A stretch of DNA of 64,000 bases from Chitinophagaceae bacterium 26-R-25. GTDB taxonomy: Bacteria; Bacteroidota; Bacteroidia; Chitinophagales; Chitinophagaceae. The notes below the pieces were generated by a model, which worked only from the letters and a program-made list of their open reading frames with translations, was not told where the DNA came from and ran no database searches. A program made the position numbers and the translations under genes. The stretch spans positions 1,426,001 through 1,490,000 of the forward strand of contig JARWSJ010000001.1 in the NCBI GenBank assembly GCA_029906195.1. The letters run 5' to 3'. Shown here one piece after another: positions 1 through 64,000 of this stretch (positions within the stretch are counted from its first letter, which is position 1; every line of letters begins with the position of its first letter).

Positions 1-551
1 AAATTTACACACTCATCGAAGCTGGCGCGGGTAGCCTTGAAATTTGAATTAAGATCAAATGGTTTTGAAAACAATGGCACTCCACCATAATCTCTTACCA
101 GCATGTAGTAAGCAAATGCGCGTAAGTAAAGCACTTCGCCTTTCAAACGATTGCGCACGCTTGAATCACCAGGCACTGCATCAATTTTTGACAAGAAGGT
201 GTTGCAGTTTTGAATGTTGTAAAACTCAAGCGACCAGATGTCGAAGTTACCTAAGTTGTCAGGTGTTAATGTTCCTTTGTTAAGAACAGATTCGTTGTAG
301 TCATTGAACTTGTTATATCCTTCGTCACACGCTGCAGACAATGCCCATGAGCGGCTTGATTTGTTATCCCAATTGTGCTGCACAGTAGGCAGGATATTGT
401 ATAAGTTGTTAGCGTATGCTTCAGTAAGGCTGAGATCAGTCCACACAGATGCATCGGTATATGAATCTAGTGGTGGTTTATTTAAAACATTTTTTGTGCA
501 GGCTTGCAACAGCACTGCTATGGCTATGATAGATTTTACAATATTTTTCAT
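1..551 (-). CDS. SusD/RagB-like outer-membrane glycan-binding lipoprotein (N-terminal part, cut by window start)
   Basis: Reading the minus strand from an ATG at 551 gives an open frame of 183 codons that runs off the left edge. It starts with a lipoprotein signal peptide ending in the lipobox LQAC (Cys18) and continues with the typical SusD start (LNKPPLDSYTD) and the helix region LKGEVLYLRAFAYYMLVRDYGGVP that the family shares (TPR-like). SusD proteins cap the SusC transporter at the cell surface and bind the glycan. It lies 19 bases after the SusC gene on the same strand, so the two form the usual pair. Family assignment is strong; the substrate cannot be told. Confidence 0.93.
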   Translation of the reverse strand, partial: MKNIVKSIIAIAVLLQACTKNVLNKPPLDSYTDASVWTDLSLTEAYANNLYNILPTVQHNWDNKSSRSWALSAACDEGYNKFNDYNESVLNKGTLTPDNLGNFDIWSLEFYNIQNCNTFLSKIDAVPGDSSVRNRLKGEVLYLRAFAYYMLVRDYGGVPLFSKPFDLNSNFKATRASFDECVN

Positions 552-570
552 ACAAATTTGTTTGCAGTTA

Positions 571-3500
571 TTACAGGTTTACATTCAGTCCAAAACGAAT
601 GGTGCGGGTTTGAGGATATGAAACCCCTGTCAGGCTTGTATTTTCAGGATCAACTCCATATCTTTTCAATCCATCAACAGAGAAAATATTTGAGCCGCCT
701 ACAAATAATCTAAGCTGTGAAATGCTGATCCTTTTTAAAAAATCATTGTCAGTGAAAATATATGAAAGCTCTGCATTCTTCAATCGGAGGAAGGAAGCAT
801 CCCTTACATACAGGTCAGCATCTACGTTGTTTCTTGAATCGCCATTGTTGCTCGCTCTTGGAAATTTCGCATCAGGCGTTGCTTCTGTTGAAACAAACCT
901 GTCATCATACACCCACGTTGGCGGCACTACTACAGCACTTTGTGCCTGTGGACGTATCTGAACCTTAGCAATAGTCTGGCCCGCAAATATCATGTTAAGG
1001 CTCCATCCTTTATAGGTGAAAGACACCGGAAGACCGAACGATAGTCTTGGTTTCACGCCATAGTCAATACGCACTTTATCCTTCGATGTAATTTGTCCAT
1101 CATGATCGATATCCTGTATCCAAAGATCGCCAGGGCCTGCGCCGGGAAGGTGGGGGCTTTTCAATACTTCATCCTGTGTATGATAGATGCCACTTGTTTG
1201 ATAAGCCAGCCATGAGTCTACGGTGTGACCAGTATACTGCTGCCATGCAGGAATGTTGGGTGATTCGTCCTGGTAAATAACTTTGCTTTTCGCATAAGTA
1301 AGATTCACACCAACACTATATTGAAAGTCTCTGTTTGTTGCCTGTCTGTAGTTTATAGCAAACTCAAATCCACGATTCAACGACTTACCAATATTCATGA
1401 AGGGCAGGCTGAGCCCGGTGTATTGAGGCACTGACGACAGTGGTTGAGCCAATATATCACTGCGATAGTTTCTGAATACGTCGAATGTGATGTTCAGTTT
1501 GTTTTGCAGCAACGTCATGTCAACACCAAGGTTTCTGGTGTCTTGCTTTTCCCAGGTAATGTTAGGATTAGGAACTGAAGAAGGGGAGAGATTGGTAGAC
1601 TGCGTATAGGAATCCGAAAAGTAAGTATAGTAAGCTGGATTGGTAACAATTCCATACTTCGTCATGTAGTAATATTGCGCAACAGCATCACTACCCATGA
1701 TACCCCATGAAGCCCTGAGTTTAAGATTGTTGATAACAGGCAACAAAGGTTTGAAAAAGTTTTCATCCGAAATGCGCCAGCCAAGTGCCACCGCGGGAAA
1801 CAGGCCCCATTGTTTATCCGGCGCGAAATTGAATGAACCGTTGTATCGTAAAATTAAATTGGCTAAATATTTCCCCTTGTATGCATAATCGACTTTACCG
1901 AAATAACTGGCGCGGCCCCACTGCGATGCTGAGCCTGTGCCCAGTTGGTTAAGATCTGCGCCGGAAAACAATTGATCAAGCGAAGATCCCAAAAGGTCCT
2001 GGCGTTGAGCGGTAGTGCTGGTGTAGTTGTAGGTTGTTTGCTCATAAGCAGCAAATGCGCTAACGTTATGATCGCCAAACTGCCTGTCGTATCCAAGCTT
2101 TAGAAACAATGTGTTCTCAGCAGACTGTGAGCTGGTTTGCGTGATCTGGCTCAGTGCAGTGCTGCTGTATTGATCCGTGTAAGTATCTGTAGCCTTGTTG
2201 TAGGAATACGCGTGCCATGGTCTTTTATAAAATTTATTAAACGTGTTGATGTTGTCAAAAGCACCGTAACCACTTACTGAAAGACCTTTTGTAATGAATG
2301 GAAGTTGTATATCAATTCCCACTTTCGGGTTAAAGGTCAGGTAGTTGATGTTGTTGTAACCAGGTTCTGTAGAGCTCATCAGTACAGGGTTTCTACCATA
2401 ACCCAAGCCACCGGATGGCAATCCGTTTTTCCAGTACACAGGTATGAATGGATAAATGCTTATCATTTCATGCATGATGCTTCCATCATCGATCGCAGGA
2501 TTCTTCGAAGTCTCTTTCCATGCCGCAAGATCAACATTGAACTTGATGTATTTATTTGCCCTGATATCAATATTGGATCGCAGGTTGAAATTTTGGTAGG
2601 ACAGGTCACTATTGCTATAGTTACTTTTTTGATTGATGTATTGACCGGAAACATTGTAGCGCACATTGTCTGTACCGCCAGAAACAGATAAGGCGTGGCT
2701 CGTTTGCGGAGCCCATGCTTTATACACCTGGCCCGTCCAGTCCGTGCTCGTATAGTCAGGATCATTGCCGGCTTTGTATTTCTCTATTTCTTCAGGATCA
2801 TAAGGCGTTTGTGTTCCGTTGATAACAGCCAGCTCATTGTAATAAGTCATGTACTGCCATGCATTCACACGAGGAGCGATTCGTGTTAAATGCTGAAAAG
2901 CCATGTTACCGTCATACTGAATAACCGGCTTGCCCGATTTACCTCTTTTTGTCGTAACCAACACAACACCATTCGCGGCACGCACTCCGTAAATGGCTGC
3001 TGATGCGTCTTTCAGGAGTGTTATGCTTTCAACATCAGCAGGATTGATCCTGTTCATGTTTCTGTCAGGAATGCCGTCCACAACGATCAGCGGGCCAACG
3101 CCTGTTGAACCGTTCGCAAACGTGTTGTATCCACGAACCAACATCAATGCATCATCATAGCCTGGTTTACCGGAACGGTTGTTGATAACCAAACCGGGAG
3201 AAATACCTGCCAGCGCATTGGAAATTGAAGGAGAGGAGTTCATGCGAACATCTTCTGGTTTGATGGTCGTTACAGCTGCTGTTAAGCTCGCTTTCTTTTG
3301 TGTAGAATAACCCACCACTACAACTTCCTGCTGCTGTAAATCAGGCGACACCTGCATTACAATGGTTATGTTCGTTTTATTCTGCAGGCTTATTTCCTGT
3401 GTTTTATAACCTATGAATGAAATGACGAGGATTGCGTTTTGCGGATCTTTTACAGTCAAATCAAAATTTCCATCAGCATCAGTGGATGTGCCGATTGTTG

Positions 3501-3972
3501 TACCTTTTATGGCAATGGTTGCACCTGCCAGAGACTTGCCGGTTTCATCCGTTACGTGGCCCTTAATAATGCCAACTGGTGCGGACGATTCCGTTATTGC
3601 ACCGGGTAAAGTAACAAATGTGGAAGCAGACTTAATGATCACAGTTCTATCAACAATGGCATAACTGAGCGGCAGGTTTTTAAAGCATGCATTCAATGCT
3701 TCCTGAATGCTCACATTCTGAAGCGTAAGGGAAATGTTGCTCTGCTTCTGGATCATTTCGTAATTGTACAGAAAGTCAAAGCCACTTTGTTTTTGAATGA
3801 GGCCTATGGCCTTCAACAACGGAATGTTTTTTTCCTTTATGGTAATCTGGGAAAAAGTTTTAGCGTTCACAGAAAGAACACTCACAAGCAGCAAAGCAAT
3901 TGTTAATTTCATGGGCAATAACCATGTTAATTTTTGCCGTCTTTTTTGAAAGACATTGGCTAAAAAAGGCAT
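571..3972 (-). CDS. SusC/RagA-type TonB-dependent outer-membrane transporter with STN signalling domain
   Basis: This 1133-residue protein imports oligosaccharides through the outer membrane. A signal peptide (about residues 1-38, with a second possible start at Met21) is followed by an STN domain (about 42-95), a carboxypeptidase-D-like beta-sandwich (about 135-215, GHVTDETGKSLAGATI), a plug domain (about 215-330, with the SusC hallmark VVVGYSTQKK) and a beta-barrel. The STN domain is what contacts a FecR protein in FecA-type signalling, and a FecR and a sigma gene lie directly upstream on the same strand. Length is normal. A stem-loop leader precedes it at 4019-4059. The substrate is unknown. 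Confidence 0.95.
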   Translation of the reverse strand: MPFLANVFQKRRQKLTWLLPMKLTIALLLVSVLSVNAKTFSQITIKEKNIPLLKAIGLIQKQSGFDFLYNYEMIQKQSNISLTLQNVSIQEALNACFKNLPLSYAIVDRTVIIKSASTFVTLPGAITESSAPVGIIKGHVTDETGKSLAGATIAIKGTTIGTSTDADGNFDLTVKDPQNAILVISFIGYKTQEISLQNKTNITIVMQVSPDLQQQEVVVVGYSTQKKASLTAAVTTIKPEDVRMNSSPSISNALAGISPGLVINNRSGKPGYDDALMLVRGYNTFANGSTGVGPLIVVDGIPDRNMNRINPADVESITLLKDASAAIYGVRAANGVVLVTTKRGKSGKPVIQYDGNMAFQHLTRIAPRVNAWQYMTYYNELAVINGTQTPYDPEEIEKYKAGNDPDYTSTDWTGQVYKAWAPQTSHALSVSGGTDNVRYNVSGQYINQKSNYSNSDLSYQNFNLRSNIDIRANKYIKFNVDLAAWKETSKNPAIDDGSIMHEMISIYPFIPVYWKNGLPSGGLGYGRNPVLMSSTEPGYNNINYLTFNPKVGIDIQLPFITKGLSVSGYGAFDNINTFNKFYKRPWHAYSYNKATDTYTDQYSSTALSQITQTSSQSAENTLFLKLGYDRQFGDHNVSAFAAYEQTTYNYTSTTAQRQDLLGSSLDQLFSGADLNQLGTGSASQWGRASYFGKVDYAYKGKYLANLILRYNGSFNFAPDKQWGLFPAVALGWRISDENFFKPLLPVINNLKLRASWGIMGSDAVAQYYYMTKYGIVTNPAYYTYFSDSYTQSTNLSPSSVPNPNITWEKQDTRNLGVDMTLLQNKLNITFDVFRNYRSDILAQPLSSVPQYTGLSLPFMNIGKSLNRGFEFAINYRQATNRDFQYSVGVNLTYAKSKVIYQDESPNIPAWQQYTGHTVDSWLAYQTSGIYHTQDEVLKSPHLPGAGPGDLWIQDIDHDGQITSKDKVRIDYGVKPRLSFGLPVSFTYKGWSLNMIFAGQTIAKVQIRPQAQSAVVVPPTWVYDDRFVSTEATPDAKFPRASNNGDSRNNVDADLYVRDASFLRLKNAELSYIFTDNDFLKRISISQLRLFVGGSNIFSVDGLKRYGVDPENTSLTGVSYPQTRTIRFGLNVNL

Positions 3973-4018
3973 ACATTTACTTTTTAGGTTAAATAATGAG
4001 AACTCTATCAGACTTTAT

Positions 4019-4059
4019 GTTTAGCCTAATTCCGCCGGGAGTAGTACCAGTACTTCCGG
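4019..4059 (-). promoter_or_regulatory. Stem-loop leader upstream of susC (copy 1)
   Basis: On the minus strand TAAAAACCGG opens a 9-bp stem (4051-4059 with 4035-4043, one A-C mismatch) with a 7-base loop, followed by CGGCGGAA and CTAAAC. The last base lies 46 bases before the susC ATG. A matching element with the same stem, mismatch, loop size and downstream words precedes the second susC at 28813-28857. No known riboswitch or leader is recognised; the role is inferred to be regulatory because of the conserved place and structure. Confidence 0.6.
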
Positions 4060-4079
4060 TTTTTACTTGGCAGAAGTCA

Positions 4080-5282
4080 CTACTTGTTTTTTAGTTGCGC
4101 AACCAGTTTTTTTCCTTCAATTTTAAATGAATAAGTTCCGGTCATTTCCAGCAGGGAAACTATTTTAGAAAGAGGAAAGTCTCTTGAAACTGATCCTCCG
4201 ATATGCCCTTCAATCTCGCTGCCTTTATACACGACGTCAACATCATACCATCTCGCAACTTGCCGCAGCACACTACTGATCTCTGTCGCTTCACCGAAAT
4301 CAAACTTGTTGTTCTTCCAGGCTATAACAGCGGCTGCATCTACATTCTCCGTTACGGTCATTTTAGAGGAAATAGACGCCTGATCATTCGGCTTTAACAG
4401 GCAGGAGGGTTGCCCGGCTTTATCAACTCTTACCGATCCTTCGAGCAACGTTATTCTACTTTGAGGTTCATCATCATAAGTGTTCATGTTGAAACTCGTT
4501 CCCAACACAGACACTGTAATGTTATTGCTGGTAACTTTGAAAGGCTTTGCCTTATTTTGTGCCACTTCAAAATACACTTCGCCAGTTGTTTCAACTTGCC
4601 TGTCGTGACCAACAAAAGAAACCGGAAACTTTAAAGAAGACGCAGCATTGAGCCAGACTTTTGTTCCGTCTGAAAGTGTTAAGCTGAGAATTTTACTTCC
4701 CCGGGGAACCGCTACTGTATTGTATTGCAGGCGATCATTTCCACTTTCTTCATTATAGGCGATTGATCCGTTTGCGAGTTTTTGAATGTTGGTATTTCCC
4801 TGTGCCGCAATTTTTCCACTTTGTGCGCTGTCCAAAACAATCTTCGAACCATCGGCCAGGGTAAGTGTGGCATTGCTAACGGAAGGCGCAGCAACATCAG
4901 GTTGCTTTACTGCATAGGATGAAGTGGTATTGCTTTTATATTTAACAAGCCAAGCAGCGGCACCACCGAGGAACAGTAAGAAAATGGCGGCGGCTCCGAA
5001 CCAGTATTTTTTATAGGATCTGATGGTTCTTACAGGAGCAGCAGAAGGAGTCTCATTAATAGAGTGAATGATAGAGTTGAAAATTTCATCTGATTCCGAA
5101 GGGCTCCCGCTATCCTGCAATGCATTGTACTGGTGTATTTGCAGGTTAATCATTTCTTGTATAACGGGTCGGAACTCATCATCCTGCACGTACTGAAAGA
5201 ATTGTAGCTTTTCGTCTTCTGTGCAGCTATTGTTCACATACCTGTCAAACAGTTGTTGTAATTCGGCAAGGCGATCGTTCAT
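4080..5282 (-). CDS. FecR-family anti-sigma factor / sigma regulator
   Basis: A 400-residue inner-membrane protein. The N-terminal cytoplasmic part (about 1-85) is followed by one transmembrane helix (about 90-110, FGAAAIFLLFLGGAAAWL), a periplasmic FecR domain (about 180-280, with VPRGSKILSLTLSDGTKVWL and TGEVYFEVA) and a C-terminal DUF4974 (about 325-395). It should hold the neighbouring ECF sigma factor and receive a signal from the STN domain of the SusC protein. It lies between the two in the usual order sigma, FecR, SusC, SusD. Confidence 0.95.
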   Translation of the reverse strand: MNDRLAELQQLFDRYVNNSCTEDEKLQFFQYVQDDEFRPVIQEMINLQIHQYNALQDSGSPSESDEIFNSIIHSINETPSAAPVRTIRSYKKYWFGAAAIFLLFLGGAAAWLVKYKSNTTSSYAVKQPDVAAPSVSNATLTLADGSKIVLDSAQSGKIAAQGNTNIQKLANGSIAYNEESGNDRLQYNTVAVPRGSKILSLTLSDGTKVWLNAASSLKFPVSFVGHDRQVETTGEVYFEVAQNKAKPFKVTSNNITVSVLGTSFNMNTYDDEPQSRITLLEGSVRVDKAGQPSCLLKPNDQASISSKMTVTENVDAAAVIAWKNNKFDFGEATEISSVLRQVARWYDVDVVYKGSEIEGHIGGSVSRDFPLSKIVSLLEMTGTYSFKIEGKKLVAQLKNK

Positions 5283-5359
5283 TTATACGTTTTTTTAACC
5301 CGGGTTATGAACCCCGTAACTAAAGAGACTCGATAAATGAAAAAGAGGGGTACTCGTTG

Positions 5360-5968
5360 TTAAAATAAATTTACAAGCGTGCAGAGGAGCACAATATGTC
5401 CGTGCGAGATAAGATAACTCTTAACCGACCTGGATGCCCTGACGATGTGTTTCTTCACTGTTTCTTTTGAAATGTGAAGCAGGTCGGCAATTTCATGATA
5501 CTTTAATCCTTCGAACCGGCTCAGTTCAAATACTCTTTTTTGCTGGGGAGGTAAATGCTCCAGCGCCTGTGCGATCGTATTCTGCAAATCCTTTCCCAGC
5601 ACAATGTTCAAGGTATTCTCATCTTCTGATTCCACGTCATCGCCGATGGCATTCTCCATCAGGCCAAGGAAAGCATGCTTCTTCAAATGATCATACATGC
5701 AATTTCTTACAAGTGCATTAAAATAAGCGTCAAAGTTTTCGATGTCAGGTAATTTGCTTCTGTTTATCCAGAGTTTGATAAAAACCTCTTGCAGCGCGTC
5801 AATGGCATAGGTTTCTTCCTTTAAAATCTTCTTGGCGATAAACAATACTTTGCGGTGATATTGATCAAAAAGGAGCTTGAACGCCGATTCATCAGCGTTG
5901 GCTATTTTCCCAAGAAGCAGTTTTACTTCGTCATCCAGTAAATCACGGTTCAGACTTCGCACAAGCAA
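5360..5968 (-). CDS. ECF RNA polymerase sigma factor (PUL1)
   Basis: About 200 residues with sigma region 2 (about 33-98, ALQEVFIKLWINR) and region 4 (about 135-185, LPPQQKRVFELSRFEGLKYHE, helix-turn-helix ISKETVKKHI). It belongs to the Bacteroidota FecI-like group that drives SusC/SusD operons. The frame has no ATG near its beginning: it can start at TTG 5968 or at GTG 5962, so the exact N-terminus is uncertain. It is followed 77 bases later by its FecR partner and diverges from the GH31 gene. Confidence 0.93.
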   Translation of the reverse strand: MLVRSLNRDLLDDEVKLLLGKIANADESAFKLLFDQYHRKVLFIAKKILKEETYAIDALQEVFIKLWINRSKLPDIENFDAYFNALVRNCMYDHLKKHAFLGLMENAIGDDVESEDENTLNIVLGKDLQNTIAQALEHLPPQQKRVFELSRFEGLKYHEIADLLHISKETVKKHIVRASRSVKSYLISHGHIVLLCTLVNLF

Positions 5969-6115
5969 GCAGCAGTTTGAACGCGAATATATATTTAATT
6001 TTTACTGTACAAAAAATAGAGTGAATAATTAGAAACTATTCTGAGTTAGTGATCGAATTTAGTTTTTTAAGGACATTGCAATCGGTTAACTTAAAAAATC
6101 TTTCACAAAATGACA

Positions 6116-6125
6116 CAAACGTTTG
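6116..6125. promoter_or_regulatory. Palindromic operator candidate CAAACGTTTG (site 1)
   Basis: A perfect 10-base palindrome in the divergent region between the sigma gene and the GH31 gene, ending 68 bases before the GH31 ATG. The same 10 bases occur at 26591-26600 and 36600-36609, each upstream of a PUL gene. Sites 1 and 3 share the 15-mer ACACAAACGTTTGCG. The central CG is typical of LacI-family operators; the regulator is not in this window. Confidence 0.6.
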
Positions 6126-6193
6126 CGTTGTCCTGATGGCTGCAGTAGTGTTACCTTGAATAATTATTAGTTCTCCTAAATATTTTTTTGTCA

Positions 6194-9100
6194 ATGAACA
6201 GGGAAAGATCGTTCGCCATTATTGCAGCCTTTATCATAATCATATTGTCGTCAAACTTACCGTTAACGGCCCAAACAAAAGTATTTTACAAAGAAAGCTT
6301 TTCATCTCCGGAGCTACCAAAGGGTTGGTACAAACCAGCTGTGGGCGTTTGGGATCCTCAATGGATAGTGACCGACCAACCATATCCCGGTTCATATAAA
6401 TACCAGCAGCAGGCACCGCCGATAGCTTCTGAAAGCCGCGGTTATCATCTTCAATTCCAGGCAGGCTATTTTACAGATGAAGATGTGGACTGGTGGGCAA
6501 AAAAGAAAAACTTCCCCGATGGTTATGTAGTATCTGCACCAATCGATTGCTCGCAACGGGAGTCTGTTATACTGCGCTTCCAGCAAAAGTTTCGCTGGTG
6601 GGATTATAAACAAAATGATACCAGCGGTCTTTTTGTGGGCGTGAGTACTGACAGCATACACTGGCAACAATGGGATGTTCGCGGCGGCACACCATCTGCT
6701 ACCGACATGTTTGCACCATTGAAAGAAGAAATAAATATTTCAAAATGGGCAGCCCATCAGCCAAAGGTTTTCCTGCGTTTTTACTGGAAAGGAATGATGG
6801 CCTGGTATTGGATGGTAGATGATATAACGCTTGCAGAGGCTTACAATAACGATGTAGCAGCAGTGAAACTTCTTTCACACAATGAAACATCCAATCGTTT
6901 TACCGACCACGATATTATAACATTGCGTATTAAAAATGCAGGATCAAAACCGGTAACCAAAAACGTTGAAGTACGCTGCACGATTGATGGCTCCAAGACA
7001 ATTAAAAAAGTTGTCGAGATTTCTTCACAAGGCTGGGAACCCGGTACGGACAAGGATATTTCATTCCCGGCAGAGAACCTCGCAGGCAAACCTTCTCATT
7101 CTTTTAAGTTTGTAATTGATTATTCCGGGGACGAAAATAAAAGCAACGACAGCCTTACCATCAAGGCAAATGCAGAAGCATCCACGTTGGGAAAGTTGAC
7201 CGCATACAAACAGAATGGCAATACGTTTGACCTTGCTTCAGGCATCAGTAAATTAAAACTCATTTTTTACCGCGATGATATTTTTCGTTTATGGCTGGCA
7301 CCAAATGGTGATTTTACAGAACCGGCGCACGGCGATATTGTGGTGGGAGATCCGCAAAAAAATACGAAAGTCAGTTCGGTTGACAAGGGCACATACTATG
7401 CGCTATCTACAGGCAAATTTGTTGTAAGGGTATATAAACAGCCTCTGCGTTTTGCCATGTACGATGCAGCTGATCGCACCTTGCTGTGGCAGGAACTGAA
7501 GCCGATAACTTCGGGAGCTAAAACCGTACAAACATTGGCTTCCCGGGCAGACGAGTATTTTTATGGTTGTGGGATGCAGAACGGATACTTCTCTCATAAA
7601 GGCAAAGACATCATGATAGAAAAAGGTGGTGGCTGGAACGATGGAGGAAGAGCAAACCCTGCGCCCTTCTACATGAGCACTGCCGGCTATGGCGTTTTGA
7701 GAAATACATTTGATGCGGGCTTGTATAGTTTCAAGGACACATTGAAGCTCTCTCATGATGAAAACAGGTTCGATGCATTTTATTTTTATGGTCCTTCATT
7801 AAAAGCGATTTTGAATGGCTACACCGATATTTCCGGAAAACCTTTCCTGATGCCGCGATGGGCGTTGAGCCTAGGTGATGCAAACTGTTACAACAAACCT
7901 GCACGCGACAAAAAACCTCAAACAACACCGGATGTAATCTGGAAGGTTGCGGATGAATATGTAAAGCATGACATGCCGCGTGGATGGATTTTACCGAACG
8001 ATGGCTATGGTTGCGGTTATGTAAAACTGGACAGTGTTGTTAGCGAGTTGCACAAAAGAGGCTTCTATACAGGCTTATGGACGGAGAACGGCGTTACAAA
8101 AATTGCAACAGAAGTTGGTCAGTATGGCACCAGGCTTTGCAAGCTGGATGTAGCATGGGTTGGCCCAGGTTATAAATATGCACTTGATGGATGCAAGGCA
8201 GCATACAATGGCATTGAGCAAAACAGCAATGCCCGTGGCTATGTATGGAGCGTAATGGGATGGGCGGGCACGCAACGTTACAGCACCGTTTGGAGTGGTG
8301 ATCAGTCAGGCTCATGGGAATACATTCGTTTTCATATTCCAACATTCATAGGCTCTGGTTTGTCTGCGCAAAATGCTGCATCCAGTGATATTGACGGTAT
8401 TTTCGGCGGCAGTGATTCCACCTACGTACGCGACATGCAATGGAAATGTTTTATTCCTGTGTTGATGGTGATGAGCGGCTGGGCAAAACACGACAAGCAA
8501 CCGTGGATATACGGCGAGCCATACACCAGCATCAACCGCAAATACCTGCGCCTGAAAATGCGCATGACGCCTTACATGTATACGCTTTGCTATGATGCTT
8601 ATAAAACCGGCGTTCCTGCCACACGTGGCCTGGTGCTCGAGTATCCGGATGATCCTGTAGCCAAAGGAACGCTGACTCAATATGAATTTTTGGCCGGCCC
8701 TTCATTGCTTGTTGCTCCAGTATACAAGAAGGAAACGGTGCGAGACAGCATCTATTTGCCTGCAGGCAAATGGCACGACTACTGGAGCGGAGAGATACAT
8801 GAGGGCAAACAATGGCTGCGCAACTATGATGCGCCATTGGAAAAATTACCGCTCTTTGTAAGAGATGGCGCCATCATTCCCATGTATCCGGAAATGAATT
8901 ATGATGGAGAAAAACGTGCAGACACCTTAACGCTGGATGTTTATCCTTCCGGTCACTCAACTTTCAATATGTACGAAGATGATGGCTTGACACGCGAACA
9001 TCGTAATGGCGCTTTTGCTACTACAAAGATTGAAGTAACACAAACCAATAAAACAACAGTGCGTGTTCACCCTGCTGTTGGCAACTATAAAGGGAAATAT

Positions 9101-9307
9101 TTGCAAAGGGCTTACTTGTTGCAGATTCACACAACGAAAGCGCCAATATCTGTAATGTTAAACGGAAAACAATTAAGAAAAGCAAGCAGCAAAGATGCAC
9201 TCGGAACAGACAGTTTCTATTTCGATGCAAACGATAGGAATGGAGTGTTGTTTGTAAGCACAGCCATGCTTTCAACTGCGCAAATGCAACAAATAAATAT
9301 CCAGTAG
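6194..9307 (+). CDS. Secreted GH31 glycosidase with N-terminal beta-sandwich modules
   Basis: The ATG at 6194 is preferred over an in-frame TTG two codons earlier. After a signal peptide ending at TAQ (about residue 27) comes a jelly-roll-like module (about 30-215, rich in Trp), then a CARDB-like domain (about 220-325) and the GH31 mutarotase-like and TIM-barrel domains. The probable nucleophile is Asp652 in KLDVAW and the acid/base Asp703 in WSGDQ, the latter in the GH31-typical context. The nucleophile motif is not the common WxDMNE of alpha-glucosidases and recalls GH31 members acting on other alpha-glycosides such as N-acetylgalactosaminides or galactosides; the substrate is open. The gene is divergent from the PUL1 sigma gene and has operator site 1 upstream. 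Confidence 0.9.
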   Translation: MNRERSFAIIAAFIIIILSSNLPLTAQTKVFYKESFSSPELPKGWYKPAVGVWDPQWIVTDQPYPGSYKYQQQAPPIASESRGYHLQFQAGYFTDEDVDWWAKKKNFPDGYVVSAPIDCSQRESVILRFQQKFRWWDYKQNDTSGLFVGVSTDSIHWQQWDVRGGTPSATDMFAPLKEEINISKWAAHQPKVFLRFYWKGMMAWYWMVDDITLAEAYNNDVAAVKLLSHNETSNRFTDHDIITLRIKNAGSKPVTKNVEVRCTIDGSKTIKKVVEISSQGWEPGTDKDISFPAENLAGKPSHSFKFVIDYSGDENKSNDSLTIKANAEASTLGKLTAYKQNGNTFDLASGISKLKLIFYRDDIFRLWLAPNGDFTEPAHGDIVVGDPQKNTKVSSVDKGTYYALSTGKFVVRVYKQPLRFAMYDAADRTLLWQELKPITSGAKTVQTLASRADEYFYGCGMQNGYFSHKGKDIMIEKGGGWNDGGRANPAPFYMSTAGYGVLRNTFDAGLYSFKDTLKLSHDENRFDAFYFYGPSLKAILNGYTDISGKPFLMPRWALSLGDANCYNKPARDKKPQTTPDVIWKVADEYVKHDMPRGWILPNDGYGCGYVKLDSVVSELHKRGFYTGLWTENGVTKIATEVGQYGTRLCKLDVAWVGPGYKYALDGCKAAYNGIEQNSNARGYVWSVMGWAGTQRYSTVWSGDQSGSWEYIRFHIPTFIGSGLSAQNAASSDIDGIFGGSDSTYVRDMQWKCFIPVLMVMSGWAKHDKQPWIYGEPYTSINRKYLRLKMRMTPYMYTLCYDAYKTGVPATRGLVLEYPDDPVAKGTLTQYEFLAGPSLLVAPVYKKETVRDSIYLPAGKWHDYWSGEIHEGKQWLRNYDAPLEKLPLFVRDGAIIPMYPEMNYDGEKRADTLTLDVYPSGHSTFNMYEDDGLTREHRNGAFATTKIEVTQTNKTTVRVHPAVGNYKGKYLQRAYLLQIHTTKAPISVMLNGKQLRKASSKDALGTDSFYFDANDRNGVLFVSTAMLSTAQMQQINIQ

Positions 9308-9320
9308 CATTCCGGGCAAT

Positions 9321-9375
9321 GAAATGTGTGCGGTTGATAGCTTCAATATGGGCTATCAGCCGCACATCTCATTTC
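9321..9375. terminator. Bidirectional hairpin terminator
   Basis: A long hairpin lies between two convergent genes: TGTGCGGTTGATAGC pairs with GCTATCAGCCGCACA (15 bp with one G-U pair), extended outward by GAAATG with CATTTC. It can end transcription from both sides. Confidence 0.75.
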
Positions 9376-9379
9376 CAGG

Positions 9380-9910
9380 TTATTCCTTCTTTTGATGCCT
9401 TGCATTATAATCCGCTACCATCATTTGAAACTCCTTCCATTTTGCAGGGTCCCCATTGATCACAGTTTTTACCGAACGGTTAGACGCTGTTACTAATGTT
9501 CCAACTAACGCGCCCGCCGCGAGCCCGGTTACGAGTCCAATCACCGCTGATTCGGCGGGTGTGACTACATTTACTTGCATTTGCGGTGGTTCATTGGGCG
9601 AACTTTGGGGATTGTATACCGGCTGGGCGGCTATTGCTCCGAAGATGGCGCCTAAAACGCCACCGGTAGTCATTCCAATAGCTATGTTATGCCCCGCGGC
9701 ACGCCTTGTCCTGATAGAGCCGATGTTTCTCGCAGAAATGGTGTCTGTCTTTGATACAGTTTCAAGCAGGACGGTTGAATCACTAACGGCAAGCACTCTT
9801 CCCTTGTCAATCTTTTTTCCAGACAAATCGTACACCCGCACAAACAGTCGCTTTTGAGCGTATGTGCTACAGCAGCAGCAAAACAACAACACGAGAATAG
9901 GGGTTTTCAT
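9380..9910 (-). CDS. Secreted or membrane hypothetical protein with glycine-rich hydrophobic segments
   Basis: The ATG at 9910 is chosen because it begins a clear signal peptide (MKTPILVLLFCCCCSTYAQ); 12 further codons are open upstream. The 176-residue product has a short N-terminal beta-rich part (about 20-75, with KGRVLAVSDSTVLLET) and two Gly/Ala-rich hydrophobic stretches (about 80-100 and 120-145) that look like glycine-zipper membrane hairpins. No family is recognised with certainty. It stands alone, converging on the GH31 gene. Confidence 0.75.
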   Translation of the reverse strand: MKTPILVLLFCCCCSTYAQKRLFVRVYDLSGKKIDKGRVLAVSDSTVLLETVSKTDTISARNIGSIRTRRAAGHNIAIGMTTGGVLGAIFGAIAAQPVYNPQSSPNEPPQMQVNVVTPAESAVIGLVTGLAAGALVGTLVTASNRSVKTVINGDPAKWKEFQMMVADYNARHQKKE

Positions 9911-10260
9911 AATCTCAATTTGAAGGTGAAGACATAGCAATAACATTTACAATTAACTCGTAATGAACGTCGGAAAAACGACCATTTGCATAATCCAGAT
10001 ACAGTGAAGTAAGCAATTGTTTTTGCATGAACTGGGAACTAACGCCAATGAATACGTTAAAGAAAGAAGTGACCTGGTTTAGGATAGTTATAGAAAGATA
10101 AGAAAGATTAATGGCGAATACAATACCTACAGCAAGGAATGATAAGTTTTCGTTATCCTTTTATAACATGCATAAACGCTGGAGGATTTTTATTATATTA
10201 GAAAAAAGTATAAACTTTTCCACTTATTAACCATCCCCCAAATTAAAAAAGCGCCTTAAA
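9911..10260. other. Gene-free divergent intergenic region
   Basis: This 350-base AT-rich stretch separates two divergent genes and should hold both promoters. I see no ORF, RNA gene, strong hairpin or repeat in it. Confidence 0.5.
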
Positions 10261-11103
10261 ATGGAAGCAAAAATTCAATCAAACTCAACAACTTTTCTTT
10301 CAGAAGATGGCATGTCTGTATTTTACAGAAACTGGAAATCTGCGAATCAACCGAAAGCCATAGTCGTTATTGCTCATGGCTTCAATTCGCACAGCGGGTA
10401 CTACGAATGGACAGCGGAACAATTGGCTTCAAACAACTATGAAGTCTACGCGATCGACTTTCCCGGAAGAGGAAAATCAGATGGCGAACGCTACTACATT
10501 GCTGACTACAATGCATTCGTAACGGAGCTTAACAAACTGGTGGACATTGCACAGGCTGCGCATCCCAACTTACCGACATTCTTGCTCGGGCATAGTGCCG
10601 GTGGCGTGCTGTCAGCCGTTTATGTATTGGGATATCAAAACAAATTGAGCGGTTTCATCTGCGAAAGCTTTGCCTTCCAGGTGCCTGCTCCGGATTTTGC
10701 CCTTGCAGTTTTAAAAGGGCTAAGTCACGTTTTCCCTCATGCGCACGTATTGAAACTAAAGAATGAGGATTTCTCACGCAATCCCGAAGTGGTTGATTTC
10801 ATGAATAACGACCCGCTCATCGACAATGAAGTGCAGCCCACTAAAACAGTACAACAACTGGTGCTGGCTGATGAGAAACTTAAGTCCGAAATCCCGACTA
10901 TCACACTTCCTCTTCTAATTATGCACGGCACTCTGGACAAAGCTACCAAACCCAGTGGCAGCCAGTTTTTTTACGAAAACTCCACATCTGCAGATAAAAC
11001 ACTGAAATTGTATGAAGGACATTACCATGATTTACTCAACGATATTGACAAGGAAGTGGTGATGAACGATATTCTGGACTGGCTGAATGTTAAAGCAAAT
11101 TGA
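10261..11103 (+). CDS. Alpha/beta hydrolase, monoacylglycerol-lipase-like
   Basis: A 280-residue cytosolic hydrolase of the monoglyceride lipase (Hydrolase_4, serine aminopeptidase S33) type. The oxyanion segment is IAHGFNSHSGYY, the nucleophile Ser112 lies in GHSAGG, the acid Asp in MHGTLDKATKP and the catalytic His in EGHYHDLLND. The lid motif DFPGRGKSDGERYYI matches monoglyceride lipases. It has its own terminator (11133-11172) and seems monocistronic. The exact ester substrate is not known. Confidence 0.9.
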   Translation: MEAKIQSNSTTFLSEDGMSVFYRNWKSANQPKAIVVIAHGFNSHSGYYEWTAEQLASNNYEVYAIDFPGRGKSDGERYYIADYNAFVTELNKLVDIAQAAHPNLPTFLLGHSAGGVLSAVYVLGYQNKLSGFICESFAFQVPAPDFALAVLKGLSHVFPHAHVLKLKNEDFSRNPEVVDFMNNDPLIDNEVQPTKTVQQLVLADEKLKSEIPTITLPLLIMHGTLDKATKPSGSQFFYENSTSADKTLKLYEGHYHDLLNDIDKEVVMNDILDWLNVKAN

Positions 11104-11132
11104 TCAATTGAATTTTGATATAATGCCGGTAG

Positions 11133-11172
11133 AAAAAGGGCAAACGGAAGCTGATTTCTGTTTGTCCTTTTT
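11133..11172 (+). terminator. Rho-independent terminator
   Basis: AAAAAGGGCAAAC pairs with GTTTGTCCTTTTT (13 bp including one G-U) around a 14-base loop, right after the hydrolase gene. Confidence 0.8.
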
Positions 11173-11220
11173 ATTTATCGATGTCGAAGAATTATATTTA
11201 GGCATCCAAAATTTAATGTC

Positions 11221-11676
11221 TTGAAGAAAAAGATAATCATCGCCGTGGTCACCGTTCTAATTGTCATACAGTTTTTCAGACCGCAAAAAAATGTCTCTTC
11301 CGTTCCGCAAAAAAATGCCATCGAACAACATTACAATGTTCCGAAAAATGTGCGCTCAGTGCTCCAACCCGCATGTTACGACTGTCATTCTAACAATACA
11401 GAATATCCCTGGTACAATAACGTTCAACCTGTGGAATGGTGGTTGGCAAGCCATATAAACGATGGAAAAAGGCATCTTAACTTCGATGAGTTCAATCTTT
11501 ATCCGTTAGACAAAAAGAAAAAGAAACTTTCCCAAATAAAGGAAACAATTGAAAAAGGGGAGATGCCATTATCGTCTTACACCCTTATCCATACTGATGC
11601 GCGACTGTCAGAAGAACAAAAGAAAATCATATTGAGTTGGGTTGATTCATTGCAAACCAGCATAGGATCCAATTGA
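11221..11676 (+). CDS. Haem-binding domain protein with one CxxCH motif
   Basis: A 151-residue protein that fits the Haem_bd family (PF14376). An N-terminal membrane anchor or signal (residues 3-20) precedes the c-type haem motif CYDCH at about residue 58 and the family sequence NTEYPWYNNVQPVEWWL and INDGKRHLNFDEF. It should face the periplasm and bind one haem covalently. The start is TTG, since the nearby ATG at 11215 runs into a stop. It converges on the DUF2071 gene, only 18 bases away. Confidence 0.88.
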   Translation: MKKKIIIAVVTVLIVIQFFRPQKNVSSVPQKNAIEQHYNVPKNVRSVLQPACYDCHSNNTEYPWYNNVQPVEWWLASHINDGKRHLNFDEFNLYPLDKKKKKLSQIKETIEKGEMPLSSYTLIHTDARLSEEQKKIILSWVDSLQTSIGSN

Positions 11677-11694
11677 TGGCAATAGCCCAGAACC

Positions 11695-12402
11695 TTACTT
11701 TCCGGCAACACTGTGCCATTCGTGCTCAATTTTTGTCATGAGCAATGCATTGTCAAATTGAATAGAACCTTTTGGAAACAGTTGCTCATTTTCAAAAAAA
11801 CTGGATCGTACATTACTAACGTCGAGAGCGCTAACCTGCCAGTTGTATGCCTGAAGTTTCAAGCCGTCGAACCTTTCTTTGTTTGGCGAGTAGCCAAGTT
11901 CTCCTTTTTCAAAAAAATCGGAGGCATTTTCCAGCGACCCAAAAATTGAATTGGTGTTAAACTGTGAAGTTTTCGTGGCGTCAATTGAAATCTGTGTATC
12001 GTCTGAGCTGGTAAAATCGATATGGTAATTTTCACCAGTTTCAATAACATTGAATTTTGCCAAATGGTGTGTGCCGGGGAAAATACGCCCTCCAACAATT
12101 GTATTAAACCTCAGCGACGTGTCACGCCTTGGAATAAAAACGCCTTCTTTGGTTTGCCCGTCTTCATCCCATTCAACAGCAATCCTGTGCGCACCATTCT
12201 CTGACGAAATACCCAGGAAATCAGGTAGCCCCTTTGGCTTGATATGCTTTAGGCGTATCAGGCAAATGCCAACAATAGCTTTGTCTTTATAAAGTTTTAA
12301 CCGGAACGGAGAAGGGAGAATATTTTTTACAACTTCAGGATCAGCAGCATAGTTGATCAGAATTCGTCTGTCGATGTAACCGTGTATGGCAGGGATTTTC
12401 AT
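11695..12402 (-). CDS. DUF2071 family protein
   Basis: The 235-residue sequence resembles the DUF2071 (YqjF-like, acetoacetate-decarboxylase-fold) family: it opens with a short beta segment and continues with VVKNILPSPFRLKLYKDKAI and the conserved GISSENGAHRIAVEW and PRRDTSLRFN segments. The function of this family is not established. It is the last of three minus-strand genes with short gaps (25 and 78 bases), so it may be co-transcribed with the CYTH and DUF1569 genes. Confidence 0.82.
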   Translation of the reverse strand: MKIPAIHGYIDRRILINYAADPEVVKNILPSPFRLKLYKDKAIVGICLIRLKHIKPKGLPDFLGISSENGAHRIAVEWDEDGQTKEGVFIPRRDTSLRFNTIVGGRIFPGTHHLAKFNVIETGENYHIDFTSSDDTQISIDATKTSQFNTNSIFGSLENASDFFEKGELGYSPNKERFDGLKLQAYNWQVSALDVSNVRSSFFENEQLFPKGSIQFDNALLMTKIEHEWHSVAGK

Positions 12403-12427
12403 AAAGTAGGGTTTAGTTTTGCAGAAT

Positions 12428-12898
12428 TCACTTCCAGTTTTTAAAAGGGTTCAGGGTCAAATTTGAATTATAATACCTAGCATCATCTGTAACTTCCTGC
12501 AACACCCAATCGGGCAGTTCAAATTGTTCATCCTCGCTTTTCAATTCTATTTCGGCAACGATCAATCCATCATTCGCATCGTGAAAGACATCGACTTCCC
12601 ACAGTTTGCCTTTGTAATGAACTCGGTATCGCGTTTTTGACAGTTCACTTTCTGAAAGGCTGTCAAGCATTTGCTGAGCATCAGTTAGTGGAATCTCATA
12701 TTCAAATTCCTGGCGGGTGGCACCAGTTGACTTTCCCTTGATCGTCAAATATGCCTCTGAATCGGCAACCCTGATGCGAACTGTTTTGTTCTCATCTGTT
12801 GAAAGATAACCCTGTCTGTAGAATTTTCCTGCAGGCTTATCAAGCGCATTCCACTTTTTGTGGTCAACAAGATATTTCCGTTCTATTTCGAGTGGCAT
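12428..12898 (-). CDS. CYTH-domain protein (triphosphatase/adenylate-cyclase fold)
   Basis: A compact 156-residue CYTH protein. It begins with the family signature ExExK (EIERK, residues 4-8), followed by the alternating charged strands of the tunnel: KTVRIRVAD, YLTIKG, RQEFEYEIP, TRYRVHYKGKLWEVDVF and IVAEIELKSEDE. Bacterial stand-alone CYTH proteins commonly hydrolyse inorganic triphosphate or nucleoside triphosphates. The precise substrate is inferred only from the family. Confidence 0.92.
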   Translation of the reverse strand: MPLEIERKYLVDHKKWNALDKPAGKFYRQGYLSTDENKTVRIRVADSEAYLTIKGKSTGATRQEFEYEIPLTDAQQMLDSLSESELSKTRYRVHYKGKLWEVDVFHDANDGLIVAEIELKSEDEQFELPDWVLQEVTDDARYYNSNLTLNPFKNWK

Positions 12899-12976
12899 AG
12901 TAGGTCAAAGGTAGATGTTGAAATGATATTTCATTACTCACAAGGTTGAATATTTTGCATCTAAAAAGACCGCCGA

Positions 12977-13429
12977 TCAAAAACCAAACTGCCTCAGATG
13001 GTGATCAGTATGTTTGTATGCTAAAATGCCTATCTGTTCCTTTGTCATCCGGCCAAAGAAAGGGTGAATAAGGTTGCGATCCTCAAATTGCCCATATTCT
13101 TTCACCAGGTTGATCCATGTCGTCTTTAGCTGTTCTACGTCTCCATCTGTTTCCTTTATTTTAAATCCGGGAACAGTAGGCACATTCTTCCTAAAAGGCG
13201 ATTCGTCTCTCACGAATTCTTTGATTGCCATTTTTCCAAAGAGTTTGCCGAGGAATGTTTGCTTGTATTTTTTCTTGCTCAAAGTCATTTCATCCCATTT
13301 TATACAGTGAGCAAGCATTTGATAAACATTCATTTTCCCCCATTGGTTGCTGCCGTTTCTATTTACTGTGCCGATTCTTTGAATCAATTCATCTCTTGTG
13401 GCTTTGTCAAATATCGTTTTCATCAACAT
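12977..13429 (-). CDS. DUF1569 family protein (DinB-like fold)
   Basis: A 150-residue protein with the DUF1569 pattern: an N-terminal helix with MLAHCIKW and a C-terminal HPFFGRMTKEQIGILAYKHTDHHLRQFG. The His residues of these two motifs could form a DinB-like metal site. Met1 and Met3 are both possible starts. Function is unknown; it heads the three-gene minus-strand group and diverges from a Crp-family regulator. Confidence 0.88.
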   Translation of the reverse strand: MLMKTIFDKATRDELIQRIGTVNRNGSNQWGKMNVYQMLAHCIKWDEMTLSKKKYKQTFLGKLFGKMAIKEFVRDESPFRKNVPTVPGFKIKETDGDVEQLKTTWINLVKEYGQFEDRNLIHPFFGRMTKEQIGILAYKHTDHHLRQFGF

Positions 13430-13674
13430 GGTTGTTTACCGGTTGTCGCAATACCATAACAAGTTGTTAGGGTAGACAATCGGGCCAGCAAATCTAATCA
13501 ACAAACTGTGGCTATTATAGTCAAAACCCGACAATCTCAGGGGCTGTATGCGAAATTGGTGAAGGTCTCAACACGATATAATAAATCTATGCTTCAATTT
13601 GCAAACGATTATTCCGAATGCCGTATTTTCATTTAACCTTAATACAAACCTGCAATTGAAAATACGAGAACACT

Positions 13675-14271
13675 ATGCACAACACCACAAACACTGACCA
13701 CGATGCATTAATTTCTTCGATAGCACGAACAATCAAACTAGCACCAGACGAAATACGAATCATTCAAAACCTGTTCAAACTAAAGACATTTGAAAAAGGA
13801 AGCTTTTTTTTGAGGGAAGGAGAGGTCTGCAAGCAAGTTGGTTTTATAAAGAAAGGCATTGTTCGTTATTATATCAACAACGATGGCGAAGAGAAGACAT
13901 ACGGATTCAACAGAGAAAATGAATTCACCTGCAACTACGAAAGCGTTGTTCCGCAAACGCCATCCAATCAAGCCATCCAGGTTTTGGAAGACAGTGAAAT
14001 ATGGGTAATCTCAAATACCGGCCTCCAGGAGTTTTACAGCAAAATAAAAGAAGGGGAGCGCTTTGGAAGAATTGTTATTGAGCATGTTTTTATACAAACA
14101 TTGAAAGATAGGAATTCCTTTTATACAGACTCGCCGCAATTGCGATATGAGAAGTTTATCTGGGAACATTCGGATTTGCAGCAACGATTATCGCAGTATT
14201 ACATCGCGTCGTTTGTAGGTGTAAAACCGCAGTCCCTCAGCCGGATCAGAAAAAGAATTGCGCTGCAATGA
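13675..14271 (+). CDS. Crp/Fnr-family transcriptional regulator
   Basis: The 198-residue protein has a cyclic-nucleotide-binding-like jelly roll (about 25-130, FEKGSFFLREGEVCKQVGFIKKG) and a C-terminal helix-turn-helix (about 168-195, QYYIASFVGVKPQSLSRIRKR). It lacks the cysteine cluster of FNR and the phosphate-binding residues of Crp are not evident, as in many Bacteroidota members that bind other or no ligands. The next gene (DUF4267) starts 70 bases later and may be its target. Confidence 0.9.
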   Translation: MHNTTNTDHDALISSIARTIKLAPDEIRIIQNLFKLKTFEKGSFFLREGEVCKQVGFIKKGIVRYYINNDGEEKTYGFNRENEFTCNYESVVPQTPSNQAIQVLEDSEIWVISNTGLQEFYSKIKEGERFGRIVIEHVFIQTLKDRNSFYTDSPQLRYEKFIWEHSDLQQRLSQYYIASFVGVKPQSLSRIRKRIALQ

Positions 14272-14305
14272 TTTGTTAACCCAGGTGCATGAAATTGTAT
14301 CGTGA

Positions 14306-14339
14306 GTTGAAGAGTTTTGTGTCATCAAAATACTTCAAC
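14306..14339 (+). promoter_or_regulatory. Hairpin directly before the DUF4267 start codon
   Basis: GTTGAAG (14306-14312) pairs with CTTCAAC (14333-14339), with an inner TTTTG/CAAAA stem. The hairpin ends two bases before the next ATG, so it could block ribosome entry or act as a terminator of the regulator gene. It lacks a T-run. Confidence 0.4.
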
Positions 14340-14341
14340 AA

Positions 14342-14740
14342 ATGAAAAATGTAACAAAAAACACTGTATTTGCGCTTTGTCTTCTTTCTGGTCTTGGCTT
14401 GCTTTTTATCGGCATTCGCTTTTTCGCCAGCCCTGTAACTGCCACATTTGATTATGGTATTGGCAATCCAACCAATAGCGATTTTTCCTTTCAGCATATA
14501 AAAGGAGTGCGTGATGCATTTTTTGGAATTGCCATCGTTATACTTCTTTTGAAAAAACAATGGCAGGCATTGAGCTGGATACTTTTATTGGGAACCATTA
14601 TTCCTGCTACTGATTTTTGTATCGTTGCGACATCCGCGAGTTATACTTTGGCCCACACGATACCCCATTTGATCGCGGTAGTTATTTGCATGGGTTGCGG
14701 CGCATATTATTTGAAGAATTATAGTCGTTTGACCACCTAG
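14342..14740 (+). CDS. DUF4267-like small membrane protein
   Basis: The 132-residue protein has four hydrophobic segments (about 8-28, 58-72, 76-95 and 104-124), consistent with a four-helix inner-membrane protein. The segment IKGVRDAFFGIAIVIL between the first and second helices resembles the DUF4267 family, whose function is unknown. It lies downstream of the Crp-family gene on the same strand. Confidence 0.75.
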   Translation: MKNVTKNTVFALCLLSGLGLLFIGIRFFASPVTATFDYGIGNPTNSDFSFQHIKGVRDAFFGIAIVILLLKKQWQALSWILLLGTIIPATDFCIVATSASYTLAHTIPHLIAVVICMGCGAYYLKNYSRLTT

Positions 14741-14763
14741 TAGCAACATGTTTCGGTGCTGTA

Positions 14764-14800
14764 CCAGACCTGACAGGTTTTAAAAACCTGTCAGGTCTGG
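14764..14800. terminator. Long perfect hairpin after DUF4267 gene
   Basis: Two 17-base arms (14764-14780 and 14784-14800, beginning CCAGACCTGACAGG) are perfectly complementary with a 3-base loop. It is placed like a terminator 23 bases after the gene but has no T-run, and may instead be a dispersed palindromic repeat. It occurs once in this window. Confidence 0.6.
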
Positions 14801-14852
14801 CAAACCGCAACGTTTTCTGCAATCATAGTGACGGTGTATCGCCAGAATAATT

Positions 14853-15091
14853 TAACATGTCGCCCCAATGGGGCTGGTATTTGATTCGTAACAACGCGCT
14901 GCTGCTGCTACTAACATGTCGCCCCGCTGGGGCTTGGAACCTTGTAGGCTGAAATCGCCGTTGAAATACGTAACCAGTTAATGCATAGTAAAGAATCTAT
15001 ACATTAAGACAAGCCCCATTGGGGCGACACGTTAGTAGAATTGACAGAAGATAATTCACCCCAATACCAGCCCCGTTGGGGCGACATGTTA
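14853..15091. repeat. Nested cluster of four REP-like palindromic units
   Basis: Four copies of a unit TAACATGTCGCCCC-NN-TGGGGCT occur here: A 14853-14880 and B 14912-14940 in forward orientation, C 15011-15034 and D 15064-15091 inverted. Each unit is itself a palindrome (GCCCC/GGGGC). A and the inverse of D differ at one base in 28. Between B and C, 14978-14988 and 14997-15007 are also an inverted pair. The block can fold as one long cruciform. The 14741-15157 gap holds no gene. Confidence 0.8.
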
Positions 15092-15157
15092 AAATTCGCG
15101 AAGCAAAAAGCCTGCCTGTGAGGGAGGCGAAAATAATACGTATGCACCCCGCAACGT

Positions 15158-16939
15158 CTACTCATACAATTCGTCAAGTTCAAGCTTTTTTATCCTCGCA
15201 ACAATTGCCCCCTTTGTGCGGCCAAAATGTTTCGCAAGGTCGCGGAGAATGGTGCCATTGTAATACATCGTAGTCAACTCGTCGTCAAGTTCATCTGTCC
15301 ACGATTTATAGGCAACTTTATGAACCTCTCTGATTCTTTCTACAGAATAAGCCTTTTCATTCCCGTGGTCTTTCTTTTTAATTATTGTTTTTGACGGTGC
15401 AGGCATTGCATCTTTTTTCTTTTCTTCGTCCTTCACCGATTTAATTATCTGAATGTGAGAACAAGCGGGAAAGTTTTTGGGCACAAGCGTTTCCGGAATA
15501 TACAGTGTGTTTTTGGTTCGAGTCACTGCTACGTATAAAAGGTTGATTTCTTCGTTGAGTTTGGCAACATTGACATCAACGCCATCTTTGTTTTTTTCTA
15601 ATTTCTCTTCTGAAATAAAGTCCTCAACGATTTGAACTGCATCATATTCCATTCCCTTGCAACGATGAACGGTTGAAAAAATCATCTCTGCATTTTCTTT
15701 TTCATCGTTGCCAATGTGCTTGTCTTTAATTGCCTTGATGATGCCCGGAATCTCGTTCCCATATTCCTTTACAATTTCAACCATCATTCCAAGTTGAACA
15801 TCCTCCGTTTTTTCAATATACTCCTCAAGGTCTTCAAGATCTTTCATTTCCTTGATTAGCCCATCCTTAATGAGCTGACGTTTGCCATTGTAAAGACTTA
15901 ACACATCATATAACGATGCGCCTTCATCAGCATAAGTGTAGGAATTGATGTTGCCTTCAAAATAAATGTTCTTTATCTTTTTCTTCTCAGTTATGTATTC
16001 AATGGCTTTCAACAGTAATCCAAGATTTGTCCTCGCAATCACTGCTTTTGATTTCACCTTATTGTTTGTTCCTTTTCCTGTAATGGCAAACGCACGCTCT
16101 TCATTAATATGTTTTTTCCATTTCAGCACTTCCATTGCGAGGTTTGCAATGTCTTGCGTAAAACGAAAACTGGTTGAAAGATTGTACGTTTTGAAATTCG
16201 CTTTCTCCAGCGAGTTCACAGCAAAGCGCCATCCATAAATTTGTTGGTGCGTATCGCCGACAATAACTTTTGTTGCTTTCTGTTTAAAGAAAACATCAAG
16301 CATCGCAGCGGAAGCATCTTGTCCTTCATCAAATAAAATGTAGTCGTAGGGTAGTGATGGGCTTAAAAGCTGAAATTTTTTAAGATAAAAATCGTGTGTG
16401 ATTTCAATCTCGCCCTTATCCATCTTGCTTAAAAGCAGCCGCGTTTGCTTTTCAATGTATGCATAAAAGCTTGTCACAAATGCCTGTGCGTTTTTATCGG
16501 AGATTGTGTCGCGGTAATTTAACTCCTGTATTTTTTGCTTGTCACTGTTGCAAAAATACGCCATGAATTTGTTGATGTGATTGGCAACAATATACTCAGC
16601 GTGTTTTTCACCATTGCCTTGCAAACTGAGCAATGCTGCAATTTCATTGGTTTTGTAGCCCTGTGATCTTACTTTGTAATTATGTTTGAAAACAACATGC
16701 TTATATGCAAGCGAATGCGCCGTTTCAACTTTTACATTATCAAGTCCTAAATCAGCAAATCTTTTCTGCGCCTCCAGCTTCACCGACTTGTTGAAAGCAA
16801 GGTAAAGTATTTTGGAACCCCTGGGCCGCGTTCTCGCATATTCAATGATCGTCGTCGTTTTGCCCGAGCCGGCAACAGCATTGATTTTGATATTGCCGGT
16901 TGATTGGATGATATTTTGTTGTTCAGTTGTAAGCTTCAT
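15158..16939 (-). CDS. Superfamily I (UvrD/Rep-like) DNA helicase with C-terminal helix-turn-helix
   Basis: The 593-residue protein has the SF1A helicase motifs in order: Q-motif TEQQNII, Walker A AGSGKTTTI (about 23-31), Walker B ILFDEGQD (about 200), motif III VVGDTHQQIYGWRFA, motif V STVHRCKGMEYDAVQI and motif VI LLYVAVTRTKNTLYI. The last 50 residues (WTDELDDELTTMY to LAKHFGRTKGAIVARIKKL) form a SANT/Myb-like helix-turn-helix, an addition to the minimal UvrD layout. It is shorter than UvrD (about 720) and more like the stand-alone helicases of accessory regions. No nuclease or defence partner is adjacent. Confidence 0.9.
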   Translation of the reverse strand: MKLTTEQQNIIQSTGNIKINAVAGSGKTTTIIEYARTRPRGSKILYLAFNKSVKLEAQKRFADLGLDNVKVETAHSLAYKHVVFKHNYKVRSQGYKTNEIAALLSLQGNGEKHAEYIVANHINKFMAYFCNSDKQKIQELNYRDTISDKNAQAFVTSFYAYIEKQTRLLLSKMDKGEIEITHDFYLKKFQLLSPSLPYDYILFDEGQDASAAMLDVFFKQKATKVIVGDTHQQIYGWRFAVNSLEKANFKTYNLSTSFRFTQDIANLAMEVLKWKKHINEERAFAITGKGTNNKVKSKAVIARTNLGLLLKAIEYITEKKKIKNIYFEGNINSYTYADEGASLYDVLSLYNGKRQLIKDGLIKEMKDLEDLEEYIEKTEDVQLGMMVEIVKEYGNEIPGIIKAIKDKHIGNDEKENAEMIFSTVHRCKGMEYDAVQIVEDFISEEKLEKNKDGVDVNVAKLNEEINLLYVAVTRTKNTLYIPETLVPKNFPACSHIQIIKSVKDEEKKKDAMPAPSKTIIKKKDHGNEKAYSVERIREVHKVAYKSWTDELDDELTTMYYNGTILRDLAKHFGRTKGAIVARIKKLELDELYE

Positions 16940-17276
16940 AAAAAACTAAGAGGTAAATATAGCGCAATTGACTATTCGACATATTTACTTGTATCAACGC
17001 TTCCGAAATATTTATTACTCTAATGCGATTTTGTTTATTAAATTGAAAACACCTCAGCGTGTTATTTGCCCGCATTTTAGCATGACACGCATTATCACGG
17101 GAGACGCATTATCATGCGTCTCTACGGAACCATTTTATAATTTTTACGGGCAACATGTTTATTCATTTATTTCGCCGCACCAACTGACCATTTTCAAATT
17201 CTCAAATTCACAAATTTTCAAATTACTTGCGCTTTCGCATTTATTATTCTAATTTCACACTCTCAAAACTAATGCG
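16940..17276. other. Divergent intergenic region with two small repeats
   Basis: No gene is seen. A 9-bp palindrome (GAGACGCAT-TATC-ATGCGTCTC) lies at 17101-17122, and a single arm of the AATTTTCAAA repeat family at 17189-17225. The rest should hold the promoters of the helicase and the metzincin gene. Confidence 0.6.
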
Positions 17277-20200
17277 ATGTTGCCCCTGCCAAGGTCCTTA
17301 CCCTTGGTCTTATATTTCATCTCCTCCGTTTTCATTTTAAAAGCTCAGGACCAGGAAAAAACTATACCCGCCACAAAGGCTTCTTCATCTCAAATTAAAA
17401 ATAGCAAGACGAGTACCAAAAGTGATACAGGCAGCTGCATTTGCAATGTAAATCCCGTGATTGTTCCGCAGTCAAGACAAGGCACAACATGGACCTATCA
17501 AGGCATTCCGAATGCTTCCTGTAATCCGTTTCCCACTTCATTCAATCTGCCTAGCGGCATCACCACACGAAGCAATGATACCTGCGGTGTATCGAATGTG
17601 CAATACGACTGGAGCATTGCGAGTGGCAACAATGTTGCATCAATAAATGGCCCCACAAACGGAAGTACAGTAGCGATCAGTATAACCGGCAGCGGAATGT
17701 TTACCATCAGGCTATCGAACACAGCAACGTGCAGTGATAATTCAAGCTGCAACAATTTTACTTATTACACAGATTCAGTAAATGAAGAAAACTGCACCTG
17801 CACGGCTGGCCCCGTTACGATAACTCCTACAAACAAACAAGGAAATACATTGACCTACCAGGGTTCTGCACAGGCAAGCTGTACGGGTCAGCATGGCATT
17901 TCACCAAACCTTGATACCTGCTCCGTTCAAAACACCACTTACTCATGGAGCATTCTCGCGCAAGGTGGCTCAGCCTCTCTGTCAGGGCCAACAAATGGGC
18001 AAACCGTAAATGTCACCATCAACAACAGCGGTTCGTTTGAGTTGCGGCTAGATGCCACTACCACCTGTAGCGATGGCAAGACCTGTACAAACTATAATTT
18101 TTATACCGATTCATCCAAAGTAGATTCTGCAAAACATTGCTCCTGCGACGTGGATATTGATTGCGCGAAGGTAAATGAGCAGGGAAGCACTCGCACCTAT
18201 ACGGGTGTCGTGAAAGGCGGCTGTACCGGCGAGTTTGGAGCATCTCCACCTTATCAGCCATGCGGCGTAAACAAAGTGGTTTGGTCATGGTCGATTGCCG
18301 AGGGCAATACTGTTGCGCAAATAGTTGGCCCCGCCAATCAGCAAACAGTAACCGTTCAAATACTGGGCACCGGCTCTTACACACTGCGCGTGCAGGGAGA
18401 TGTAACCTGTAGCGATGGCAATCAAAGTTGCGGCCCTTTTAATTTTGACTATTGCAAGGATAGCGCAAATGTTGACAAAACTTGCGGCTTTGTTTACACA
18501 GAAAGCAATGTGCCTGCAATGTCCGGCGGACTAAGCAATGCGACACCAAGGCATTCAAGAATAAGAAGAGATGATTTTGTAAGCCTTATAGCAGAAGGAA
18601 AAGATTACGATAAAGTTACTATTGAATGTACCCCTTCTTATGATTGTGACAGCACTCAAAAGAAGAGTACAAAAGATGTTTTGCTGGCAGGCAAGGTGCG
18701 CTTTGAATGGCAGATACAAAGTGGCGAAGGAAATTTTGTGAAGCTTGGCCTGCTACCTGAAAATGCTACAGACGATGCCGGCGACCGTGTTATATTTCAA
18801 CCGCCTTTTGTACCATGGCCAAAAGAAGGACAACCGCCCAACACAAAAACAACTGAAATACTTGTGCGGGTTATTGATGAAACCGGCTCCGGCGCTTTGC
18901 TGGACAATGATGCTTATGACAAGATCACCATTGTTACAAAACGATCGTTCAACGCCGGAGACAATTATGATATAGATATAACAAACTCAGGATACACACT
19001 TCCTCAACCAAACAATCAGGAAGACAATAATGGAACTTGCTCTGCAGCCTATTCATGGGAGAAACCAAATGACCTCAAGAAGCCCGTTATCAAACTTCCG
19101 GCTGTGGCGGATAACAACAAAATGGTACTAGGAGAATTAATGGTGCTGGAAGCTGAAAACCAAAATGAAACGGACGAATTGAAAATGGTTTGCCAGTCCT
19201 CCACATGCAGTTCCGACGGAGGCAAAAAAAACTATAACGATAACATAGAATGGACATGGAAAATAGAAGGAGATGATGGCAGCAAGGGAAGTTTTGTTGG
19301 TGGCAATACTGGCCGTTTTGTCATTTACCAGGCGCCTGATAAAATGCCGGGACAGCAAAAAGAATTTACTGTTTACATAACTGTAAAAGTGAAAAATACG
19401 GGCGTGCAAAAAGATGATGTAGAGCCGCCTCCTTCTGATTCCATGGCCATTAAGATATTCAGACCCGGTGTGCAGCTTGAATATCCTGCTTTGGACTGGC
19501 TACCACTATGGAACAATGTTGTGGAATTGAAATCTTATTTATTGTACAATGATGGCGGCGTTTGGAAGCCGGCGCTTGCACACATGGGCCGCATTCATTT
19601 CTTTGAGCTGTTAAATGTTTCCCATGAAAAAGGAAACAGCATGAACTGGCCTCTTCCCGGAACTGCTAATTCTTGCAACGACTATGAAATGGACAATGCT
19701 GATCCGATAATGGAAGTATTTCAAAGACCGAACGATCCCGCCGGAACCGTTTGCGACGGATTCAAACATTGGATACATACACGTTCACAAAAACCCGCAC
19801 GGGAAGTAGTCGTAACAGTGGAAAGTGAAGACCAGGGCGGCTATGGATTTTTGCGAAGCTTTGCCAACATTAATCACGGCGGAGCAGACAGTATAAAAGG
19901 AGAAACGCCGGTGTACGAACCGGTACCTATTCCTCCTGAAAAGGTGGCGCACCCTTCAGGAAGGCCAAAGAAAACCATTTACACCGACAACAGGGTAACT
20001 ATACCTCGTGATGTCGACGAAAACAAAATTGCCGATGGCGGTTGGCGAACACAGGGAAATGTATTGATTAAAGATCCGGTGAACCCACGCGACGATAACG
20101 ACAATCAACTGGTGGGTGATGGCTTCCCAGGAGATGGTTTATCCAACTATGAAGAATACAGAGGCTTCCTTGTAAATGGCAATTACATTCGAACCAACAT

Positions 20201-20903
20201 TTTCCATAAGGACCTTTTCATTAACAATGCAGCGAGTTTTAATCTTACAAATTTCAGAGCGGCACTTACGGGCGCAAATGGAGCAAAAGTAGATGTGCAT
20301 GAAATAAGGAAGATTGAATATGTTGATAATAAAACAAGGGAAATTAATTTCAACTTCAATCCGCAGCTGCACTACATACCGGTGCTTTTTGAACCGCTTC
20401 GGGCACAGAAAGGTTTGTGGATGATCGATGCGAAAGAGTCCAAGGACAAACCGGGCTTACTCGGACAAACTTTCAGTGCTGATCCAAGATTCACCGAAGT
20501 AAACACACCGCCAAACTGGGTGTCCGGTATTGCTATTTTTACCACGGCTATAAAAAAATATTGCACACGATTTGGTATAAACCAGGGCGACAAGTTAAAC
20601 CATGTAGTATCGCACGAATTGGGACATGGCATCTCTATGTACCACCATGGTGAAGTGCCTTATGTATTGCAAGGCCTGCAAAGCGGTGATGTGGATTGCA
20701 TTATGCGCTACGATAATATTCCACCTGATAACGTTGGAGAAGCTATAGGCACTATTTTCTGTAATCAAACAAAAGGAACCGGAACCAATGCATTAGTACC
20801 ATGCGTTCCTACTGAATGTTACGGAGATGCCGCCAAGAATAGAGGAGATTGCATTCATCAGTTCAGGATATCCTGTCGCACCATTCTTTTTCCGACCCGT
20901 TAA
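17277..20903 (+). CDS. Large secreted metzincin-like metallopeptidase with three Cys-rich PKD-like modules
   Basis: The 1208-residue protein begins with a signal peptide ending at LKAQ (residue 24). Three related modules of about 115 residues follow (about 50-405); each starts with a Cys pair near Q-G-T-x-T-Y-x-G, contains a WSI or WSIA strand and ends with TCSD and Cys-x-NF. A long middle region of beta-sandwich character leads to the C-terminal zinc site His1113-Glu-x-x-His1117-x5-His1123 (HELGHGISMYH), followed about 30 residues later by CIMRYD, which fits the Met-turn of metzincins. It is thus a probable secreted protease. I do not recognise the modules as a named family. The next gene starts 17 bases later and is likely co-transcribed. 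Confidence 0.8.
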   Translation: MLPLPRSLPLVLYFISSVFILKAQDQEKTIPATKASSSQIKNSKTSTKSDTGSCICNVNPVIVPQSRQGTTWTYQGIPNASCNPFPTSFNLPSGITTRSNDTCGVSNVQYDWSIASGNNVASINGPTNGSTVAISITGSGMFTIRLSNTATCSDNSSCNNFTYYTDSVNEENCTCTAGPVTITPTNKQGNTLTYQGSAQASCTGQHGISPNLDTCSVQNTTYSWSILAQGGSASLSGPTNGQTVNVTINNSGSFELRLDATTTCSDGKTCTNYNFYTDSSKVDSAKHCSCDVDIDCAKVNEQGSTRTYTGVVKGGCTGEFGASPPYQPCGVNKVVWSWSIAEGNTVAQIVGPANQQTVTVQILGTGSYTLRVQGDVTCSDGNQSCGPFNFDYCKDSANVDKTCGFVYTESNVPAMSGGLSNATPRHSRIRRDDFVSLIAEGKDYDKVTIECTPSYDCDSTQKKSTKDVLLAGKVRFEWQIQSGEGNFVKLGLLPENATDDAGDRVIFQPPFVPWPKEGQPPNTKTTEILVRVIDETGSGALLDNDAYDKITIVTKRSFNAGDNYDIDITNSGYTLPQPNNQEDNNGTCSAAYSWEKPNDLKKPVIKLPAVADNNKMVLGELMVLEAENQNETDELKMVCQSSTCSSDGGKKNYNDNIEWTWKIEGDDGSKGSFVGGNTGRFVIYQAPDKMPGQQKEFTVYITVKVKNTGVQKDDVEPPPSDSMAIKIFRPGVQLEYPALDWLPLWNNVVELKSYLLYNDGGVWKPALAHMGRIHFFELLNVSHEKGNSMNWPLPGTANSCNDYEMDNADPIMEVFQRPNDPAGTVCDGFKHWIHTRSQKPAREVVVTVESEDQGGYGFLRSFANINHGGADSIKGETPVYEPVPIPPEKVAHPSGRPKKTIYTDNRVTIPRDVDENKIADGGWRTQGNVLIKDPVNPRDDNDNQLVGDGFPGDGLSNYEEYRGFLVNGNYIRTNIFHKDLFINNAASFNLTNFRAALTGANGAKVDVHEIRKIEYVDNKTREINFNFNPQLHYIPVLFEPLRAQKGLWMIDAKESKDKPGLLGQTFSADPRFTEVNTPPNWVSGIAIFTTAIKKYCTRFGINQGDKLNHVVSHELGHGISMYHHGEVPYVLQGLQSGDVDCIMRYDNIPPDNVGEAIGTIFCNQTKGTGTNALVPCVPTECYGDAAKNRGDCIHQFRISCRTILFPTR

Positions 20904-20920
20904 TTAATTAAAAAGATATT

Positions 20921-21805
20921 ATGCAACTGCGTCTGTTTTTTTTCATCATTTGTTTTTTTGCACCTCGCATTCTTCTTGCGCAGGACAAGTTCACCATTAC
21001 GCTTACGGTGAACGACAGTTCTGCGTTTAGAGTGTATCACAACGAACCGATAGTGTTTTCCATCAGCCTGTTGAATAAAGCAATACAACAGGACATTTCG
21101 TGGAACGAAGATGCAGATGCTTACCTGGCGCAGGTTGCAGCAGACTATAAAGGAGGATTGATCACAAAAGAAGAATTTGATAAAGAAACCAACCTGGTAA
21201 CACAAGGAAAAAGAACTGTAAGCTCCGTGTCCATTGGCTCAACAGATTCACCATGGTTCACTCAACTAAAATTTCACGTAGTGGTAAAAGACACCATTGA
21301 ACAGCACAACTGGAAGCCATCCGTTCTTGGCGATCCAGGAACAGATACTGTCGCTGTTTTAGATGAGAAAGGATACTATTCTGTCAACTACCATCTCAGT
21401 CCCGAACAGGTATCAAAACTAAGGGCAGGCACTTATAAAGTAGAGGTGGAGTTAGCCGGTGTAACCTCGAATGAAGTTGTCGTTAAAATAAAACCAGAAA
21501 ACATTCCCAACGGTAAACTGCACAAAAGAGACCTGCTGCTTCGGTTGGGAAATTATTACCTCGAAAGAAAAGACGCGAAAAAAACATTGTACTACGCAAA
21601 TCTTATTCTGCAAAAAAATCCTTCAGATATAAACGGCCTGATACTGAAAGGAGAAGGCTACATATTGCAGGAACAATACAAACTTGCACTCTCCGCATTT
21701 ACAAAAGCGCAACAACAGTATGACAAAAACAACAAGCGTTCACCTGTAAATGAACCGCCGTTGTACCTCATAGCTACCATTGCGTGGCTTCAGAAAAAAA
21801 TATAA
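20921..21805 (+). CDS. Secreted TPR-containing hypothetical protein, partner of the metzincin gene
   Basis: The 294-residue product has a signal peptide ending at LLAQ (residue 20), a beta-rich first part with an Ig-like look (about 22-190, ending VELAGVTSNEVVVKIK) and a C-terminal pair of tetratricopeptide-like helices (about 205-290, LLLRLGNYYLERKDAKKTLYY and YKLALSAFTKAQQQYD). No catalytic motif is seen. The 17-base spacing from the upstream metzincin and the shared terminator suggest that the two work together outside the cytoplasm. Function unknown. Confidence 0.78.
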   Translation: MQLRLFFFIICFFAPRILLAQDKFTITLTVNDSSAFRVYHNEPIVFSISLLNKAIQQDISWNEDADAYLAQVAADYKGGLITKEEFDKETNLVTQGKRTVSSVSIGSTDSPWFTQLKFHVVVKDTIEQHNWKPSVLGDPGTDTVAVLDEKGYYSVNYHLSPEQVSKLRAGTYKVEVELAGVTSNEVVVKIKPENIPNGKLHKRDLLLRLGNYYLERKDAKKTLYYANLILQKNPSDINGLILKGEGYILQEQYKLALSAFTKAQQQYDKNNKRSPVNEPPLYLIATIAWLQKKI

Positions 21806-21840
21806 TGCAGCATATTCTCCATGTGTTGTCTCAAGAAATA

Positions 21841-21872
21841 AAAAAACGCCTTCGGTCAGAAGACGTTTTTTT
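21841..21872 (+). terminator. Rho-independent terminator
   Basis: AAAAAACGCCTTC pairs with GAAGACGTTTTTT (one mismatch) around a 5-base loop, 35 bases after the TPR gene, ending in a T-run. Confidence 0.85.
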
Positions 21873-22007
21873 AAAACATGAAAAAAGCTACTCCTGTAAA
21901 GCCATGTTAAGGCTTGTCTGATGTGTCTGCCGTGATTGTATAACTGTTATTGCCATTCCATTCGTCATAGTTTATTGTCCTTATTTCTAACTTCCAATGA
22001 CTGGTAA

Positions 22008-23024
22008 TTACATTTTTTCTTGCTCTTCAATATGCTTTCTCACTTTGTCGTCTAGCTCAGATACGTTGGGAATCTTCTGCCTTGGCTTTACAAGAAGCTT
22101 TGTTATATAGTAACTTGGGCCATGTGTGTATATTTCAACGGTGACCATCGCAGTAATGTGATATTGCCGATTATAATAGCAAATATTATAGATTGTTGTT
22201 TCGGCAGTTATGCCGATTAGTGAGAATCCACGATCAAAATAGTTGTCTGGTTGCTGAAATAGCTTACTAATAACATTAAGATCCTGTCTGTATAAAGCAA
22301 ATTGCGGGAATACAATTTTCAAGCTGTCTTTATTTTCATTATTATAATGTGCAGCCTTTTCAACAAAAAGAGAATGATAAAATTCTAAGTCTCGCCTGTA
22401 ATCTTTTGGGCACTGTATTACAGACAAATCAATTAAAGAATGAAAAAGTGTGTCACAGCGTGTTTTCGAATAGGAAAGAGCTGCAAGAAAAAAGTCATTT
22501 TTCTTCTCATCATCCAATGCGTAAAATGCTGGTAAATATTCAGCCATCAATGCGCTATCTTGAAGAAAGCTTTGAATACAATCAGCATAACTGTTATTGT
22601 ATGAGTTTTTAGATATAACGTAAGCTTGTAAACAGGGGCATGCCCGTTCATTTAGTTTTGCAAAAAGAGGTTCATAATTCTTGAATGCCTTTGTATAGTT
22701 CGCATAATATCGTTGCAAAGCATGCCTGTTAGAAGTTGGAATTAGCCATTGCATTAGGCTCTTGATATCGATAAACGTATGTGATAATCTTAGCGAATGA
22801 ATTTCCCTGGTGATGACGTTGTCTTGAGGACGCAGCACTTCTCCGTTTATATACATTATTTTAACTGGACTTAGTTCGCTTGGATCACCACTAAAAGGTT
22901 CATACTTCTCATACAGAGCAGCTTCCACATGCTTTAACTACGATTCTTTTATTTGTGCGTGACTTTTTTTAGTCAGTACACATGCAGCTAACAAAAAAAG
23001 CAATAATGCTTTATTAGAAATCAT
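22008..23024 (-). pseudogene. Secreted hypothetical protein interrupted by an in-frame TAG after its signal peptide
   Basis: An ATG at 23024 opens a clear export signal (hydrophobic LLLFLLAACVL, then SHAQ) that could be a lipoprotein signal (LAAC) or be cut after SHA. After 28 codons the frame meets TAG at 22938-22940 and then stays open, in the same frame, for the whole 300-residue body. Without the signal the body could only start at GTG 22928, which would leave the protein in the cytoplasm. The body has no recognised domain; it is helix-rich with Cys-containing segments (ERACPCLQAY, DCIQSFLQ). It is the last gene of the TssD island, 59 bases after the membrane-protein gene. Either a recent nonsense mutation or a base error explains this. 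Confidence 0.7.
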
Positions 23025-23083
23025 AATTATGCAACATTTTAATACTTGAAATTTACCAGCCTACAGCAGGCCGAAACATACTT

Positions 23084-23527
23084 TCAAAGCTTGTGAGCCA
23101 GCTTGAATAACCAGAATTTATATTCCCTTGTCCAATGCATACTATCAGGGTAAGGTAGGTTTATCATCTCAAAGTCCTTTTCTAAAATCAGAAGCCTTTT
23201 ATCTTCAGGATTATCTTTTAAGTAAACCATCGGAACTGTTTTTCCTACCAACCGCCGTATAATAGAAAACCTCAAATCCAATTCTGTGACTTCTTCATCT
23301 TTTCTTTCATTCCCCATCATATACCATATATTAAAATATAGGCTGCCTTTATGACCATTGCTCCCACCTTCTATATGCGCAACGGTAACAACAGTTTTAT
23401 CTCTCTGCTTAAAGCTTTGATAGTTGTTATAGCCACAGTAAATAAAATACACTAACAAGACTAAAGCGACTAGTCCTACCAATCCCACTAGTCCGTCGAT
23501 TATCTCTTTTGCTTTTCCCCTTTTCAT
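23084..23527 (-). CDS. Membrane protein of the cassette, copy 1 (C1)
   Basis: The 147-residue protein has one N-terminal transmembrane helix (about 12-32, LVGLVGLVALVLLVYFIY) and a beta-rich extracytoplasmic or cytosolic domain with SFKQRDKTVVTVAHIEGG, IIRRLVGKTVPMVYLKDNP and a C-terminal NLPYPDSMHW. It weakly resembles DUF3592-type membrane proteins. A paralogue (24060-24470, roughly 60% identical by eye) holds the same place in the second cassette. Downstream of TssD, small membrane proteins like this are often immunity factors; that role is inference only. Confidence 0.75.
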   Translation of the reverse strand: MKRGKAKEIIDGLVGLVGLVALVLLVYFIYCGYNNYQSFKQRDKTVVTVAHIEGGSNGHKGSLYFNIWYMMGNERKDEEVTELDLRFSIIRRLVGKTVPMVYLKDNPEDKRLLILEKDFEMINLPYPDSMHWTREYKFWLFKLAHKL

Positions 23528-23530
23528 TGA

Positions 23531-23767
23531 CTATTTATTTTGATACAACTCATATGCTTTGACAGGGAGTGCACTTATTCCTATAAATAAGTACCCACCA
23601 GTGAAATTGCCGAACGCATTAGCACCCCACCTTGCCGCAAGGTGCATAATGGTTGCGGAAAGCTTGCTCCCAAACCAGCAACTTAAACCAATTTGCCATT
23701 TTTTATACATTGCTCCAGCATTCCTAAGGTCAACGGCACTTTTTTTTCTTTGGGAGTTGGCATCCAT
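23531..23767 (-). CDS. Small protein of the cassette, copy 1 (B1), overlapping the DUF1493-like gene
   Basis: A 78-residue ORF that begins inside the 3' end of the upstream gene (85-base overlap, different frame) and ends three bases before the C1 start. It carries a basic N-terminus (MDANSQRKKSAVDLRN), a Trp/Phe-rich middle (WQIGLSCWFGSKL) and a weakly hydrophobic C-terminal stretch (GNFTGGYLFIG). A second possible start is Met20 at 23710. Its twin B2 is almost identical in sequence, and that one ends in an ATGA overlap with the next gene, which supports translation. No family is recognised; it could be a small toxin or a coupling peptide. Confidence 0.6.
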   Translation of the reverse strand: MDANSQRKKSAVDLRNAGAMYKKWQIGLSCWFGSKLSATIMHLAARWGANAFGNFTGGYLFIGISALPVKAYELYQNK

Positions 23768-23811
23768 TTTTTTTGCCCCAAAAAAAATCTTAAAAGAGGA
23801 AATATAAAATC
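23589..23811. repeat. Near-identical 223-base duplicated block, copy 1
   Basis: This block matches 24531-24753 with about six differences in 223 bases (about 97%), counted by eye. It covers the end of the DUF1493-like gene and most of the B gene. The flanking parts of both cassettes are far more diverged (about 60-65% at protein level), so similarity ends sharply on both sides. Confidence 0.85.
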
Positions 23812-24042
23812 GAGGCCTTCATCACTAAAATATTTGTCGCCATCAAAATCACTTGCATCCAGTTTAAAGGTGGTCACCAGATCTGTCAAAAAAAAATCAG
23901 CATCAAGTCCGCCGATCATCAAATCATTCTCAACAAGTGTTTCTTTTGTTAATGTTGAAATATCTAATGTTTGCTTAAAATGGTTCTGAAAAAATACACC
24001 AAGGAACGACACTAACTCGGCGAATTCATTTTCATTAGCCAT
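23683..24042 (-). CDS. DUF1493-like protein of the cassette, copy 1 (A1)
   Basis: The start is ATG 24042; a GTG at 24066 is open but would overlap the upstream gene. The 119-residue protein resembles DUF1493 (PF07377): ETLVENDLMIGGLDADFF, then FKLDASDFDGDKYFSDEG and FIFPLLRFFLG. The fold is thought to be acyl-carrier-like, but the DSL serine motif of true carriers is absent. The C-terminal 40 residues are identical to those of copy 2, while the first 80 differ at about a third of positions. Role in this island is unknown. Confidence 0.75.
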   Translation of the reverse strand: MANENEFAELVSFLGVFFQNHFKQTLDISTLTKETLVENDLMIGGLDADFFLTDLVTTFKLDASDFDGDKYFSDEGLDFIFPLLRFFLGQKKWMPTPKEKKVPLTLGMLEQCIKNGKLV

Positions 24043-24059
24043 TGTACCTATTTTTCGAG

Positions 24060-24470
24060 TTACCACGACTTATATTCTTTTAGCCAATTCAAACTATCAG
24101 GGAAAGGTAAATTCACATACTTAAAAGCATACTCTGAGAGCAGCAAAGTATTTTTCCCAGGATCATCTTTTAAATAAACAATTGGAATTGTTTTTCCTAC
24201 CAATCGCCGTATAATAGAAAACTTCAAATTGAATTCTGTAGATTCATAATCCTTTCTTTTATTATCCACCATATACCATATTTTCAATTTAACGCTTCCT
24301 TTATAACCAGCATCTCCACTTTCAAAATGCGCAAGGGTGATTACGGTTTTATCTCTTTGCTTAAAGCTCTTAGACATGCTACGGTCCTTGTAAATAGAAT
24401 ATCCTATAATTAAAGGCAATCCTACTAATATTAAACCGGCTAATACATCTAGTATTTTTTTCTCTATCAT
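24060..24470 (-). CDS. Membrane protein of the cassette, copy 2 (C2)
   Basis: The 136-residue paralogue of C1 has one transmembrane helix (about 8-28, LAGLILVGLPLIIGYSIY) and the same domain (SFKQRDKTVITLAHFESG, SIIRRLVGKTIPIVYLKDDP, NLPFPDSLNW). Its ATG overlaps the TGA of the preceding small gene (ATGA at 24467-24470), so the two are translationally coupled. A candidate immunity protein by position only. Confidence 0.77.
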   Translation of the reverse strand: MIEKKILDVLAGLILVGLPLIIGYSIYKDRSMSKSFKQRDKTVITLAHFESGDAGYKGSVKLKIWYMVDNKRKDYESTEFNLKFSIIRRLVGKTIPIVYLKDDPGKNTLLLSEYAFKYVNLPFPDSLNWLKEYKSW

Positions 24471-24709
24471 GGATTTTGTTCCTTATATAAATCGTATGTT
24501 TTAACAGGCAATGCGCCTATTCCTAAAAACAAGTACCCACCTGTAAAATTGCCGAACGCATTAGCACCCCACCTTGCCGCAGGGTGCATAATGGTTGCGG
24601 AAAGCTTGCTTCCAAACCAGCAACTTAAACCAATTTGCCATTTTTTATACATTGCTCTAGCATTCCTAAGGTCAACGGCACTTTTTTTTCTTTGGGAGTT
24701 GGCATCCAT
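24467..24709 (-). CDS. Small protein of the cassette, copy 2 (B2), overlapping both neighbours
   Basis: An 80-residue twin of B1 that differs at only a few residues before the divergent last ten. It begins 85 bases inside the DUF1493-like gene and ends in a four-base ATGA overlap with C2. Overlaps on both sides, and conservation of this arrangement in two cassettes, argue that it is a real gene and not a chance frame. Function unknown. Confidence 0.62.
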   Translation of the reverse strand: MDANSQRKKSAVDLRNARAMYKKWQIGLSCWFGSKLSATIMHPAARWGANAFGNFTGGYLFLGIGALPVKTYDLYKEQNP

Positions 24710-24753
24710 TTTTTTTGCCCCAAAAAAAATCTTAGAAGAGGAAATATAAAATC
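24531..24753. repeat. Near-identical 223-base duplicated block, copy 2
   Basis: Partner of 23589-23811 in the same orientation, 942 bases away. It spans the gene overlap between A2 and B2. Confidence 0.85.
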
Positions 24754-24984
24754 AAAGCCCTCTCCTCTAAAATATTTACTACCATCATAATCGCTCGCAT
24801 CCAATTTAAACGTATCGACCAAATCGTGCATAAAAAAATCAGAGTCATCTCCAGTAATCATCAAGTCATCTTCAAGTGTTGTTTCTCTTGTTAATGTAGA
24901 AATGTCTAATGTTTGTTTAAAATTGTTCCGAAAATATACGCTTAGGAAGGACACCAATTCGTCGAATTCACTTTGTTTATTCAT
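24625..24984 (-). CDS. DUF1493-like protein of the cassette, copy 2 (A2)
   Basis: The 119-residue paralogue of A1 has the DUF1493 pattern more clearly: TTLEDDLMITGDDSDFF, FKLDASDYDGSKYFRGEG and FIFPLLRFFLG. It starts only four bases after the stop of the 247-residue gene, so it is co-transcribed with the TssD operon. Its 3' end encodes the start of B2 in another frame. Function in the island unknown. Confidence 0.77.
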   Translation of the reverse strand: MNKQSEFDELVSFLSVYFRNNFKQTLDISTLTRETTLEDDLMITGDDSDFFMHDLVDTFKLDASDYDGSKYFRGEGFDFIFPLLRFFLGQKKWMPTPKEKKVPLTLGMLEQCIKNGKLV

Positions 24985-24988
24985 TATG

Positions 24989-25732
24989 TTATTTAATTTG
25001 TCCTTGTGGAGGCTCGAAGGTTTTTAAATAGTTTTCAATAGGTCTCCATATTTTTAGCATCGGATTAAACCAACTATCATAAGTATCTTCTACCTGCTCT
25101 ATTGAAGGTTTGTTTTCTATTATTTCATAGTAAATATATGCTTGCTCTGCATACTGTAGGATTGCTGCGATTCTAAACAATCTTACAGGAAATAATCTTC
25201 CAAAATCGCCTCCTAATCCTATTCTTCTTGATAATAATGACGCGACAGATGTCTCTAATCGTCCTTGAATAAAACTTCGACCATAAGGTCCTACGATAAA
25301 ACGGGGAAGGTTTGGTAGCATTGCTTTAGGGATAGGAATAGCAGCTACCGCACCAGCAGAAAAGATAGGATTGCTGTAAAAGGGACCTGGTATTGGTTCA
25401 TCACGCGTTTTCATTCGGAAGAGCTTTCCGTGATATCTTAGTGAAAGACTTCCATTGCCCAAGTTGCTATTCAAGCTGACGTCAGGTATATTTAATTGCG
25501 GGATTGGGAGATTCAAGTTCCTATTAGGCTCGGCTTTTCCTTGTTTTCTGTTTCCATCTCCTGGCGACTTCCCATTAGTTCCCTTGTTTTCCGGGTCGCC
25601 CGGGTCATTGCTATCCCCTTCGTTATTCTGGTTTAAAAAACTCTGTAAAAAAGCGTGTGATTGTATGCGGGCCCTTAGTATGGCATTCATGCGACGCCGC
25701 TGTAGAATCATTTCATATTCGTTCGTTGTCAT
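24989..25732 (-). CDS. Hypothetical protein encoded directly after TssD (candidate cargo or adaptor)
   Basis: The 247-residue protein has a basic helical N-terminus (about 1-35, QRRRMNAILRARIQSH), a hydrophilic low-complexity linker (about 36-75, rich in Asn, Gly, Asp and Lys), a Pro/Asn-rich middle and a C-terminal helical domain (about 160-245) with AAILQYAEQAYIYYEIIENK. It has no signal peptide and no catalytic motif that I recognise. The 11-base gap from tssD and the linker-plus-domain layout suit a protein loaded into the Hcp tube, but this is inference. Confidence 0.7.
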   Translation of the reverse strand: MTTNEYEMILQRRRMNAILRARIQSHAFLQSFLNQNNEGDSNDPGDPENKGTNGKSPGDGNRKQGKAEPNRNLNLPIPQLNIPDVSLNSNLGNGSLSLRYHGKLFRMKTRDEPIPGPFYSNPIFSAGAVAAIPIPKAMLPNLPRFIVGPYGRSFIQGRLETSVASLLSRRIGLGGDFGRLFPVRLFRIAAILQYAEQAYIYYEIIENKPSIEQVEDTYDSWFNPMLKIWRPIENYLKTFEPPQGQIK

Positions 25733-25743
25733 AATAAAGGGGT

Positions 25744-26139
25744 TTACATGTTAGGGGCAGTATAATGAACAATGCCATCTACTTTTATTTCCTGGCAAAT
25801 GATCTGGAGCGTGCTAAAGTAAGTGCCGGCATGGGCGCCACCGTTAAAGTCGTTTTGCAAAAGAGCGCACTGCCCCTTCGTAAACTCAATGGTTTCATAT
25901 ATTCCTTCTTCCACACTTTTGCGTATGATGATGGAGCCATCACAAAACATGTCTTGACTGGCACCCCAGGAACGAACATATTCATCTGCGGGATTAAGTA
26001 GTACAATTGATATATCGCCACTCATAACAGGAGCGGGGCGAGGGCCCAAAGCACCGGGATTTTGAATAAAGCCAAATGTGAAGTGCTGCAAAGGATAAGA
26101 CCAACTGCCTACATGCAGTGTTGCCGTAAATGTATTCAT
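25744..26139 (-). CDS. tssD: TssD (Hcp-like tube protein of the Bacteroidota type VI secretion system)
   Basis: The 131-residue protein matches the Bacteroidota TssD layout: TATLHVGSWSYPLQHFTFGF at the start, GDISIVLLNPAD in the middle and an alternating beta pattern ending ICQEIKVDGI. TssD rings form the inner tube of the T6SS and bind effectors in their lumen. No sheath (TssB/C), baseplate, TssH or spike gene is in the window, so this is an orphan tube gene with cargo, served by an apparatus encoded elsewhere or serving as a cargo carrier. It heads the minus-strand operon that runs to 22008. Confidence 0.78.
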   Translation of the reverse strand: MNTFTATLHVGSWSYPLQHFTFGFIQNPGALGPRPAPVMSGDISIVLLNPADEYVRSWGASQDMFCDGSIIIRKSVEEGIYETIEFTKGQCALLQNDFNGGAHAGTYFSTLQIICQEIKVDGIVHYTAPNM

Positions 26140-26727
26140 AAGATAAAAAATTGACTAAATGAAAAACGTAGGCGATGGAGAAGCGGTACACTCGCTTCAA
26201 ACAATAAGAAATGTAAAAATTATTGGCTGATACCATGCGCTTTCGTTTCAGTAATAAGCGATGGTCATTGTTACTGGGAAGAAATATTGAGAAACGAAAA
26301 TAGCAGTTTTATAAATGCTTCAAAAAAAATTATTTGCCGTGCGCTTTTTGTTTCGGAAGTTGTAAATGGAATTACTTCATCTTTAAAACACGCGATGACC
26401 ATTTTAACGCAACACTAAACGAAGCAATTTTAAGCAGTATTTCAGTACCACAATGCAAAGTCATTTATATAAGAAAACCATCCGACATTTCATCTCATCA
26501 ACGAGTCCTCGCTAACTGAACGATATTGATGCGGATATGCAATACTTAATGTCGTGACACTTAATTTACGGAGCAAGCTTTTGATTTACGCAAACGTTTG
26601 AGTAAAATTCTTTGCGGTGAAACCATTACATTTATCGGTCGAAATTACATTTGATAGAGCATGGTGTAGTTGGCTCAAGTCATTTGTGACAATGTTGCAC
26701 CACTATTTTTTAGCCAAAACGATTTGC
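26140..26727. other. Divergent regulatory region between tssD and the PUL2 sigma gene
   Basis: No gene is supported in these 588 bases. They contain the operator candidate at 26586-26605. A sequence like the Bacteroidota promoter (TTTG at 26683-26686 and TATTTTTT at 26704-26711, 17 bases apart) lies just before the sigma gene, but its -7 box ends in TTTT rather than TTTG. Confidence 0.45.
26586..26605. promoter_or_regulatory. Palindromic operator candidate (site 2)
   Basis: The perfect core CAAACGTTTG (26591-26600) is extended to TTACG-core-AGTAA, a 20-base palindrome with one mismatched pair. It lies about 125 bases before the sigma factor ATG. It shares its core with sites at 6116 and 36600. 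Confidence 0.6.
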
Positions 26728-27312
26728 ATGTCTAATGAGCTTTTTATTGACGAAAAAGAGCTGCTAACTCGCATAGCCGCAGGAGATGAAGATGCATTCA
26801 GGCAATTATTTCATGCTCATTATAACAAGCTGGTTTCATTTGTACAGAAACTCACTAAATCACACAGCGCTACAGAGGAACTTGTACAGGATGTGTTTGT
26901 AAAGGTTTGGTTGAACCGCTCCGAACTGACTTCCATTACTAAATTCGAATCGTGGATGTATGTTATTGCACGTAACCATGTTTTTAATCATCTCAAAAAA
27001 ACGGCTCGTGAGTTCCAGCAACAACAAGTCTGGTTGGAGCTGGTGGCGGCTGAAAATTTAGAAACTCCCGGCCACAGCGATGCAGTAGACATGTATTCCT
27101 TTATAGAAAACTCAATTGAAAAATTGCCACCACAGCAAAAAAAGATATACTTACTAAAGCGCCAAAACGGCCTTAGGAACGAGGAGATAGCCCAACAGCT
27201 AAACATTTCGATGGAGACCGTGAAAAAACATTTCACCCTCGCACTGCGTTTTATTAAAGATCATGCACGGCACGGTATTGAAGTGCTTATTGTGTTTTCT
27301 TTGCTTTTTTAA
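26728..27312 (+). CDS. ECF RNA polymerase sigma factor (PUL2)
   Basis: The ATG at 26728 gives 194 residues of normal size; 37 further codons upstream are open but unlike the family. Region 2 (about 25-90, ATEELVQDVFVKVWLNR) and region 4 (about 125-175, LPPQQKKIYLLKRQNGLRNEE, HTH ISMETVKKHF) are clear. It should transcribe the SusC/SusD operon that follows, held by the FecR protein encoded next. Operator site 2 lies upstream. Confidence 0.94.
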   Translation: MSNELFIDEKELLTRIAAGDEDAFRQLFHAHYNKLVSFVQKLTKSHSATEELVQDVFVKVWLNRSELTSITKFESWMYVIARNHVFNHLKKTAREFQQQQVWLELVAAENLETPGHSDAVDMYSFIENSIEKLPPQQKKIYLLKRQNGLRNEEIAQQLNISMETVKKHFTLALRFIKDHARHGIEVLIVFSLLF

Positions 27313-27503
27313 AAAAAAGTTATCTTACCATTACCACTTTGTTATCATTCCATTGTCTAGTAATACAAAGGGCACTCATAAACCCTTTTAGCAGAATTTT
27401 TCACGATTATATTTTGAGGGAGTTTATCCTTAACGGGTCTTTCGTGACGCCGCACTAAATACAGTGATCTTTTTCTGTTTCAAAATCAACATAAAAAATT
27501 GCC

Positions 27504-28664
27504 ATGCCCGACGTACGATTGCAATACTTGCTTGAAATTTATTTTAAAGGAACTGCCTCCAACCAGGAAACGATGGAACTCATGCGCATACTGGAAAAAG
27601 AGGAATCAAATGAAGAGCTTCAGTCTTTACTGGACAGCATGTGGAGTCGTTTTGCAGCAACAAGTGAAGCATGGTCGGAAGAAAAAAAAGAAGAACAATT
27701 TGATGAAGTTTTACAAAAAATAAAAAGTCAGCAGGCTCCTGTAAAACGAATGAAAACGTGGTATAGAATAGCCGCCGCGGCAGTGGTAGGGGGCATTGTA
27801 GCAACTACTGCTTTTTTTTACACAACTCATCGTACCACTGTTCAGCAACCCGCAATTGTTGCCGCAAACAAAATAGTAAATGATATCCCACCGGGAAAAG
27901 ACAAAGCAATCTTAACGCTACAGGATGGAAAGAAGGTAGACCTTGATAGCCTGCAAAAGAACAATGCAGGCATGTACGGTTTCCAAAAAAAGAACGATCA
28001 TGAAATTGCGTTTAACAACACTTCCACACAAACGATTACTTACAACACACTTTCTACGCCCAAAGGGGGAAAATATAAACTGATGCTTCCCGACGGAAGC
28101 ATGGTATGGCTCAACGCGGCCTCTACATTACGCTTTCCTACTGCATTCCAGGGCAACACAAGAGAAGTCACCCTAACAGGCGAAGCATATTTTGAAATAG
28201 CACAGAATGCCAAACAACCTTTTCACGTAAAAGTGAGCGATATGGATGTGCAGGTATTGGGTACCAACTTCAATGTGATGGGTTACGACGATGAAAGCAC
28301 CGTTAACACTACACTTTTACAGGGTTCGGTAAAAGTTTCACAGGGAAACCGTTCAGGCATTTTAAAACCCGGTCAGTTATCTGCAGTAGACAGAGATGGA
28401 GGGTTAAAGGTCAGCGAAGCAGATATTGAAGAAACAATGGCATGGAAGAATGATCTGTTTGTATTTAAGTCATATGATTTTAAAAAAATCATGCGGCAGG
28501 TGGGACGCTGGTACAATGTGACCGTAGTCTACAAAAGCAAAATACCTGAAGGGAAATACTCTGGCATCATTGGCAGAAACAATAACATTTCACAGGTGCT
28601 GAACATATTGAAGGCATCAGGGCTTTCCTTTAAAATCGACGACAATTCTATTATTGTTGAGTAG
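27504..28664 (+). CDS. FecR-family anti-sigma factor (PUL2)
   Basis: The 386-residue protein has a cytoplasmic N-terminal helical part (about 1-75), one transmembrane helix (about 83-105, IAAAAVVGGIVATTAFFY), a periplasmic FecR domain (about 175-270, TPKGGKYKLMLPDGSMVWLN and LTGEAYFEIA) and a DUF4974 C-terminus (about 315-385). It follows the sigma gene after 191 bases and precedes SusC, in the usual order. Confidence 0.95.
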   Translation: MPDVRLQYLLEIYFKGTASNQETMELMRILEKEESNEELQSLLDSMWSRFAATSEAWSEEKKEEQFDEVLQKIKSQQAPVKRMKTWYRIAAAAVVGGIVATTAFFYTTHRTTVQQPAIVAANKIVNDIPPGKDKAILTLQDGKKVDLDSLQKNNAGMYGFQKKNDHEIAFNNTSTQTITYNTLSTPKGGKYKLMLPDGSMVWLNAASTLRFPTAFQGNTREVTLTGEAYFEIAQNAKQPFHVKVSDMDVQVLGTNFNVMGYDDESTVNTTLLQGSVKVSQGNRSGILKPGQLSAVDRDGGLKVSEADIEETMAWKNDLFVFKSYDFKKIMRQVGRWYNVTVVYKSKIPEGKYSGIIGRNNNISQVLNILKASGLSFKIDDNSIIVE

Positions 28665-28741
28665 TTCAAAAATCAAAATTCAAAAGTAAAAACACACCGA
28701 CGCATTTTGCCTTTTTAATTTTGACTTTTTAATTTTTAAAT
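28665..28741. repeat. Stuttered inverted repeat, TCAAAAGT/ACTTTTGA family
   Basis: The left arm (28665-28692) repeats words like TCAAAATTCAAAAGT, and the right arm (28710-28741) is the complement (TTTTTAATTTTGACTTTTTAA). It begins right after the FecR stop. A related copy lies at 59810-59884. Confidence 0.7.
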
Positions 28742-28812
28742 AACCAAAACCAAAGCTTGCAATATGAAAATGAGAAAAACGTAAGCCTCAAAAAAATAGT
28801 TCAAAATAAAAA

Positions 28813-28857
28813 CCGGGAAACGGTTGCGACGTTCCCCGGCAGAAGTTTGAACTAAAC
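28813..28857 (+). promoter_or_regulatory. Stem-loop leader upstream of susC (copy 2)
   Basis: TAAAAACCGG opens a 10-bp stem (28813-28822 with 28830-28839, one A-C mismatch) and a 7-base loop, followed by CGGCAGAAGTT and CTAAAC. The element ends 50 bases before the susC ATG. It matches copy 1 at 4019-4059 in order, structure and spacing. Confidence 0.6.
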
Positions 28858-28907
28858 CGCACAACACGATCAGTATTGTAATTGTCTCATCCAAACATCT
28901 CAAAAGT

Positions 28908-31900
28908 ATGGAAAATTTTTCCAGTAAAACGAATGCCTGTACGAGCAGGCAAAACCTAACGAAACTATTGCTTATTATGAAGGCTACTATTATTTTGGTA
29001 GTGGTTGCATGTCTTCATGCAAGTGCCGGCACGATGGCACAAAAAATTACTTTATCTGGCAAAAATATGTTGCTGGACAATGTTTTTAAAGAAATTCATG
29101 AGCAAACCGGCTACCAGTTTTTTTATCGTGAGGATTTGATGAAGCAGGCACCGTCTGTAAACATCGATGTAAAGAATGCTTCGATAGACGAAACACTAAA
29201 ACAGTGTTTAGCGGGCTTGCCTGTAACCTATTCCATTGTAGAGAAAACGATCGTTATAAAACCTGCAACACCGGCATCACCAGTGGAGATACCGTTACCT
29301 CCACCGCCTGTTGATGTAGAAGGAACCATTGTTGACGAATCAGGCAAGCCTGTCGCCAACGCAAGCATTGTTGTAAAAGGCACCACCTTTGGTGTTACAT
29401 CCGATGCAGATGGTAAGTTCCAGTTGAAAAACAGCCAGGAGTCTGTTTCCCTTGTCATCACCTGTGTTGGTTACCAGCGCCAGGAGATTACGGTGAAGGG
29501 GCATAAAACTATTGCCATTAAATTAAAACCACTGGAGACAGCCCTGGAAGAAATGGTGATCGTTGGTTATGGTACGCAGAAAAAAACAACGTTAACCGGA
29601 TCTGTTTCCGTTGCCACAGCAAAAGATTTTACCGACCGCCCTGTTACAAACCTCTCAAGCGCGCTACAGGGAAAGCTTTCAGGCGTTACTGTGACAACGA
29701 CTAATGGCCAGCCAGGGAGAGATACTGGTGCCATTAACGTAAGAGGCATAGGAACCGGCCTCGGTGGTTCACCTGCAATATCCAGCCCTATGGTAGTGGT
29801 AGACGGCATTGTGGCTTCCTTAGGTGAAGTAAACCCTAACGACATTGAAAGTGTTACCGTTCTTAAAGATGCATCATCCGCAGCTATCTACGGAGCAAGG
29901 GCTTCAAACGGTGTAATCCTTGTTACAACAAAAAGAGGGAAGAAAGGAACATTGCATATAAGCTACGATGGTTATTTCGGCGTGCAATCGATTATAAGAA
30001 AACCGGATTTTCTTCCTTCCTACCAACAGGCGCAATTGTTCAACGAAGCACTAACGAATGAAGGTGCTCCCAAAAAATGGACGGACGACGACATCAGGCT
30101 GTTTCAGGATGGAAGCGATAAAACTGGGGCGCATCCAAACACTGATTGGTTGGCACTTGCTTACTCGCAAAAGGCTTATCAATCCAGCAACAACATTAGC
30201 CTTAGCGGCGGCGATGAGAAAACGAGATACATGTTTTCTGTTGGTTATTTTGATCAAAAAGGAAACGTTGTAAAAACGGAGTATGAGAGATACAACATGC
30301 GTTTCAACTTGAATTCGCAGATATATAAAAAGCTTGGCTTCAATTCAAGCGTTGCTTATCAGTATGCGCCGTTTAGTGAGCCGGTGAGCACTTACGCAAC
30401 AAGCTTTTCACAAATCATCAGGCAGGTCAACCGCGTTTCCAACACCGTTCCGTACAAATGGGAGAATGGAGCTTATGGTTATGTTTCTGATGGCTCGCCC
30501 ATGGCATGGCTCGAATCACCTTCTATTAACAAAACACAGAGCTACACTTTCACCGGCAATATTGGCCTTGACTATGCACCGGTTACGGGTCTGCACCTGA
30601 AGCCAACATTTGGGTACAGATTGGCAACAGGTCAGCAACAACAATATGTAGCGGATATCCAATATTACAAAGGCGGCCCTGCCGGCACTCCTTTGACGCC
30701 AACAAAATACCAGGGGCCAAGCAACTTAACCAACGCTGCAAACAGAACTACATACACTTTGTTGCAAATGCTTGCAGAATATGAAAAAGCACTGGGTCGA
30801 CATCACTTCAGATTGCTGGCCGGCGCATCACAGGAATATTCTAAATACAATTACTTCTCTGCTTATCGCCAGGGTTTCCTGAACAATTCCATTACTGAAA
30901 TCAATGCGGCACCGGCAGATGGCCAGGCTGCGCAAGGTTATGCAAACGACTGGGCATTGCAATCTGTTTTCGGAAGATTGACTTATGACTGGGCCGATAA
31001 ATATTTATTTGAAGCCAACATTAGATATGACGGTTCCTCCCGTTTCGCTCCCGGCAAACGCTGGGGTAGTTTCCCGTCATTCTCTGCAGGATGGGTGATC
31101 TCGAAAGAATCATTCTTCGACAATTTGAAGAGTTCTGTTAACCTGTTAAAACTGAGAGCTTCATGGGGTAGATTAGGCAATCAGCAAATTTCAAATTATC
31201 CGGCGATCGCTGTTGTTCGTACCGGCCAGCCGTATTCCTTCAACCAAAGCCTCACGTCCGGCGTTGCACCTACAACCGATCCTGCCGTACCTGGCGCAAA
31301 TGCAGATATTCAATGGGAAAGCACTGAGACCTACGGAGCAGGCATCGACGCCGCATTCCTGAGAAACAGGCTGACATTCTCATTTGATTTGTTCAACAAG
31401 AACACTGATAACATTTTGATGCGGCTACCAATAGGTGCACCATATGCGTGGAGCACACCTTATCAAAACGCCGGAGCAATGACGAACAAAGGCTTTGAGG
31501 TGAACGTCGGTTATTCAGACCATGCAGGAAAACTAAACTACTCGGTTAATGGTAACGTGACTTACACAAAGAACACTGTGACTGATCTTAAAGGCGCTGG
31601 ACCATTCATTAACAATGGCACATTCTACAATGTGGGCTACCCATTCTATTCATTGTACGGCTACGAGGCGTTGGGCATTTACCAAACCAAAGATGACGTG
31701 AAAGGTACGGCAGTACTCAATTCAAAAGTTGGCCCCGGTGATTTGAAATACAAAGATCAAAACAATGATGGCGTGATCGATGCAAAAGACAGGGTATACC
31801 TGGGTACTTATTTTCCTAAATACACATTTGGTCTTACTGCTACAGCAGAGTACAAGGGCTTCCAGTTAAGCTTGTTCTTCCAGGGTGCAGCGGCTGTTAA

Positions 31901-32297
31901 AGCATTAGGCGGTAATTTAATAGGACAAATTGGTGGCGATGTTCAAAAACCAACAAGCGTATTCCTTGACAGATGGACACCAGACAATCACTCAACGACC
32001 TTTCCAAGAGCATGGTATAAATACACACAAAACGATCCATCCTCTAACCCTTCATCTTTTTGGGTGAAAGATGCGTCGTATGTCCGTTTGAAAAACATAC
32101 AGCTATCCTACACGTTGCCAAAAGCGTGGATAACAAAAGCTCATTTAAGCAATGTGAGGATTTTTTATAGTGGACAAAACGTGTTAACCTTCACAAAGTT
32201 CTACAAATGGATAGATCCTGAAATTGGCTCTACTGCCAGTATCAATGCATATCCGCAGGTGATGGTTAATTCAGTTGGTTTAAATGTTACATTCTAA
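28908..32297 (+). CDS. SusC/RagA-type TonB-dependent outer-membrane transporter with STN domain (PUL2)
   Basis: The 1129-residue protein has a long N-terminal signal region (hydrophobic core about 26-40, cut after TMAQ), an STN domain (about 47-98), a carboxypeptidase-D-like domain (about 115-200, GTIVDESGKPVANASIVVKG), a plug (about 200-320, with IVGYGTQKKTTLTGSV) and a barrel ending in the aromatic residue expected of outer-membrane proteins (NVTF). It imports glycan fragments and signals through FecR. SusD follows after 69 bases. Confidence 0.96.
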   Translation: MENFSSKTNACTSRQNLTKLLLIMKATIILVVVACLHASAGTMAQKITLSGKNMLLDNVFKEIHEQTGYQFFYREDLMKQAPSVNIDVKNASIDETLKQCLAGLPVTYSIVEKTIVIKPATPASPVEIPLPPPPVDVEGTIVDESGKPVANASIVVKGTTFGVTSDADGKFQLKNSQESVSLVITCVGYQRQEITVKGHKTIAIKLKPLETALEEMVIVGYGTQKKTTLTGSVSVATAKDFTDRPVTNLSSALQGKLSGVTVTTTNGQPGRDTGAINVRGIGTGLGGSPAISSPMVVVDGIVASLGEVNPNDIESVTVLKDASSAAIYGARASNGVILVTTKRGKKGTLHISYDGYFGVQSIIRKPDFLPSYQQAQLFNEALTNEGAPKKWTDDDIRLFQDGSDKTGAHPNTDWLALAYSQKAYQSSNNISLSGGDEKTRYMFSVGYFDQKGNVVKTEYERYNMRFNLNSQIYKKLGFNSSVAYQYAPFSEPVSTYATSFSQIIRQVNRVSNTVPYKWENGAYGYVSDGSPMAWLESPSINKTQSYTFTGNIGLDYAPVTGLHLKPTFGYRLATGQQQQYVADIQYYKGGPAGTPLTPTKYQGPSNLTNAANRTTYTLLQMLAEYEKALGRHHFRLLAGASQEYSKYNYFSAYRQGFLNNSITEINAAPADGQAAQGYANDWALQSVFGRLTYDWADKYLFEANIRYDGSSRFAPGKRWGSFPSFSAGWVISKESFFDNLKSSVNLLKLRASWGRLGNQQISNYPAIAVVRTGQPYSFNQSLTSGVAPTTDPAVPGANADIQWESTETYGAGIDAAFLRNRLTFSFDLFNKNTDNILMRLPIGAPYAWSTPYQNAGAMTNKGFEVNVGYSDHAGKLNYSVNGNVTYTKNTVTDLKGAGPFINNGTFYNVGYPFYSLYGYEALGIYQTKDDVKGTAVLNSKVGPGDLKYKDQNNDGVIDAKDRVYLGTYFPKYTFGLTATAEYKGFQLSLFFQGAAAVKALGGNLIGQIGGDVQKPTSVFLDRWTPDNHSTTFPRAWYKYTQNDPSSNPSSFWVKDASYVRLKNIQLSYTLPKAWITKAHLSNVRIFYSGQNVLTFTKFYKWIDPEIGSTASINAYPQVMVNSVGLNVTF

Positions 32298-32366
32298 AAT
32301 TTTTGATCGATGAAACGGCAATGACATGTGCGTTTTATCTGACCAAAATAAAATCAAGAAAAAAAG

Positions 32367-33968
32367 ATGAAAAAGATAACTATATGCCTTTTTGTAGCCG
32401 CTGCTTTGTCTGGCTGTAAAAAAGACTTTTTAAATACAGCACCTCTGGATGCTTACAGTAATTCCACTTTATGGAAATCGCAAAATGATGCGCTGGCCGC
32501 GCTGACCGGCTGTTACAGCGGATGGGAGCTCGGTGACAACGTTGTGTATGATGATTGCATTTCTGACAATGCCTATGATCAATTTCCATGGGAAGGCTAT
32601 GAAACATTCGCGTCAGGCCTGGCTACAGCTACAGACCCGGGCATAAACAAATACGATTACACAACGATTCAAAAATGTAACTGGTTCCTGGATAATATTG
32701 ACAATGTTCCTGCTGCCAAAATAGATGCAACGATCAAAGAGAGAATGAAAGCAGAAGCAAGATTTCTGAGAGCTTACAAATATTTTGTACTGAGCCAGAA
32801 TTATGGTAACGTTCCTTTTGTTGAACATGCGATAACGCCGACAGAAGCAAACAGTATAAAGCAAACGCTGAAAGCAGACATCGTTAACTATGTTCTTTCC
32901 GAACTAAATACCATTGCGCCATCATTGCCTGTAAGCTACAGCGGCAGCGACATTGGCAGAATCACCCGCGGTGGGGCTTTGGCTTTGAAAGCAAGAGTAG
33001 AGTTGTTTAATGGAAAATATTCAGACTGTATCGCTACCACGCAGCAGTTGATGAAATCTCCATTTTCTTACAGCTTGTATCCGAATTATTCAGAAATGTT
33101 CAGGCCGCAAAATGCCGATAACCAGGAAGTGATACTTGATGCACAATACCTGTTGAACACCAATAGTGCATGGGTATTGATCGTTCTTGCCCCTAATTCA
33201 TCAGGCGGCTGGAGTTCTGTGGCGCCAACGCAATCCCTGATCGATTCTTATGAAACCATCAATGGCAAAACCATTCAGAACGATCCATCATACGATCCTG
33301 CACAGCCTTACAAGAACAGGGATCCAAGAATGGAAGCAAGCATCATCAGACCGGGCAGTATGTACATGGGCAACTATTTCGATCCGTTAAGTTCAAATTC
33401 ATCAGACGTGCGTGGAGGCAACAACGCTTCACCAACAGGGTACAATTTCAGAAAGTACATTGAGAACCTTAACGACTTTAATGGTACAAGTTATGGTGCC
33501 GGCGACCTCAGCAATACAGGTCAAACATTTATAGTGATGCGCTATGCAGAAGTGTTGTTGATGTATGCAGAAGCAAAGATTGAAGCCAACCAGGTTGACC
33601 AGTCAGTGTACGATGCGATCAACACCGTTAGAACCAGGGTGAGCATGCCATCTGTAACAAGTGCCATGTATCCTGACCAGGCTTCACTTCGTACATTGGT
33701 GCGCAGAGAAAGGAGGGTAGAGCTTGCCGGAGAAGGTTTGCGCTGGTACGATATACAACGCTGGAAAACTGCTGCGACTGTGTTGACAGGAGATGTTTAT
33801 GGTTGCCAGGACGGCACTGTCAATACATCCAACGGTGCAGTAACGCTGGTTCCAAACACAAATATCAATATCGGCAACAGAGCCTTTGCGGATAAAAATT
33901 ATCTATGGCCAATTCCACAAAAAGAAATCGATATCAATAAGACTCTTAAGCAAAACAACGGTTACTAA
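32367..33968 (+). CDS. SusD/RagB-family outer-membrane glycan-binding lipoprotein (PUL2)
   Basis: The 533-residue lipoprotein has the lipobox LSGC (Cys17), the N-terminal SusD helices (LRAYKYFVLSQNYGNVPFV near 130) and the C-terminal RagB region with VRRERRVELAGEGLRWYDI and YLWPIPQKEIDINK. It binds glycan at the surface and pairs with the upstream SusC. It is related to, but different from, the partial SusD at the left window edge. Confidence 0.96.
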   Translation: MKKITICLFVAAALSGCKKDFLNTAPLDAYSNSTLWKSQNDALAALTGCYSGWELGDNVVYDDCISDNAYDQFPWEGYETFASGLATATDPGINKYDYTTIQKCNWFLDNIDNVPAAKIDATIKERMKAEARFLRAYKYFVLSQNYGNVPFVEHAITPTEANSIKQTLKADIVNYVLSELNTIAPSLPVSYSGSDIGRITRGGALALKARVELFNGKYSDCIATTQQLMKSPFSYSLYPNYSEMFRPQNADNQEVILDAQYLLNTNSAWVLIVLAPNSSGGWSSVAPTQSLIDSYETINGKTIQNDPSYDPAQPYKNRDPRMEASIIRPGSMYMGNYFDPLSSNSSDVRGGNNASPTGYNFRKYIENLNDFNGTSYGAGDLSNTGQTFIVMRYAEVLLMYAEAKIEANQVDQSVYDAINTVRTRVSMPSVTSAMYPDQASLRTLVRRERRVELAGEGLRWYDIQRWKTAATVLTGDVYGCQDGTVNTSNGAVTLVPNTNINIGNRAFADKNYLWPIPQKEIDINKTLKQNNGY

Positions 33969-34005
33969 TCTCTTGGGACAAAGCAAAAGCAAATGTTAGA
34001 AAAAA

Positions 34006-34041
34006 GCAACGACAGGAACTGTAACAAGGGAATGTCGTTGC
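34006..34041 (+). promoter_or_regulatory. Stem-loop between susD and the GH95 gene
   Basis: GCAACGACA (34006-34014) pairs perfectly with TGTCGTTGC (34033-34041) across an 18-base loop. It lacks a T-run, so it may be an RNA-processing or attenuation site that sets the ratio between SusCD and the enzymes. Confidence 0.45.
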
Positions 34042-34092
34042 ATTCATTTCCCATTGAAGGAATGCAGATTGATTAAAAAAACAAAGTCAGAC

Positions 34093-36534
34093 ATGAGGAT
34101 ATGTTTTCTGTTGCTGTTTTTTATTGTTATTGACAAAACAAAAGTTGTAGCCCAACATTCATCTGGTCACTCAAGTGCTGCGTTGCAAAAAAATGCTGCG
34201 CCAGGAACACCAAAAGAAGGAAGATGGATCGCCTGGTCGAAAAAACCGGCCACCGCCTGGCAAGACGCATTCGTGACGGGCAATGGCCTTCACGGCATGA
34301 TGCAAACAGGTGAACCGGGAAAAGAACGACTCATTTGTGTTCATGAAGAATTGTTTCTAAGGGCCTGGGATCGCAACAAAATAGCAGTAGCAAATATTGC
34401 AAACCTTTTACCACAGGTTAGACAACTGGCAAACGAAGATCATCTGGGCGAAGCTGCAAAACTCGCTTGCGATGAGGCCCGCAGACAACTGACGGCATTG
34501 GGCGCTCCGTTAGCATGGTCGGTCTCACCACATCCTGCGTTTGATTTAAACTTGCAAACACAAACAGAAGGAACAATAAAAAATTATCGCCGTCAACTGA
34601 ACATGGAAACCGGCGAAGCCACTACTTACTGGCAAGACAATAAAGGCGCAGTAGAACAGTCCGTTTTCTCCTCACGCATACATGATGTGAACGTGCTCCG
34701 CATTCGTGCACTTGCAGGTCAAAAATTATCAGTGGAATTAAGCCTTGACGAAACACCCGGAAGAACCGGCAAAATTCTTGGATCAAATGCCGACAGCCTG
34801 TTTCGCACAGTATCCAGCCACGCCGATGAAAAAGGATGGCTTAGCTATCATGCGCAATATGCAAAAGATTCCGGCGGATACGAAGGACTCGCACGGGTCA
34901 TCACCAATGGAACCGTTGCTGTTTCGCGCAATCACCTGCTGGTGAATGCAGCCAGTGAAATTCTTGTTATACTCCGCATCACCCCTTTACAATACGGTGC
35001 CACTACACAAAGAGCATTCGTACAAAATGAATTGTCTATACTGCCGCCATCGTACGAAGCATTGTTTCTGCCACATGCAAAAGCGCATGCCATTATGTTC
35101 AATCGTGTATCGCTGAATTTGGGCGCTGCCGCTAAATGGAAAAGCACGCCAACAGAGGACATGCTTGCAGAAGCAGACACGAAAGGCATTACACCGCTTT
35201 TCCTGGAACAGATGCACGCTATGGGCAGGTATCTTCTTATTTCCTCGTCGGGAAAATATCCTCCTCCATTGCAAGGTATCTGGGGTGGTAGCTGGAACCC
35301 TGCATGGATTGGAGGTTTTGTTTTCGACTCCAATGTGAATCTCGCTATCTCAGCATTTTCAACAGGCGATCTTTCTGAATGTGCCGAATCATATTTTGGA
35401 TATGTCGAGCGACTGCTTCCTGCATGGAGACTCAATGCACGCAACTATTTGGGGTGCCGCGGTTTTCTTGTGCCTCACTACAGCGACCCTGAAAAAGGAT
35501 ATCTCAATCACTTCGATACCGACTATCCGTGGATGTACTGGCCATCCGGAGCGGGCTGGAACCTCATGCCGTTTTATGAGCATGGCATGATAACCGGCGA
35601 TACAGGTTTCCTTCATAAAAGAGTGTTGCCGCTTTATCTCGAGATGGCGCAGTTTTATGAAGACTATCTTGTAAAAGAAAAAGACGGCCATTATCATATT
35701 GCACCAGGCATTTCGCCTGAAAATAATGTGGGAGAAAACTCTACAACGCTGGCGAGAGATTGCACCATTGACATTGCAGTAGCAAAAGAAGTGTTTGACC
35801 ATTTGATCACCTTGGCAAAAATGTTCCACCTCGAAAAAAAGGACATTGCTAAGTGGCAGCAGTACCATGATAACATAGTGCCATACAGAATTAATGCAGA
35901 CGGCGCATTGGCAGAATGGGCGCCTTCATCGTATCCCGATAATTATGCGCATCGCCACAATTCGCACCTCTATGCTGTATTTCCGGGTACTGAATTTCTT
36001 CAACCAGGCGCTGATACAAACCTGCTGAATGCGGCACGTGTGGCACTTGAAAAACGCTTTCAGTTCAATACAGAGTCGGCGCATGGCCTCGTGCACATTG
36101 CGTTGATGGCAGCACGTTTGCATGACGCAGAAAAAGTATTGGCAAACCTTAATCGTTTCGCAAAAAGCAAATACGTATATACCGGGCTTTCTACTTCTCA
36201 TAATCCTGCACACGATATTTACAATCTGGATGCAGCGCTTAGCTTGCAGCGCTTGTTATCTGAATCAATAGTTTTCTCGCAGCCCGGCAGGCTTGAATTT
36301 TTGCCAGCCTGCGCAGCCGATTTTCCCGCCGGTACACTAACAGGACTGTGCATTCATGGAGGACATAAACTAAATATTACATGGGCAAATGGATCACTTG
36401 TAAACGCCGTTATAAGAGCAGGTGCAAATGACACTTGCACCGTTGTCTATAAGAACAAACAAAAAACAATCAAACTGATCGCCGGCAAACAGTATGTATT
36501 GAATGGAGAAATGAAACTCATTGCAGAAAAATAA
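34093..36534 (+). CDS. GH95-family glycosidase (alpha-L-fucosidase or alpha-L-galactosidase)
   Basis: ATG 34093 starts a signal peptide (ICFLLLFFIVI, cut after VVAQ); an earlier in-frame TTG is not needed. The 813-residue protein begins with the family opening PATAWQDAFVTGNGLHGMM. The central barrel has LQGIWGGSWNPAWIGGFVFD, the Asn pair SNVNL where GH95 enzymes hold the water-activating asparagines, and ISPENN with the probable acid Glu. The usual MNYWPA segment after the Asn pair is replaced by AISAFSTG, so activity may differ from classical alpha-1,2-fucosidases. It follows SusD in PUL2 and should act in the periplasm or at the surface. Confidence 0.85.
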   Translation: MRICFLLLFFIVIDKTKVVAQHSSGHSSAALQKNAAPGTPKEGRWIAWSKKPATAWQDAFVTGNGLHGMMQTGEPGKERLICVHEELFLRAWDRNKIAVANIANLLPQVRQLANEDHLGEAAKLACDEARRQLTALGAPLAWSVSPHPAFDLNLQTQTEGTIKNYRRQLNMETGEATTYWQDNKGAVEQSVFSSRIHDVNVLRIRALAGQKLSVELSLDETPGRTGKILGSNADSLFRTVSSHADEKGWLSYHAQYAKDSGGYEGLARVITNGTVAVSRNHLLVNAASEILVILRITPLQYGATTQRAFVQNELSILPPSYEALFLPHAKAHAIMFNRVSLNLGAAAKWKSTPTEDMLAEADTKGITPLFLEQMHAMGRYLLISSSGKYPPPLQGIWGGSWNPAWIGGFVFDSNVNLAISAFSTGDLSECAESYFGYVERLLPAWRLNARNYLGCRGFLVPHYSDPEKGYLNHFDTDYPWMYWPSGAGWNLMPFYEHGMITGDTGFLHKRVLPLYLEMAQFYEDYLVKEKDGHYHIAPGISPENNVGENSTTLARDCTIDIAVAKEVFDHLITLAKMFHLEKKDIAKWQQYHDNIVPYRINADGALAEWAPSSYPDNYAHRHNSHLYAVFPGTEFLQPGADTNLLNAARVALEKRFQFNTESAHGLVHIALMAARLHDAEKVLANLNRFAKSKYVYTGLSTSHNPAHDIYNLDAALSLQRLLSESIVFSQPGRLEFLPACAADFPAGTLTGLCIHGGHKLNITWANGSLVNAVIRAGANDTCTVVYKNKQKTIKLIAGKQYVLNGEMKLIAEK

Positions 36535-36599
36535 CTATACGAATGGCCCATACTAATTGCCGGTCATTACTACTTCAAAAACAAAAAACCAAGATAACA

Positions 36600-36609
36600 C
36601 AAACGTTTG
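36600..36609. promoter_or_regulatory. Palindromic operator candidate CAAACGTTTG (site 3)
   Basis: The palindrome lies in the 159-base gap before the GH35 gene, 84 bases from its ATG, in the same 15-base context as site 1. It suggests a separate internal promoter for the GH35-GH43-GH2 group. Confidence 0.6.
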
Positions 36610-36693
36610 CGCGACGCTTTCTAAATACCTGTCTATATATTTAAAGTTTGGTCGCCAAAGATTGAAAATAGAATAACTGATTTAACTACTAAA

Positions 36694-39033
36694 ATGAAAA
36701 AGATCCACCTACTGTTACTGGTATGTTTTTACTGCGCGCTTGCTATTGCACAGCCTCCACAAGTAAAGAGTACCAATACATTTGCCATTGGAAAAGAAAG
36801 TTTTCTATTAAATGGAAAACCATTTGTAATAAGATGCGGTGAAATGCACTTTGCCCGTGTGCCGCGTGAATACTGGCAGCACAGACTGCAAATGGCAAAA
36901 GCAATGGGCCTCAATACGGTTTGTGCTTATCTGTTCTGGAACGTACACGAACCCAAACCCAACGAATTTAACTGGAGTGATATGGCAGATGCAGCAGCAT
37001 TCTGCAAACTTGCTCAAGAGGCGGGGCTATACGTTATCCTTCGTCCCGGCCCTTACTCCTGCGCTGAGTGGGAGTTTGGCGGCTTCCCATGGTGGCTGTT
37101 AAAAAAGAAAGACATCAAGCTTAGGACACAGGACCCGTATTACCTTGAGCGTTGCAAAATTTATTTGAAAGAAGTTGGTCGCGTGCTGGCACCCTTGCAA
37201 ATTTCAAATGGTGGCAACATCATCATGACACAGGTGGAAAATGAATATGGTTCTTACGGAAATGATAAAGAATACATCGGAAAGATCAGGGATTACCTGG
37301 TAGAAGCGGGCTTCACCATTCCGTTGTTTACTTGCGATGGCCCTAGCCAGCTAAAGAGCGATGTTCGTGACGATATCTTTAGCGTCGTAAATTTTGGTGG
37401 CAACCCTCAGGAGAGTTTTAAATATTTGCGCAATATCCGTGCAGAAGGACCATTGATGTGCGGTGAATTTTATCCGGGCTGGTTCGATTCATGGGGCTCG
37501 AAGCACCACATGGGCTCCACTGCTGGTGTTGTAAGAGATATCAAATACATGCTCGATCAGAAAGCTTCGTTCAGTATTTACATGGCACATGGAGGCACCA
37601 GCTTTGGTTTGTGGTCAGGCGCGAACTGCCCGCCATTCCTGCCACAAACATCAAGCTATGATTATGATGCGCCCATTAGCGAAGCAGGTTGGACAACAGA
37701 TAAATTTTATGCGTTAAGAAAATTGTTCGGGCAATACCTCCAGGAAGGAGAAACATTACCGGAAGTGCCGGCTGCAAATCCAATGATCACAATTGCTCCG
37801 TTCAAAACAACAGAAATAGCACCACTGTTTTCAAATCTCCCTAAGTCCATCAATTCTGTTGAGATAAAGAATATGGAAGAATTTGACCAGGGATATGGTG
37901 CCATCTTATACAGAACAAAATTAACGGCAGACGCAAAGAATGTAGACTTGAACATCAAGGAAGTACATGACCTTGCCTATGTTTTTCTTAACGGAAAAAA
38001 AATAGCAACACTTGACAGAAGAAAAAATGAAAGCGTCTGCAAGCTGGCTTCCATTAAAAACGGCGACGTGCTCGACATACTTGTTGAAGCCATGGGCAGG
38101 GTAAACTACGGCGGTCACTTACATGACAGAAAAGGCATCACGCAAGGCGTAAACATTGCAGACGCAACTGGCAATAGCAAACCAGTGGAGAACTGGCAGG
38201 TATTTCCAATTGAGCTGCAGAACAATAGCGTTCCTGCTAATCTTAAATTCACTAAAGGCAGCAGCGACATGCCTGCTTTTCATAAAGGCACGTTCATAGT
38301 AAGTAAACCTGGAGATACATTCCTGGATGTTAGCAAATGGGGTAAAGGACTTGTTTGGGTAAACGGTCATTGCCTGGGCAGGTTCTGGAATGTTGGTCCA
38401 ACCCAAACCATGTACCTGCCTGGTCCGTGGTTAAAAGAAGGTACAAATGAAGTAGTGGTGCTGGATTACACAGGTGCAGGCAAAAATACTTTACAAGGCC
38501 TTGAGAAGCCGATCCTGGACAGCTTAACAGAAAAAGCATCAAACAAAAAACACAGAAAGGAAGGACAAACCCTGGATATCAGCAGTGCTACATCAACTTT
38601 CGAAGGTGCTTTTGCAAACGGCATTCAGTTACAAACGGTGAAATTCAATGCTGCAACAGAGGGAAGATTCTTTTGCATTCAAGCATTGAATTCGCAGAAT
38701 GGCAGACCTTATGCATCCATTGCCGAATTGTATTTGCAGGATGAAAAAGGCAAAGAGTTACCACGCTCCAAATGGAAGGTTGCTTATGCTGACAGTGAAG
38801 AGTTATCAGGCGAAGACGGCAAAGCAGATAATGTGTTCGATCTTCAAAGCACATCGATCTGGCACACAGAGTGGCAGGAAAAAGCCCCGAAATATCCGCA
38901 TTACCTTGTAATTGACCTCGGCAGCAGTCAAAAAATAAGCGGCTTCAAATACCTGCCAAGACAAGATGCAGATAATGGCAGAATAAAGGATTACAAAATA
39001 TTTATCAGCAATACAAAGTTTAAAGGTCTGTAG
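36694..39033 (+). CDS. GH35 beta-galactosidase with C-terminal F5/8-type carbohydrate-binding domain
   Basis: The 779-residue secreted enzyme has a signal peptide (cut after ALAIAQ, residue 19), a GH35 TIM barrel with the opening RCGEMHFARVPREYWQHRL, the acid/base Glu184 in VENEYGSYG and the nucleophile Glu258 in GPLMCGEFYPGWFDSWG. Beta-sandwich domains follow, and the last 140 residues resemble a discoidin-like CBM32 (TSIWHTEWQEK, HYLVIDLGSSQKISGFKYLP). It removes terminal beta-galactose from oligosaccharides, as expected for a pectin or xyloglucan side chain. Confidence 0.94.
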   Translation: MKKIHLLLLVCFYCALAIAQPPQVKSTNTFAIGKESFLLNGKPFVIRCGEMHFARVPREYWQHRLQMAKAMGLNTVCAYLFWNVHEPKPNEFNWSDMADAAAFCKLAQEAGLYVILRPGPYSCAEWEFGGFPWWLLKKKDIKLRTQDPYYLERCKIYLKEVGRVLAPLQISNGGNIIMTQVENEYGSYGNDKEYIGKIRDYLVEAGFTIPLFTCDGPSQLKSDVRDDIFSVVNFGGNPQESFKYLRNIRAEGPLMCGEFYPGWFDSWGSKHHMGSTAGVVRDIKYMLDQKASFSIYMAHGGTSFGLWSGANCPPFLPQTSSYDYDAPISEAGWTTDKFYALRKLFGQYLQEGETLPEVPAANPMITIAPFKTTEIAPLFSNLPKSINSVEIKNMEEFDQGYGAILYRTKLTADAKNVDLNIKEVHDLAYVFLNGKKIATLDRRKNESVCKLASIKNGDVLDILVEAMGRVNYGGHLHDRKGITQGVNIADATGNSKPVENWQVFPIELQNNSVPANLKFTKGSSDMPAFHKGTFIVSKPGDTFLDVSKWGKGLVWVNGHCLGRFWNVGPTQTMYLPGPWLKEGTNEVVVLDYTGAGKNTLQGLEKPILDSLTEKASNKKHRKEGQTLDISSATSTFEGAFANGIQLQTVKFNAATEGRFFCIQALNSQNGRPYASIAELYLQDEKGKELPRSKWKVAYADSEELSGEDGKADNVFDLQSTSIWHTEWQEKAPKYPHYLVIDLGSSQKISGFKYLPRQDADNGRIKDYKIFISNTKFKGL

Positions 39034-39078
39034 CAGTTAGTGCTACAGACTTCATTAATCAAACACTTCTGAAGTGCC

Positions 39079-40683
39079 ATGTATAAAAAGCTATTAGTGG
39101 TAATGGCCACATTTCTTATGTTGTCATCATTTGCGAAAATTGTTGCGCAGCAAAAATCAACGCAAAAATGGACAGCAGATAACGGTGATGGCACATATAA
39201 AAATCCGATGCTTTGGGGGGATTGGCCCGACCCTGACATCATTCGTGTAGATGATGATTTCTATTTCATTTCAACCAGCATGCATTACGTTCCGGGTTGC
39301 CCCATATTGCATTCCAAAGATTTGGTGAACTGGGAAATGGCGAGCTACGCGGTGGACCATTACACAGAGGATGAACGCTACAATTTGCAAGGCGGAAATA
39401 TGTATTTGCATGGCTCATGGGCTGCAACCATCAGGCATCACAATGGTTTATTTTATGTTGGTTTTTGCACACCCAATTGGGGCAAGGAAAAAGGTAACTT
39501 CTCTATTTGCACGGCAAAAAATATCAAAGGCCCATGGACAAGAACCATATTCCCTGAATATCTCTACGATCCGGGATTGTTCTTTGACGATGATGGAAAA
39601 GTGTATGTGGTGCATGGCCAGGGAACTTTGTATCTAACAGAGTTAAATGCAGATGCACTTTCTGTAAAATCAAAACCTGTAAAAGTATGGGACAAGCGCT
39701 TCAACCTCGATGCTACACTGGGCGGCGGCTATGGCATAGAAGGCTCTCACATGTACAAGATCAATGGTAAATACTACATCACTTGTGCTGGCGGTGGAAC
39801 TGAAGGCTGGCAGGTATGTTTGCGTTCAGATAGTTTGCATGGGCCTTACGAACACAAGATCATTGCAAAAGATGATTGTGGCTATCCCGGCAACGGACTT
39901 CACCAAGGTGGATTGGTACAGTTGAAAGATGGAAGCTGGTGGTTCATCATCATGCAGGACAGGGGCGCTATTGGACGAGTGCCACACCTCGAACCTGTTG
40001 AATGGAAAGATGGCTGGCCAATGATTGGCGAAAACGGAAATGGCAAAGGCGTTGCAACTCATAAAAAACCAATTGACGGAAATAAAAAGAGCATAATCCC
40101 GGCCACCACAGATGAGTTTGACAAACCGCAACTTGGTCTGCAATGGCAGTGGAACCACAATCCCGATAATGCGTCATGGTCATTGACAGAAAAAAAAGGG
40201 TACATGCGGTTACATGCATCAATTGCAACTGATCTCACCACTGCGCGAAACACGCTCACGCAAAGAGTTCAGGGGCCTTATTCGGAAGCTACCGTAGAAC
40301 TGGATGTGGCAGGTTTGAAAGATGGTGACATCGCGGGGTTTGGCATTTTTCAATCGCCTTACGCATACATCGCTGTTAGAAAACAGGGAACGGAAAATAA
40401 TTTGATCATGGTGAACAACGGCGCAGTGATCGACAGCATCGCACATTTCTCATCAAAAAAAGTGTGGCTGAAAGCAACCGCAACAGACAAAGGTTTCGAA
40501 GGAAATTTTTTCTACAGCACAGATGGAAAGAAATTCAGGCCATTTGGCAACGTACTCAAAATGGCATTGGGTTATGATTGGACCGCCAATCGATTTGCGC
40601 TGTTAAACTTCAGCACAACACAAAATGGTGTAGGTGGTTATGCAGACTTTAATTGGTTCAGGTTTCAAGGTGTTAATGATTAA
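39079..40683 (+). CDS. GH43 glycosidase (beta-xylosidase/alpha-L-arabinofuranosidase type)
   Basis: The 534-residue secreted enzyme has a signal peptide (cut after KIVAQ, residue 24) and a five-bladed beta-propeller with the three GH43 acids: Asp in WPDPDIIRVDD (base), Asp in YLYDPGLFFDDDG (pKa modulator) and Glu in GIEGSHMYK (acid). The C-terminal 180 residues form a beta-sandwich of the beta-xylosidase C-terminal type (LTQRVQGPYSEATVEL). It sits between GH35 and GH2 with short gaps, in one transcription unit. Confidence 0.93.
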   Translation: MYKKLLVVMATFLMLSSFAKIVAQQKSTQKWTADNGDGTYKNPMLWGDWPDPDIIRVDDDFYFISTSMHYVPGCPILHSKDLVNWEMASYAVDHYTEDERYNLQGGNMYLHGSWAATIRHHNGLFYVGFCTPNWGKEKGNFSICTAKNIKGPWTRTIFPEYLYDPGLFFDDDGKVYVVHGQGTLYLTELNADALSVKSKPVKVWDKRFNLDATLGGGYGIEGSHMYKINGKYYITCAGGGTEGWQVCLRSDSLHGPYEHKIIAKDDCGYPGNGLHQGGLVQLKDGSWWFIIMQDRGAIGRVPHLEPVEWKDGWPMIGENGNGKGVATHKKPIDGNKKSIIPATTDEFDKPQLGLQWQWNHNPDNASWSLTEKKGYMRLHASIATDLTTARNTLTQRVQGPYSEATVELDVAGLKDGDIAGFGIFQSPYAYIAVRKQGTENNLIMVNNGAVIDSIAHFSSKKVWLKATATDKGFEGNFFYSTDGKKFRPFGNVLKMALGYDWTANRFALLNFSTTQNGVGGYADFNWFRFQGVND

Positions 40684-40692
40684 TGTATAAAA

Positions 40693-43600
40693 ATGAAAGG
40701 CAGTTTTCTTGTAAAAAGAATTCGTGAAGCCGCGGTTCGTGTCTCCACGAACCGCGAGAATGCATGGATCGCGAAGACACGAACCATGGCTTTAGTTTGG
40801 ACATTATGTGTATTGAACTTCTCTTTCGCTGTTGGTCAAGTCAATTCAACTGACTCCAAAAAAGAAGCAGGCACAAGAACAGTGTTAAACTTTAATACAC
40901 GTTGGGCATTTTACAGAAACGATGTTCCACATGCAGCGGCCGTTGACTATAATGATAAAGACTGGTATGCTGTAACTGTGCCGCATGTAATGAGACTTGA
41001 AAAAAAACACAACGGCGGAAACCAGTCATATCAGGGTATTGGTTGGTATCGCAGATATTTCAAAGTGCCTTCTTCTTTCAAAGACAAAAGACTAACCATT
41101 TGCTTCGACGGTGTGCAAATGAATTGCGACGTGTTTTTGAATGGCGAAAAAGTCTGCACACATAATGGCGGCTACATGGGCTTTGTAATAGACATCTCTG
41201 ACAAAGTAAAGTTTGATCGTGACAATGTTTTGGCAGTTCGCGTGAGCAACTTAAACGACCCGCAAACACCACCGGGAAAACCACAGGCAAAGCTTGACTT
41301 CAATTACTACGGAGGTATTTACCGCGATGTGAAATTGGTTGCAACAAGTAAGTTGTACATATCAGACCCTTTAGAAGCGAATAAAATTGCGGGCGGAGGA
41401 TTGTTTGTTACTTACTCCAAAGTAACAAAAGAATATGCTGAAGTAAATATCAAAACACATGTTGTAAATAATTTCGCCACGGCGCAGCAAGTAAAACTAG
41501 TCACCACTATAAAAGACAAAAACAATAGAGAGGTTGCACAAAGTATTGTATCAAATACTGTTCAGCACGAGCAGGAATTTGTTCAAAATATTTCTATGAA
41601 CAACCCATCACTCTGGCACCCTGATCATCCCTATTTGTACCACATTGTTTCCAACGTGTATGTTGATAACAAATTAGTGGATGATAAAATTACCAACATC
41701 GGGGTCCGTACCATTTCTTTTACTTCACCTTCCGGTAAAGCTGACGGGTTTTATATAAATGGCGAAAAGCTTTACCTGCGCGGAGCAAACAGGCACCAGT
41801 GTTATCAAACCATTGGAGATGCTGCAACGAGCTCTATGCAGTACCGCGATGCCTTGCAGATAAAACGCGGAGGCTTCAATGCAGTAAGGGCAGCGCACTA
41901 TCCGCAATCGCCTGCTTTCTTAAACGCTTGTGATGAGCTAGGTTTGATGGTCATAGAGTGCGAACCGGGCTGGCAATTTTTCAGCAAAGATTCGGTTTTC
42001 ATTAATAGAACATTCAAAGACATCAGGGAAATGATCCGCAGGGACCGCAACCGGCCGTCTGTTTTTCTATGGGAAACATCATTGAATGAATCGCCGACGC
42101 CTGCGACGTGGGCGAAAAAAGCTGTTGCAATTGCGCACGAAGAAATGCCAAACAATCAGATGTTTACGGCAGATGACTTTTTTGCCAACGGCAGCAAATG
42201 CTATGATGTGTCTTACAAAGTCATCAATGAGGACGGCTCCGACCCGATGCCGCAAATGCCCGTGATTACACGCGAGTGGGGCGATACATGGATCGCAAAT
42301 CCCGCGAAGGAAAACGGTTTGCGGGCATCAAGAATGTACACAGAAAAAGGCCTGATCAATCAATGCATACTCCGGCAAAACGCATTGAACGGCACCATGC
42401 TGGAAGAAGAAGGCGGTTATTGGGATCATGCGAAACTGGACGCCAACGATCGCATGACAGGATATTTCTTGTGGAGCTTTAATGATGTGACAAGAGGCTC
42501 TGATCCTATAACTGCATTTTGCGGAGTGGTAGATGCAGATCGCTATGAAAAATTTGGCTTCTATCAATTGAAGGCGATGCAAAGCGCTCGCAATGCCAAT
42601 TACGGCCCAATGGTTTTCGTTGCAAGCTTTAACAACCGCCCCGATATCGACACCAGCATCATCGTTTTTTCTAATTGCGACAAGGTAAAGTTTTATAGAA
42701 ACAAACGGTTCATCAAAGAAATATCACGTGAAGAAAATGCAGCAACAGCGCCATTTGTAGCGGCCAAAGGAGGAAGTCCATATTTTCGTTTCGATGTAAA
42801 AACATATGAAACAGGCGAGCTTAAAGCCGAAGGTTGGATGGATGGAAAATGTGTCGCTGTACATACTATTGCGACGCCAGGTGTTGCCGATCATTTGGAG
42901 ATCGTATTGGATGATAGCGGCATAAAACCTGTAGCAGACGCAGTGGACATGATTCCATTTCATGTCAAGGTTTGTGACAAGAATGGAACACTTGTATCAA
43001 ACAGTGAACCGTTCAGCAACTATTCAATTCACCTGGATGTAAGCGGTGCAGGATCACTCATCGGCGCAAATATTGCAAGGGTAGAAGCGACCATACAACA
43101 CACTGAAGGTGGCATTGGCTATGGCATCATTCGTACAACGGGAAAAGCAGGAAATATTATTATAACGGCAACATCGGATAATTTGAAGTCTGTCAAAAGA
43201 GTAATTACAACCATCAAAAGCAACGAACAGTTTGTGCAGGACGGCAAGCACTCTGCATGGCAAACAGAAAAAGAAAATGATGTGGTGAGCAAAGAAGAAA
43301 GTAGTGGAGCAAATGAGCAGCTTGTTAAACTCACACCTTCAATGCTCAAATTGAATAGAGATAAACTCTCTGCAGGCATCGAAAAAATAATAGATGGCAA
43401 CTATTCAACCGTGTGGATCGATGAAAGTAAAATTGCTCCGGTCGAATTGACAATTGATCTCGAAAAACAACACAATGTAAATGGATTTAGAATCGTGTGG
43501 GGAAAAGATAGTGACTGGTATACTTACAGCTTATTGGTTTCCGCTGATGGCAAGGAATGGCAAACAGAAATTGACAACATGAAAAGCTCAGGACAGGAAT

Positions 43601-43731
43601 ACAAACAATTGCCATTCAAACATCATAGCATGAGGTATGTCCGGCTAATACTTGCCGGTGTTCAATCTTTGCAAAGCAAGATCGCAATTAAAGAGTTCGA
43701 GTTAATTGCTGGTGATGGAGACATTCACTAA
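40693..43731 (+). CDS. GH2 glycosidase (beta-galactosidase-like) with C-terminal F5/8-type domain
   Basis: The 1012-residue frame starts nine bases after the GH43 stop. Residues 10-31 are encoded by a palindromic repeat, and a normal signal peptide (MALVWTLCVLNFSFAVGQ) begins only at Met32 (ATG 40786), so either start may be used. The GH2 sugar-binding domain (about 60-220), immunoglobulin-like domain and TIM barrel follow, with acid/base Glu in LWETSLNES and nucleophile Glu in VITREWGDT. A bacterial Ig-like segment and a discoidin-like domain (about 890-1005, VNGFRIVWGKDSDWYTY) close it. The exact sugar (galactose, glucuronate or other) is open. Confidence 0.9.
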   Translation: MKGSFLVKRIREAAVRVSTNRENAWIAKTRTMALVWTLCVLNFSFAVGQVNSTDSKKEAGTRTVLNFNTRWAFYRNDVPHAAAVDYNDKDWYAVTVPHVMRLEKKHNGGNQSYQGIGWYRRYFKVPSSFKDKRLTICFDGVQMNCDVFLNGEKVCTHNGGYMGFVIDISDKVKFDRDNVLAVRVSNLNDPQTPPGKPQAKLDFNYYGGIYRDVKLVATSKLYISDPLEANKIAGGGLFVTYSKVTKEYAEVNIKTHVVNNFATAQQVKLVTTIKDKNNREVAQSIVSNTVQHEQEFVQNISMNNPSLWHPDHPYLYHIVSNVYVDNKLVDDKITNIGVRTISFTSPSGKADGFYINGEKLYLRGANRHQCYQTIGDAATSSMQYRDALQIKRGGFNAVRAAHYPQSPAFLNACDELGLMVIECEPGWQFFSKDSVFINRTFKDIREMIRRDRNRPSVFLWETSLNESPTPATWAKKAVAIAHEEMPNNQMFTADDFFANGSKCYDVSYKVINEDGSDPMPQMPVITREWGDTWIANPAKENGLRASRMYTEKGLINQCILRQNALNGTMLEEEGGYWDHAKLDANDRMTGYFLWSFNDVTRGSDPITAFCGVVDADRYEKFGFYQLKAMQSARNANYGPMVFVASFNNRPDIDTSIIVFSNCDKVKFYRNKRFIKEISREENAATAPFVAAKGGSPYFRFDVKTYETGELKAEGWMDGKCVAVHTIATPGVADHLEIVLDDSGIKPVADAVDMIPFHVKVCDKNGTLVSNSEPFSNYSIHLDVSGAGSLIGANIARVEATIQHTEGGIGYGIIRTTGKAGNIIITATSDNLKSVKRVITTIKSNEQFVQDGKHSAWQTEKENDVVSKEESSGANEQLVKLTPSMLKLNRDKLSAGIEKIIDGNYSTVWIDESKIAPVELTIDLEKQHNVNGFRIVWGKDSDWYTYSLLVSADGKEWQTEIDNMKSSGQEYKQLPFKHHSMRYVRLILAGVQSLQSKIAIKEFELIAGDGDIH
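40720..40785. repeat. Palindromic repeat inside the 5' end of the GH2 gene
   Basis: CGCGGTTCGTG (40731-40741) pairs perfectly with CACGAACCGCG (40746-40756) around a 4-base loop. A further arm AGACACGAACC (40775-40785) can pair with GGTTCGTGTCT (40734-40744). The element separates the start codon MKGSFLVKR from the hydrophobic signal core and is read through in frame. Confidence 0.65.
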
Positions 43732-43748
43732 CGATAGTTCAAGAAGAA

Positions 43749-43829
43749 TTGTTAGTTGTTGGTTGTTAGTTGTTAGCGTTCAATTTCAAATGTTCGTGAT
43801 TAAAGTCTAACAACTAACAACCAACAACT
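43749..43829. repeat. Stuttered inverted repeat, TTGTTAGTTG family (copy 1)
   Basis: Left arm 43749-43777 (TTGTTAGTTGTTGGTTGTTA) and right arm 43807-43829 (CTAACAACTAACAACCAACA) are complementary. It lies just after the GH2 stop. A second copy is at 51431-51534. Confidence 0.8.
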
Positions 43830-43973
43830 TTCTACCTAATAACTATTGGATAACAACCGAACAGGACGGAGCAAGACGCGGAATTTCTTCGAGATCAGTA
43901 TTTTAGCTTACCGGAGACTGCGTATGCAGATTGATCCGGCAAAGATTTGCATACCAAATACGCTTAAAAGCAT

Positions 43974-45161
43974 ATGAAATTCGCTATAGTCCTGATTGGC
44001 TTTGTTGCATGGTTAAATCCATACAATTGCATTGCACAAAACGGTTCGAAAAAAATTCCGGAAAGCATTGCACCCGGGCCTTTTGCGGATAATTCAAATC
44101 ACTGGTACATGGGTCCGGATAAGAGCCGAATGATCAACCCCTTGCCCGGCATGCCGCGCTATCAACCAACACAACTTGTAGAAATAGGAGAGAACATTCT
44201 GCTTTTTCAGAAATCCAACGGCGGATGGGCAAAGAACTATGATGTGTTCGCCATTCTCACAGAGGCGCAAAAAGACTCCGTCCGCGAACGTCGCAATGAG
44301 TTAAACACCACTTTCGACAATGGCACTTGCTTCACGCAGATCGCGGCGCTTTCAATTGTTTATAAATCTACCGGAATAAATAAATACAAAGAGTCTGCGC
44401 TTAGAGGCATCGACTATTTACTGTCTGCTCAATACGCCAATGGCGGATGGCCGCAATACTATCCGCTGGAAAAAGGTTACAGCAGCGAAATCACCTACAA
44501 CGACGGCGCTTTCGAAGGCGTCATGCAGTTGCTTAAAAACATTCTGGATGGTTCACCGCAATTCGATTACATCGATGCCAAATACCACAAAAGAGTTGGG
44601 GAAGCTTTTGCCAAAGGACTTGACTGCATTGTAAAAACACAGATCAATGATGCCGGTGCGCCAACTGCGTGGTGTCAGCAATACGATGAACACACACTTC
44701 AGCCCGCATGGGCAAGAAAGTTTGAGCCCGCCAGCATAAGCAACGGAGAAAGCTCCGGAATTGTCCTTTTCCTGATGAGCATTGATCATCCTGATGATCA
44801 TGTGGTAGACGCGGTACAAAACGCAGTAAAATGGTTCCAGGATTCTAAAATTTATAACACGAAAGTGATAACGGTTCCGGCACCAACAATGCAAACTCCA
44901 TTTCGTACTTCTACAACCGATCGCGTGGTGGTAACAGATTCAACTGCGCCTCCGATCTGGACACGCTATTATGAACTTAAAACACACAGACCTTTATTTT
45001 GCAACCGCGATAGCAAAGTGGTATACTCGCTAGCTGAAGTGGAGCGCGAAAGACGCGATGGCTATGCGTGGTACACCTACGCTCCGCAAAAAGTACTGGA
45101 CAAGTATGCCGCGTGGCAAAAAAAATGGGCGCCGGGAAATGATGTGCTGGCGCATAAGTAA
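43974..45161 (+). CDS. Pectate lyase, PL10 family
   Basis: The 395-residue secreted protein has a signal peptide (cut after NCIAQ, residue 22) and the PL10 alpha/alpha-toroid motifs: SNGGWAKNYD, YANGGWPQYYPL, EITYNDGA, TAWCQQYDEHT and the C-terminal PPIWTRYYEL with FCNRDSK. PL10 enzymes cleave polygalacturonate by beta-elimination with calcium. It is the last PUL2 gene, 242 bases after GH2 and separated from it by a repeat. It points to pectin as the substrate of the locus. Confidence 0.93.
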   Translation: MKFAIVLIGFVAWLNPYNCIAQNGSKKIPESIAPGPFADNSNHWYMGPDKSRMINPLPGMPRYQPTQLVEIGENILLFQKSNGGWAKNYDVFAILTEAQKDSVRERRNELNTTFDNGTCFTQIAALSIVYKSTGINKYKESALRGIDYLLSAQYANGGWPQYYPLEKGYSSEITYNDGAFEGVMQLLKNILDGSPQFDYIDAKYHKRVGEAFAKGLDCIVKTQINDAGAPTAWCQQYDEHTLQPAWARKFEPASISNGESSGIVLFLMSIDHPDDHVVDAVQNAVKWFQDSKIYNTKVITVPAPTMQTPFRTSTTDRVVVTDSTAPPIWTRYYELKTHRPLFCNRDSKVVYSLAEVERERRDGYAWYTYAPQKVLDKYAAWQKKWAPGNDVLAHK

Positions 45162-45162
45162 T

Positions 45163-45177
45163 AGATGCTTCGCATCT
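45163..45177. terminator. Short perfect hairpin after the PL10 gene
   Basis: AGATGC-TTC-GCATCT directly follows the stop codon and precedes a large stuttered repeat; together they may end PUL2 transcription. Confidence 0.5.
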
Positions 45178-45183
45178 CAAAAA

Positions 45184-45422
45184 TTACCACTAAGTCACTC
45201 AGGAACCTAAGGTTCACTAAGAGTTTTTTTAACCACAGAGTTCACAGAGTTTTTTTCACAGAGGAAAGGAGGATATACGTCGAATTAGATAATGGGTCTC
45301 GAAAACACAAGTAAACAGAGATGTGTATTAGCATCTTTTTCTCCTCTCTTTAGCTAACAGTTTATTTCGGAAGTACTTCTCCTTTCCTCTGTGAAAAAAC
45401 CTCCGTTCCTCCGTGGTTAAAA
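45184..45422. repeat. Stuttered inverted repeat, CCACTAAG/CACAGAG family (copy 1)
   Basis: The left arm joins TTACCACTAAGTCACT (from 45184) with AACCACAGAGTTCACAGAG and CACAGAGGAAAGGAG (45231-45271). The right arm (45379-45422, CTCCTTTCCTCTGTG to CCGTGGTTAAAA) is complementary to the second half of the left arm. The spacer is unrelated. Copy 2 at 50384-50579 has the same parts in mirror order. No gene lies in the 45162-45454 gap. Confidence 0.8.
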
Positions 45423-45454
45423 TAATTACTGCGAGTTATTGCTTATTTTAGCAT

Positions 45455-46039
45455 ATGGATTCATTTCTTCAGGCTGTCCGTTCATATGCACCTATCTCAC
45501 AAGCTGAGGGAGAGTATTTTTATTCATTCTTTCGTAAAGTAAAATACAAGAAGAATACCTTGTTACTGGAGGAAGGCAACGTTGCGCATGAAGTATTTTT
45601 TGTGGAGAAAGGTTGCCTGCGCCAATTTTTCTTTACTGAAAAAGGAGTGGAGAAGACCTGCAACTTTGTGTTTGAACAAGAGTTCATTACTGACCTTGAA
45701 AGCTTCTCGCGCCAAACCAGGGCTACCACCAACATCATCGCACGGGAACCTACGGAGTGCCTCGTAACAACCTGCAAAGACCTTGTAGAATGCATGGCAG
45801 CTTCACCCGCTGTTGCATCTTTCTTTAATGTTATTGTTGAGAATGTAGCAACCGCCAATATCAGGCGCATTCAATCTTTGTTGTCACAGTCACCCGAACA
45901 GCAGTTCGACGTGTTGCTACAGAACAGTCCAAAGATATTACAACGTGTGCCGCAACGTTATATCGCGCAATACCTGGGCATCGCTCCCGAAAGTCTTAGC
46001 CGCATCCGTAAGCGGGCATTGGTCGCGGCAAAATCTTAA
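45455..46039 (+). CDS. Crp/Fnr-family transcriptional regulator
   Basis: The 194-residue protein has the cyclic-nucleotide-binding-like domain (about 20-120, KKNTLLLEEGNVAHEVFFVEKGC) and a C-terminal helix-turn-helix (about 165-190, RYIAQYLGIAPESLSRIRKR). It is related to the regulator at 13675 in layout. The epimerase-like gene 174 bases downstream on the same strand is a possible target. Its ligand is not known. Confidence 0.9.
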   Translation: MDSFLQAVRSYAPISQAEGEYFYSFFRKVKYKKNTLLLEEGNVAHEVFFVEKGCLRQFFFTEKGVEKTCNFVFEQEFITDLESFSRQTRATTNIIAREPTECLVTTCKDLVECMAASPAVASFFNVIVENVATANIRRIQSLLSQSPEQQFDVLLQNSPKILQRVPQRYIAQYLGIAPESLSRIRKRALVAAKS

Positions 46040-46213
46040 CCCGTGTTATCGTTTTTTGCGGAATCAGATAGTAGTTTTGAAATGTCGTTAAGGCGTTGAA
46101 TCTTTTGCAATGAATATTGAGTCGGTTACAAGTTCAACATGACCAATCAATATACACAGCGCCAAACTCAAAACTCATAAATCATAACACAAAACACAAA
46201 ACTCATAACAACC

Positions 46214-47128
46214 ATGACACAGGTAATTCTCGGCGTTGGTGGTGACATCGGCAAGCCGCTGGCAAAAGAACTAAAACAGTATACCAGCAAAGTAAGATTG
46301 GTATCGCGCCATCCCGAACAGATAAATGGAGACGACGAACTTTTCCCCGCTGATTTATTGTCTGCAGAACAGGCAGACAAAGCAGTTGCGGGCGCATCAG
46401 TAGCTTACCTTATTGTGGGCCTGAAATATGACTTGCGCATTTGGCAAAAGGATTGGCCCGTTATCATCAATAATGTGATCAACGCATGCCTTAAACATAA
46501 CACCAAACTGGTTTTCTTCGACAACATTTATATGTACGACAAGAAAGCCATTCCAAACATGACGGAAGACAGTCCATTGAATCCTCCCTCAAAAAAAGGT
46601 AAAGTGAGATTGCAGATTGTAGAAACGATACAGAATGCTATTGCTCAAAAGGGCCTGCAGGCATTGATCGCCAGAAGCGCCGACTTCTATGGACCGGAAG
46701 CAAAACATGGCCTCCTGAATGTTTTGGTATTGGACCCTCTTTCAAAAAATAAGAGAATGAGCTGGCAATCCAACGTGCATAAAACGCATAGTTATACCTA
46801 TACCCCCGATGCAGCAAAAGCAACAGCTATATTGGGCAATACGGACAGTGCCTATAATCAGACCTGGCACCTGCCAACGTCTTCACAGCGATGGACAGGC
46901 GAGAAGTTTATTACATACGCCGCTTCGTTGAAGGGAGCAAAAGTATCTTACACTTTGTACAGTCCGTTGCTTCTTTCTTTAGGAGGATTGTTCGACAGAA
47001 CAATAAAAGAACTGGTTGAAATGCAGTACCAGAACAACCAGGACTATTTTTTCGACAGCCAAAAATTTTGCAAAGCGTTCAATTTTACTCCAACCAGTTA
47101 TGAAGAAGGGATGAAGGCGTTGATGTGA
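46214..47128 (+). CDS. NAD-dependent epimerase/dehydratase-like protein (extended SDR)
   Basis: The 304-residue cytosolic protein opens with a Rossmann motif (ILGVGGDIGKPLAKEL) and keeps the extended-SDR landmarks FFDNIYMYD, the TEDSPLNPPSKKGKVR loop and ARSADFYGPEA. The Tyr-x3-Lys catalytic pair of classical SDRs is not clear (YMYDKK is close but spaced differently), so it may bind NAD(P)H without epimerase activity. It follows a Crp-family regulator and precedes the DUF6807 gene. Confidence 0.82.
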   Translation: MTQVILGVGGDIGKPLAKELKQYTSKVRLVSRHPEQINGDDELFPADLLSAEQADKAVAGASVAYLIVGLKYDLRIWQKDWPVIINNVINACLKHNTKLVFFDNIYMYDKKAIPNMTEDSPLNPPSKKGKVRLQIVETIQNAIAQKGLQALIARSADFYGPEAKHGLLNVLVLDPLSKNKRMSWQSNVHKTHSYTYTPDAAKATAILGNTDSAYNQTWHLPTSSQRWTGEKFITYAASLKGAKVSYTLYSPLLLSLGGLFDRTIKELVEMQYQNNQDYFFDSQKFCKAFNFTPTSYEEGMKALM

Positions 47129-47430
47129 AAATTTGAGGATTTGAAAATTTGAAAATTATTGTTGTTGGAAAAACATTGCGGCAGTTAAAAACAGAATTTT
47201 TAGTGATGCAATAACAACGCTATAACCAATGTTCTTGGTTAAGTAAGTTTTTTCATTTGCGAGGTTCCTAATACCAGTAAAGTAAGACTGCTTGTCATCC
47301 CTTAATTCTTCGAACAGCTTAATTTAACGACATCAAGTCTTTTTTGTTAACATCTCGTTTATTGGCGAACAAGAGAGCGCGGGCTGCACACCAATTTTCA
47401 AATTTTCAAATCCACAAATTTTCAAATTAT
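47127..47430. repeat. Stuttered inverted repeat, GAAAATTTGA family, with wide spacer
   Basis: Left arm 47127-47157 (GAAAATTTGAGGATTTGAAA) and right arm 47392-47430 (CAATTTTCAAATTTTCAAAT) are complementary and fill both ends of the gene-free gap 47129-47441. Single arms of the same family occur at 17189-17225 and 50302-50329. Confidence 0.72.
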
Positions 47431-47441
47431 TATATTGTGCC

Positions 47442-48410
47442 ATGCGAATAACACAGCTGCTATTTTGTTTGATCTTTATTTTTGCGATGCTAAGGGAAGC
47501 TACTGCACAGAAAATCTCCTTGCGAAAGGATACGCTGGCAAAAGAAATACGAGTATTTATTGCAAGCAAACTATTCACCAGCTTTTGTTACAGCGATACA
47601 CTAACAAAACCCATCCTGTATCCGGTATATGATGCCGATGGGACAACTATTACGCGTGGCTTCCCTTTTCAGCCGCGCCCCGGAGAACCAACAGATCATC
47701 CGCACCACCAGGGAATATGGTTCAATTATGAGAATGTAAACGGCATCGATTTCTGGAACAACTCATATGCTATTCCTGCAGCGAAAAAGAATTTGTATGG
47801 CTCTATCAAAACGGAAAGTATTTCTACAGCCACCCAAAGCAAAGCAGCCGTGATTAGTTATACTGCCAGCTGGAACGACATCAACAAACAGGCTTTGTTA
47901 AAGGAAAACACAACGCTGAAGTTTTCCGCTAAAAATAATATCCGCATCATCGATCGCACGACTACGTTAAAGGCTGTGACCGATGTAACTTTTAATGATA
48001 CCAAAGACGGATTGATTGCAATGCGTGTTGCACATGAATTGCAGATCCCTGTAAAGGGCGACACCATTGCCAACGGCAACTACATCAGCAGTGAAGGAAA
48101 AGCAGGAGATTCAGTTTGGTCAACGCGAGCCGCATGGTGTATGCTGTATGGCAAAATAGGAGGACACGTCACAAGCATTATTCTATTTGATCAAAACAAG
48201 AATCCTGGCTATCCCACTTACTGGCATGCACGTGGTTATGGATTGTTTGCCGCGAATCCTTTGGGACAAAAGGTTTTCAGCAATGGTAAAATAGCTCTGA
48301 ACCTGCATCTGGCAAAAGGAGAGAGTGTGACGTTTCGATACAGAATTGTTATCGCAACTGCTGATAAGGAATTAAGCCGCGACCAGATTGAACAACTGTC
48401 AAATTTTTAA
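47442..48410 (+). CDS. DUF6807 (PmoA-like) family secreted protein
   Basis: The 322-residue protein has a signal peptide (cut after ATAQ, residue 23). It shows the family pattern: KPILYPVYDADGTTITRGFP, DHPHHQGIWFNYENVNGIDFW and the C-terminal WHARGYGLFAANPLG. Members are often called PmoA after methane monooxygenase but are unrelated to it in function and are common in carbohydrate-degrading Bacteroidota. The His-rich DHPHHQG could be a metal site. Function is not established. Confidence 0.88.
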   Translation: MRITQLLFCLIFIFAMLREATAQKISLRKDTLAKEIRVFIASKLFTSFCYSDTLTKPILYPVYDADGTTITRGFPFQPRPGEPTDHPHHQGIWFNYENVNGIDFWNNSYAIPAAKKNLYGSIKTESISTATQSKAAVISYTASWNDINKQALLKENTTLKFSAKNNIRIIDRTTTLKAVTDVTFNDTKDGLIAMRVAHELQIPVKGDTIANGNYISSEGKAGDSVWSTRAAWCMLYGKIGGHVTSIILFDQNKNPGYPTYWHARGYGLFAANPLGQKVFSNGKIALNLHLAKGESVTFRYRIVIATADKELSRDQIEQLSNF

Positions 48411-48493
48411 TAAGGTAAAAACTCTCTCATTCACCATTTCTATTCATCCATAACTGTCTCTATCTGTTCAAAGAGCAGATGACATTTGACATG

Positions 48494-48536
48494 CAGCCCC
48501 GTAGTCGCGACATGGTAAATATCCCGAAGCGAAAAA
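48494..48536. repeat. Degenerate REP-like unit
   Basis: CAGCCCCGT, CGACATG, TAAA and CGAAGCGAAAAA occur in the same order and spacing as in unit D (15067-15110), but the GGGGC arm is broken. It is a probable relic of the repeat clustered at 14853-15091. Confidence 0.5.
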
Positions 48537-48575
48537 TGGTCAATATGCCTGAGACTAACAGCAATGCTATTCATT

Positions 48576-49358
48576 CTATTTATGCTGGCGAAAAAGCCAT
48601 TCGATCATAAGCGGATCTGTATAGGCACCCAGCCAGGCAAAGTGCCCCACCTCCGGCAACATGGTAAAGCCTGGTCGCGCACCGGCTTTCCATAGAGCCT
48701 CCAGCATATTAAGCGAGAACTCCGGATTGACCGCGGGATCTTCTGCGCCTGTAAACATCCAGATAGGAATTTTTGCAATAGCCCCGGCCTTCGCAGGATC
48801 ACCTCCGCCACAAACAGGAACCGCTGCCGCAAAAAGATTCGGTTCACGTTCTATCGCATCAAAGGTGCCAAAGCCTCCCATTGAAAGTCCTGTAATATAA
48901 ATGCGGGATGTATCAATTTGCCCTTCTGCCTTCATTTTTTTTATTAAAGCAAGCAGCAATTCCATCGGCTTGGTTGGAGTAGGCGACAAAGGTGCGGTAA
49001 TTGCATTGCGGCTTGTGCCGGGTGGCGTCCAGCCTACATTTGCGGGACATTGAGGCGCAATGATTACCGCCGGATATTTCAATAGATTTTGTTCACTCGC
49101 AAAATTCATCACGCCCCATTTCAATTGCGAATTATTATCAGCACCACGTTCACCCGAACCATGCAGAAAAATCAACAAGGGATAATGTCGTTTCGGATTA
49201 GCATCAGGATTAAGCTGCCGGTAATAAAGTGTATCACCCTTTCCGTTAGTATAGAATTGCAGACTGAAATTAGTTTTTTCCTGGGCCTTCGTCTGAATAG
49301 CAGAAAAGATAGCAACTATCGTGATGATGGCTTGTAACGATGTAGTTTTTACAAACAT
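48576..49358 (-). CDS. Secreted esterase/prolyl-oligopeptidase-like alpha/beta hydrolase
   Basis: The 260-residue protein has a signal peptide (cut after QTKAQ, residue 25) and an alpha/beta-hydrolase fold: LLIFLHGSGERGADN (oxyanion), nucleophile Ser in GLSMGGFG, Asp in TGAEDPAVNP and His in EVGHFAW. It resembles the LpqC/CE1-type esterases, many of which remove acyl groups from plant polysaccharides. It could assist PUL2, but sits on the other strand and has its own promoter. Confidence 0.87.
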   Translation of the reverse strand: MFVKTTSLQAIITIVAIFSAIQTKAQEKTNFSLQFYTNGKGDTLYYRQLNPDANPKRHYPLLIFLHGSGERGADNNSQLKWGVMNFASEQNLLKYPAVIIAPQCPANVGWTPPGTSRNAITAPLSPTPTKPMELLLALIKKMKAEGQIDTSRIYITGLSMGGFGTFDAIEREPNLFAAAVPVCGGGDPAKAGAIAKIPIWMFTGAEDPAVNPEFSLNMLEALWKAGARPGFTMLPEVGHFAWLGAYTDPLMIEWLFRQHK

Positions 49359-49639
49359 ATGGTTATATATTTTTAAAGTTGGGGCTACTCAATATAAATC
49401 AAATATGTTACAGTTTACAGTAAAAAATAAAACATTAACCCGGAAATAAAAGGCTGTGATGCCTTACTGAAATATTATTCTATACCCCGCAAACCTGTCC
49501 GCAGCAACACTTTGATGTCTACAGCCCGTTCTGATAAATGTGGACATTATTGTGTTGCGATTTCTGGTTTTAATTTCAACCTTTGAAATATTTTTTAAAG
49601 AATCGACGTGACAAAACATAGTCCGAAAAAAAACTAATC

Positions 49640-50308
49640 ATGAAACTTCTCCTCACTTCCGCGGGCATCAGCAATCCAAGCATTCATAATGCGCTGGTTG
49701 AACTCATGGGCAAACCTGTTGCCGAGGCAAATGCGTTTTTCGTTCCCACCGGTCTATACGGAGTTTCCAATGGCGGCGATATTGCGCGCAGGGTGGTTTG
49801 CGGAACCTTGGGAGATCCGTTTTGCGACATGGGTTGGAAATCATTGGCACTGCTGGAACTGACGGCATTGCCGACACTCAGGCAGGAACATTGGCTGCCC
49901 CTCCTTCAGCAAGCAGATGTATTGCTGGTAGGTGGGGGAGACTGTCAATATCTTACTTATTGGATGCGCCACTCAGGGCTGGCAGATATTTTGCTATCGC
50001 TGCTACAAAAAATTGTTTATGTTGGCTTAAGCGCCGGCAGCATGATAATGACAAGTTATGGCACCACATACGGAAACCATACACTGGCGCCGGAAAGCGA
50101 CAAGTCATTTGGGTTCGTTGACATCGCCATACACCCGCATTTGGATTACGAAGCGTTTCCACAAAATTCCACAGCTAATCTCGAAAAGTTAGCCGCGACA
50201 TTACCAATGCCATCCTATTTGATCGACGACCAAACTGCGCTGAAAATTATTGATGGCCATATTGAAGTGGTCTCGGAGGGACGCTGGAAGCGGGTGCACG
50301 CAATTTGA
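49640..50308 (+). CDS. Peptidase E-like protein (S51 family)
   Basis: The 222-residue cytosolic protein matches the S51 peptidase fold: FFVPTGLYG, VLLVGGGDCQYLTYWM and the nucleophile Ser in GLSAGSM (about residue 131), with the later His-containing IHPHLDYEAFP. S51 enzymes cleave aspartyl dipeptides or cyanophycin dipeptides. The substrate here is uncertain. Confidence 0.87.
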   Translation: MKLLLTSAGISNPSIHNALVELMGKPVAEANAFFVPTGLYGVSNGGDIARRVVCGTLGDPFCDMGWKSLALLELTALPTLRQEHWLPLLQQADVLLVGGGDCQYLTYWMRHSGLADILLSLLQKIVYVGLSAGSMIMTSYGTTYGNHTLAPESDKSFGFVDIAIHPHLDYEAFPQNSTANLEKLAATLPMPSYLIDDQTALKIIDGHIEVVSEGRWKRVHAI

Positions 50309-50383
50309 AAATTTGAAAATTTGAAAATGCTAAGGCGCAGTTGCAAAATCAATTGTCATGCCCTCCGAAATGCCGCCTTTTTT

Positions 50384-50579
50384 TTAACCACGGAGGAAAA
50401 GAGTTTTTTTTCACAGAGGGAACGAGAGGTGTCGCGAAATAGATCTCTATTTAAAAAGGAACAGAGAAAAGAAGATCATTGCACAATCCTCCTTTTCTCT
50501 GTGAAAAAAATCTTGGTGCACTCTGTGGTTCAAAAAAACTCTTAGTGAAGCTTAGTGCCCTTAGTGACTTAGTGGTAAA
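50384..50579. repeat. Stuttered inverted repeat, CACAGAG/CTTAGTG family (copy 2)
   Basis: Left arm 50384-50427 (TTAACCACGGAGGAAAAGAG and CACAGAGGGAACGAG) and right arm 50488-50579 (CCTCCTTTTCTCTGTG, then CTCTTAGTGAAGCTTAGTG to GTGGTAA). Read in reverse complement it follows copy 1 (45184-45422) almost word for word. The peptidase E to outer-membrane-protein gap (50309-50615) holds only repeats. Confidence 0.8.
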
Positions 50580-50615
50580 GAAAAGCGCCTTGCAGCGCTC
50601 TTGTTATCTTTCAGC

Positions 50616-51257
50616 TTATTTCAATCTAAATGTCAATCCGCCGCCCAGTCCAAACTGGTACATGGTAGAGTAAGTGGAAATGCCGGCACCTGCGCCGCCT
50701 GTTCCAAAATAGAAACCGCCACCTGCAGCTTGCACGTTTGAGAGCAGCTGCGCCTGTAGTTTAATGCCGACTTTCTCCGATGCCCAGAAGTTTCCACCCA
50801 GGCGAAGTCCCCACGCAAAGAAAGTTTTGTCTCCGCTTTTGCCATTATCAGGATTTTCCAGGTGCATGAAATTTGCACCTAGCAGCAATCCTCCGTATCC
50901 TTCCACCTTTTTATTGTGGCCGCGAAAATAACGGGTACCGCCAATCATGGCGTAATTCATACCGACTTTAAATTCAGTGTTTTTAGCAACGAGTTGATAA
51001 TAATTCATTGGTGCTTTCGTATCCTGGCGCATATATAATAATTCAATTCCATTATCCTCGTGTACGGCAAACTCCAATCCTGCGCCCCATACAAGCCCAC
51101 CCTTAATTGTTCCATTGTAGTAGTTGGTAGTGCTATAATAAGAATCAACACCGTCGTCGAATGCGCCTATTGCATAACCATTTAATCTGATACTTTGTGC
51201 AAAAGAACAAATGGTGAGTAGAGTAGCGATTGAAAGCAGGGTAAGTTTCTTCTTCAT
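50616..51257 (-). CDS. Outer-membrane beta-barrel protein
   Basis: The 213-residue protein has a signal peptide (cut after SFAQ, residue 21) and alternating amphipathic strands with glycine and aromatic residues (VWGAGLEFAVHEDNGIELLY, FKVGMNYAMIGGTRYF), ending in MYQFGLGGGLTFRLK. This fits a small eight-stranded barrel of the OMP_b-brl type. Function is unknown. It lies alone on the minus strand. Confidence 0.83.
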   Translation of the reverse strand: MKKKLTLLSIATLLTICSFAQSIRLNGYAIGAFDDGVDSYYSTTNYYNGTIKGGLVWGAGLEFAVHEDNGIELLYMRQDTKAPMNYYQLVAKNTEFKVGMNYAMIGGTRYFRGHNKKVEGYGGLLLGANFMHLENPDNGKSGDKTFFAWGLRLGGNFWASEKVGIKLQAQLLSNVQAAGGGFYFGTGGAGAGISTYSTMYQFGLGGGLTFRLK

Positions 51258-51626
51258 ATTGTTTTATTTATTTGAATCAGGGCGCCCATCATTGTGACTC
51301 GTCGCCAGTGGCTGAAATGGGAGCCATGATTATAACAATGAAATTACAGGTAAACCTTGCCGGTGTTTTAGAACAATCACACTTAACGGATAAATTGACC
51401 TCATTTAACGGTGTAGCGGCAGAAGCTAAGGGTTGTCGGTTGATAGTTGTTAGTTGACAGTTGTTAGTTGTTAGGCTTCCGTGAGAAATAGTCAAGATTG
51501 AAAGCCAACAACTAACAACCCACAACTAACAACTCTATGTGTAGCAAATGTCAGCTTTCGGCCTGCCCGCCGTCATAATAACAGCCTTCCGGATTTTGCA
51601 ATTTTGCGCCCATTAGAGATAAAACA
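51258..51626. other. Divergent intergenic region with one stuttered repeat
   Basis: Apart from the inverted repeat at 51431-51534 and the expected promoters, I see nothing in this 369-base region. Confidence 0.5.
51431..51534. repeat. Stuttered inverted repeat, TTGTTAGTTG family (copy 2)
   Basis: Left arm 51431-51474 (GGTTGTCGGTTGATAGTTGT, with ACAGTTGTTAGTTGTTAG) and right arm 51504-51534 (CCAACAACTAACAACCCACA) are complementary. Related to 43749-43829. Confidence 0.8.
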
Positions 51627-52202
51627 ATGAAAAATCACTATCCGTCAATGGCAAAAGGCATCGCAGTCGTAGCTTTTCTGTTACTAACTTTTGCAGCCTT
51701 TTGCCAGGAAAGCAACATTCCCTTTACACCGAGACACAGCGTTGGCATTAATATTGGACATGAGCATTCCTTCGGCGGTGTTAATGAAAATGGCAAGAAG
51801 GAAATGACCGTTCTGGCCTATTGGGGACTCGACTACAATTATCAGTTCGCCCGGAAATGGGCCATTGGTTTGCACACAGATTTCATTACAGAATCCTTCA
51901 AAGTAGAGAACAAAATAGACGGCGACGAAAAAGAAATAATAGAACGTTCTACGCCCATAGCGCCTGCTATCATGGGTTTTTACAAACCTACTGAGCACTG
52001 GAGCTTTGGCGCAGGCATGGGTGGTGAATTTGCCAAAGAAGAGAATTATGTCCTTAACAGGTTTGCAATTGAGTATGGTGTTGAAATAAAAAAATCCTGG
52101 GAAGTTTTTGGAGCGCTTCAGTATGATGTACGCTGGAAAGCCTACGATACATGGACGATCGGCCTGGGCATTTCAAAAGCCTTTGGGGAAAGACATAAAT
52201 AA
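51627..52202 (+). CDS. Secreted hypothetical protein, probable outer-membrane barrel
   Basis: The 191-residue protein has a signal peptide (cut after AAFCQ, about residue 27) and a regular pattern of amphipathic strands (HSVGINIGHEHSF, GLDYNYQFARKWAIGLHTDF, WSFGAGMGGEFA, WTIGLGISKAFG). The pattern suggests an eight-stranded outer-membrane barrel or related transporter-like fold. No named family is assigned. Its stop is directly followed by a repeat. Confidence 0.8.
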   Translation: MKNHYPSMAKGIAVVAFLLLTFAAFCQESNIPFTPRHSVGINIGHEHSFGGVNENGKKEMTVLAYWGLDYNYQFARKWAIGLHTDFITESFKVENKIDGDEKEIIERSTPIAPAIMGFYKPTEHWSFGAGMGGEFAKEENYVLNRFAIEYGVEIKKSWEVFGALQYDVRWKAYDTWTIGLGISKAFGERHK

Positions 52203-52277
52203 GTTGAGAATTGAGAGTTGAGAGTTGGAGGCCAGACAGCTAATAACTCTCCACTCTCCACTCTCAATTCTCAACTC
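52203..52277. repeat. Stuttered inverted repeat, GAGAGTTGAGA family
   Basis: Left arm 52203-52229 (GTTGAGAATTGAGAGTTGAG) and right arm 52245-52277 (AACTCTCCACTCTCCACTCT) are complementary. It begins at the first base after the stop codon of the upstream gene. Confidence 0.75.
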
Positions 52278-52342
52278 CCCCTTCAGTGCCCAAAACAGAT
52301 TAGATTTTTTTTAAATTTCTTTTCTCCATTACATTTGCAGTG

Positions 52343-52588
52343 ATGGAACACTATTTCGAACTGCCGGTGAATTATGAGGGAATTGAACAATCGTTCAAGG
52401 GACGTCTTGTAACTTTTGGATATGACTATAAGTTCTATATCGTTGTAAATGGTCACGAGATCGTTTTCGAAAGTGATGAAGACGGATCGTACAGGGCCAT
52501 CACAAAATCTTCAGACAATAAAAAACCCGTTGACTCCAAACTACTTGAAGCTATTATTTTCGCCTTGCATCAAATATCGCTCTCTTAG
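52343..52588 (+). CDS. Small hypothetical protein
   Basis: The 81-residue product (ATG 52343; a GTG one codon earlier is possible) is beta-rich and acidic (YFELPVNYEGIEQSFKGRL, YKFYIVVNGHEIVFESDEDG) with a C-terminal helix. It resembles small uncharacterised proteins common in Chitinophagaceae. No function can be assigned. It converges on the cupin gene. Confidence 0.75.
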   Translation: MEHYFELPVNYEGIEQSFKGRLVTFGYDYKFYIVVNGHEIVFESDEDGSYRAITKSSDNKKPVDSKLLEAIIFALHQISLS

Positions 52589-52607
52589 TTTTTCTTGTTA
52601 TACAGCA

Positions 52608-52961
52608 TCATAAAATCTCAACTTCTTCAGGTACCACAAATAAAATGGTGCAACCTTTTTCCGTTTGTACAGCGTGTTTAAAATTTACCGGCGTAAACAA
52701 ATAGTCTCCTTTTTGCAATACTGCCCCTTCAACGATGGCCTCTCCATCCAGCACAAACAATTCTTCACCTGCGGGATGGTTGTGATAAGGATAGCTTGTC
52801 CCCGGCTCAAACTTTAAAAGAATCGTTGTTGAACGTTGTTTCGCTTCGTCAAAATGTAAGGATTTTACAAACACACCTTTGTAATGAATCCCTTTCTCAA
52901 TCAGTGGTTGCCAGTCAGTTTGCGATGTTTTTACAATGTAATGTTGAATGTCGTTGTTCAT
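52608..52961 (-). CDS. Cupin-domain protein (ChrR-like)
   Basis: The 117-residue protein is a single cupin barrel with the metal motif YHNHPAGEELFVLDGE and GDYLFTPVNFKHAV, like the ChrR C-terminal cupin. It binds a metal, perhaps zinc, and could sense oxidised molecules. It starts 10 bases after the DoxX gene stop and is therefore the last gene of the AraC-DoxX-cupin group. Confidence 0.9.
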   Translation of the reverse strand: MNNDIQHYIVKTSQTDWQPLIEKGIHYKGVFVKSLHFDEAKQRSTTILLKFEPGTSYPYHNHPAGEELFVLDGEAIVEGAVLQKGDYLFTPVNFKHAVQTEKGCTILFVVPEEVEIL

Positions 52962-52971
52962 TTATCTGTTT

Positions 52972-53391
52972 TTATTTGTTAAGAAATTGATCGATGCTCC
53001 ATTTGCTGGCGGGAACGCTGCTTAAAAGGAAGGCTCCGGCACTAAATGCAAAAGCGGAATAGTCAAGCGGTTCCTTTATGCCAAAGGAAATAGCCATTGC
53101 GATGCTGAATAGTAGTGTGAGAATGCCGGCAGACAATGCCACAATGCCTGTTCGGTAGCCCACAAGTAACAGCAAACCAAGGCTTAGTTCTGCAATAGTC
53201 GCTAAAACCGCGAGCGACGGCGCAAATGATTTAGATAAAAACGAATTGGTTTGCGCGGTATAATTCACAAAATTTTGCCAGCCGGATGAATGGCTGCCCC
53301 AAAGACCCAATCTGCTGGCCACAGCCGAAAGAAAGCCCGCCGATAGAGCCATGCGCAGGGAAAAAGAATAGATGTTTTGTTTTGTGGTCAT
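52972..53391 (-). CDS. DoxX-family membrane protein
   Basis: The 139-residue inner-membrane protein has four hydrophobic segments (about 10-27, 58-76, 80-100 and 108-125), with the DoxX-like GFLSAVASRLGLW and AELSLGLLLLVGYRTGIVAL. DoxX proteins are linked to respiration or stress tolerance, but function is not settled. It sits between an AraC regulator and a cupin gene on the same strand. Confidence 0.87.
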   Translation of the reverse strand: MTTKQNIYSFSLRMALSAGFLSAVASRLGLWGSHSSGWQNFVNYTAQTNSFLSKSFAPSLAVLATIAELSLGLLLLVGYRTGIVALSAGILTLLFSIAMAISFGIKEPLDYSAFAFSAGAFLLSSVPASKWSIDQFLNK

Positions 53392-53483
53392 ACCTGTAAG
53401 TTTTATTCGCTTGATTACAGGTACAAAGTTGGCATAACATACTGCCTCGGAGAATAGACGATTCTGGGAAAAACATATAAAAT

Positions 53484-54272
53484 TTATACCCCGACCTCTT
53501 TTTTGAAGTCTTTGGGAGATTTCGCCGTATGCTTTTTAAAGAAGTTTGAAAAATAGAAAGGATCGTTGAAACCAAGCGCATACGCTATCTCTTTTATCGT
53601 AAGATCTTCATAATGCAGCAAACGCTTTGCCTCTGAAATAATGAGACTGTATATTACGTTTTGCGCCGTCTTATTCGTATGCAGCTTCGAAACTTCGTTG
53701 AGCTTCGCTTCCGTAGTTAATAACCGTTGCGACAATTGAGACACTGTATAGTTTTGTGAAAAATTGCTTCTTACTTCCAATAAAAATTTTAAGAACAACG
53801 CGTCTGGTTTCCATATTTCTATACCGTTGGCAATCTTGCTCCTGTTTAGCTCAATCAACAGCAGCTCTATGTGAGAGTGCGTTGAAATCAAATACTGGTA
53901 AGGCTTTTCTTCAAGTTCAACTTTAATTTTATTCAGCGTCTCTTCAAAGAAATCGAAATTTCCTACGTGAATCACCTCGTTCATTCCGAAGTGGCAAAAG
54001 AGGCTATTGTGAAAAATGAGTTCAATGTCATTGTCATTTTTGCAAAAGAAATCCAACGTAAAGTCAAGCACTGTTACAAGCCCTTTTACACACACCAATT
54101 GATGATACTGCCCTGAGGTGATTGTAATCGCTTCTGACTTTTTCAGTGTAAATTTATCTTCATCCACCATGATGTCCACTGTTCCTTCTTTGCACCAAAA
54201 AAGAATATACTTTAAAACCCTTTGTGGCTTTTCAAAACCTTTTGTGGTGCTAATGTCTCTAATGTTGATCAT
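53484..54272 (-). CDS. AraC-family transcriptional regulator
   Basis: The 262-residue protein has an N-terminal cupin-like sensing domain (about 20-130) and a C-terminal AraC DNA-binding domain (about 165-260) with two helix-turn-helices: [20 protein letters not shown] and the signature [21 protein letters not shown] followed by [12 protein letters not shown]. It is 92 bases upstream of the DoxX-cupin pair on the same strand and probably controls it. Confidence 0.93.
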
Positions 54273-54464
54273 GCTGTTGTTGAATTTTTAAGCTCCCGTT
54301 ATTATTGCTCCTCCGGGAAATCTTCCATCTGCTTCCAATTGCTTCAATGTACTACTTTGCACGATTTTTCCAAAGATTTTGCAATGGCTTATCAGTACAG
54401 CAACGAAAATCAGGATTTTGTTCCCTGGTTTTTTTTACCTTTGCAGCCATTAAATTTCAAAGAA

Positions 54465-54800
54465 ATGAGTGAATTTCCTCCATGTCCTCAGTGTAAATCG
54501 ACTTATACGTACCAGATGGAAAACCTGCTTGTATGCCCGGAATGCGGACATGAGTGGAACCCTGAAGAAGCAAGCGCCGAAGACGCGTTTGTTGTGAAAG
54601 ATGCAAACGGCAATATTCTTCAAAACGGCGATACGGTTGTAACGATCAAAAACCTTCCCGTAAGAGGTTCATCTCAAAGTATAAAAGCAGGCACCAAGGT
54701 GAAAAACATCCGCCTGGTAGACAGCGACCACAACATTGATTGCAAGATAGATGGCTTTGGAGCAATGGCGCTAAAGTCGGAGTTTGTTAAGAAAGCGTAG
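54465..54800 (+). CDS. yjdM: YjdM/PhnA-like zinc-ribbon protein
   Basis: ATG 54465 gives the expected 111 residues; upstream codons are open but unlike the family. The N-terminal zinc ribbon [21 protein letters not shown] (two CxxC pairs) is followed by the KOW-like core [20 protein letters not shown]-type sequence and [15 protein letters not shown]. Formerly called PhnA from its place near phosphonate genes in E. coli, it is not a phosphonoacetate hydrolase. Its cellular role is unclear. Confidence 0.93.
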
Positions 54801-54821
54801 TAACATTATGATATCTTTTCT

Positions 54822-54855
54822 AAGCCGTCTCAAAAAATATTTGGGGCGGCTTTTT
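54822..54855 (+). terminator. Rho-independent terminator
   Basis: AAGCCGTCTC pairs with GGGGCGGCTT (10 bp with two G-U pairs), followed by a T-run. It follows the yjdM gene by 21 bases. Confidence 0.85.
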
Positions 54856-55145
54856 ATTTAAATGCCGGCCAGAATCTTGAGGTGACATCAAGCGTAACCG
54901 ATAAACTTTAGTGCGCATCATTCTTTCCCGGTTTTTTGTTTTGACTCACCGAATAAAGCAAGCCGTTTCAAGCATTGCATTTTCTATTGTTATTATCTAC
55001 CTTTATGTTCCTCACGGTTTATGTGATCACAAATACAATTCCCTCCGCATCACTCCCCTGAAATTCCGATTCACAAGCCAATTCCTAATGGATGCCTCCC
55101 ATACCCGCGCCTGTGGATTTTTTTCATCAATTAAACACACCTTGT
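54856..55145. other. Gene-free region upstream of the TIGR03118 gene
   Basis: Open frames here (for example from 54911) have no protein-like character and overlap the start of the next gene; I see no other element. Confidence 0.5.
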
Positions 55146-56300
55146 ATGAAACAGACATCTTACGCTTACAGTCTTTCTTCTTTTAAAGGACTGTATTCGC
55201 TTGCTTTTGTTACCTTATTGTTATGCACCGGTTGTAGAAAAGAATTTTTCATAACAGCAAAAAATGATCTGAAAGACTTTGGACAAGTAAATCTTATTGC
55301 TAACAACAACGAGTACAGTGCTGCCAGGGTTGCGCCGGATTTTCAAAACGCGTGGGGACTTACTTTCGCTCCTTCGGGCGTGCCGTGGGTCAACACAGAA
55401 GCTACCGGCCTCAGCTATGTGCTAACCGCAGCAGGCGGAGATGCGCGGCCTCCAGTGCTGATTCCATCGCCTACCGACACAATGGGTGGTGCACCTTCCG
55501 GAATTGTTTTCAATGGCTCCACTGCTTTTAGACTCACCAACCACAATCCGGCAAGATTCATTTTTGTAGGCACTGATGGAGTCATTTCAGGATGGAACGG
55601 CGGCAATAAAGCAGAACGTGTTAAGGACAATTCAGCTTCTGCTTCTTATACCGGGCTTGCTATAGCTACCAGCGACGGCAAGAATTACATATATGCCGCA
55701 AACTTCAGGAAGGCAATGATTGAAGTATATGACAGCATGTTCAACTGGGTTGCTATGTCCTTTAAAGATCCTGCACTTCCTGCAGGCTATTCTCCATTCA
55801 ATATCCAGGCTATTGACAACTGGCTGTACGTAATGTATGCACAGCAGGATCCGTCATCACCAGATGATGAACTACATGGCGCGGGCAAAGGCTTTGTAGA
55901 TATTTTTAAATCTGACGGCTCGTTTGTTACACGCTTTATCTCCAAAGGCGAATTAAACGCCCCATGGGGAATTGCTTTGGCACCGGCAGCCTTCTTTGAA
56001 GACATGAAAGACATGAAAAACGACAACGAGGGCAATGATAAAAATAAGAACATGAAAAATACGCAGATCATACTGGTAGGCAATTTTGGCGATGGCCACA
56101 TCAATGCGTACAACTTGGGTGGCGTATTTTTGAAGGCGCTTCAGACACACAACAAAACCCTCGTAATTCCAGGCTTATGGGCAATTGCTTTCCCACCAAC
56201 TACCTCCACCAACGGTGTTGACCCGAATGCACTGTATTTCACTGCCGGTCCTGATGACGAAAAGGACGGACTATATGGATACATAAAAAAGACAAATTAA
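55146..56300 (+). CDS. TIGR03118-family lipoprotein
   Basis: ATG 55146 starts a lipoprotein signal with lipobox LCTGC (Cys30). The 384-residue protein follows the TIGR03118 pattern, a beta-propeller-like fold: VNLIAN, FQNAWGLTFAPSGVPWVNTEAT, PSGIVFNG, FVGTDGVISGWNGG, ATSDGKNYIYAANF and GLYGYI. A charged Lys/Asp/Asn-rich insertion (DMKDMKNDNEGNDKNKNMKN, about 305-325) lies in one loop. Function unknown; probably outer-membrane anchored. Confidence 0.88.
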   Translation: MKQTSYAYSLSSFKGLYSLAFVTLLLCTGCRKEFFITAKNDLKDFGQVNLIANNNEYSAARVAPDFQNAWGLTFAPSGVPWVNTEATGLSYVLTAAGGDARPPVLIPSPTDTMGGAPSGIVFNGSTAFRLTNHNPARFIFVGTDGVISGWNGGNKAERVKDNSASASYTGLAIATSDGKNYIYAANFRKAMIEVYDSMFNWVAMSFKDPALPAGYSPFNIQAIDNWLYVMYAQQDPSSPDDELHGAGKGFVDIFKSDGSFVTRFISKGELNAPWGIALAPAAFFEDMKDMKNDNEGNDKNKNMKNTQIILVGNFGDGHINAYNLGGVFLKALQTHNKTLVIPGLWAIAFPPTTSTNGVDPNALYFTAGPDDEKDGLYGYIKKTN

Positions 56301-56361
56301 AATGATGCAGGTTTCGGCATTCAGGATATTGTATTTGTACGTTCAATAACACATGAGGCAA

Positions 56362-56401
56362 AAAAAGAGTCCGCAAACACAATGTTTCGCGGACTCTTTT
56401 T
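56362..56401. terminator. Bidirectional terminator
   Basis: AAAAGAGTCCGC pairs with GCGGACTCTTTT, with A- and T-runs on the two sides, between convergent genes ending at 56300 and 56423. Confidence 0.9.
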
Positions 56402-56422
56402 GTGTGCCATATTCAGCATATG

Positions 56423-57013
56423 TCATTGCATCACCAAGTTGCAAATCCAAAGTCCCAATGGAACCGATATGAAAGCAGCAGCAAATGATGCGATAAATAC
56501 TACTACATTGTTTCTGTTTTGTTTTGTCAACAGCCAAATAATGGCATACGAAATTATGAAGATACCAAATGGAATTGCATAGTAGAAGTTGCCGGTCTGC
56601 ATAACAGTATAACACAAAATAGCCGCGCCTACCAACACAGACACGCTCATCCCGATCAGGCTTCCTAATATTGTTTTTGCATTTATCGAGTGATTCTTTA
56701 TATACTTATCAGCAGCAATAATAGCTTTTTCAATTGTGTTGTTAAGTTGATCCGCGGTTAATATATCAGAAGTTACAGAAGACTTTATTTTATTGGTATC
56801 ACCACCGCTTTTGTAAAGCACGAAAACAAGCTGATTAATCCTTTTAATTTCGTTTGGTATTACATTCTGTTGGCTCACATTCTTCTTCACTTGGTCAATG
56901 CCACCACGGCTATCGATTTCCTTTAGCAGCTCATCGTTAGCATTGCCTGAGTAGTCAAGGGCAGTTGAATAAGATTCCAAAAGGTCTTTATCGGAGTATT
57001 TCCTGTAATTCAT
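56423..57013 (-). CDS. Membrane hypothetical protein with three C-terminal helices
   Basis: The 196-residue protein has a soluble helical N-terminal part (about 1-110, with YRKYSDKDLLESYS) and three transmembrane helices (about 118-142, 144-160 and 168-192). The short repeated helix pattern at the start resembles uncharacterised Bacteroidota membrane proteins. It ends just beyond a shared terminator. No function can be given. Confidence 0.78.
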   Translation of the reverse strand: MNYRKYSDKDLLESYSTALDYSGNANDELLKEIDSRGGIDQVKKNVSQQNVIPNEIKRINQLVFVLYKSGGDTNKIKSSVTSDILTADQLNNTIEKAIIAADKYIKNHSINAKTILGSLIGMSVSVLVGAAILCYTVMQTGNFYYAIPFGIFIISYAIIWLLTKQNRNNVVVFIASFAAAFISVPLGLWICNLVMQ

Positions 57014-57141
57014 GATCGCAAGTCTACAAATATTATTTCATTCCTTGAAAACTTAAAGACGTTATTTTCATTAACAACAAATCCGCAAGAAACGGGTTGT
57101 TGTTGCCTCGTTTTGCAAAGACATTTGCATAAAAGAAAATC

Positions 57142-57816
57142 ATGCATATCGTATCAACACCCAACATTCTATATTTCGGCACACCAGTCATTTTAATTGG
57201 CACTACAAATGAAGACGGCAGTTACAACCTCGCGCCAATGTCATCGGCATTCTGGTTGGGCTGGCGCTGCGTGATTGGTTTAGCAGCATTCTCAAAAACC
57301 ACGCAAAACATTCAACGCAATGGCGAATGCGTGTTGAACCTGGCTTCTGTAAACAATGCGGCCGCGGTAAACAAACTGGCGAGGACAACAGGAAGCGATC
57401 CAGTTCCAGTGGGCAAACAACAAAAAGGGTATTATCACAAACGTGAAAAATTTGAACACGCAGGCCTTACAGCAATAGCAGCAGACATTGTAAATGCGCC
57501 GATGGTAAAAGAATGTGATGTGCAACTGGAAGCAAAACTGATACATACTCGTTCCCTTGCAGAAGATGATGACACGATGAAAAATAAGATCACGGTAATG
57601 GAATTGCAAATCGTGCGGGTGCATCTGGAAGAAAATATTTTGATGCCCAACAATGCAAACAAGGTAGATCCCAATAAGTGGAAGCCGCTCATCATGAGCT
57701 TCCAAAAGTTGTACAGCATAGGCGATGAAGTGCATTACTCAACATTATCAGAGATACCCGAAGTCTTGTATAGAACGCCGGATATTGACAAAGCAAGCAT
57801 GATCACTTCGTCTTAG
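57142..57816 (+). CDS. Flavin reductase-like FMN-binding protein
   Basis: The 224-residue protein fits the flavin-reductase (DIM6/NTAB, split-barrel) family: GTTNEDGSYNLAPMSSAFWL and GLAAFSKTTQNIQRNGECVL form the FMN-binding part. Members bind FMN and act as reductases or small oxidoreductases; a partner oxygenase is not next to it. The reaction is not known. Confidence 0.9.
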   Translation: MHIVSTPNILYFGTPVILIGTTNEDGSYNLAPMSSAFWLGWRCVIGLAAFSKTTQNIQRNGECVLNLASVNNAAAVNKLARTTGSDPVPVGKQQKGYYHKREKFEHAGLTAIAADIVNAPMVKECDVQLEAKLIHTRSLAEDDDTMKNKITVMELQIVRVHLEENILMPNNANKVDPNKWKPLIMSFQKLYSIGDEVHYSTLSEIPEVLYRTPDIDKASMITSS

Positions 57817-57822
57817 TAAAAA

Positions 57823-57857
57823 GCCAAAGGCCAAAGCTATTTGCGGTGGCCTTTGGC
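57823..57857. terminator. Bidirectional hairpin terminator
   Basis: GCCAAAGGCCA pairs perfectly with TGGCCTTTGGC around a 13-base loop between two convergent genes. Confidence 0.8.
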
Positions 57858-57894
57858 ATCTTAACGAACGTAATATTCTAAAGCGAAAATACGC

Positions 57895-58944
57895 TTACCG
57901 ATGCATCGTAATCATTGGCCCGGTATTCATAAAATGTTCAGCTACCCAATCATGGATCTCTTGCTTCGCCTGCATCGAAAGCGGTATGTCATTAAACGAC
58001 CCATGATAACATCTGTCGGCCAGTTTAAATGGATGTATTGCGCCTTTAATAGTAGTCACCTGAATATTTGAAGGCACGTTGTTATCATAAAGTTTATCAA
58101 GTGCGTTGACGCTTTTTTGGGGCGAGACGAGAGGATCATTTTCACAAAACATCAGGAACAAGGGCTTCTTTACATTTTTCAAATAAGCAGCAGGGTCAAA
58201 ATCACCGATGACACTAAGCTGTTTCCATTCCGGTTGAAAAGGAAAAAAGCTGGTGAACCAAAAATCAAAACGTACCTGTTTAGCAGCCTTCACGTATGCA
58301 TCTGGTTCCGAGAGATTTTCGCGGCACATAAAGTTGCTCGTGTAATCATTGGTCACCTGATCCCTCACACCAAAAGTTGGCCCTGCCATAGAAATAGCCC
58401 CGGCAAAGCTCTGCGGATATTTCGAGAGGCATATCTGCGCAATCCATCCGCCCTGGCTGTGCCCCACAACAATAATCTTGTTCGTATCAATAAAAGGAAG
58501 CGAGTGCAAATAGTCAGCCGCGGCCTTTACATCTGCTGCTCTGTCTTCAAAGGAAGCAGAATACCAATTGCCTTCAGATTCACCAACACCGCGTTTATCA
58601 AAATATAAAAACACCATGCTGTCACTCGCAAAATTCTGTTCATACAAAGTGTCCAGAAATGACACGTAGTAGTTATCTGCGTAAGATGATTGTCCGCCGG
58701 AGCCGGGACAAAAAATAATTGCAGGCAATTTCCTGTTGGTAGTGGCAGGTGCCTTCAATCGGCCACGCAAGGTATTAGATCCGCTTTTGAAAGATATTTT
58801 TGTTCCGCTGTTTGATGCAGCAGCATTCAACCATTTAATGGGCTGTTTCGAAAAGAACAATGCCGGGTGCAGGAAGTTGGCATACAAAGAGACAGCAATC
58901 ACGAACAGTAGGGTATAAAGAAAAATTCGTCCGAGAAATTTCAT
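57895..58944 (-). CDS. Membrane-anchored or secreted alpha/beta hydrolase
   Basis: ATG 58944 is preferred over a TTG three codons earlier. The 349-residue protein starts with a hydrophobic signal or anchor (LGRIFLYTLLFVIAVSLYAN) and an alpha/beta-hydrolase core with GSGGQSSYADNYYVSF, FDKRGVGESEG, nucleophile Ser in GHSQGGWI, Asp in MFCENDPLVSP and His in GAIHPFKL. It resembles the BAAT/dienelactone hydrolase-like exported esterases. Substrate unknown. Confidence 0.88.
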   Translation of the reverse strand: MKFLGRIFLYTLLFVIAVSLYANFLHPALFFSKQPIKWLNAAASNSGTKISFKSGSNTLRGRLKAPATTNRKLPAIIFCPGSGGQSSYADNYYVSFLDTLYEQNFASDSMVFLYFDKRGVGESEGNWYSASFEDRAADVKAAADYLHSLPFIDTNKIIVVGHSQGGWIAQICLSKYPQSFAGAISMAGPTFGVRDQVTNDYTSNFMCRENLSEPDAYVKAAKQVRFDFWFTSFFPFQPEWKQLSVIGDFDPAAYLKNVKKPLFLMFCENDPLVSPQKSVNALDKLYDNNVPSNIQVTTIKGAIHPFKLADRCYHGSFNDIPLSMQAKQEIHDWVAEHFMNTGPMITMHR

Positions 58945-59084
58945 AACTGGCAATGGAGGTTAGGGTTGTCAGAAACCGCAAAGATATATTTTTCGTACAC
59001 ACGACAACGTTAGTCCGTATGAAATTGATCAAACGGTTTAAAAAGTATTAATGTTGATGTGAGTAATTTGACTGACAGTTTTTT

Positions 59085-59165
59085 TACCACTAAGACACTA
59101 AGGACACAAAGTTTCACTAAGGCTTTCTCTTAGTGCAGCTCAGTGTCCTTAGTGCCTTAGTGGTA
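59085..59165. repeat. Stuttered inverted repeat, CCACTAAG family (copy 3)
   Basis: ACCACTAAGACACTAAGGAC pairs with GTCCTTAGTGCCTTAGTGGT, with further CACTAAG/CTTAGTG words inside. It lies between two minus-strand genes. Confidence 0.8.
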
Positions 59166-59182
59166 AAACTTTGAGGTATTGC

Positions 59183-59800
59183 CTACAAATAATCCTTCAG
59201 CTCCTCATAATGTGAAATGACGTTATAACCCTCGGGCTTGTTAGCTCCGTTAAAATTATAAACTACAGCATCAATGCCTAATTCATTCGCGGCCTGTATT
59301 TCAGAATGTACATCATCACCCACCACGAGAACATCTTCAGCTGCTAAATGATATTGCTGCATAATACTAATGAACATATCTTTCTTGGAAAGGTTAGAAA
59401 CCGCAGGATCAACAATGTAATACGCTTCGAAATCATGCAGTAAATTCAGTTGCTTGATTTTACTTTCCTGCAACTTTTTAAATCCTTTGGTCACCAGGAA
59501 TAAATAGTCAAGCTGTTTGGTCAGCAAATAATCATCAAAGGGTTTAATCACATCGTTGTATTCGATGTCCGACAATAGTTCCAGGCCGGCTTTTGTAAGC
59601 CCGTCGGTAAATTGAAAATCCCTTGCTACATCCTGAAAGGGCTTGCGCTGTATGGCATCTTTAACGTCTTCGAGACTTCCCTTGAAGCTATTGTCATTTT
59701 CTATGAGCTTGAATAATCCGTCAAACAGTTTCATACCAATAGAAGCAACGGGATAAATGGTATTGTCTAAATCAAATATGATTGCTTTTTTTCGTTTCAT
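59183..59800 (-). CDS. HAD-superfamily hydrolase
   Basis: The 205-residue protein has the HAD motifs in order: motif I IFDLDNTIYP (nucleophile Asp near residue 9), motif II VTKG (Thr), motif III Lys near KKDMFI and motif IV VVGDDVHSEIQAAN. It resembles phosphoglycolate-phosphatase or 5'-nucleotidase-like HAD proteins with a helical cap. It is probably a phosphatase of small phosphometabolites. Confidence 0.92.
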   Translation of the reverse strand: MKRKKAIIFDLDNTIYPVASIGMKLFDGLFKLIENDNSFKGSLEDVKDAIQRKPFQDVARDFQFTDGLTKAGLELLSDIEYNDVIKPFDDYLLTKQLDYLFLVTKGFKKLQESKIKQLNLLHDFEAYYIVDPAVSNLSKKDMFISIMQQYHLAAEDVLVVGDDVHSEIQAANELGIDAVVYNFNGANKPEGYNVISHYEELKDYL

Positions 59801-59809
59801 GCGCTTGCT

Positions 59810-59884
59810 AAAAAATCAAAAGTAAAAATTCAAAAGTCAAAAGACGTTCGCGAAAGTGCACTATTTTTTACTTTTGACTTTTAT
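59810..59884. repeat. Stuttered inverted repeat, TCAAAAGT family (copy 2)
   Basis: Left arm 59810-59842 (AAAAAATCAAAAGTAAAAAT) and right arm 59863-59884 (TTTTTTACTTTTGACTTTTA) are complementary. The right arm overlaps the end of the next gene and supplies its stop codon. Confidence 0.75.
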
Positions 59885-60218
59885 ATCGAAAATACGCTGA
59901 AGAGACCGGGAGGAAAAGCAGGACGGTCACAACTATCAAAAGAACAATATGCATGGCCATTTCAGACTTTGAATGCAGTGCGCCGATAATGACATGATAA
60001 AGCAACCAAATGACTGCGAGCCATCTTGCCCAATCAACTCTGTAGAACAAAAGAATACCGCACATCAGCGCCGTCAGGCGAACAACAAGCGCCCAAATCA
60101 CCTCTGACAATTTCGAATCTGGCTGAGAAAAATCTTTTAAGTGGAAGGCAACACCGAGGCAGCCTGCAAGAATGAACAGCATGCCAACAATAACCACAGT
60201 TATAGGACGACGTTTCAT
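59868..60218 (-). CDS. Small membrane hypothetical protein
   Basis: The 116-residue protein has four hydrophobic segments (about 7-25, 43-60, 66-80 and 88-105), consistent with a four-helix inner-membrane protein. The last five codons and the stop come from the arm of a stuttered repeat. It starts 13 bases after the VOC gene stop on the same strand. No family function is known. Confidence 0.78.
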   Translation of the reverse strand: MKRRPITVVIVGMLFILAGCLGVAFHLKDFSQPDSKLSEVIWALVVRLTALMCGILLFYRVDWARWLAVIWLLYHVIIGALHSKSEMAMHIVLLIVVTVLLFLPVSSAYFRYKSQK

Positions 60219-60231
60219 GTTTTCAATTTAA

Positions 60232-60627
60232 TCAAATGTTCATTTCAATCAACCACTGATGCCCAAATGGGTCAAGGATATTGCCTTGCCTGTAGCCATA
60301 ATCAAAACTCTGGGCAGGACTTAAAACTGTGGCCCCAGCTTGCAAAGCCTTTTCCATTACAGCATCCACATCTTCCACAAACAAGCCGATAAGCGCAGTA
60401 ACACCATTAATTTTATTTGGTTCAAATTGTCCTTTTGCAGAGCGATCTTCATGCAAGTGAAAAATAGCACCTTTGATGGAGAGCTCTGCCACGTGAATGC
60501 TGCCATCATCGTTCCGCCACGAGCGGAGTTCCACAGCATCAAACGCTTTGGAATAAAACGAGATATCGGTAATACCACTGGGAATGAAAAGCTGTGGTGC
60601 GAAAAAGGTTGTGTTGCCGGATGCCAT
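60232..60627 (-). CDS. VOC-family (glyoxalase/bleomycin-resistance-like) protein
   Basis: ATG 60627 gives the normal 131 residues. Two beta-alpha-beta-beta-beta modules are seen, with FFAPQLFIPSGITDISFYSK and HVAELSIKGAIFHL in the first and FVEDVDAVMEKALQAGATV and YGYRQGNILDPFGHQWLIE in the second, the classical PhnB-like VOC pattern. Such proteins bind metals or small molecules; substrate unknown. Confidence 0.92.
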   Translation of the reverse strand: MASGNTTFFAPQLFIPSGITDISFYSKAFDAVELRSWRNDDGSIHVAELSIKGAIFHLHEDRSAKGQFEPNKINGVTALIGLFVEDVDAVMEKALQAGATVLSPAQSFDYGYRQGNILDPFGHQWLIEMNI

Positions 60628-60745
60628 AGGAGAGTTGTTTAAATCGTGAAAACAGGAGTAAGGTAAAGATCGCGAAAAGTTTTCTATTGTAAAAGCACCG
60701 CGACAGCCTCGATGGGGTAACACTCGAATTATAAAGAATTAAAAA

Positions 60746-60773
60746 GGCATTATCGCATGTCTGCAATAACGCC
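60746..60773 (-). terminator. Terminator of the sigma-factor gene
   Basis: On the minus strand GGCGTTATTGCA pairs imperfectly with TGCGATAATGCC and is followed by TTTTTAATT, after the sigma gene stop at 60803. Confidence 0.7.
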
Positions 60774-60802
60774 CTGAAAACTCAAGCTATATTCATAGGT
60801 TT

Positions 60803-61453
60803 TTATTCGCGTAAATCTCGCATCACCCGCTCCACCATTGCATCACAGTAAACGGCATTGAATTCGAAAATCTCCTCCGGCTGGTAGTGCTTTTCTATTT
60901 CTTTTCGCAGCATTCCTTTGGCGCGGTTAAGACGGGTCTTTACATTAGCTTCGCTAATGCCCAGTGTTTCTGCGGTTTCTTCCACGCTGAAGCCGTTCAC
61001 TTCGCGCAGGGAAAATACCATGCGGTAATCCAGGCTGAGATGCCTCAATGCAGTCTCTACTATTAGCCCCAGCTCTCTGTTGACAACAGCATTAACGGTG
61101 TCGGCGTTTCGGTTAGATGAATACATTGGAATTGATTTATCACTTATCTCTGAAGGTAGTTCGTTGCTAAAACTCAGTTTGTGCCGGTGATGGAAACACT
61201 TATTCAGCATTATCCTGGTTATCCATGTTCTGAAAGTTGCGCGACCTTCAAATTTGGATAAATTCCGGTAAGCCTCAATATATGTTTCCTGCATAAGATC
61301 CTGTGTGTCTTCATGGCCATAGTCGTAGCTTCTTCCGGTCTTATACAGAATGGCATTGTTTCTTCGAATAAGCAATTCAAACAAAGCAATATTACCACTC
61401 AATATAAGCCGTATCAATTCAAGGTCTGAATACTGTTCCGATATTTCTTTCAT
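60803..61453 (-). CDS. ECF-type RNA polymerase sigma factor
   Basis: ATG 61453 is chosen over a TTG five codons earlier. The 216-residue protein has region 2 (about 25-90, TQDLMQETYIEAYRNLSKFE and FRTWITRIMLNKC) and region 4 (about 135-185, LDYRMVFSLREVNGFSVEE, HTH ISEANVKTRL). The C-terminal tail of 25 residues is longer than usual. It is not next to a FecR or SusC and follows a DoxX-like gene by seven bases, so it probably belongs to a stress-type regulon. Confidence 0.92.
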   Translation of the reverse strand: MKEISEQYSDLELIRLILSGNIALFELLIRRNNAILYKTGRSYDYGHEDTQDLMQETYIEAYRNLSKFEGRATFRTWITRIMLNKCFHHRHKLSFSNELPSEISDKSIPMYSSNRNADTVNAVVNRELGLIVETALRHLSLDYRMVFSLREVNGFSVEETAETLGISEANVKTRLNRAKGMLRKEIEKHYQPEEIFEFNAVYCDAMVERVMRDLRE

Positions 61454-61460
61454 AGTTGTA

Positions 61461-61844
61461 TTAAGCAAGCGTTTTTGCCAATCGTGTCATCGAAAATGCG
61501 CCAATGGCCATTACAAGGTCACGCACTGCCACGTCAAAATAATGACCACCGAATATCAAAGTCAACGCTATCAATGTTAACCAGGCTGCAACAATAATAC
61601 CGCCAATAGCCGGCTTGAGCAATACGATAACACCTGCAACTATCTCAATTACGCCGACCACCATCATAAAAGCATGAGGCTGAAGCGGTAGCATACCGGC
61701 CATTTTAGGACTAAGATACTGCTCCCAATTGGTAAGTAAATTGGTGAATTTGTCGAGACCAGCAACAATTGGTACCAGGCCAAATGTGAGCTTTAAAAGG
61801 TTGAAGGTCGGTCTCAAGGTTTGATTTACATTCGTGTTTTCCAT
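61461..61844 (-). CDS. DoxX-like membrane protein
   Basis: The 127-residue protein has four hydrophobic segments (about 15-30, 55-75, 78-95 and 105-120), with LTFGLVPIVAGLDKFTNLL at the start and VVGVIEIVAGVIVLLKPAIG, resembling DoxX/DoxD-like proteins. It is co-directional with the sigma gene and only seven bases before its ATG, so the two form an operon. Function unknown. Confidence 0.83.
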   Translation of the reverse strand: MENTNVNQTLRPTFNLLKLTFGLVPIVAGLDKFTNLLTNWEQYLSPKMAGMLPLQPHAFMMVVGVIEIVAGVIVLLKPAIGGIIVAAWLTLIALTLIFGGHYFDVAVRDLVMAIGAFSMTRLAKTLA

Positions 61845-61901
61845 TTTTGTAGATTTAGTGTTCTGTGTAGATAGAGTGGATGAGGGAGGGAAAGGTTACA
61901 A

Positions 61902-62043
61902 ACAATTAAGAATTAGGAATTAGAAATTAGAAATTAGGAATTAGGAGTTAGTAGGAAAACAGTACGCTATTAGACTAAAGGTCAGATAGCAACATAAATG
62001 ACCCTGGCCCCGTCTAATTCCTAATTTCTAATTCCTAATTCCT
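61902..62043. repeat. Stuttered inverted repeat, AATTAGGAATTAG family
   Basis: Left arm 61902-61950 (ATTAAGAATTAGGAATTAGA, continued by AATTAGGAATTAGGAGTTAG) and right arm 62012-62043 (TCTAATTCCTAATTTCTAAT) are complementary. It lies between the divergent DoxX and HTCS genes. Confidence 0.78.
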
Positions 62044-62099
62044 CAAAAACCTGTATTTTTAATTGTTATTTTGACAGTTAATATTTTTGATGTTAACAA

Positions 62100-64000
62100 A
62101 TGCTTGCTATGCTGCTTAGAAAAACACTGCTTATAATGCTTACTGCTATTGTAACAATAGCCTCGTATGCAAAGGACTTACCCATCCATTACCTCGGAAT
62201 AGAACAGGGGCTTTCCAACAATGCTGTAACGGCCATCTACCAGGATTACCGCGGCTTTATGTGGGTTGGCACCTATGACGGATTGAACCGTTTTGATGGC
62301 TATTCCTTTCGTGTTTTCAGAAACGTCATAGGAGATAGCACTTCTTTATCCACCAACATGATCAGCAGCATCGACGGCGATGCGCAACACAATATCTGGA
62401 TCGGCACAGACAACGGCGTGAATGTTTTTGATCCGGTTACTGAAACTTTTTTCAAACCAGTTTATCGATCGTTAAATGGCAATACGCAATCCATACAGGG
62501 AGAGATACCTGTAGTCAAATCAATTGATGGAACCAGTATTTTGGTCGGGACAAGACGAAACGGCCTGCTGGTTTTTAAAAATAATAGCCGCGAAGGTTTA
62601 CAAATTCCCCTGGAAACTGCTGGTGGCAAGCTGTTCAAGTACCACATTCATACCATTGAATACGATGTTCGCCGCAAACGGGCGTGGGTTTTTGTGGAAG
62701 ATTACGGCCTGTTCATCTATGACATGCAGCAACAACGTTTGCAAAAAATAAACGGTGATATTCTGCAGGCCTATAGCATGAAGGCAGATGTGACGGGCAA
62801 CCTATGGATCGGCACTGAAAAAGAACTCGTTTATTATAACGTGGGCAACAACACTTTCACCAGGAATTATCTGCCGGTAAAGGGCACAGTTGTTACGCTC
62901 CTTGTGGACGAACAACAAACTCTCTGGATCGGTTGTGATGGGGCAGGGGTGTACAAACTTTCTCCGGGCGCAACAACTGCAACGTTTTACAGATCTGCCA
63001 ACGGATCGTCACCCATCAACAGCAATGCGGTTTACGCCATATACGGAGATAAAGAAGGCAGGAAATGGATCGGCACCATGCGTGGAGGATTGAACGTGGT
63101 AGAGCCACATCCATTGCTGTTCCAGAACGTTTTGTATGAAGACAAAAAAAATGACCCGATAGAAAATTTCATTCTCTCATTTTGCGAAGATGCCGATCAC
63201 AATATTTTCATTGGTACAGATGGGGCCGGCTTGCGCTATTGGAACAGACAAAACAACACTTACATTTCTTACAAACATGATCCAGTAAACAATGCATCGA
63301 TTAGCAGCAATTTTATCACCAGTATTATTAAAGATGAAACCGGCGACATTTGGATCTCCACCTGGTTTGGAGGCGTTAACCGGTTAAAGAAAAATAGTCG
63401 CTCGTTCGAGCACCTTTCTCTTGTCAACGACAAAACAAAATCGCCGGAAGTTAATGCCTGGCTGGTATTTGAGGATGCACAAAAAAATATCTGGGCATCT
63501 ACTTCCAACGACGGGAGCCTTTACCTTTTCAACAGATCACTGAACAAATTTGAAAACCTCGATCCCGCCATTGTCAATTTACAAAGCATTGCAGAAGATC
63601 ACAACGGCAGCCTTTGGGGCGGCAATTACTCGTCACTCATTAACATTGACAAGAAAAACAAGCAACACCATTTCTACAATATCGGCCACACCATCCGTTA
63701 CATTTATGAAGATAAGAAACAACGTTTCTGGCTGGGCACCCAGGATGCAGGACTGCTGTTGTTCGACAGAAAAAATGGCACTTACAAACAGTTTACATCA
63801 TCGGATGGACTGCCGAGCAACACAGTGTTGCGCATGCTTGAAGACAAGCAAGGCAATTTATGGCTGAGTACTTATAATGGTATCGCAAGATTTGATCCCG
63901 AAAGCGGAACCTGTACAAACTTTACACATTCAGACGGCTTGCAAAGCAACCAATTTAGCTTCAATGCCGCACTGGCGTTAAGTTCCGGGGAGTTCTTATT
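62100..64000 (+). CDS. Hybrid two-component system sensor (HTCS), periplasmic beta-propeller part (cut by window end)
   Basis: ATG 62100 opens a frame of 633 codons that runs off the right edge. A signal peptide (LIMLTAIVTIASYA) is followed by many reg_prop repeats of the two seven-bladed propellers: MWVGTYDGLNRFD, IWIGTDNGVNVFD, LWIGTEKELVYYN, KWIGTMRGGLNVV, IFIGTDGAGLRYW, IWISTWFGGVNRL and FWLGTQDAGLLLFD. In such proteins a Y_Y_Y domain, a histidine kinase, a receiver and an AraC domain follow. It senses a glycan fragment in the periplasm and probably controls a PUL beyond the right edge. Confidence 0.93.
   Translation, partial: MLAMLLRKTLLIMLTAIVTIASYAKDLPIHYLGIEQGLSNNAVTAIYQDYRGFMWVGTYDGLNRFDGYSFRVFRNVIGDSTSLSTNMISSIDGDAQHNIWIGTDNGVNVFDPVTETFFKPVYRSLNGNTQSIQGEIPVVKSIDGTSILVGTRRNGLLVFKNNSREGLQIPLETAGGKLFKYHIHTIEYDVRRKRAWVFVEDYGLFIYDMQQQRLQKINGDILQAYSMKADVTGNLWIGTEKELVYYNVGNNTFTRNYLPVKGTVVTLLVDEQQTLWIGCDGAGVYKLSPGATTATFYRSANGSSPINSNAVYAIYGDKEGRKWIGTMRGGLNVVEPHPLLFQNVLYEDKKNDPIENFILSFCEDADHNIFIGTDGAGLRYWNRQNNTYISYKHDPVNNASISSNFITSIIKDETGDIWISTWFGGVNRLKKNSRSFEHLSLVNDKTKSPEVNAWLVFEDAQKNIWASTSNDGSLYLFNRSLNKFENLDPAIVNLQSIAEDHNGSLWGGNYSSLINIDKKNKQHHFYNIGHTIRYIYEDKKQRFWLGTQDAGLLLFDRKNGTYKQFTSSDGLPSNTVLRMLEDKQGNLWLSTYNGIARFDPESGTCTNFTHSDGLQSNQFSFNAALALSSGEFL

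Follow-up and report, generated by a model that had tools for sequence, protein, structure and literature searches.

The window, by which we mean the whole 64-kb stretch of DNA that was analysed, contains two loci at which genes for an ECF sigma factor, a FecR-type anti-sigma factor and a SusC homologue follow one another; domain matches confirmed this order, as given in a preliminary description of the sequence, at both loci. The closest named relative of the second receptor belongs to Pinibacter aurantiacus (Chitinophagaceae) and is 91% identical. The preliminary description had also noticed that the two susC genes share an element upstream of their start codons, and had placed it as a stem-loop in the leader of the susC mRNA. 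Each of its parts was present at both genes, namely TAAAAACCGG, a 9-10 bp stem, a 7-base loop, CGGC(G/A)GAA and CTAAAC, and the stem bears a single A-C opposition at the matching place in both copies. The distances of 46 and 50 bases that were attached to the element are correct from ATG to CTAAAC, while the hairpin ends 61 and 67 nt from the ATG. A search for the pattern TAAAAACCGG-N8-28-CCGGCRGAA recovered these two copies alone from the window and nothing from 100 dinucleotide-shuffled sequences; when the pattern was relaxed slightly, the same two places were the only matches in the whole 6.5 Mb genome. We found no match to the element in Rfam at the gathering threshold; at E values up to 10 there were three chance-level matches near the copies, none of them to FopS, which the copy of Rfam used may or may not include. 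Features of the two loci are summarized in Table 1.

Table 1. Observed and predicted features of the two susC loci in the window
Feature	Position	Strand	Basis
Copy 1, element of the preliminary description	4019-4065	-	sequence
Copy 1, putative antisense -7 box TACATTTA, 1 mismatch to TAnnTTTG, T opposite A of susC ATG	3972..3979	+	sequence; R1 match starts at 3972
Copy 1, predicted antisense small RNA, ~82 nt	3984..4065	+	R1 match, fold
Copy 1, predicted 5' hairpin (P1) of the antisense RNA	3984..4029	+	fold; class covariation, matched versus swapped arms
Copy 1, predicted terminator hairpin, 10 pairs, loop 7, then T-run; hairpin of the preliminary description	4034..4060	+	sequence, fold, terminator scan
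susC homologue 1 (STN, CarbopepD_reg_2, Plug, beta-barrel), presumed cis target of copy 1	571..3972	-	domain matches
FecR-type anti-sigma factor (FecR + FecR_C) upstream of susC 1	4080..5282	-	domain matches
ECF sigma factor upstream of FecR 1	5360..5968	-	domain matches
Copy 2, element of the preliminary description	28807-28857	+	sequence
Copy 2, putative antisense -7 box TACTTTTG, exact, T opposite A of susC ATG	28901..28908	-	sequence
Copy 2, predicted antisense small RNA, ~91 nt	28806..28896	-	R1 match, fold
Copy 2, predicted 5' hairpin (P1)	28845..28896	-	fold; class evidence
Copy 2, predicted terminator hairpin, then T-run 28812-28808	28812..28840	-	sequence, fold
susC homologue 2 (STN, CarbopepD_reg_2, Plug), presumed cis target of copy 2	28908..32297	+	domain matches
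FecR-type anti-sigma factor (FecR + FecR_C) upstream of susC 2	27504..28664	+	domain matches
ECF sigma factor upstream of FecR 2	26617..27312	+	domain matches

Read on the sense strand of susC, the element has an A-run at its start and no T-run at its end. The opposite strand reads as a GC-rich hairpin followed by a T-run, and hence as an intrinsic terminator; a terminator scan placed the terminator of copy 1 on the + strand. Likewise, the A-C opposition shared by the two copies becomes a G.U pair if the RNA is that of the antisense strand. The predicted antisense RNAs folded at -26.5 kcal/mol for copy 1 and -35.5 kcal/mol for copy 2, with z-scores of -4.2 and -5.1, respectively, compared to -0.8 and -0.6 for the sense RNAs.

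We extended the analysis to other SusC genes. Of 157 SusC candidates in the own genome, 56 were scored and all 56 were used, and the 23 in which the first ATG and the SusC match lay at least 380 nt apart were taken as the STN-like class. The larger set adds 49 genes of the family (29 best-per-genome loci plus 20 hand-picked among the matches listed, in which the N-terminal part of family members shared 34-53% identity with the query), 74 genes of named genomes (21 STN and 53 not, from 80 loci of which 74 had a usable start) and, as a control, 29 start codons of the window that were hand-picked from its ORF list. The first ATG in each open frame served as the start codon, and a terminator was scored if it reached -12 kcal/mol or lower at 25-110 nt upstream of that ATG. 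By this measure, an antisense terminator was present in 71 of 93 STN SusC genes compared to 5 of 115 controls (Fisher p = 1.6e-29; this and the other p-values overstate independence because the genes are related by descent). It was found in 39 of 49 STN genes of the family sample, 14 of 21 of the named genomes and 18 of 23 of the own genome, where it lay 44-94 nt upstream of the ATG; only 3 of the 33 other SusC genes of that genome had one.

The terminator went together with FecR. A fecR gene lay upstream of all 81 terminator-bearing STN genes (the 71 above and 10 in Bacteroides) and indeed of all 93 STN genes, with or without a terminator, and the place of the terminator was always between fecR and susC. 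Conversely, among 86 non-STN genes, the 4 with FecR upstream lacked a terminator, and the 4 non-STN SusC genes with a terminator lacked FecR. Two of the own genome's non-STN genes, L045 and L054, possess a strong antisense hairpin with a U-run, and at L045 the box TATGTTTG lies one base off the start. The terminator went undetected in 22 of the 93 STN genes, all 22 with FecR upstream; at least 3 of these were missed because an upstream ATG had wrongly been taken as the start. Five of the own genome's STN-SusC genes (L018, L020, L023, L043 and L050) have FecR upstream and no detected terminator, and L018 and L020 keep the exact promoter box described below. For counts of promoters, strands, second helices and A-runs, six near-duplicates were dropped, which reduced the 93 genes to 87, of which 65 have a terminator. 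The A-run 5' of the stem on the sense strand is conserved in these 65 (A at -3 in 95%). Apart from it, no sense promoter motif upstream of the hairpin was conserved across the 65 genes, as expected if each ECF sigma factor has its own site. By eye, small ORFs were also seen ahead of some hairpins in leaders of the own genome.

We then compared the two strands using stems chosen by Watson-Crick pairs only, a procedure blind to G.U pairs and tails and thus neutral as to strand. Such stems were present in 70 of 87 STN leaders, and a stem score of at least 10 was reached in 51 of the 87 compared to a mean of 1.7 in dinucleotide shuffles. Oppositions that would be G.U pairs numbered 49 in the antisense RNA and 6 in the sense RNA (p = 1.8e-9), alongside 18 other mismatches, and a U-tail (at least 5 of 7) followed 62 of the 70 stems on the antisense strand and 0 of 70 on the sense strand. 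These counts replace an earlier one of 58:8, for which hairpins had been picked by antisense folding, a choice biased to the antisense strand. Leaders of non-STN SusC genes had a stem in 19 of 86 cases, with G.U oppositions at 3:3 and an antisense U-tail in 3. A sense attenuator or sense terminator was rejected, since a T-run 3' of the stem on the sense strand was found in 0 of 70. Similarly, membership in the class of cis-acting mRNA leaders or riboswitch-like elements was not supported, as neither the G.U bias nor the fold z-scores place the structure on the mRNA strand. Thus, the element of the preliminary description is real, but it was assigned to the wrong strand: G.U oppositions, U-tails and fold z-scores all point to an antisense RNA rather than to a structure of the susC mRNA leader.

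The start codon itself carries a promoter-like sequence on the antisense strand. A strict TAnnTTTG with its T opposite the A of the ATG was present in 53 of 93 STN genes compared to 0 of 115 controls (p = 2.8e-24, subject to the same relatedness); in the own genome this exact -7 box lay on the start codon of 9 of 23 STN-like genes and 0 of 33 other SusC genes. The box ended in four positions that were T in 97%, T in 98%, T in 77% and G in 74% of the 65 non-redundant genes with a terminator. A TTG preceded the box by 19 or 20 nt in 20 of the 65, compared to 0-2 for every other spacing between 14 and 27, and this -33 TTG falls further into the susC coding region. By eye, a -33 TTG at the canonical spacing of 19-20 nt is absent from both window copies. 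A scan of positions 3800-4200 for E. coli-type promoters returned nothing, the E. coli consensus being uninformative for Bacteroidota. Because a study of F. psychrophilum places the box at -12 to -5 (PMC9723704), the start of the RNA was predicted 5 nt after the box, where the base is G in 71%. Accordingly, a promoter of the Bacteroidota sigma-A type would start the predicted RNA ~12 nt ahead of the susC ATG. Its predicted length has a median of 93 nt (10-90% range 77-111, full range 55-132, n = 65); for copy 1, the 5' end was set by the box rule and the 3' end by the U-run.

An alignment of 34 antisense RNAs revealed the two arms of a second helix, P1: GUUUnGGUUAA, close to the 5' end, and UUAACCnAA, ahead of the terminator. 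CTAAAC is the complement of part of the P1 3' arm, so that the element first described is the terminator of the predicted antisense RNA together with the start of its other helix. To compare arms between genes, we used the 59 sequences that had a gap of at least 45 nt and no more than 2 box mismatches. Matched arms paired at -10.1 kcal/mol, compared to -7.16 (sd 0.31) when arms were swapped between genes. In 9 of 59 genes no other arm paired better than the gene's own, which ranked in the top five in 26 of 59 and had a median rank of 6, as would be expected if the arms are largely shared. The same arms taken as sense RNA gave a smaller difference, -6.50 matched versus -5.42 (sd 0.25) swapped. 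Likewise, the strand-neutral count for P1, made on the 42 of the 59 sequences that scored 6 or more, yielded 18 G.U oppositions for the antisense strand and 0 for the sense strand, with 18 other mismatches.

RNAalifold, applied to MAFFT alignments, recovered part of the terminator stem in one and nothing in another; we therefore defined the structure manually on the basis of the aligned arms, and shuffles and slid controls served to test it. Two alignments were drawn from 53 reference sequences, A1 with 34 that were hand-chosen for similar geometry and A2 with 49. With both helices set by hand in A1, 81.4% of cells were paired compared to 65.8% after shuffling, two-sided changes occupied 98 cells compared to 35 (sd 5.5), and the covariation score was 0.416 compared to 0.193 in shuffles and at most 0.180 in slid controls. 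The number of pairs with a two-sided change, 17, was modestly above shuffles (13.0; 7 of 500 reached 17), and single pairs were broken in up to 13 of 34 sequences. Since a hand-set structure leans to its source alignment, the alignment-free tests weigh more. Taken together, these comparisons demonstrate, at the level of sequence, a predicted RNA body of two covarying helices with a preference for G.U pairs of the antisense strand, followed by a U-run. The preliminary description had proposed a selected RNA structure with compensatory changes in the gap between fecR and susC. This part of it stood, and at many SusC loci: covariation and conservation were both found in the larger set, albeit on the opposite strand.

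A covariance model, R1, matched copy 1 at 3972-4067 (62.2 bits, E = 6.9e-10) and copy 2 at 28908-28806 (64.8 bits, E = 2.1e-10), both copies being part of its training set. In the own genome, R1 matched 17 times at E ≤ 1, and at every match a SusC-like ORF starts no more than 20 nt from the 5' end of the match. Within the family, matches at E ≤ 0.01 were found in 20 of 40 sampled genomes, own included, the richest having 40, 33, 21 and 17 copies; at most 97 candidates per genome were scored, and several of these genomes had also given training sequences. Across the phylum, the model matched in at least 13 of 148 genomes, own included, a lower bound owing to stricter filters. At E ≤ 0.05, it matched in 6 of 11 genomes chosen from outside the family sample (a Sphingobacterium, a Pedobacter, Parabacteroides gordonii, an Adhaeribacter, a Tannerellaceae MAG and B. 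faecis) and had no match in those of B. finegoldii, B. reticulotermitis, a Flavobacterium, Reichenbachiella and Arsenicibacter.

Of 71 matches from outside the training set that were fetched, 69 were examined (L244 and L281 were left out; L252-L255 are also in the own-genome analysis). An ORF matching the SusC N-terminal profile lay opposite 62 of the 69, and in 56 of 69 an ATG stood exactly opposite the first base of the model. The remaining 7 comprised 2 STN-SusC-like frames with in-frame stops, 2 places before ECF sigma genes, 1 before a gene for an alginate-export-like porin and 2 without an ORF of 150 aa at the place. The interrupted frames, L285 and L286 (relatives G021 and G003), have kept an R1-scoring antisense RNA opposite their start. 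The matches before ECF sigma genes (Sigma70_r2, r4_2) rather than susC, L319 in Pedobacter zeae and L323 in a Tannerellaceae MAG, were possibly left over after loss or movement of a receptor gene.

STN-SusC proteins often have an N-terminal extension that precedes an internal M(K/R) located at residues 13-50, the start of an ordinary-looking signal peptide; in the window, this extension covers 28908-28982 and 3972-3898, the first ~25 codons of both susC genes. The extension was present in 20 of 23 STN genes of the own genome, 41 of 48 of the family and 9 of 16 of the named genomes, and in 1 of 33 and 7 of 52 non-STN genes of the own and named genomes, respectively. The antisense -33 region falls inside it, and the frame from the ATG opposite the box is open to the end of the locus in 28 of 34 R1 matches. 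By eye, a ACTGCTTATT-like motif was seen in leaders of the own genome, such as those of L046, L048 and L057, and just before the internal M(K/R) codon; it resembles the start context of non-STN SusC genes. The start codon of the STN-SusC genes has perhaps moved upstream.

With high confidence, we interpret the element as the Rho-independent terminator of a predicted DonS-type cis-antisense small RNA, and it probably acts on susC. We propose that sigma-A polymerase, when free at the start codon, would make an RNA of ~75-110 nt from a promoter situated on the susC start codon, and that this RNA would be perfectly complementary to the susC 5' leader from about -12 to -100. While the cognate ECF sigma factor is held by FecR, the antisense RNA would pair with residual susC leader via its two stem-loops, leading to a block of translation or to faster decay of the susC RNA; promoter occlusion at the start codon may contribute. 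Upon release of the ECF sigma factor, sense transcription would outrun the antisense RNA, and a threshold for the receptor operon would thereby be set.

Three other explanations were weighed against this proposal. The one put forward in the preliminary description, a structured cis-regulatory leader of the susC mRNA that tunes translation or stability, draws on the fact that the hairpin can form in the mRNA with one mismatch and ends 61-67 nt before the ATG, that whole sense leaders of the two copies fold at -15.8 and -18.0 kcal/mol, and that P1 arms are better matched than swapped as sense RNA as well, if less so. It is nevertheless very improbable, given G.U biases of 49:6 and 18:0 in favor of the antisense strand and sense fold z-scores of only -0.8 and -0.6, and it leaves the conserved A-run 5' of the stem and the spacing of TTG and TAnnTTTG without an evident role. 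We also consider it unlikely that the hairpin is simply a strand insulator, which would stop stray antisense transcription coming from susC and so protect fecR and the sigma factor gene, its RNA being functionless. The very strong conservation of the U-run (A at -3 in 95% of 65) and the constant place between fecR and susC in the STN sets speak for such an insulator; a fixed dedicated promoter and a second covarying helix would be superfluous to it, and most non-STN SusC genes do without a terminator (3 of 33 in the own genome have one).

Somewhat less unlikely, although still doubtful, is a mechanism of mainly transcriptional interference, in which the antisense promoter on the start codon would block or collide with sense elongation and the RNA would be incidental. 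The exact overlap of the box with the ATG in 53 of 93 STN genes and the ATG opposite the first model base in 56 of 69 non-training matches are consistent with it, whereas the selection for RNA structure apparent from the A1 covariation and the P1 tests is not. Moreover, in B. faecis locus L303 the box and the ATG of the SusC ORF are separate, the box lying some 60 nt upstream, so that overlap of box and ATG is not universal, which counts against interference as well.

Returning to the cis-antisense RNA, its paralogues share their P1 arms (GUUUnGGUUAA / UUAACCnAAAC), so that each RNA could pair with other STN-susC leaders in trans. For the 18 RNAs of the own genome, cross-duplex energies, which ignore RNA self-structure, averaged -40.7, compared to -31.6 after those leaders had been shuffled and -30.0 with leaders of non-STN susC genes. 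A speculative and rather improbable extension is that the antisense RNAs form a genome-wide cross-silencing network that imposes a hierarchy on dozens of receptor operons, with the start-codon overlap as its switch; shared ancestry alone could cause the cross-pairing. If such a network were to exist, the overlap of promoter and start codon would make antisense initiation and susC expression mutually exclusive.

In Bacteroides, antisense RNAs of PULs have been annotated and in part validated. The consensus (promoter rule, two helices and terminator) and the covariance model allow such predicted RNAs to be recognised from sequence alone. Their predicted members have no match in Rfam and form a new, widely spread set within a type of regulator that is already known. 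These findings suggest that the ECF sigma-FecR-SusC signalling unit includes RNA silencing as an integral component, and they make testable which glycan receptors are held off, and how. A literature search (SusC, antisense RNA, Chitinophaga) found no report of such RNAs, and within the literature searched we know of none of susC antisense RNAs for Chitinophagaceae and the other families considered here.

Among known systems, plasmid antisense RNAs of the RNAI/CopA type are short, form stem-loops and are complementary to a leader. The RNAs predicted here would share these traits and differ from them in being chromosomal, in having many paralogues and in being tied to a sigma/anti-sigma receptor system. 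FopS and GibS, which act with RbpB, are described in PMC11697453 as multicopy trans-acting sRNAs that repress susC mRNAs near the start codon; FopS, in the same text, has a sigma-ABfr promoter, a terminator hairpin and a single-stranded 5' seed, and acts in trans. The likeness lies in a multicopy RNA with a susC target near the start codon, a sigma-A type promoter and a terminator hairpin. In contrast to FopS, the RNAs predicted here would have a paired 5' end, in P1, and each is encoded opposite the gene that it presumably targets.

DonS and other cis-antisense RNAs associated with PULs in Bacteroides were reportedly described by Cao et al. in 2016 in the Journal of Bacteriology (198:2410). 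In 28 STN and 22 non-STN genes of B. faecis and B. finegoldii, taken among the matches listed, an antisense terminator was present in 10 of 28 and the exact box in 5 of 28 STN-SusC genes, compared to 0 of 22 and 1 of 22 non-STN genes. R1 matched 2 of the 28 STN loci at E < 0.001, L171 (one of the 10) and L201 (where the hairpin is further upstream); with whole genomes at E ≤ 0.05, there was 1 match in B. faecis and 0 in B. finegoldii. These terminators and matches may link the elements of the window to DonS-type antisense RNAs. DonS-type RNAs are 78-128 nt long, cis-antisense to susC and negative for susC expression (PMC7366714), DonS represses susC (PMC11697453, PMC7366714, PMC10994844), and 32 PUL-associated antisense RNAs are annotated in B. 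thetaiotaomicron (PMC10994844).

By analogy, DonS-type cis-antisense RNA of Bacteroides is the nearest known kind. The predicted RNAs are likewise encoded antisense to the 5' region of susC (71 of 93 genes versus 5 of 115 controls; 62 of 69 R1 matches), their predicted median length of 93 nt and the ~82 and ~91 nt of the window copies fall within the DonS-type range, and control of the PUL by an ECF sigma and anti-sigma pair, the trait that defines the DonS family, has its counterpart in the gene context, with FecR at 81 of 81 terminator-bearing STN genes and both sigma factor and FecR at the two window loci. They differ in their hosts, which here include Chitinophagaceae, Sphingobacterium, Mucilaginibacter and Pedobacter, among others, and they are likened to DonS by description. 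What the predicted family would add to the DonS type is a usual promoter position, a two-hairpin structure and a linkage to FecR and STN-SusC, all of them recurrent.
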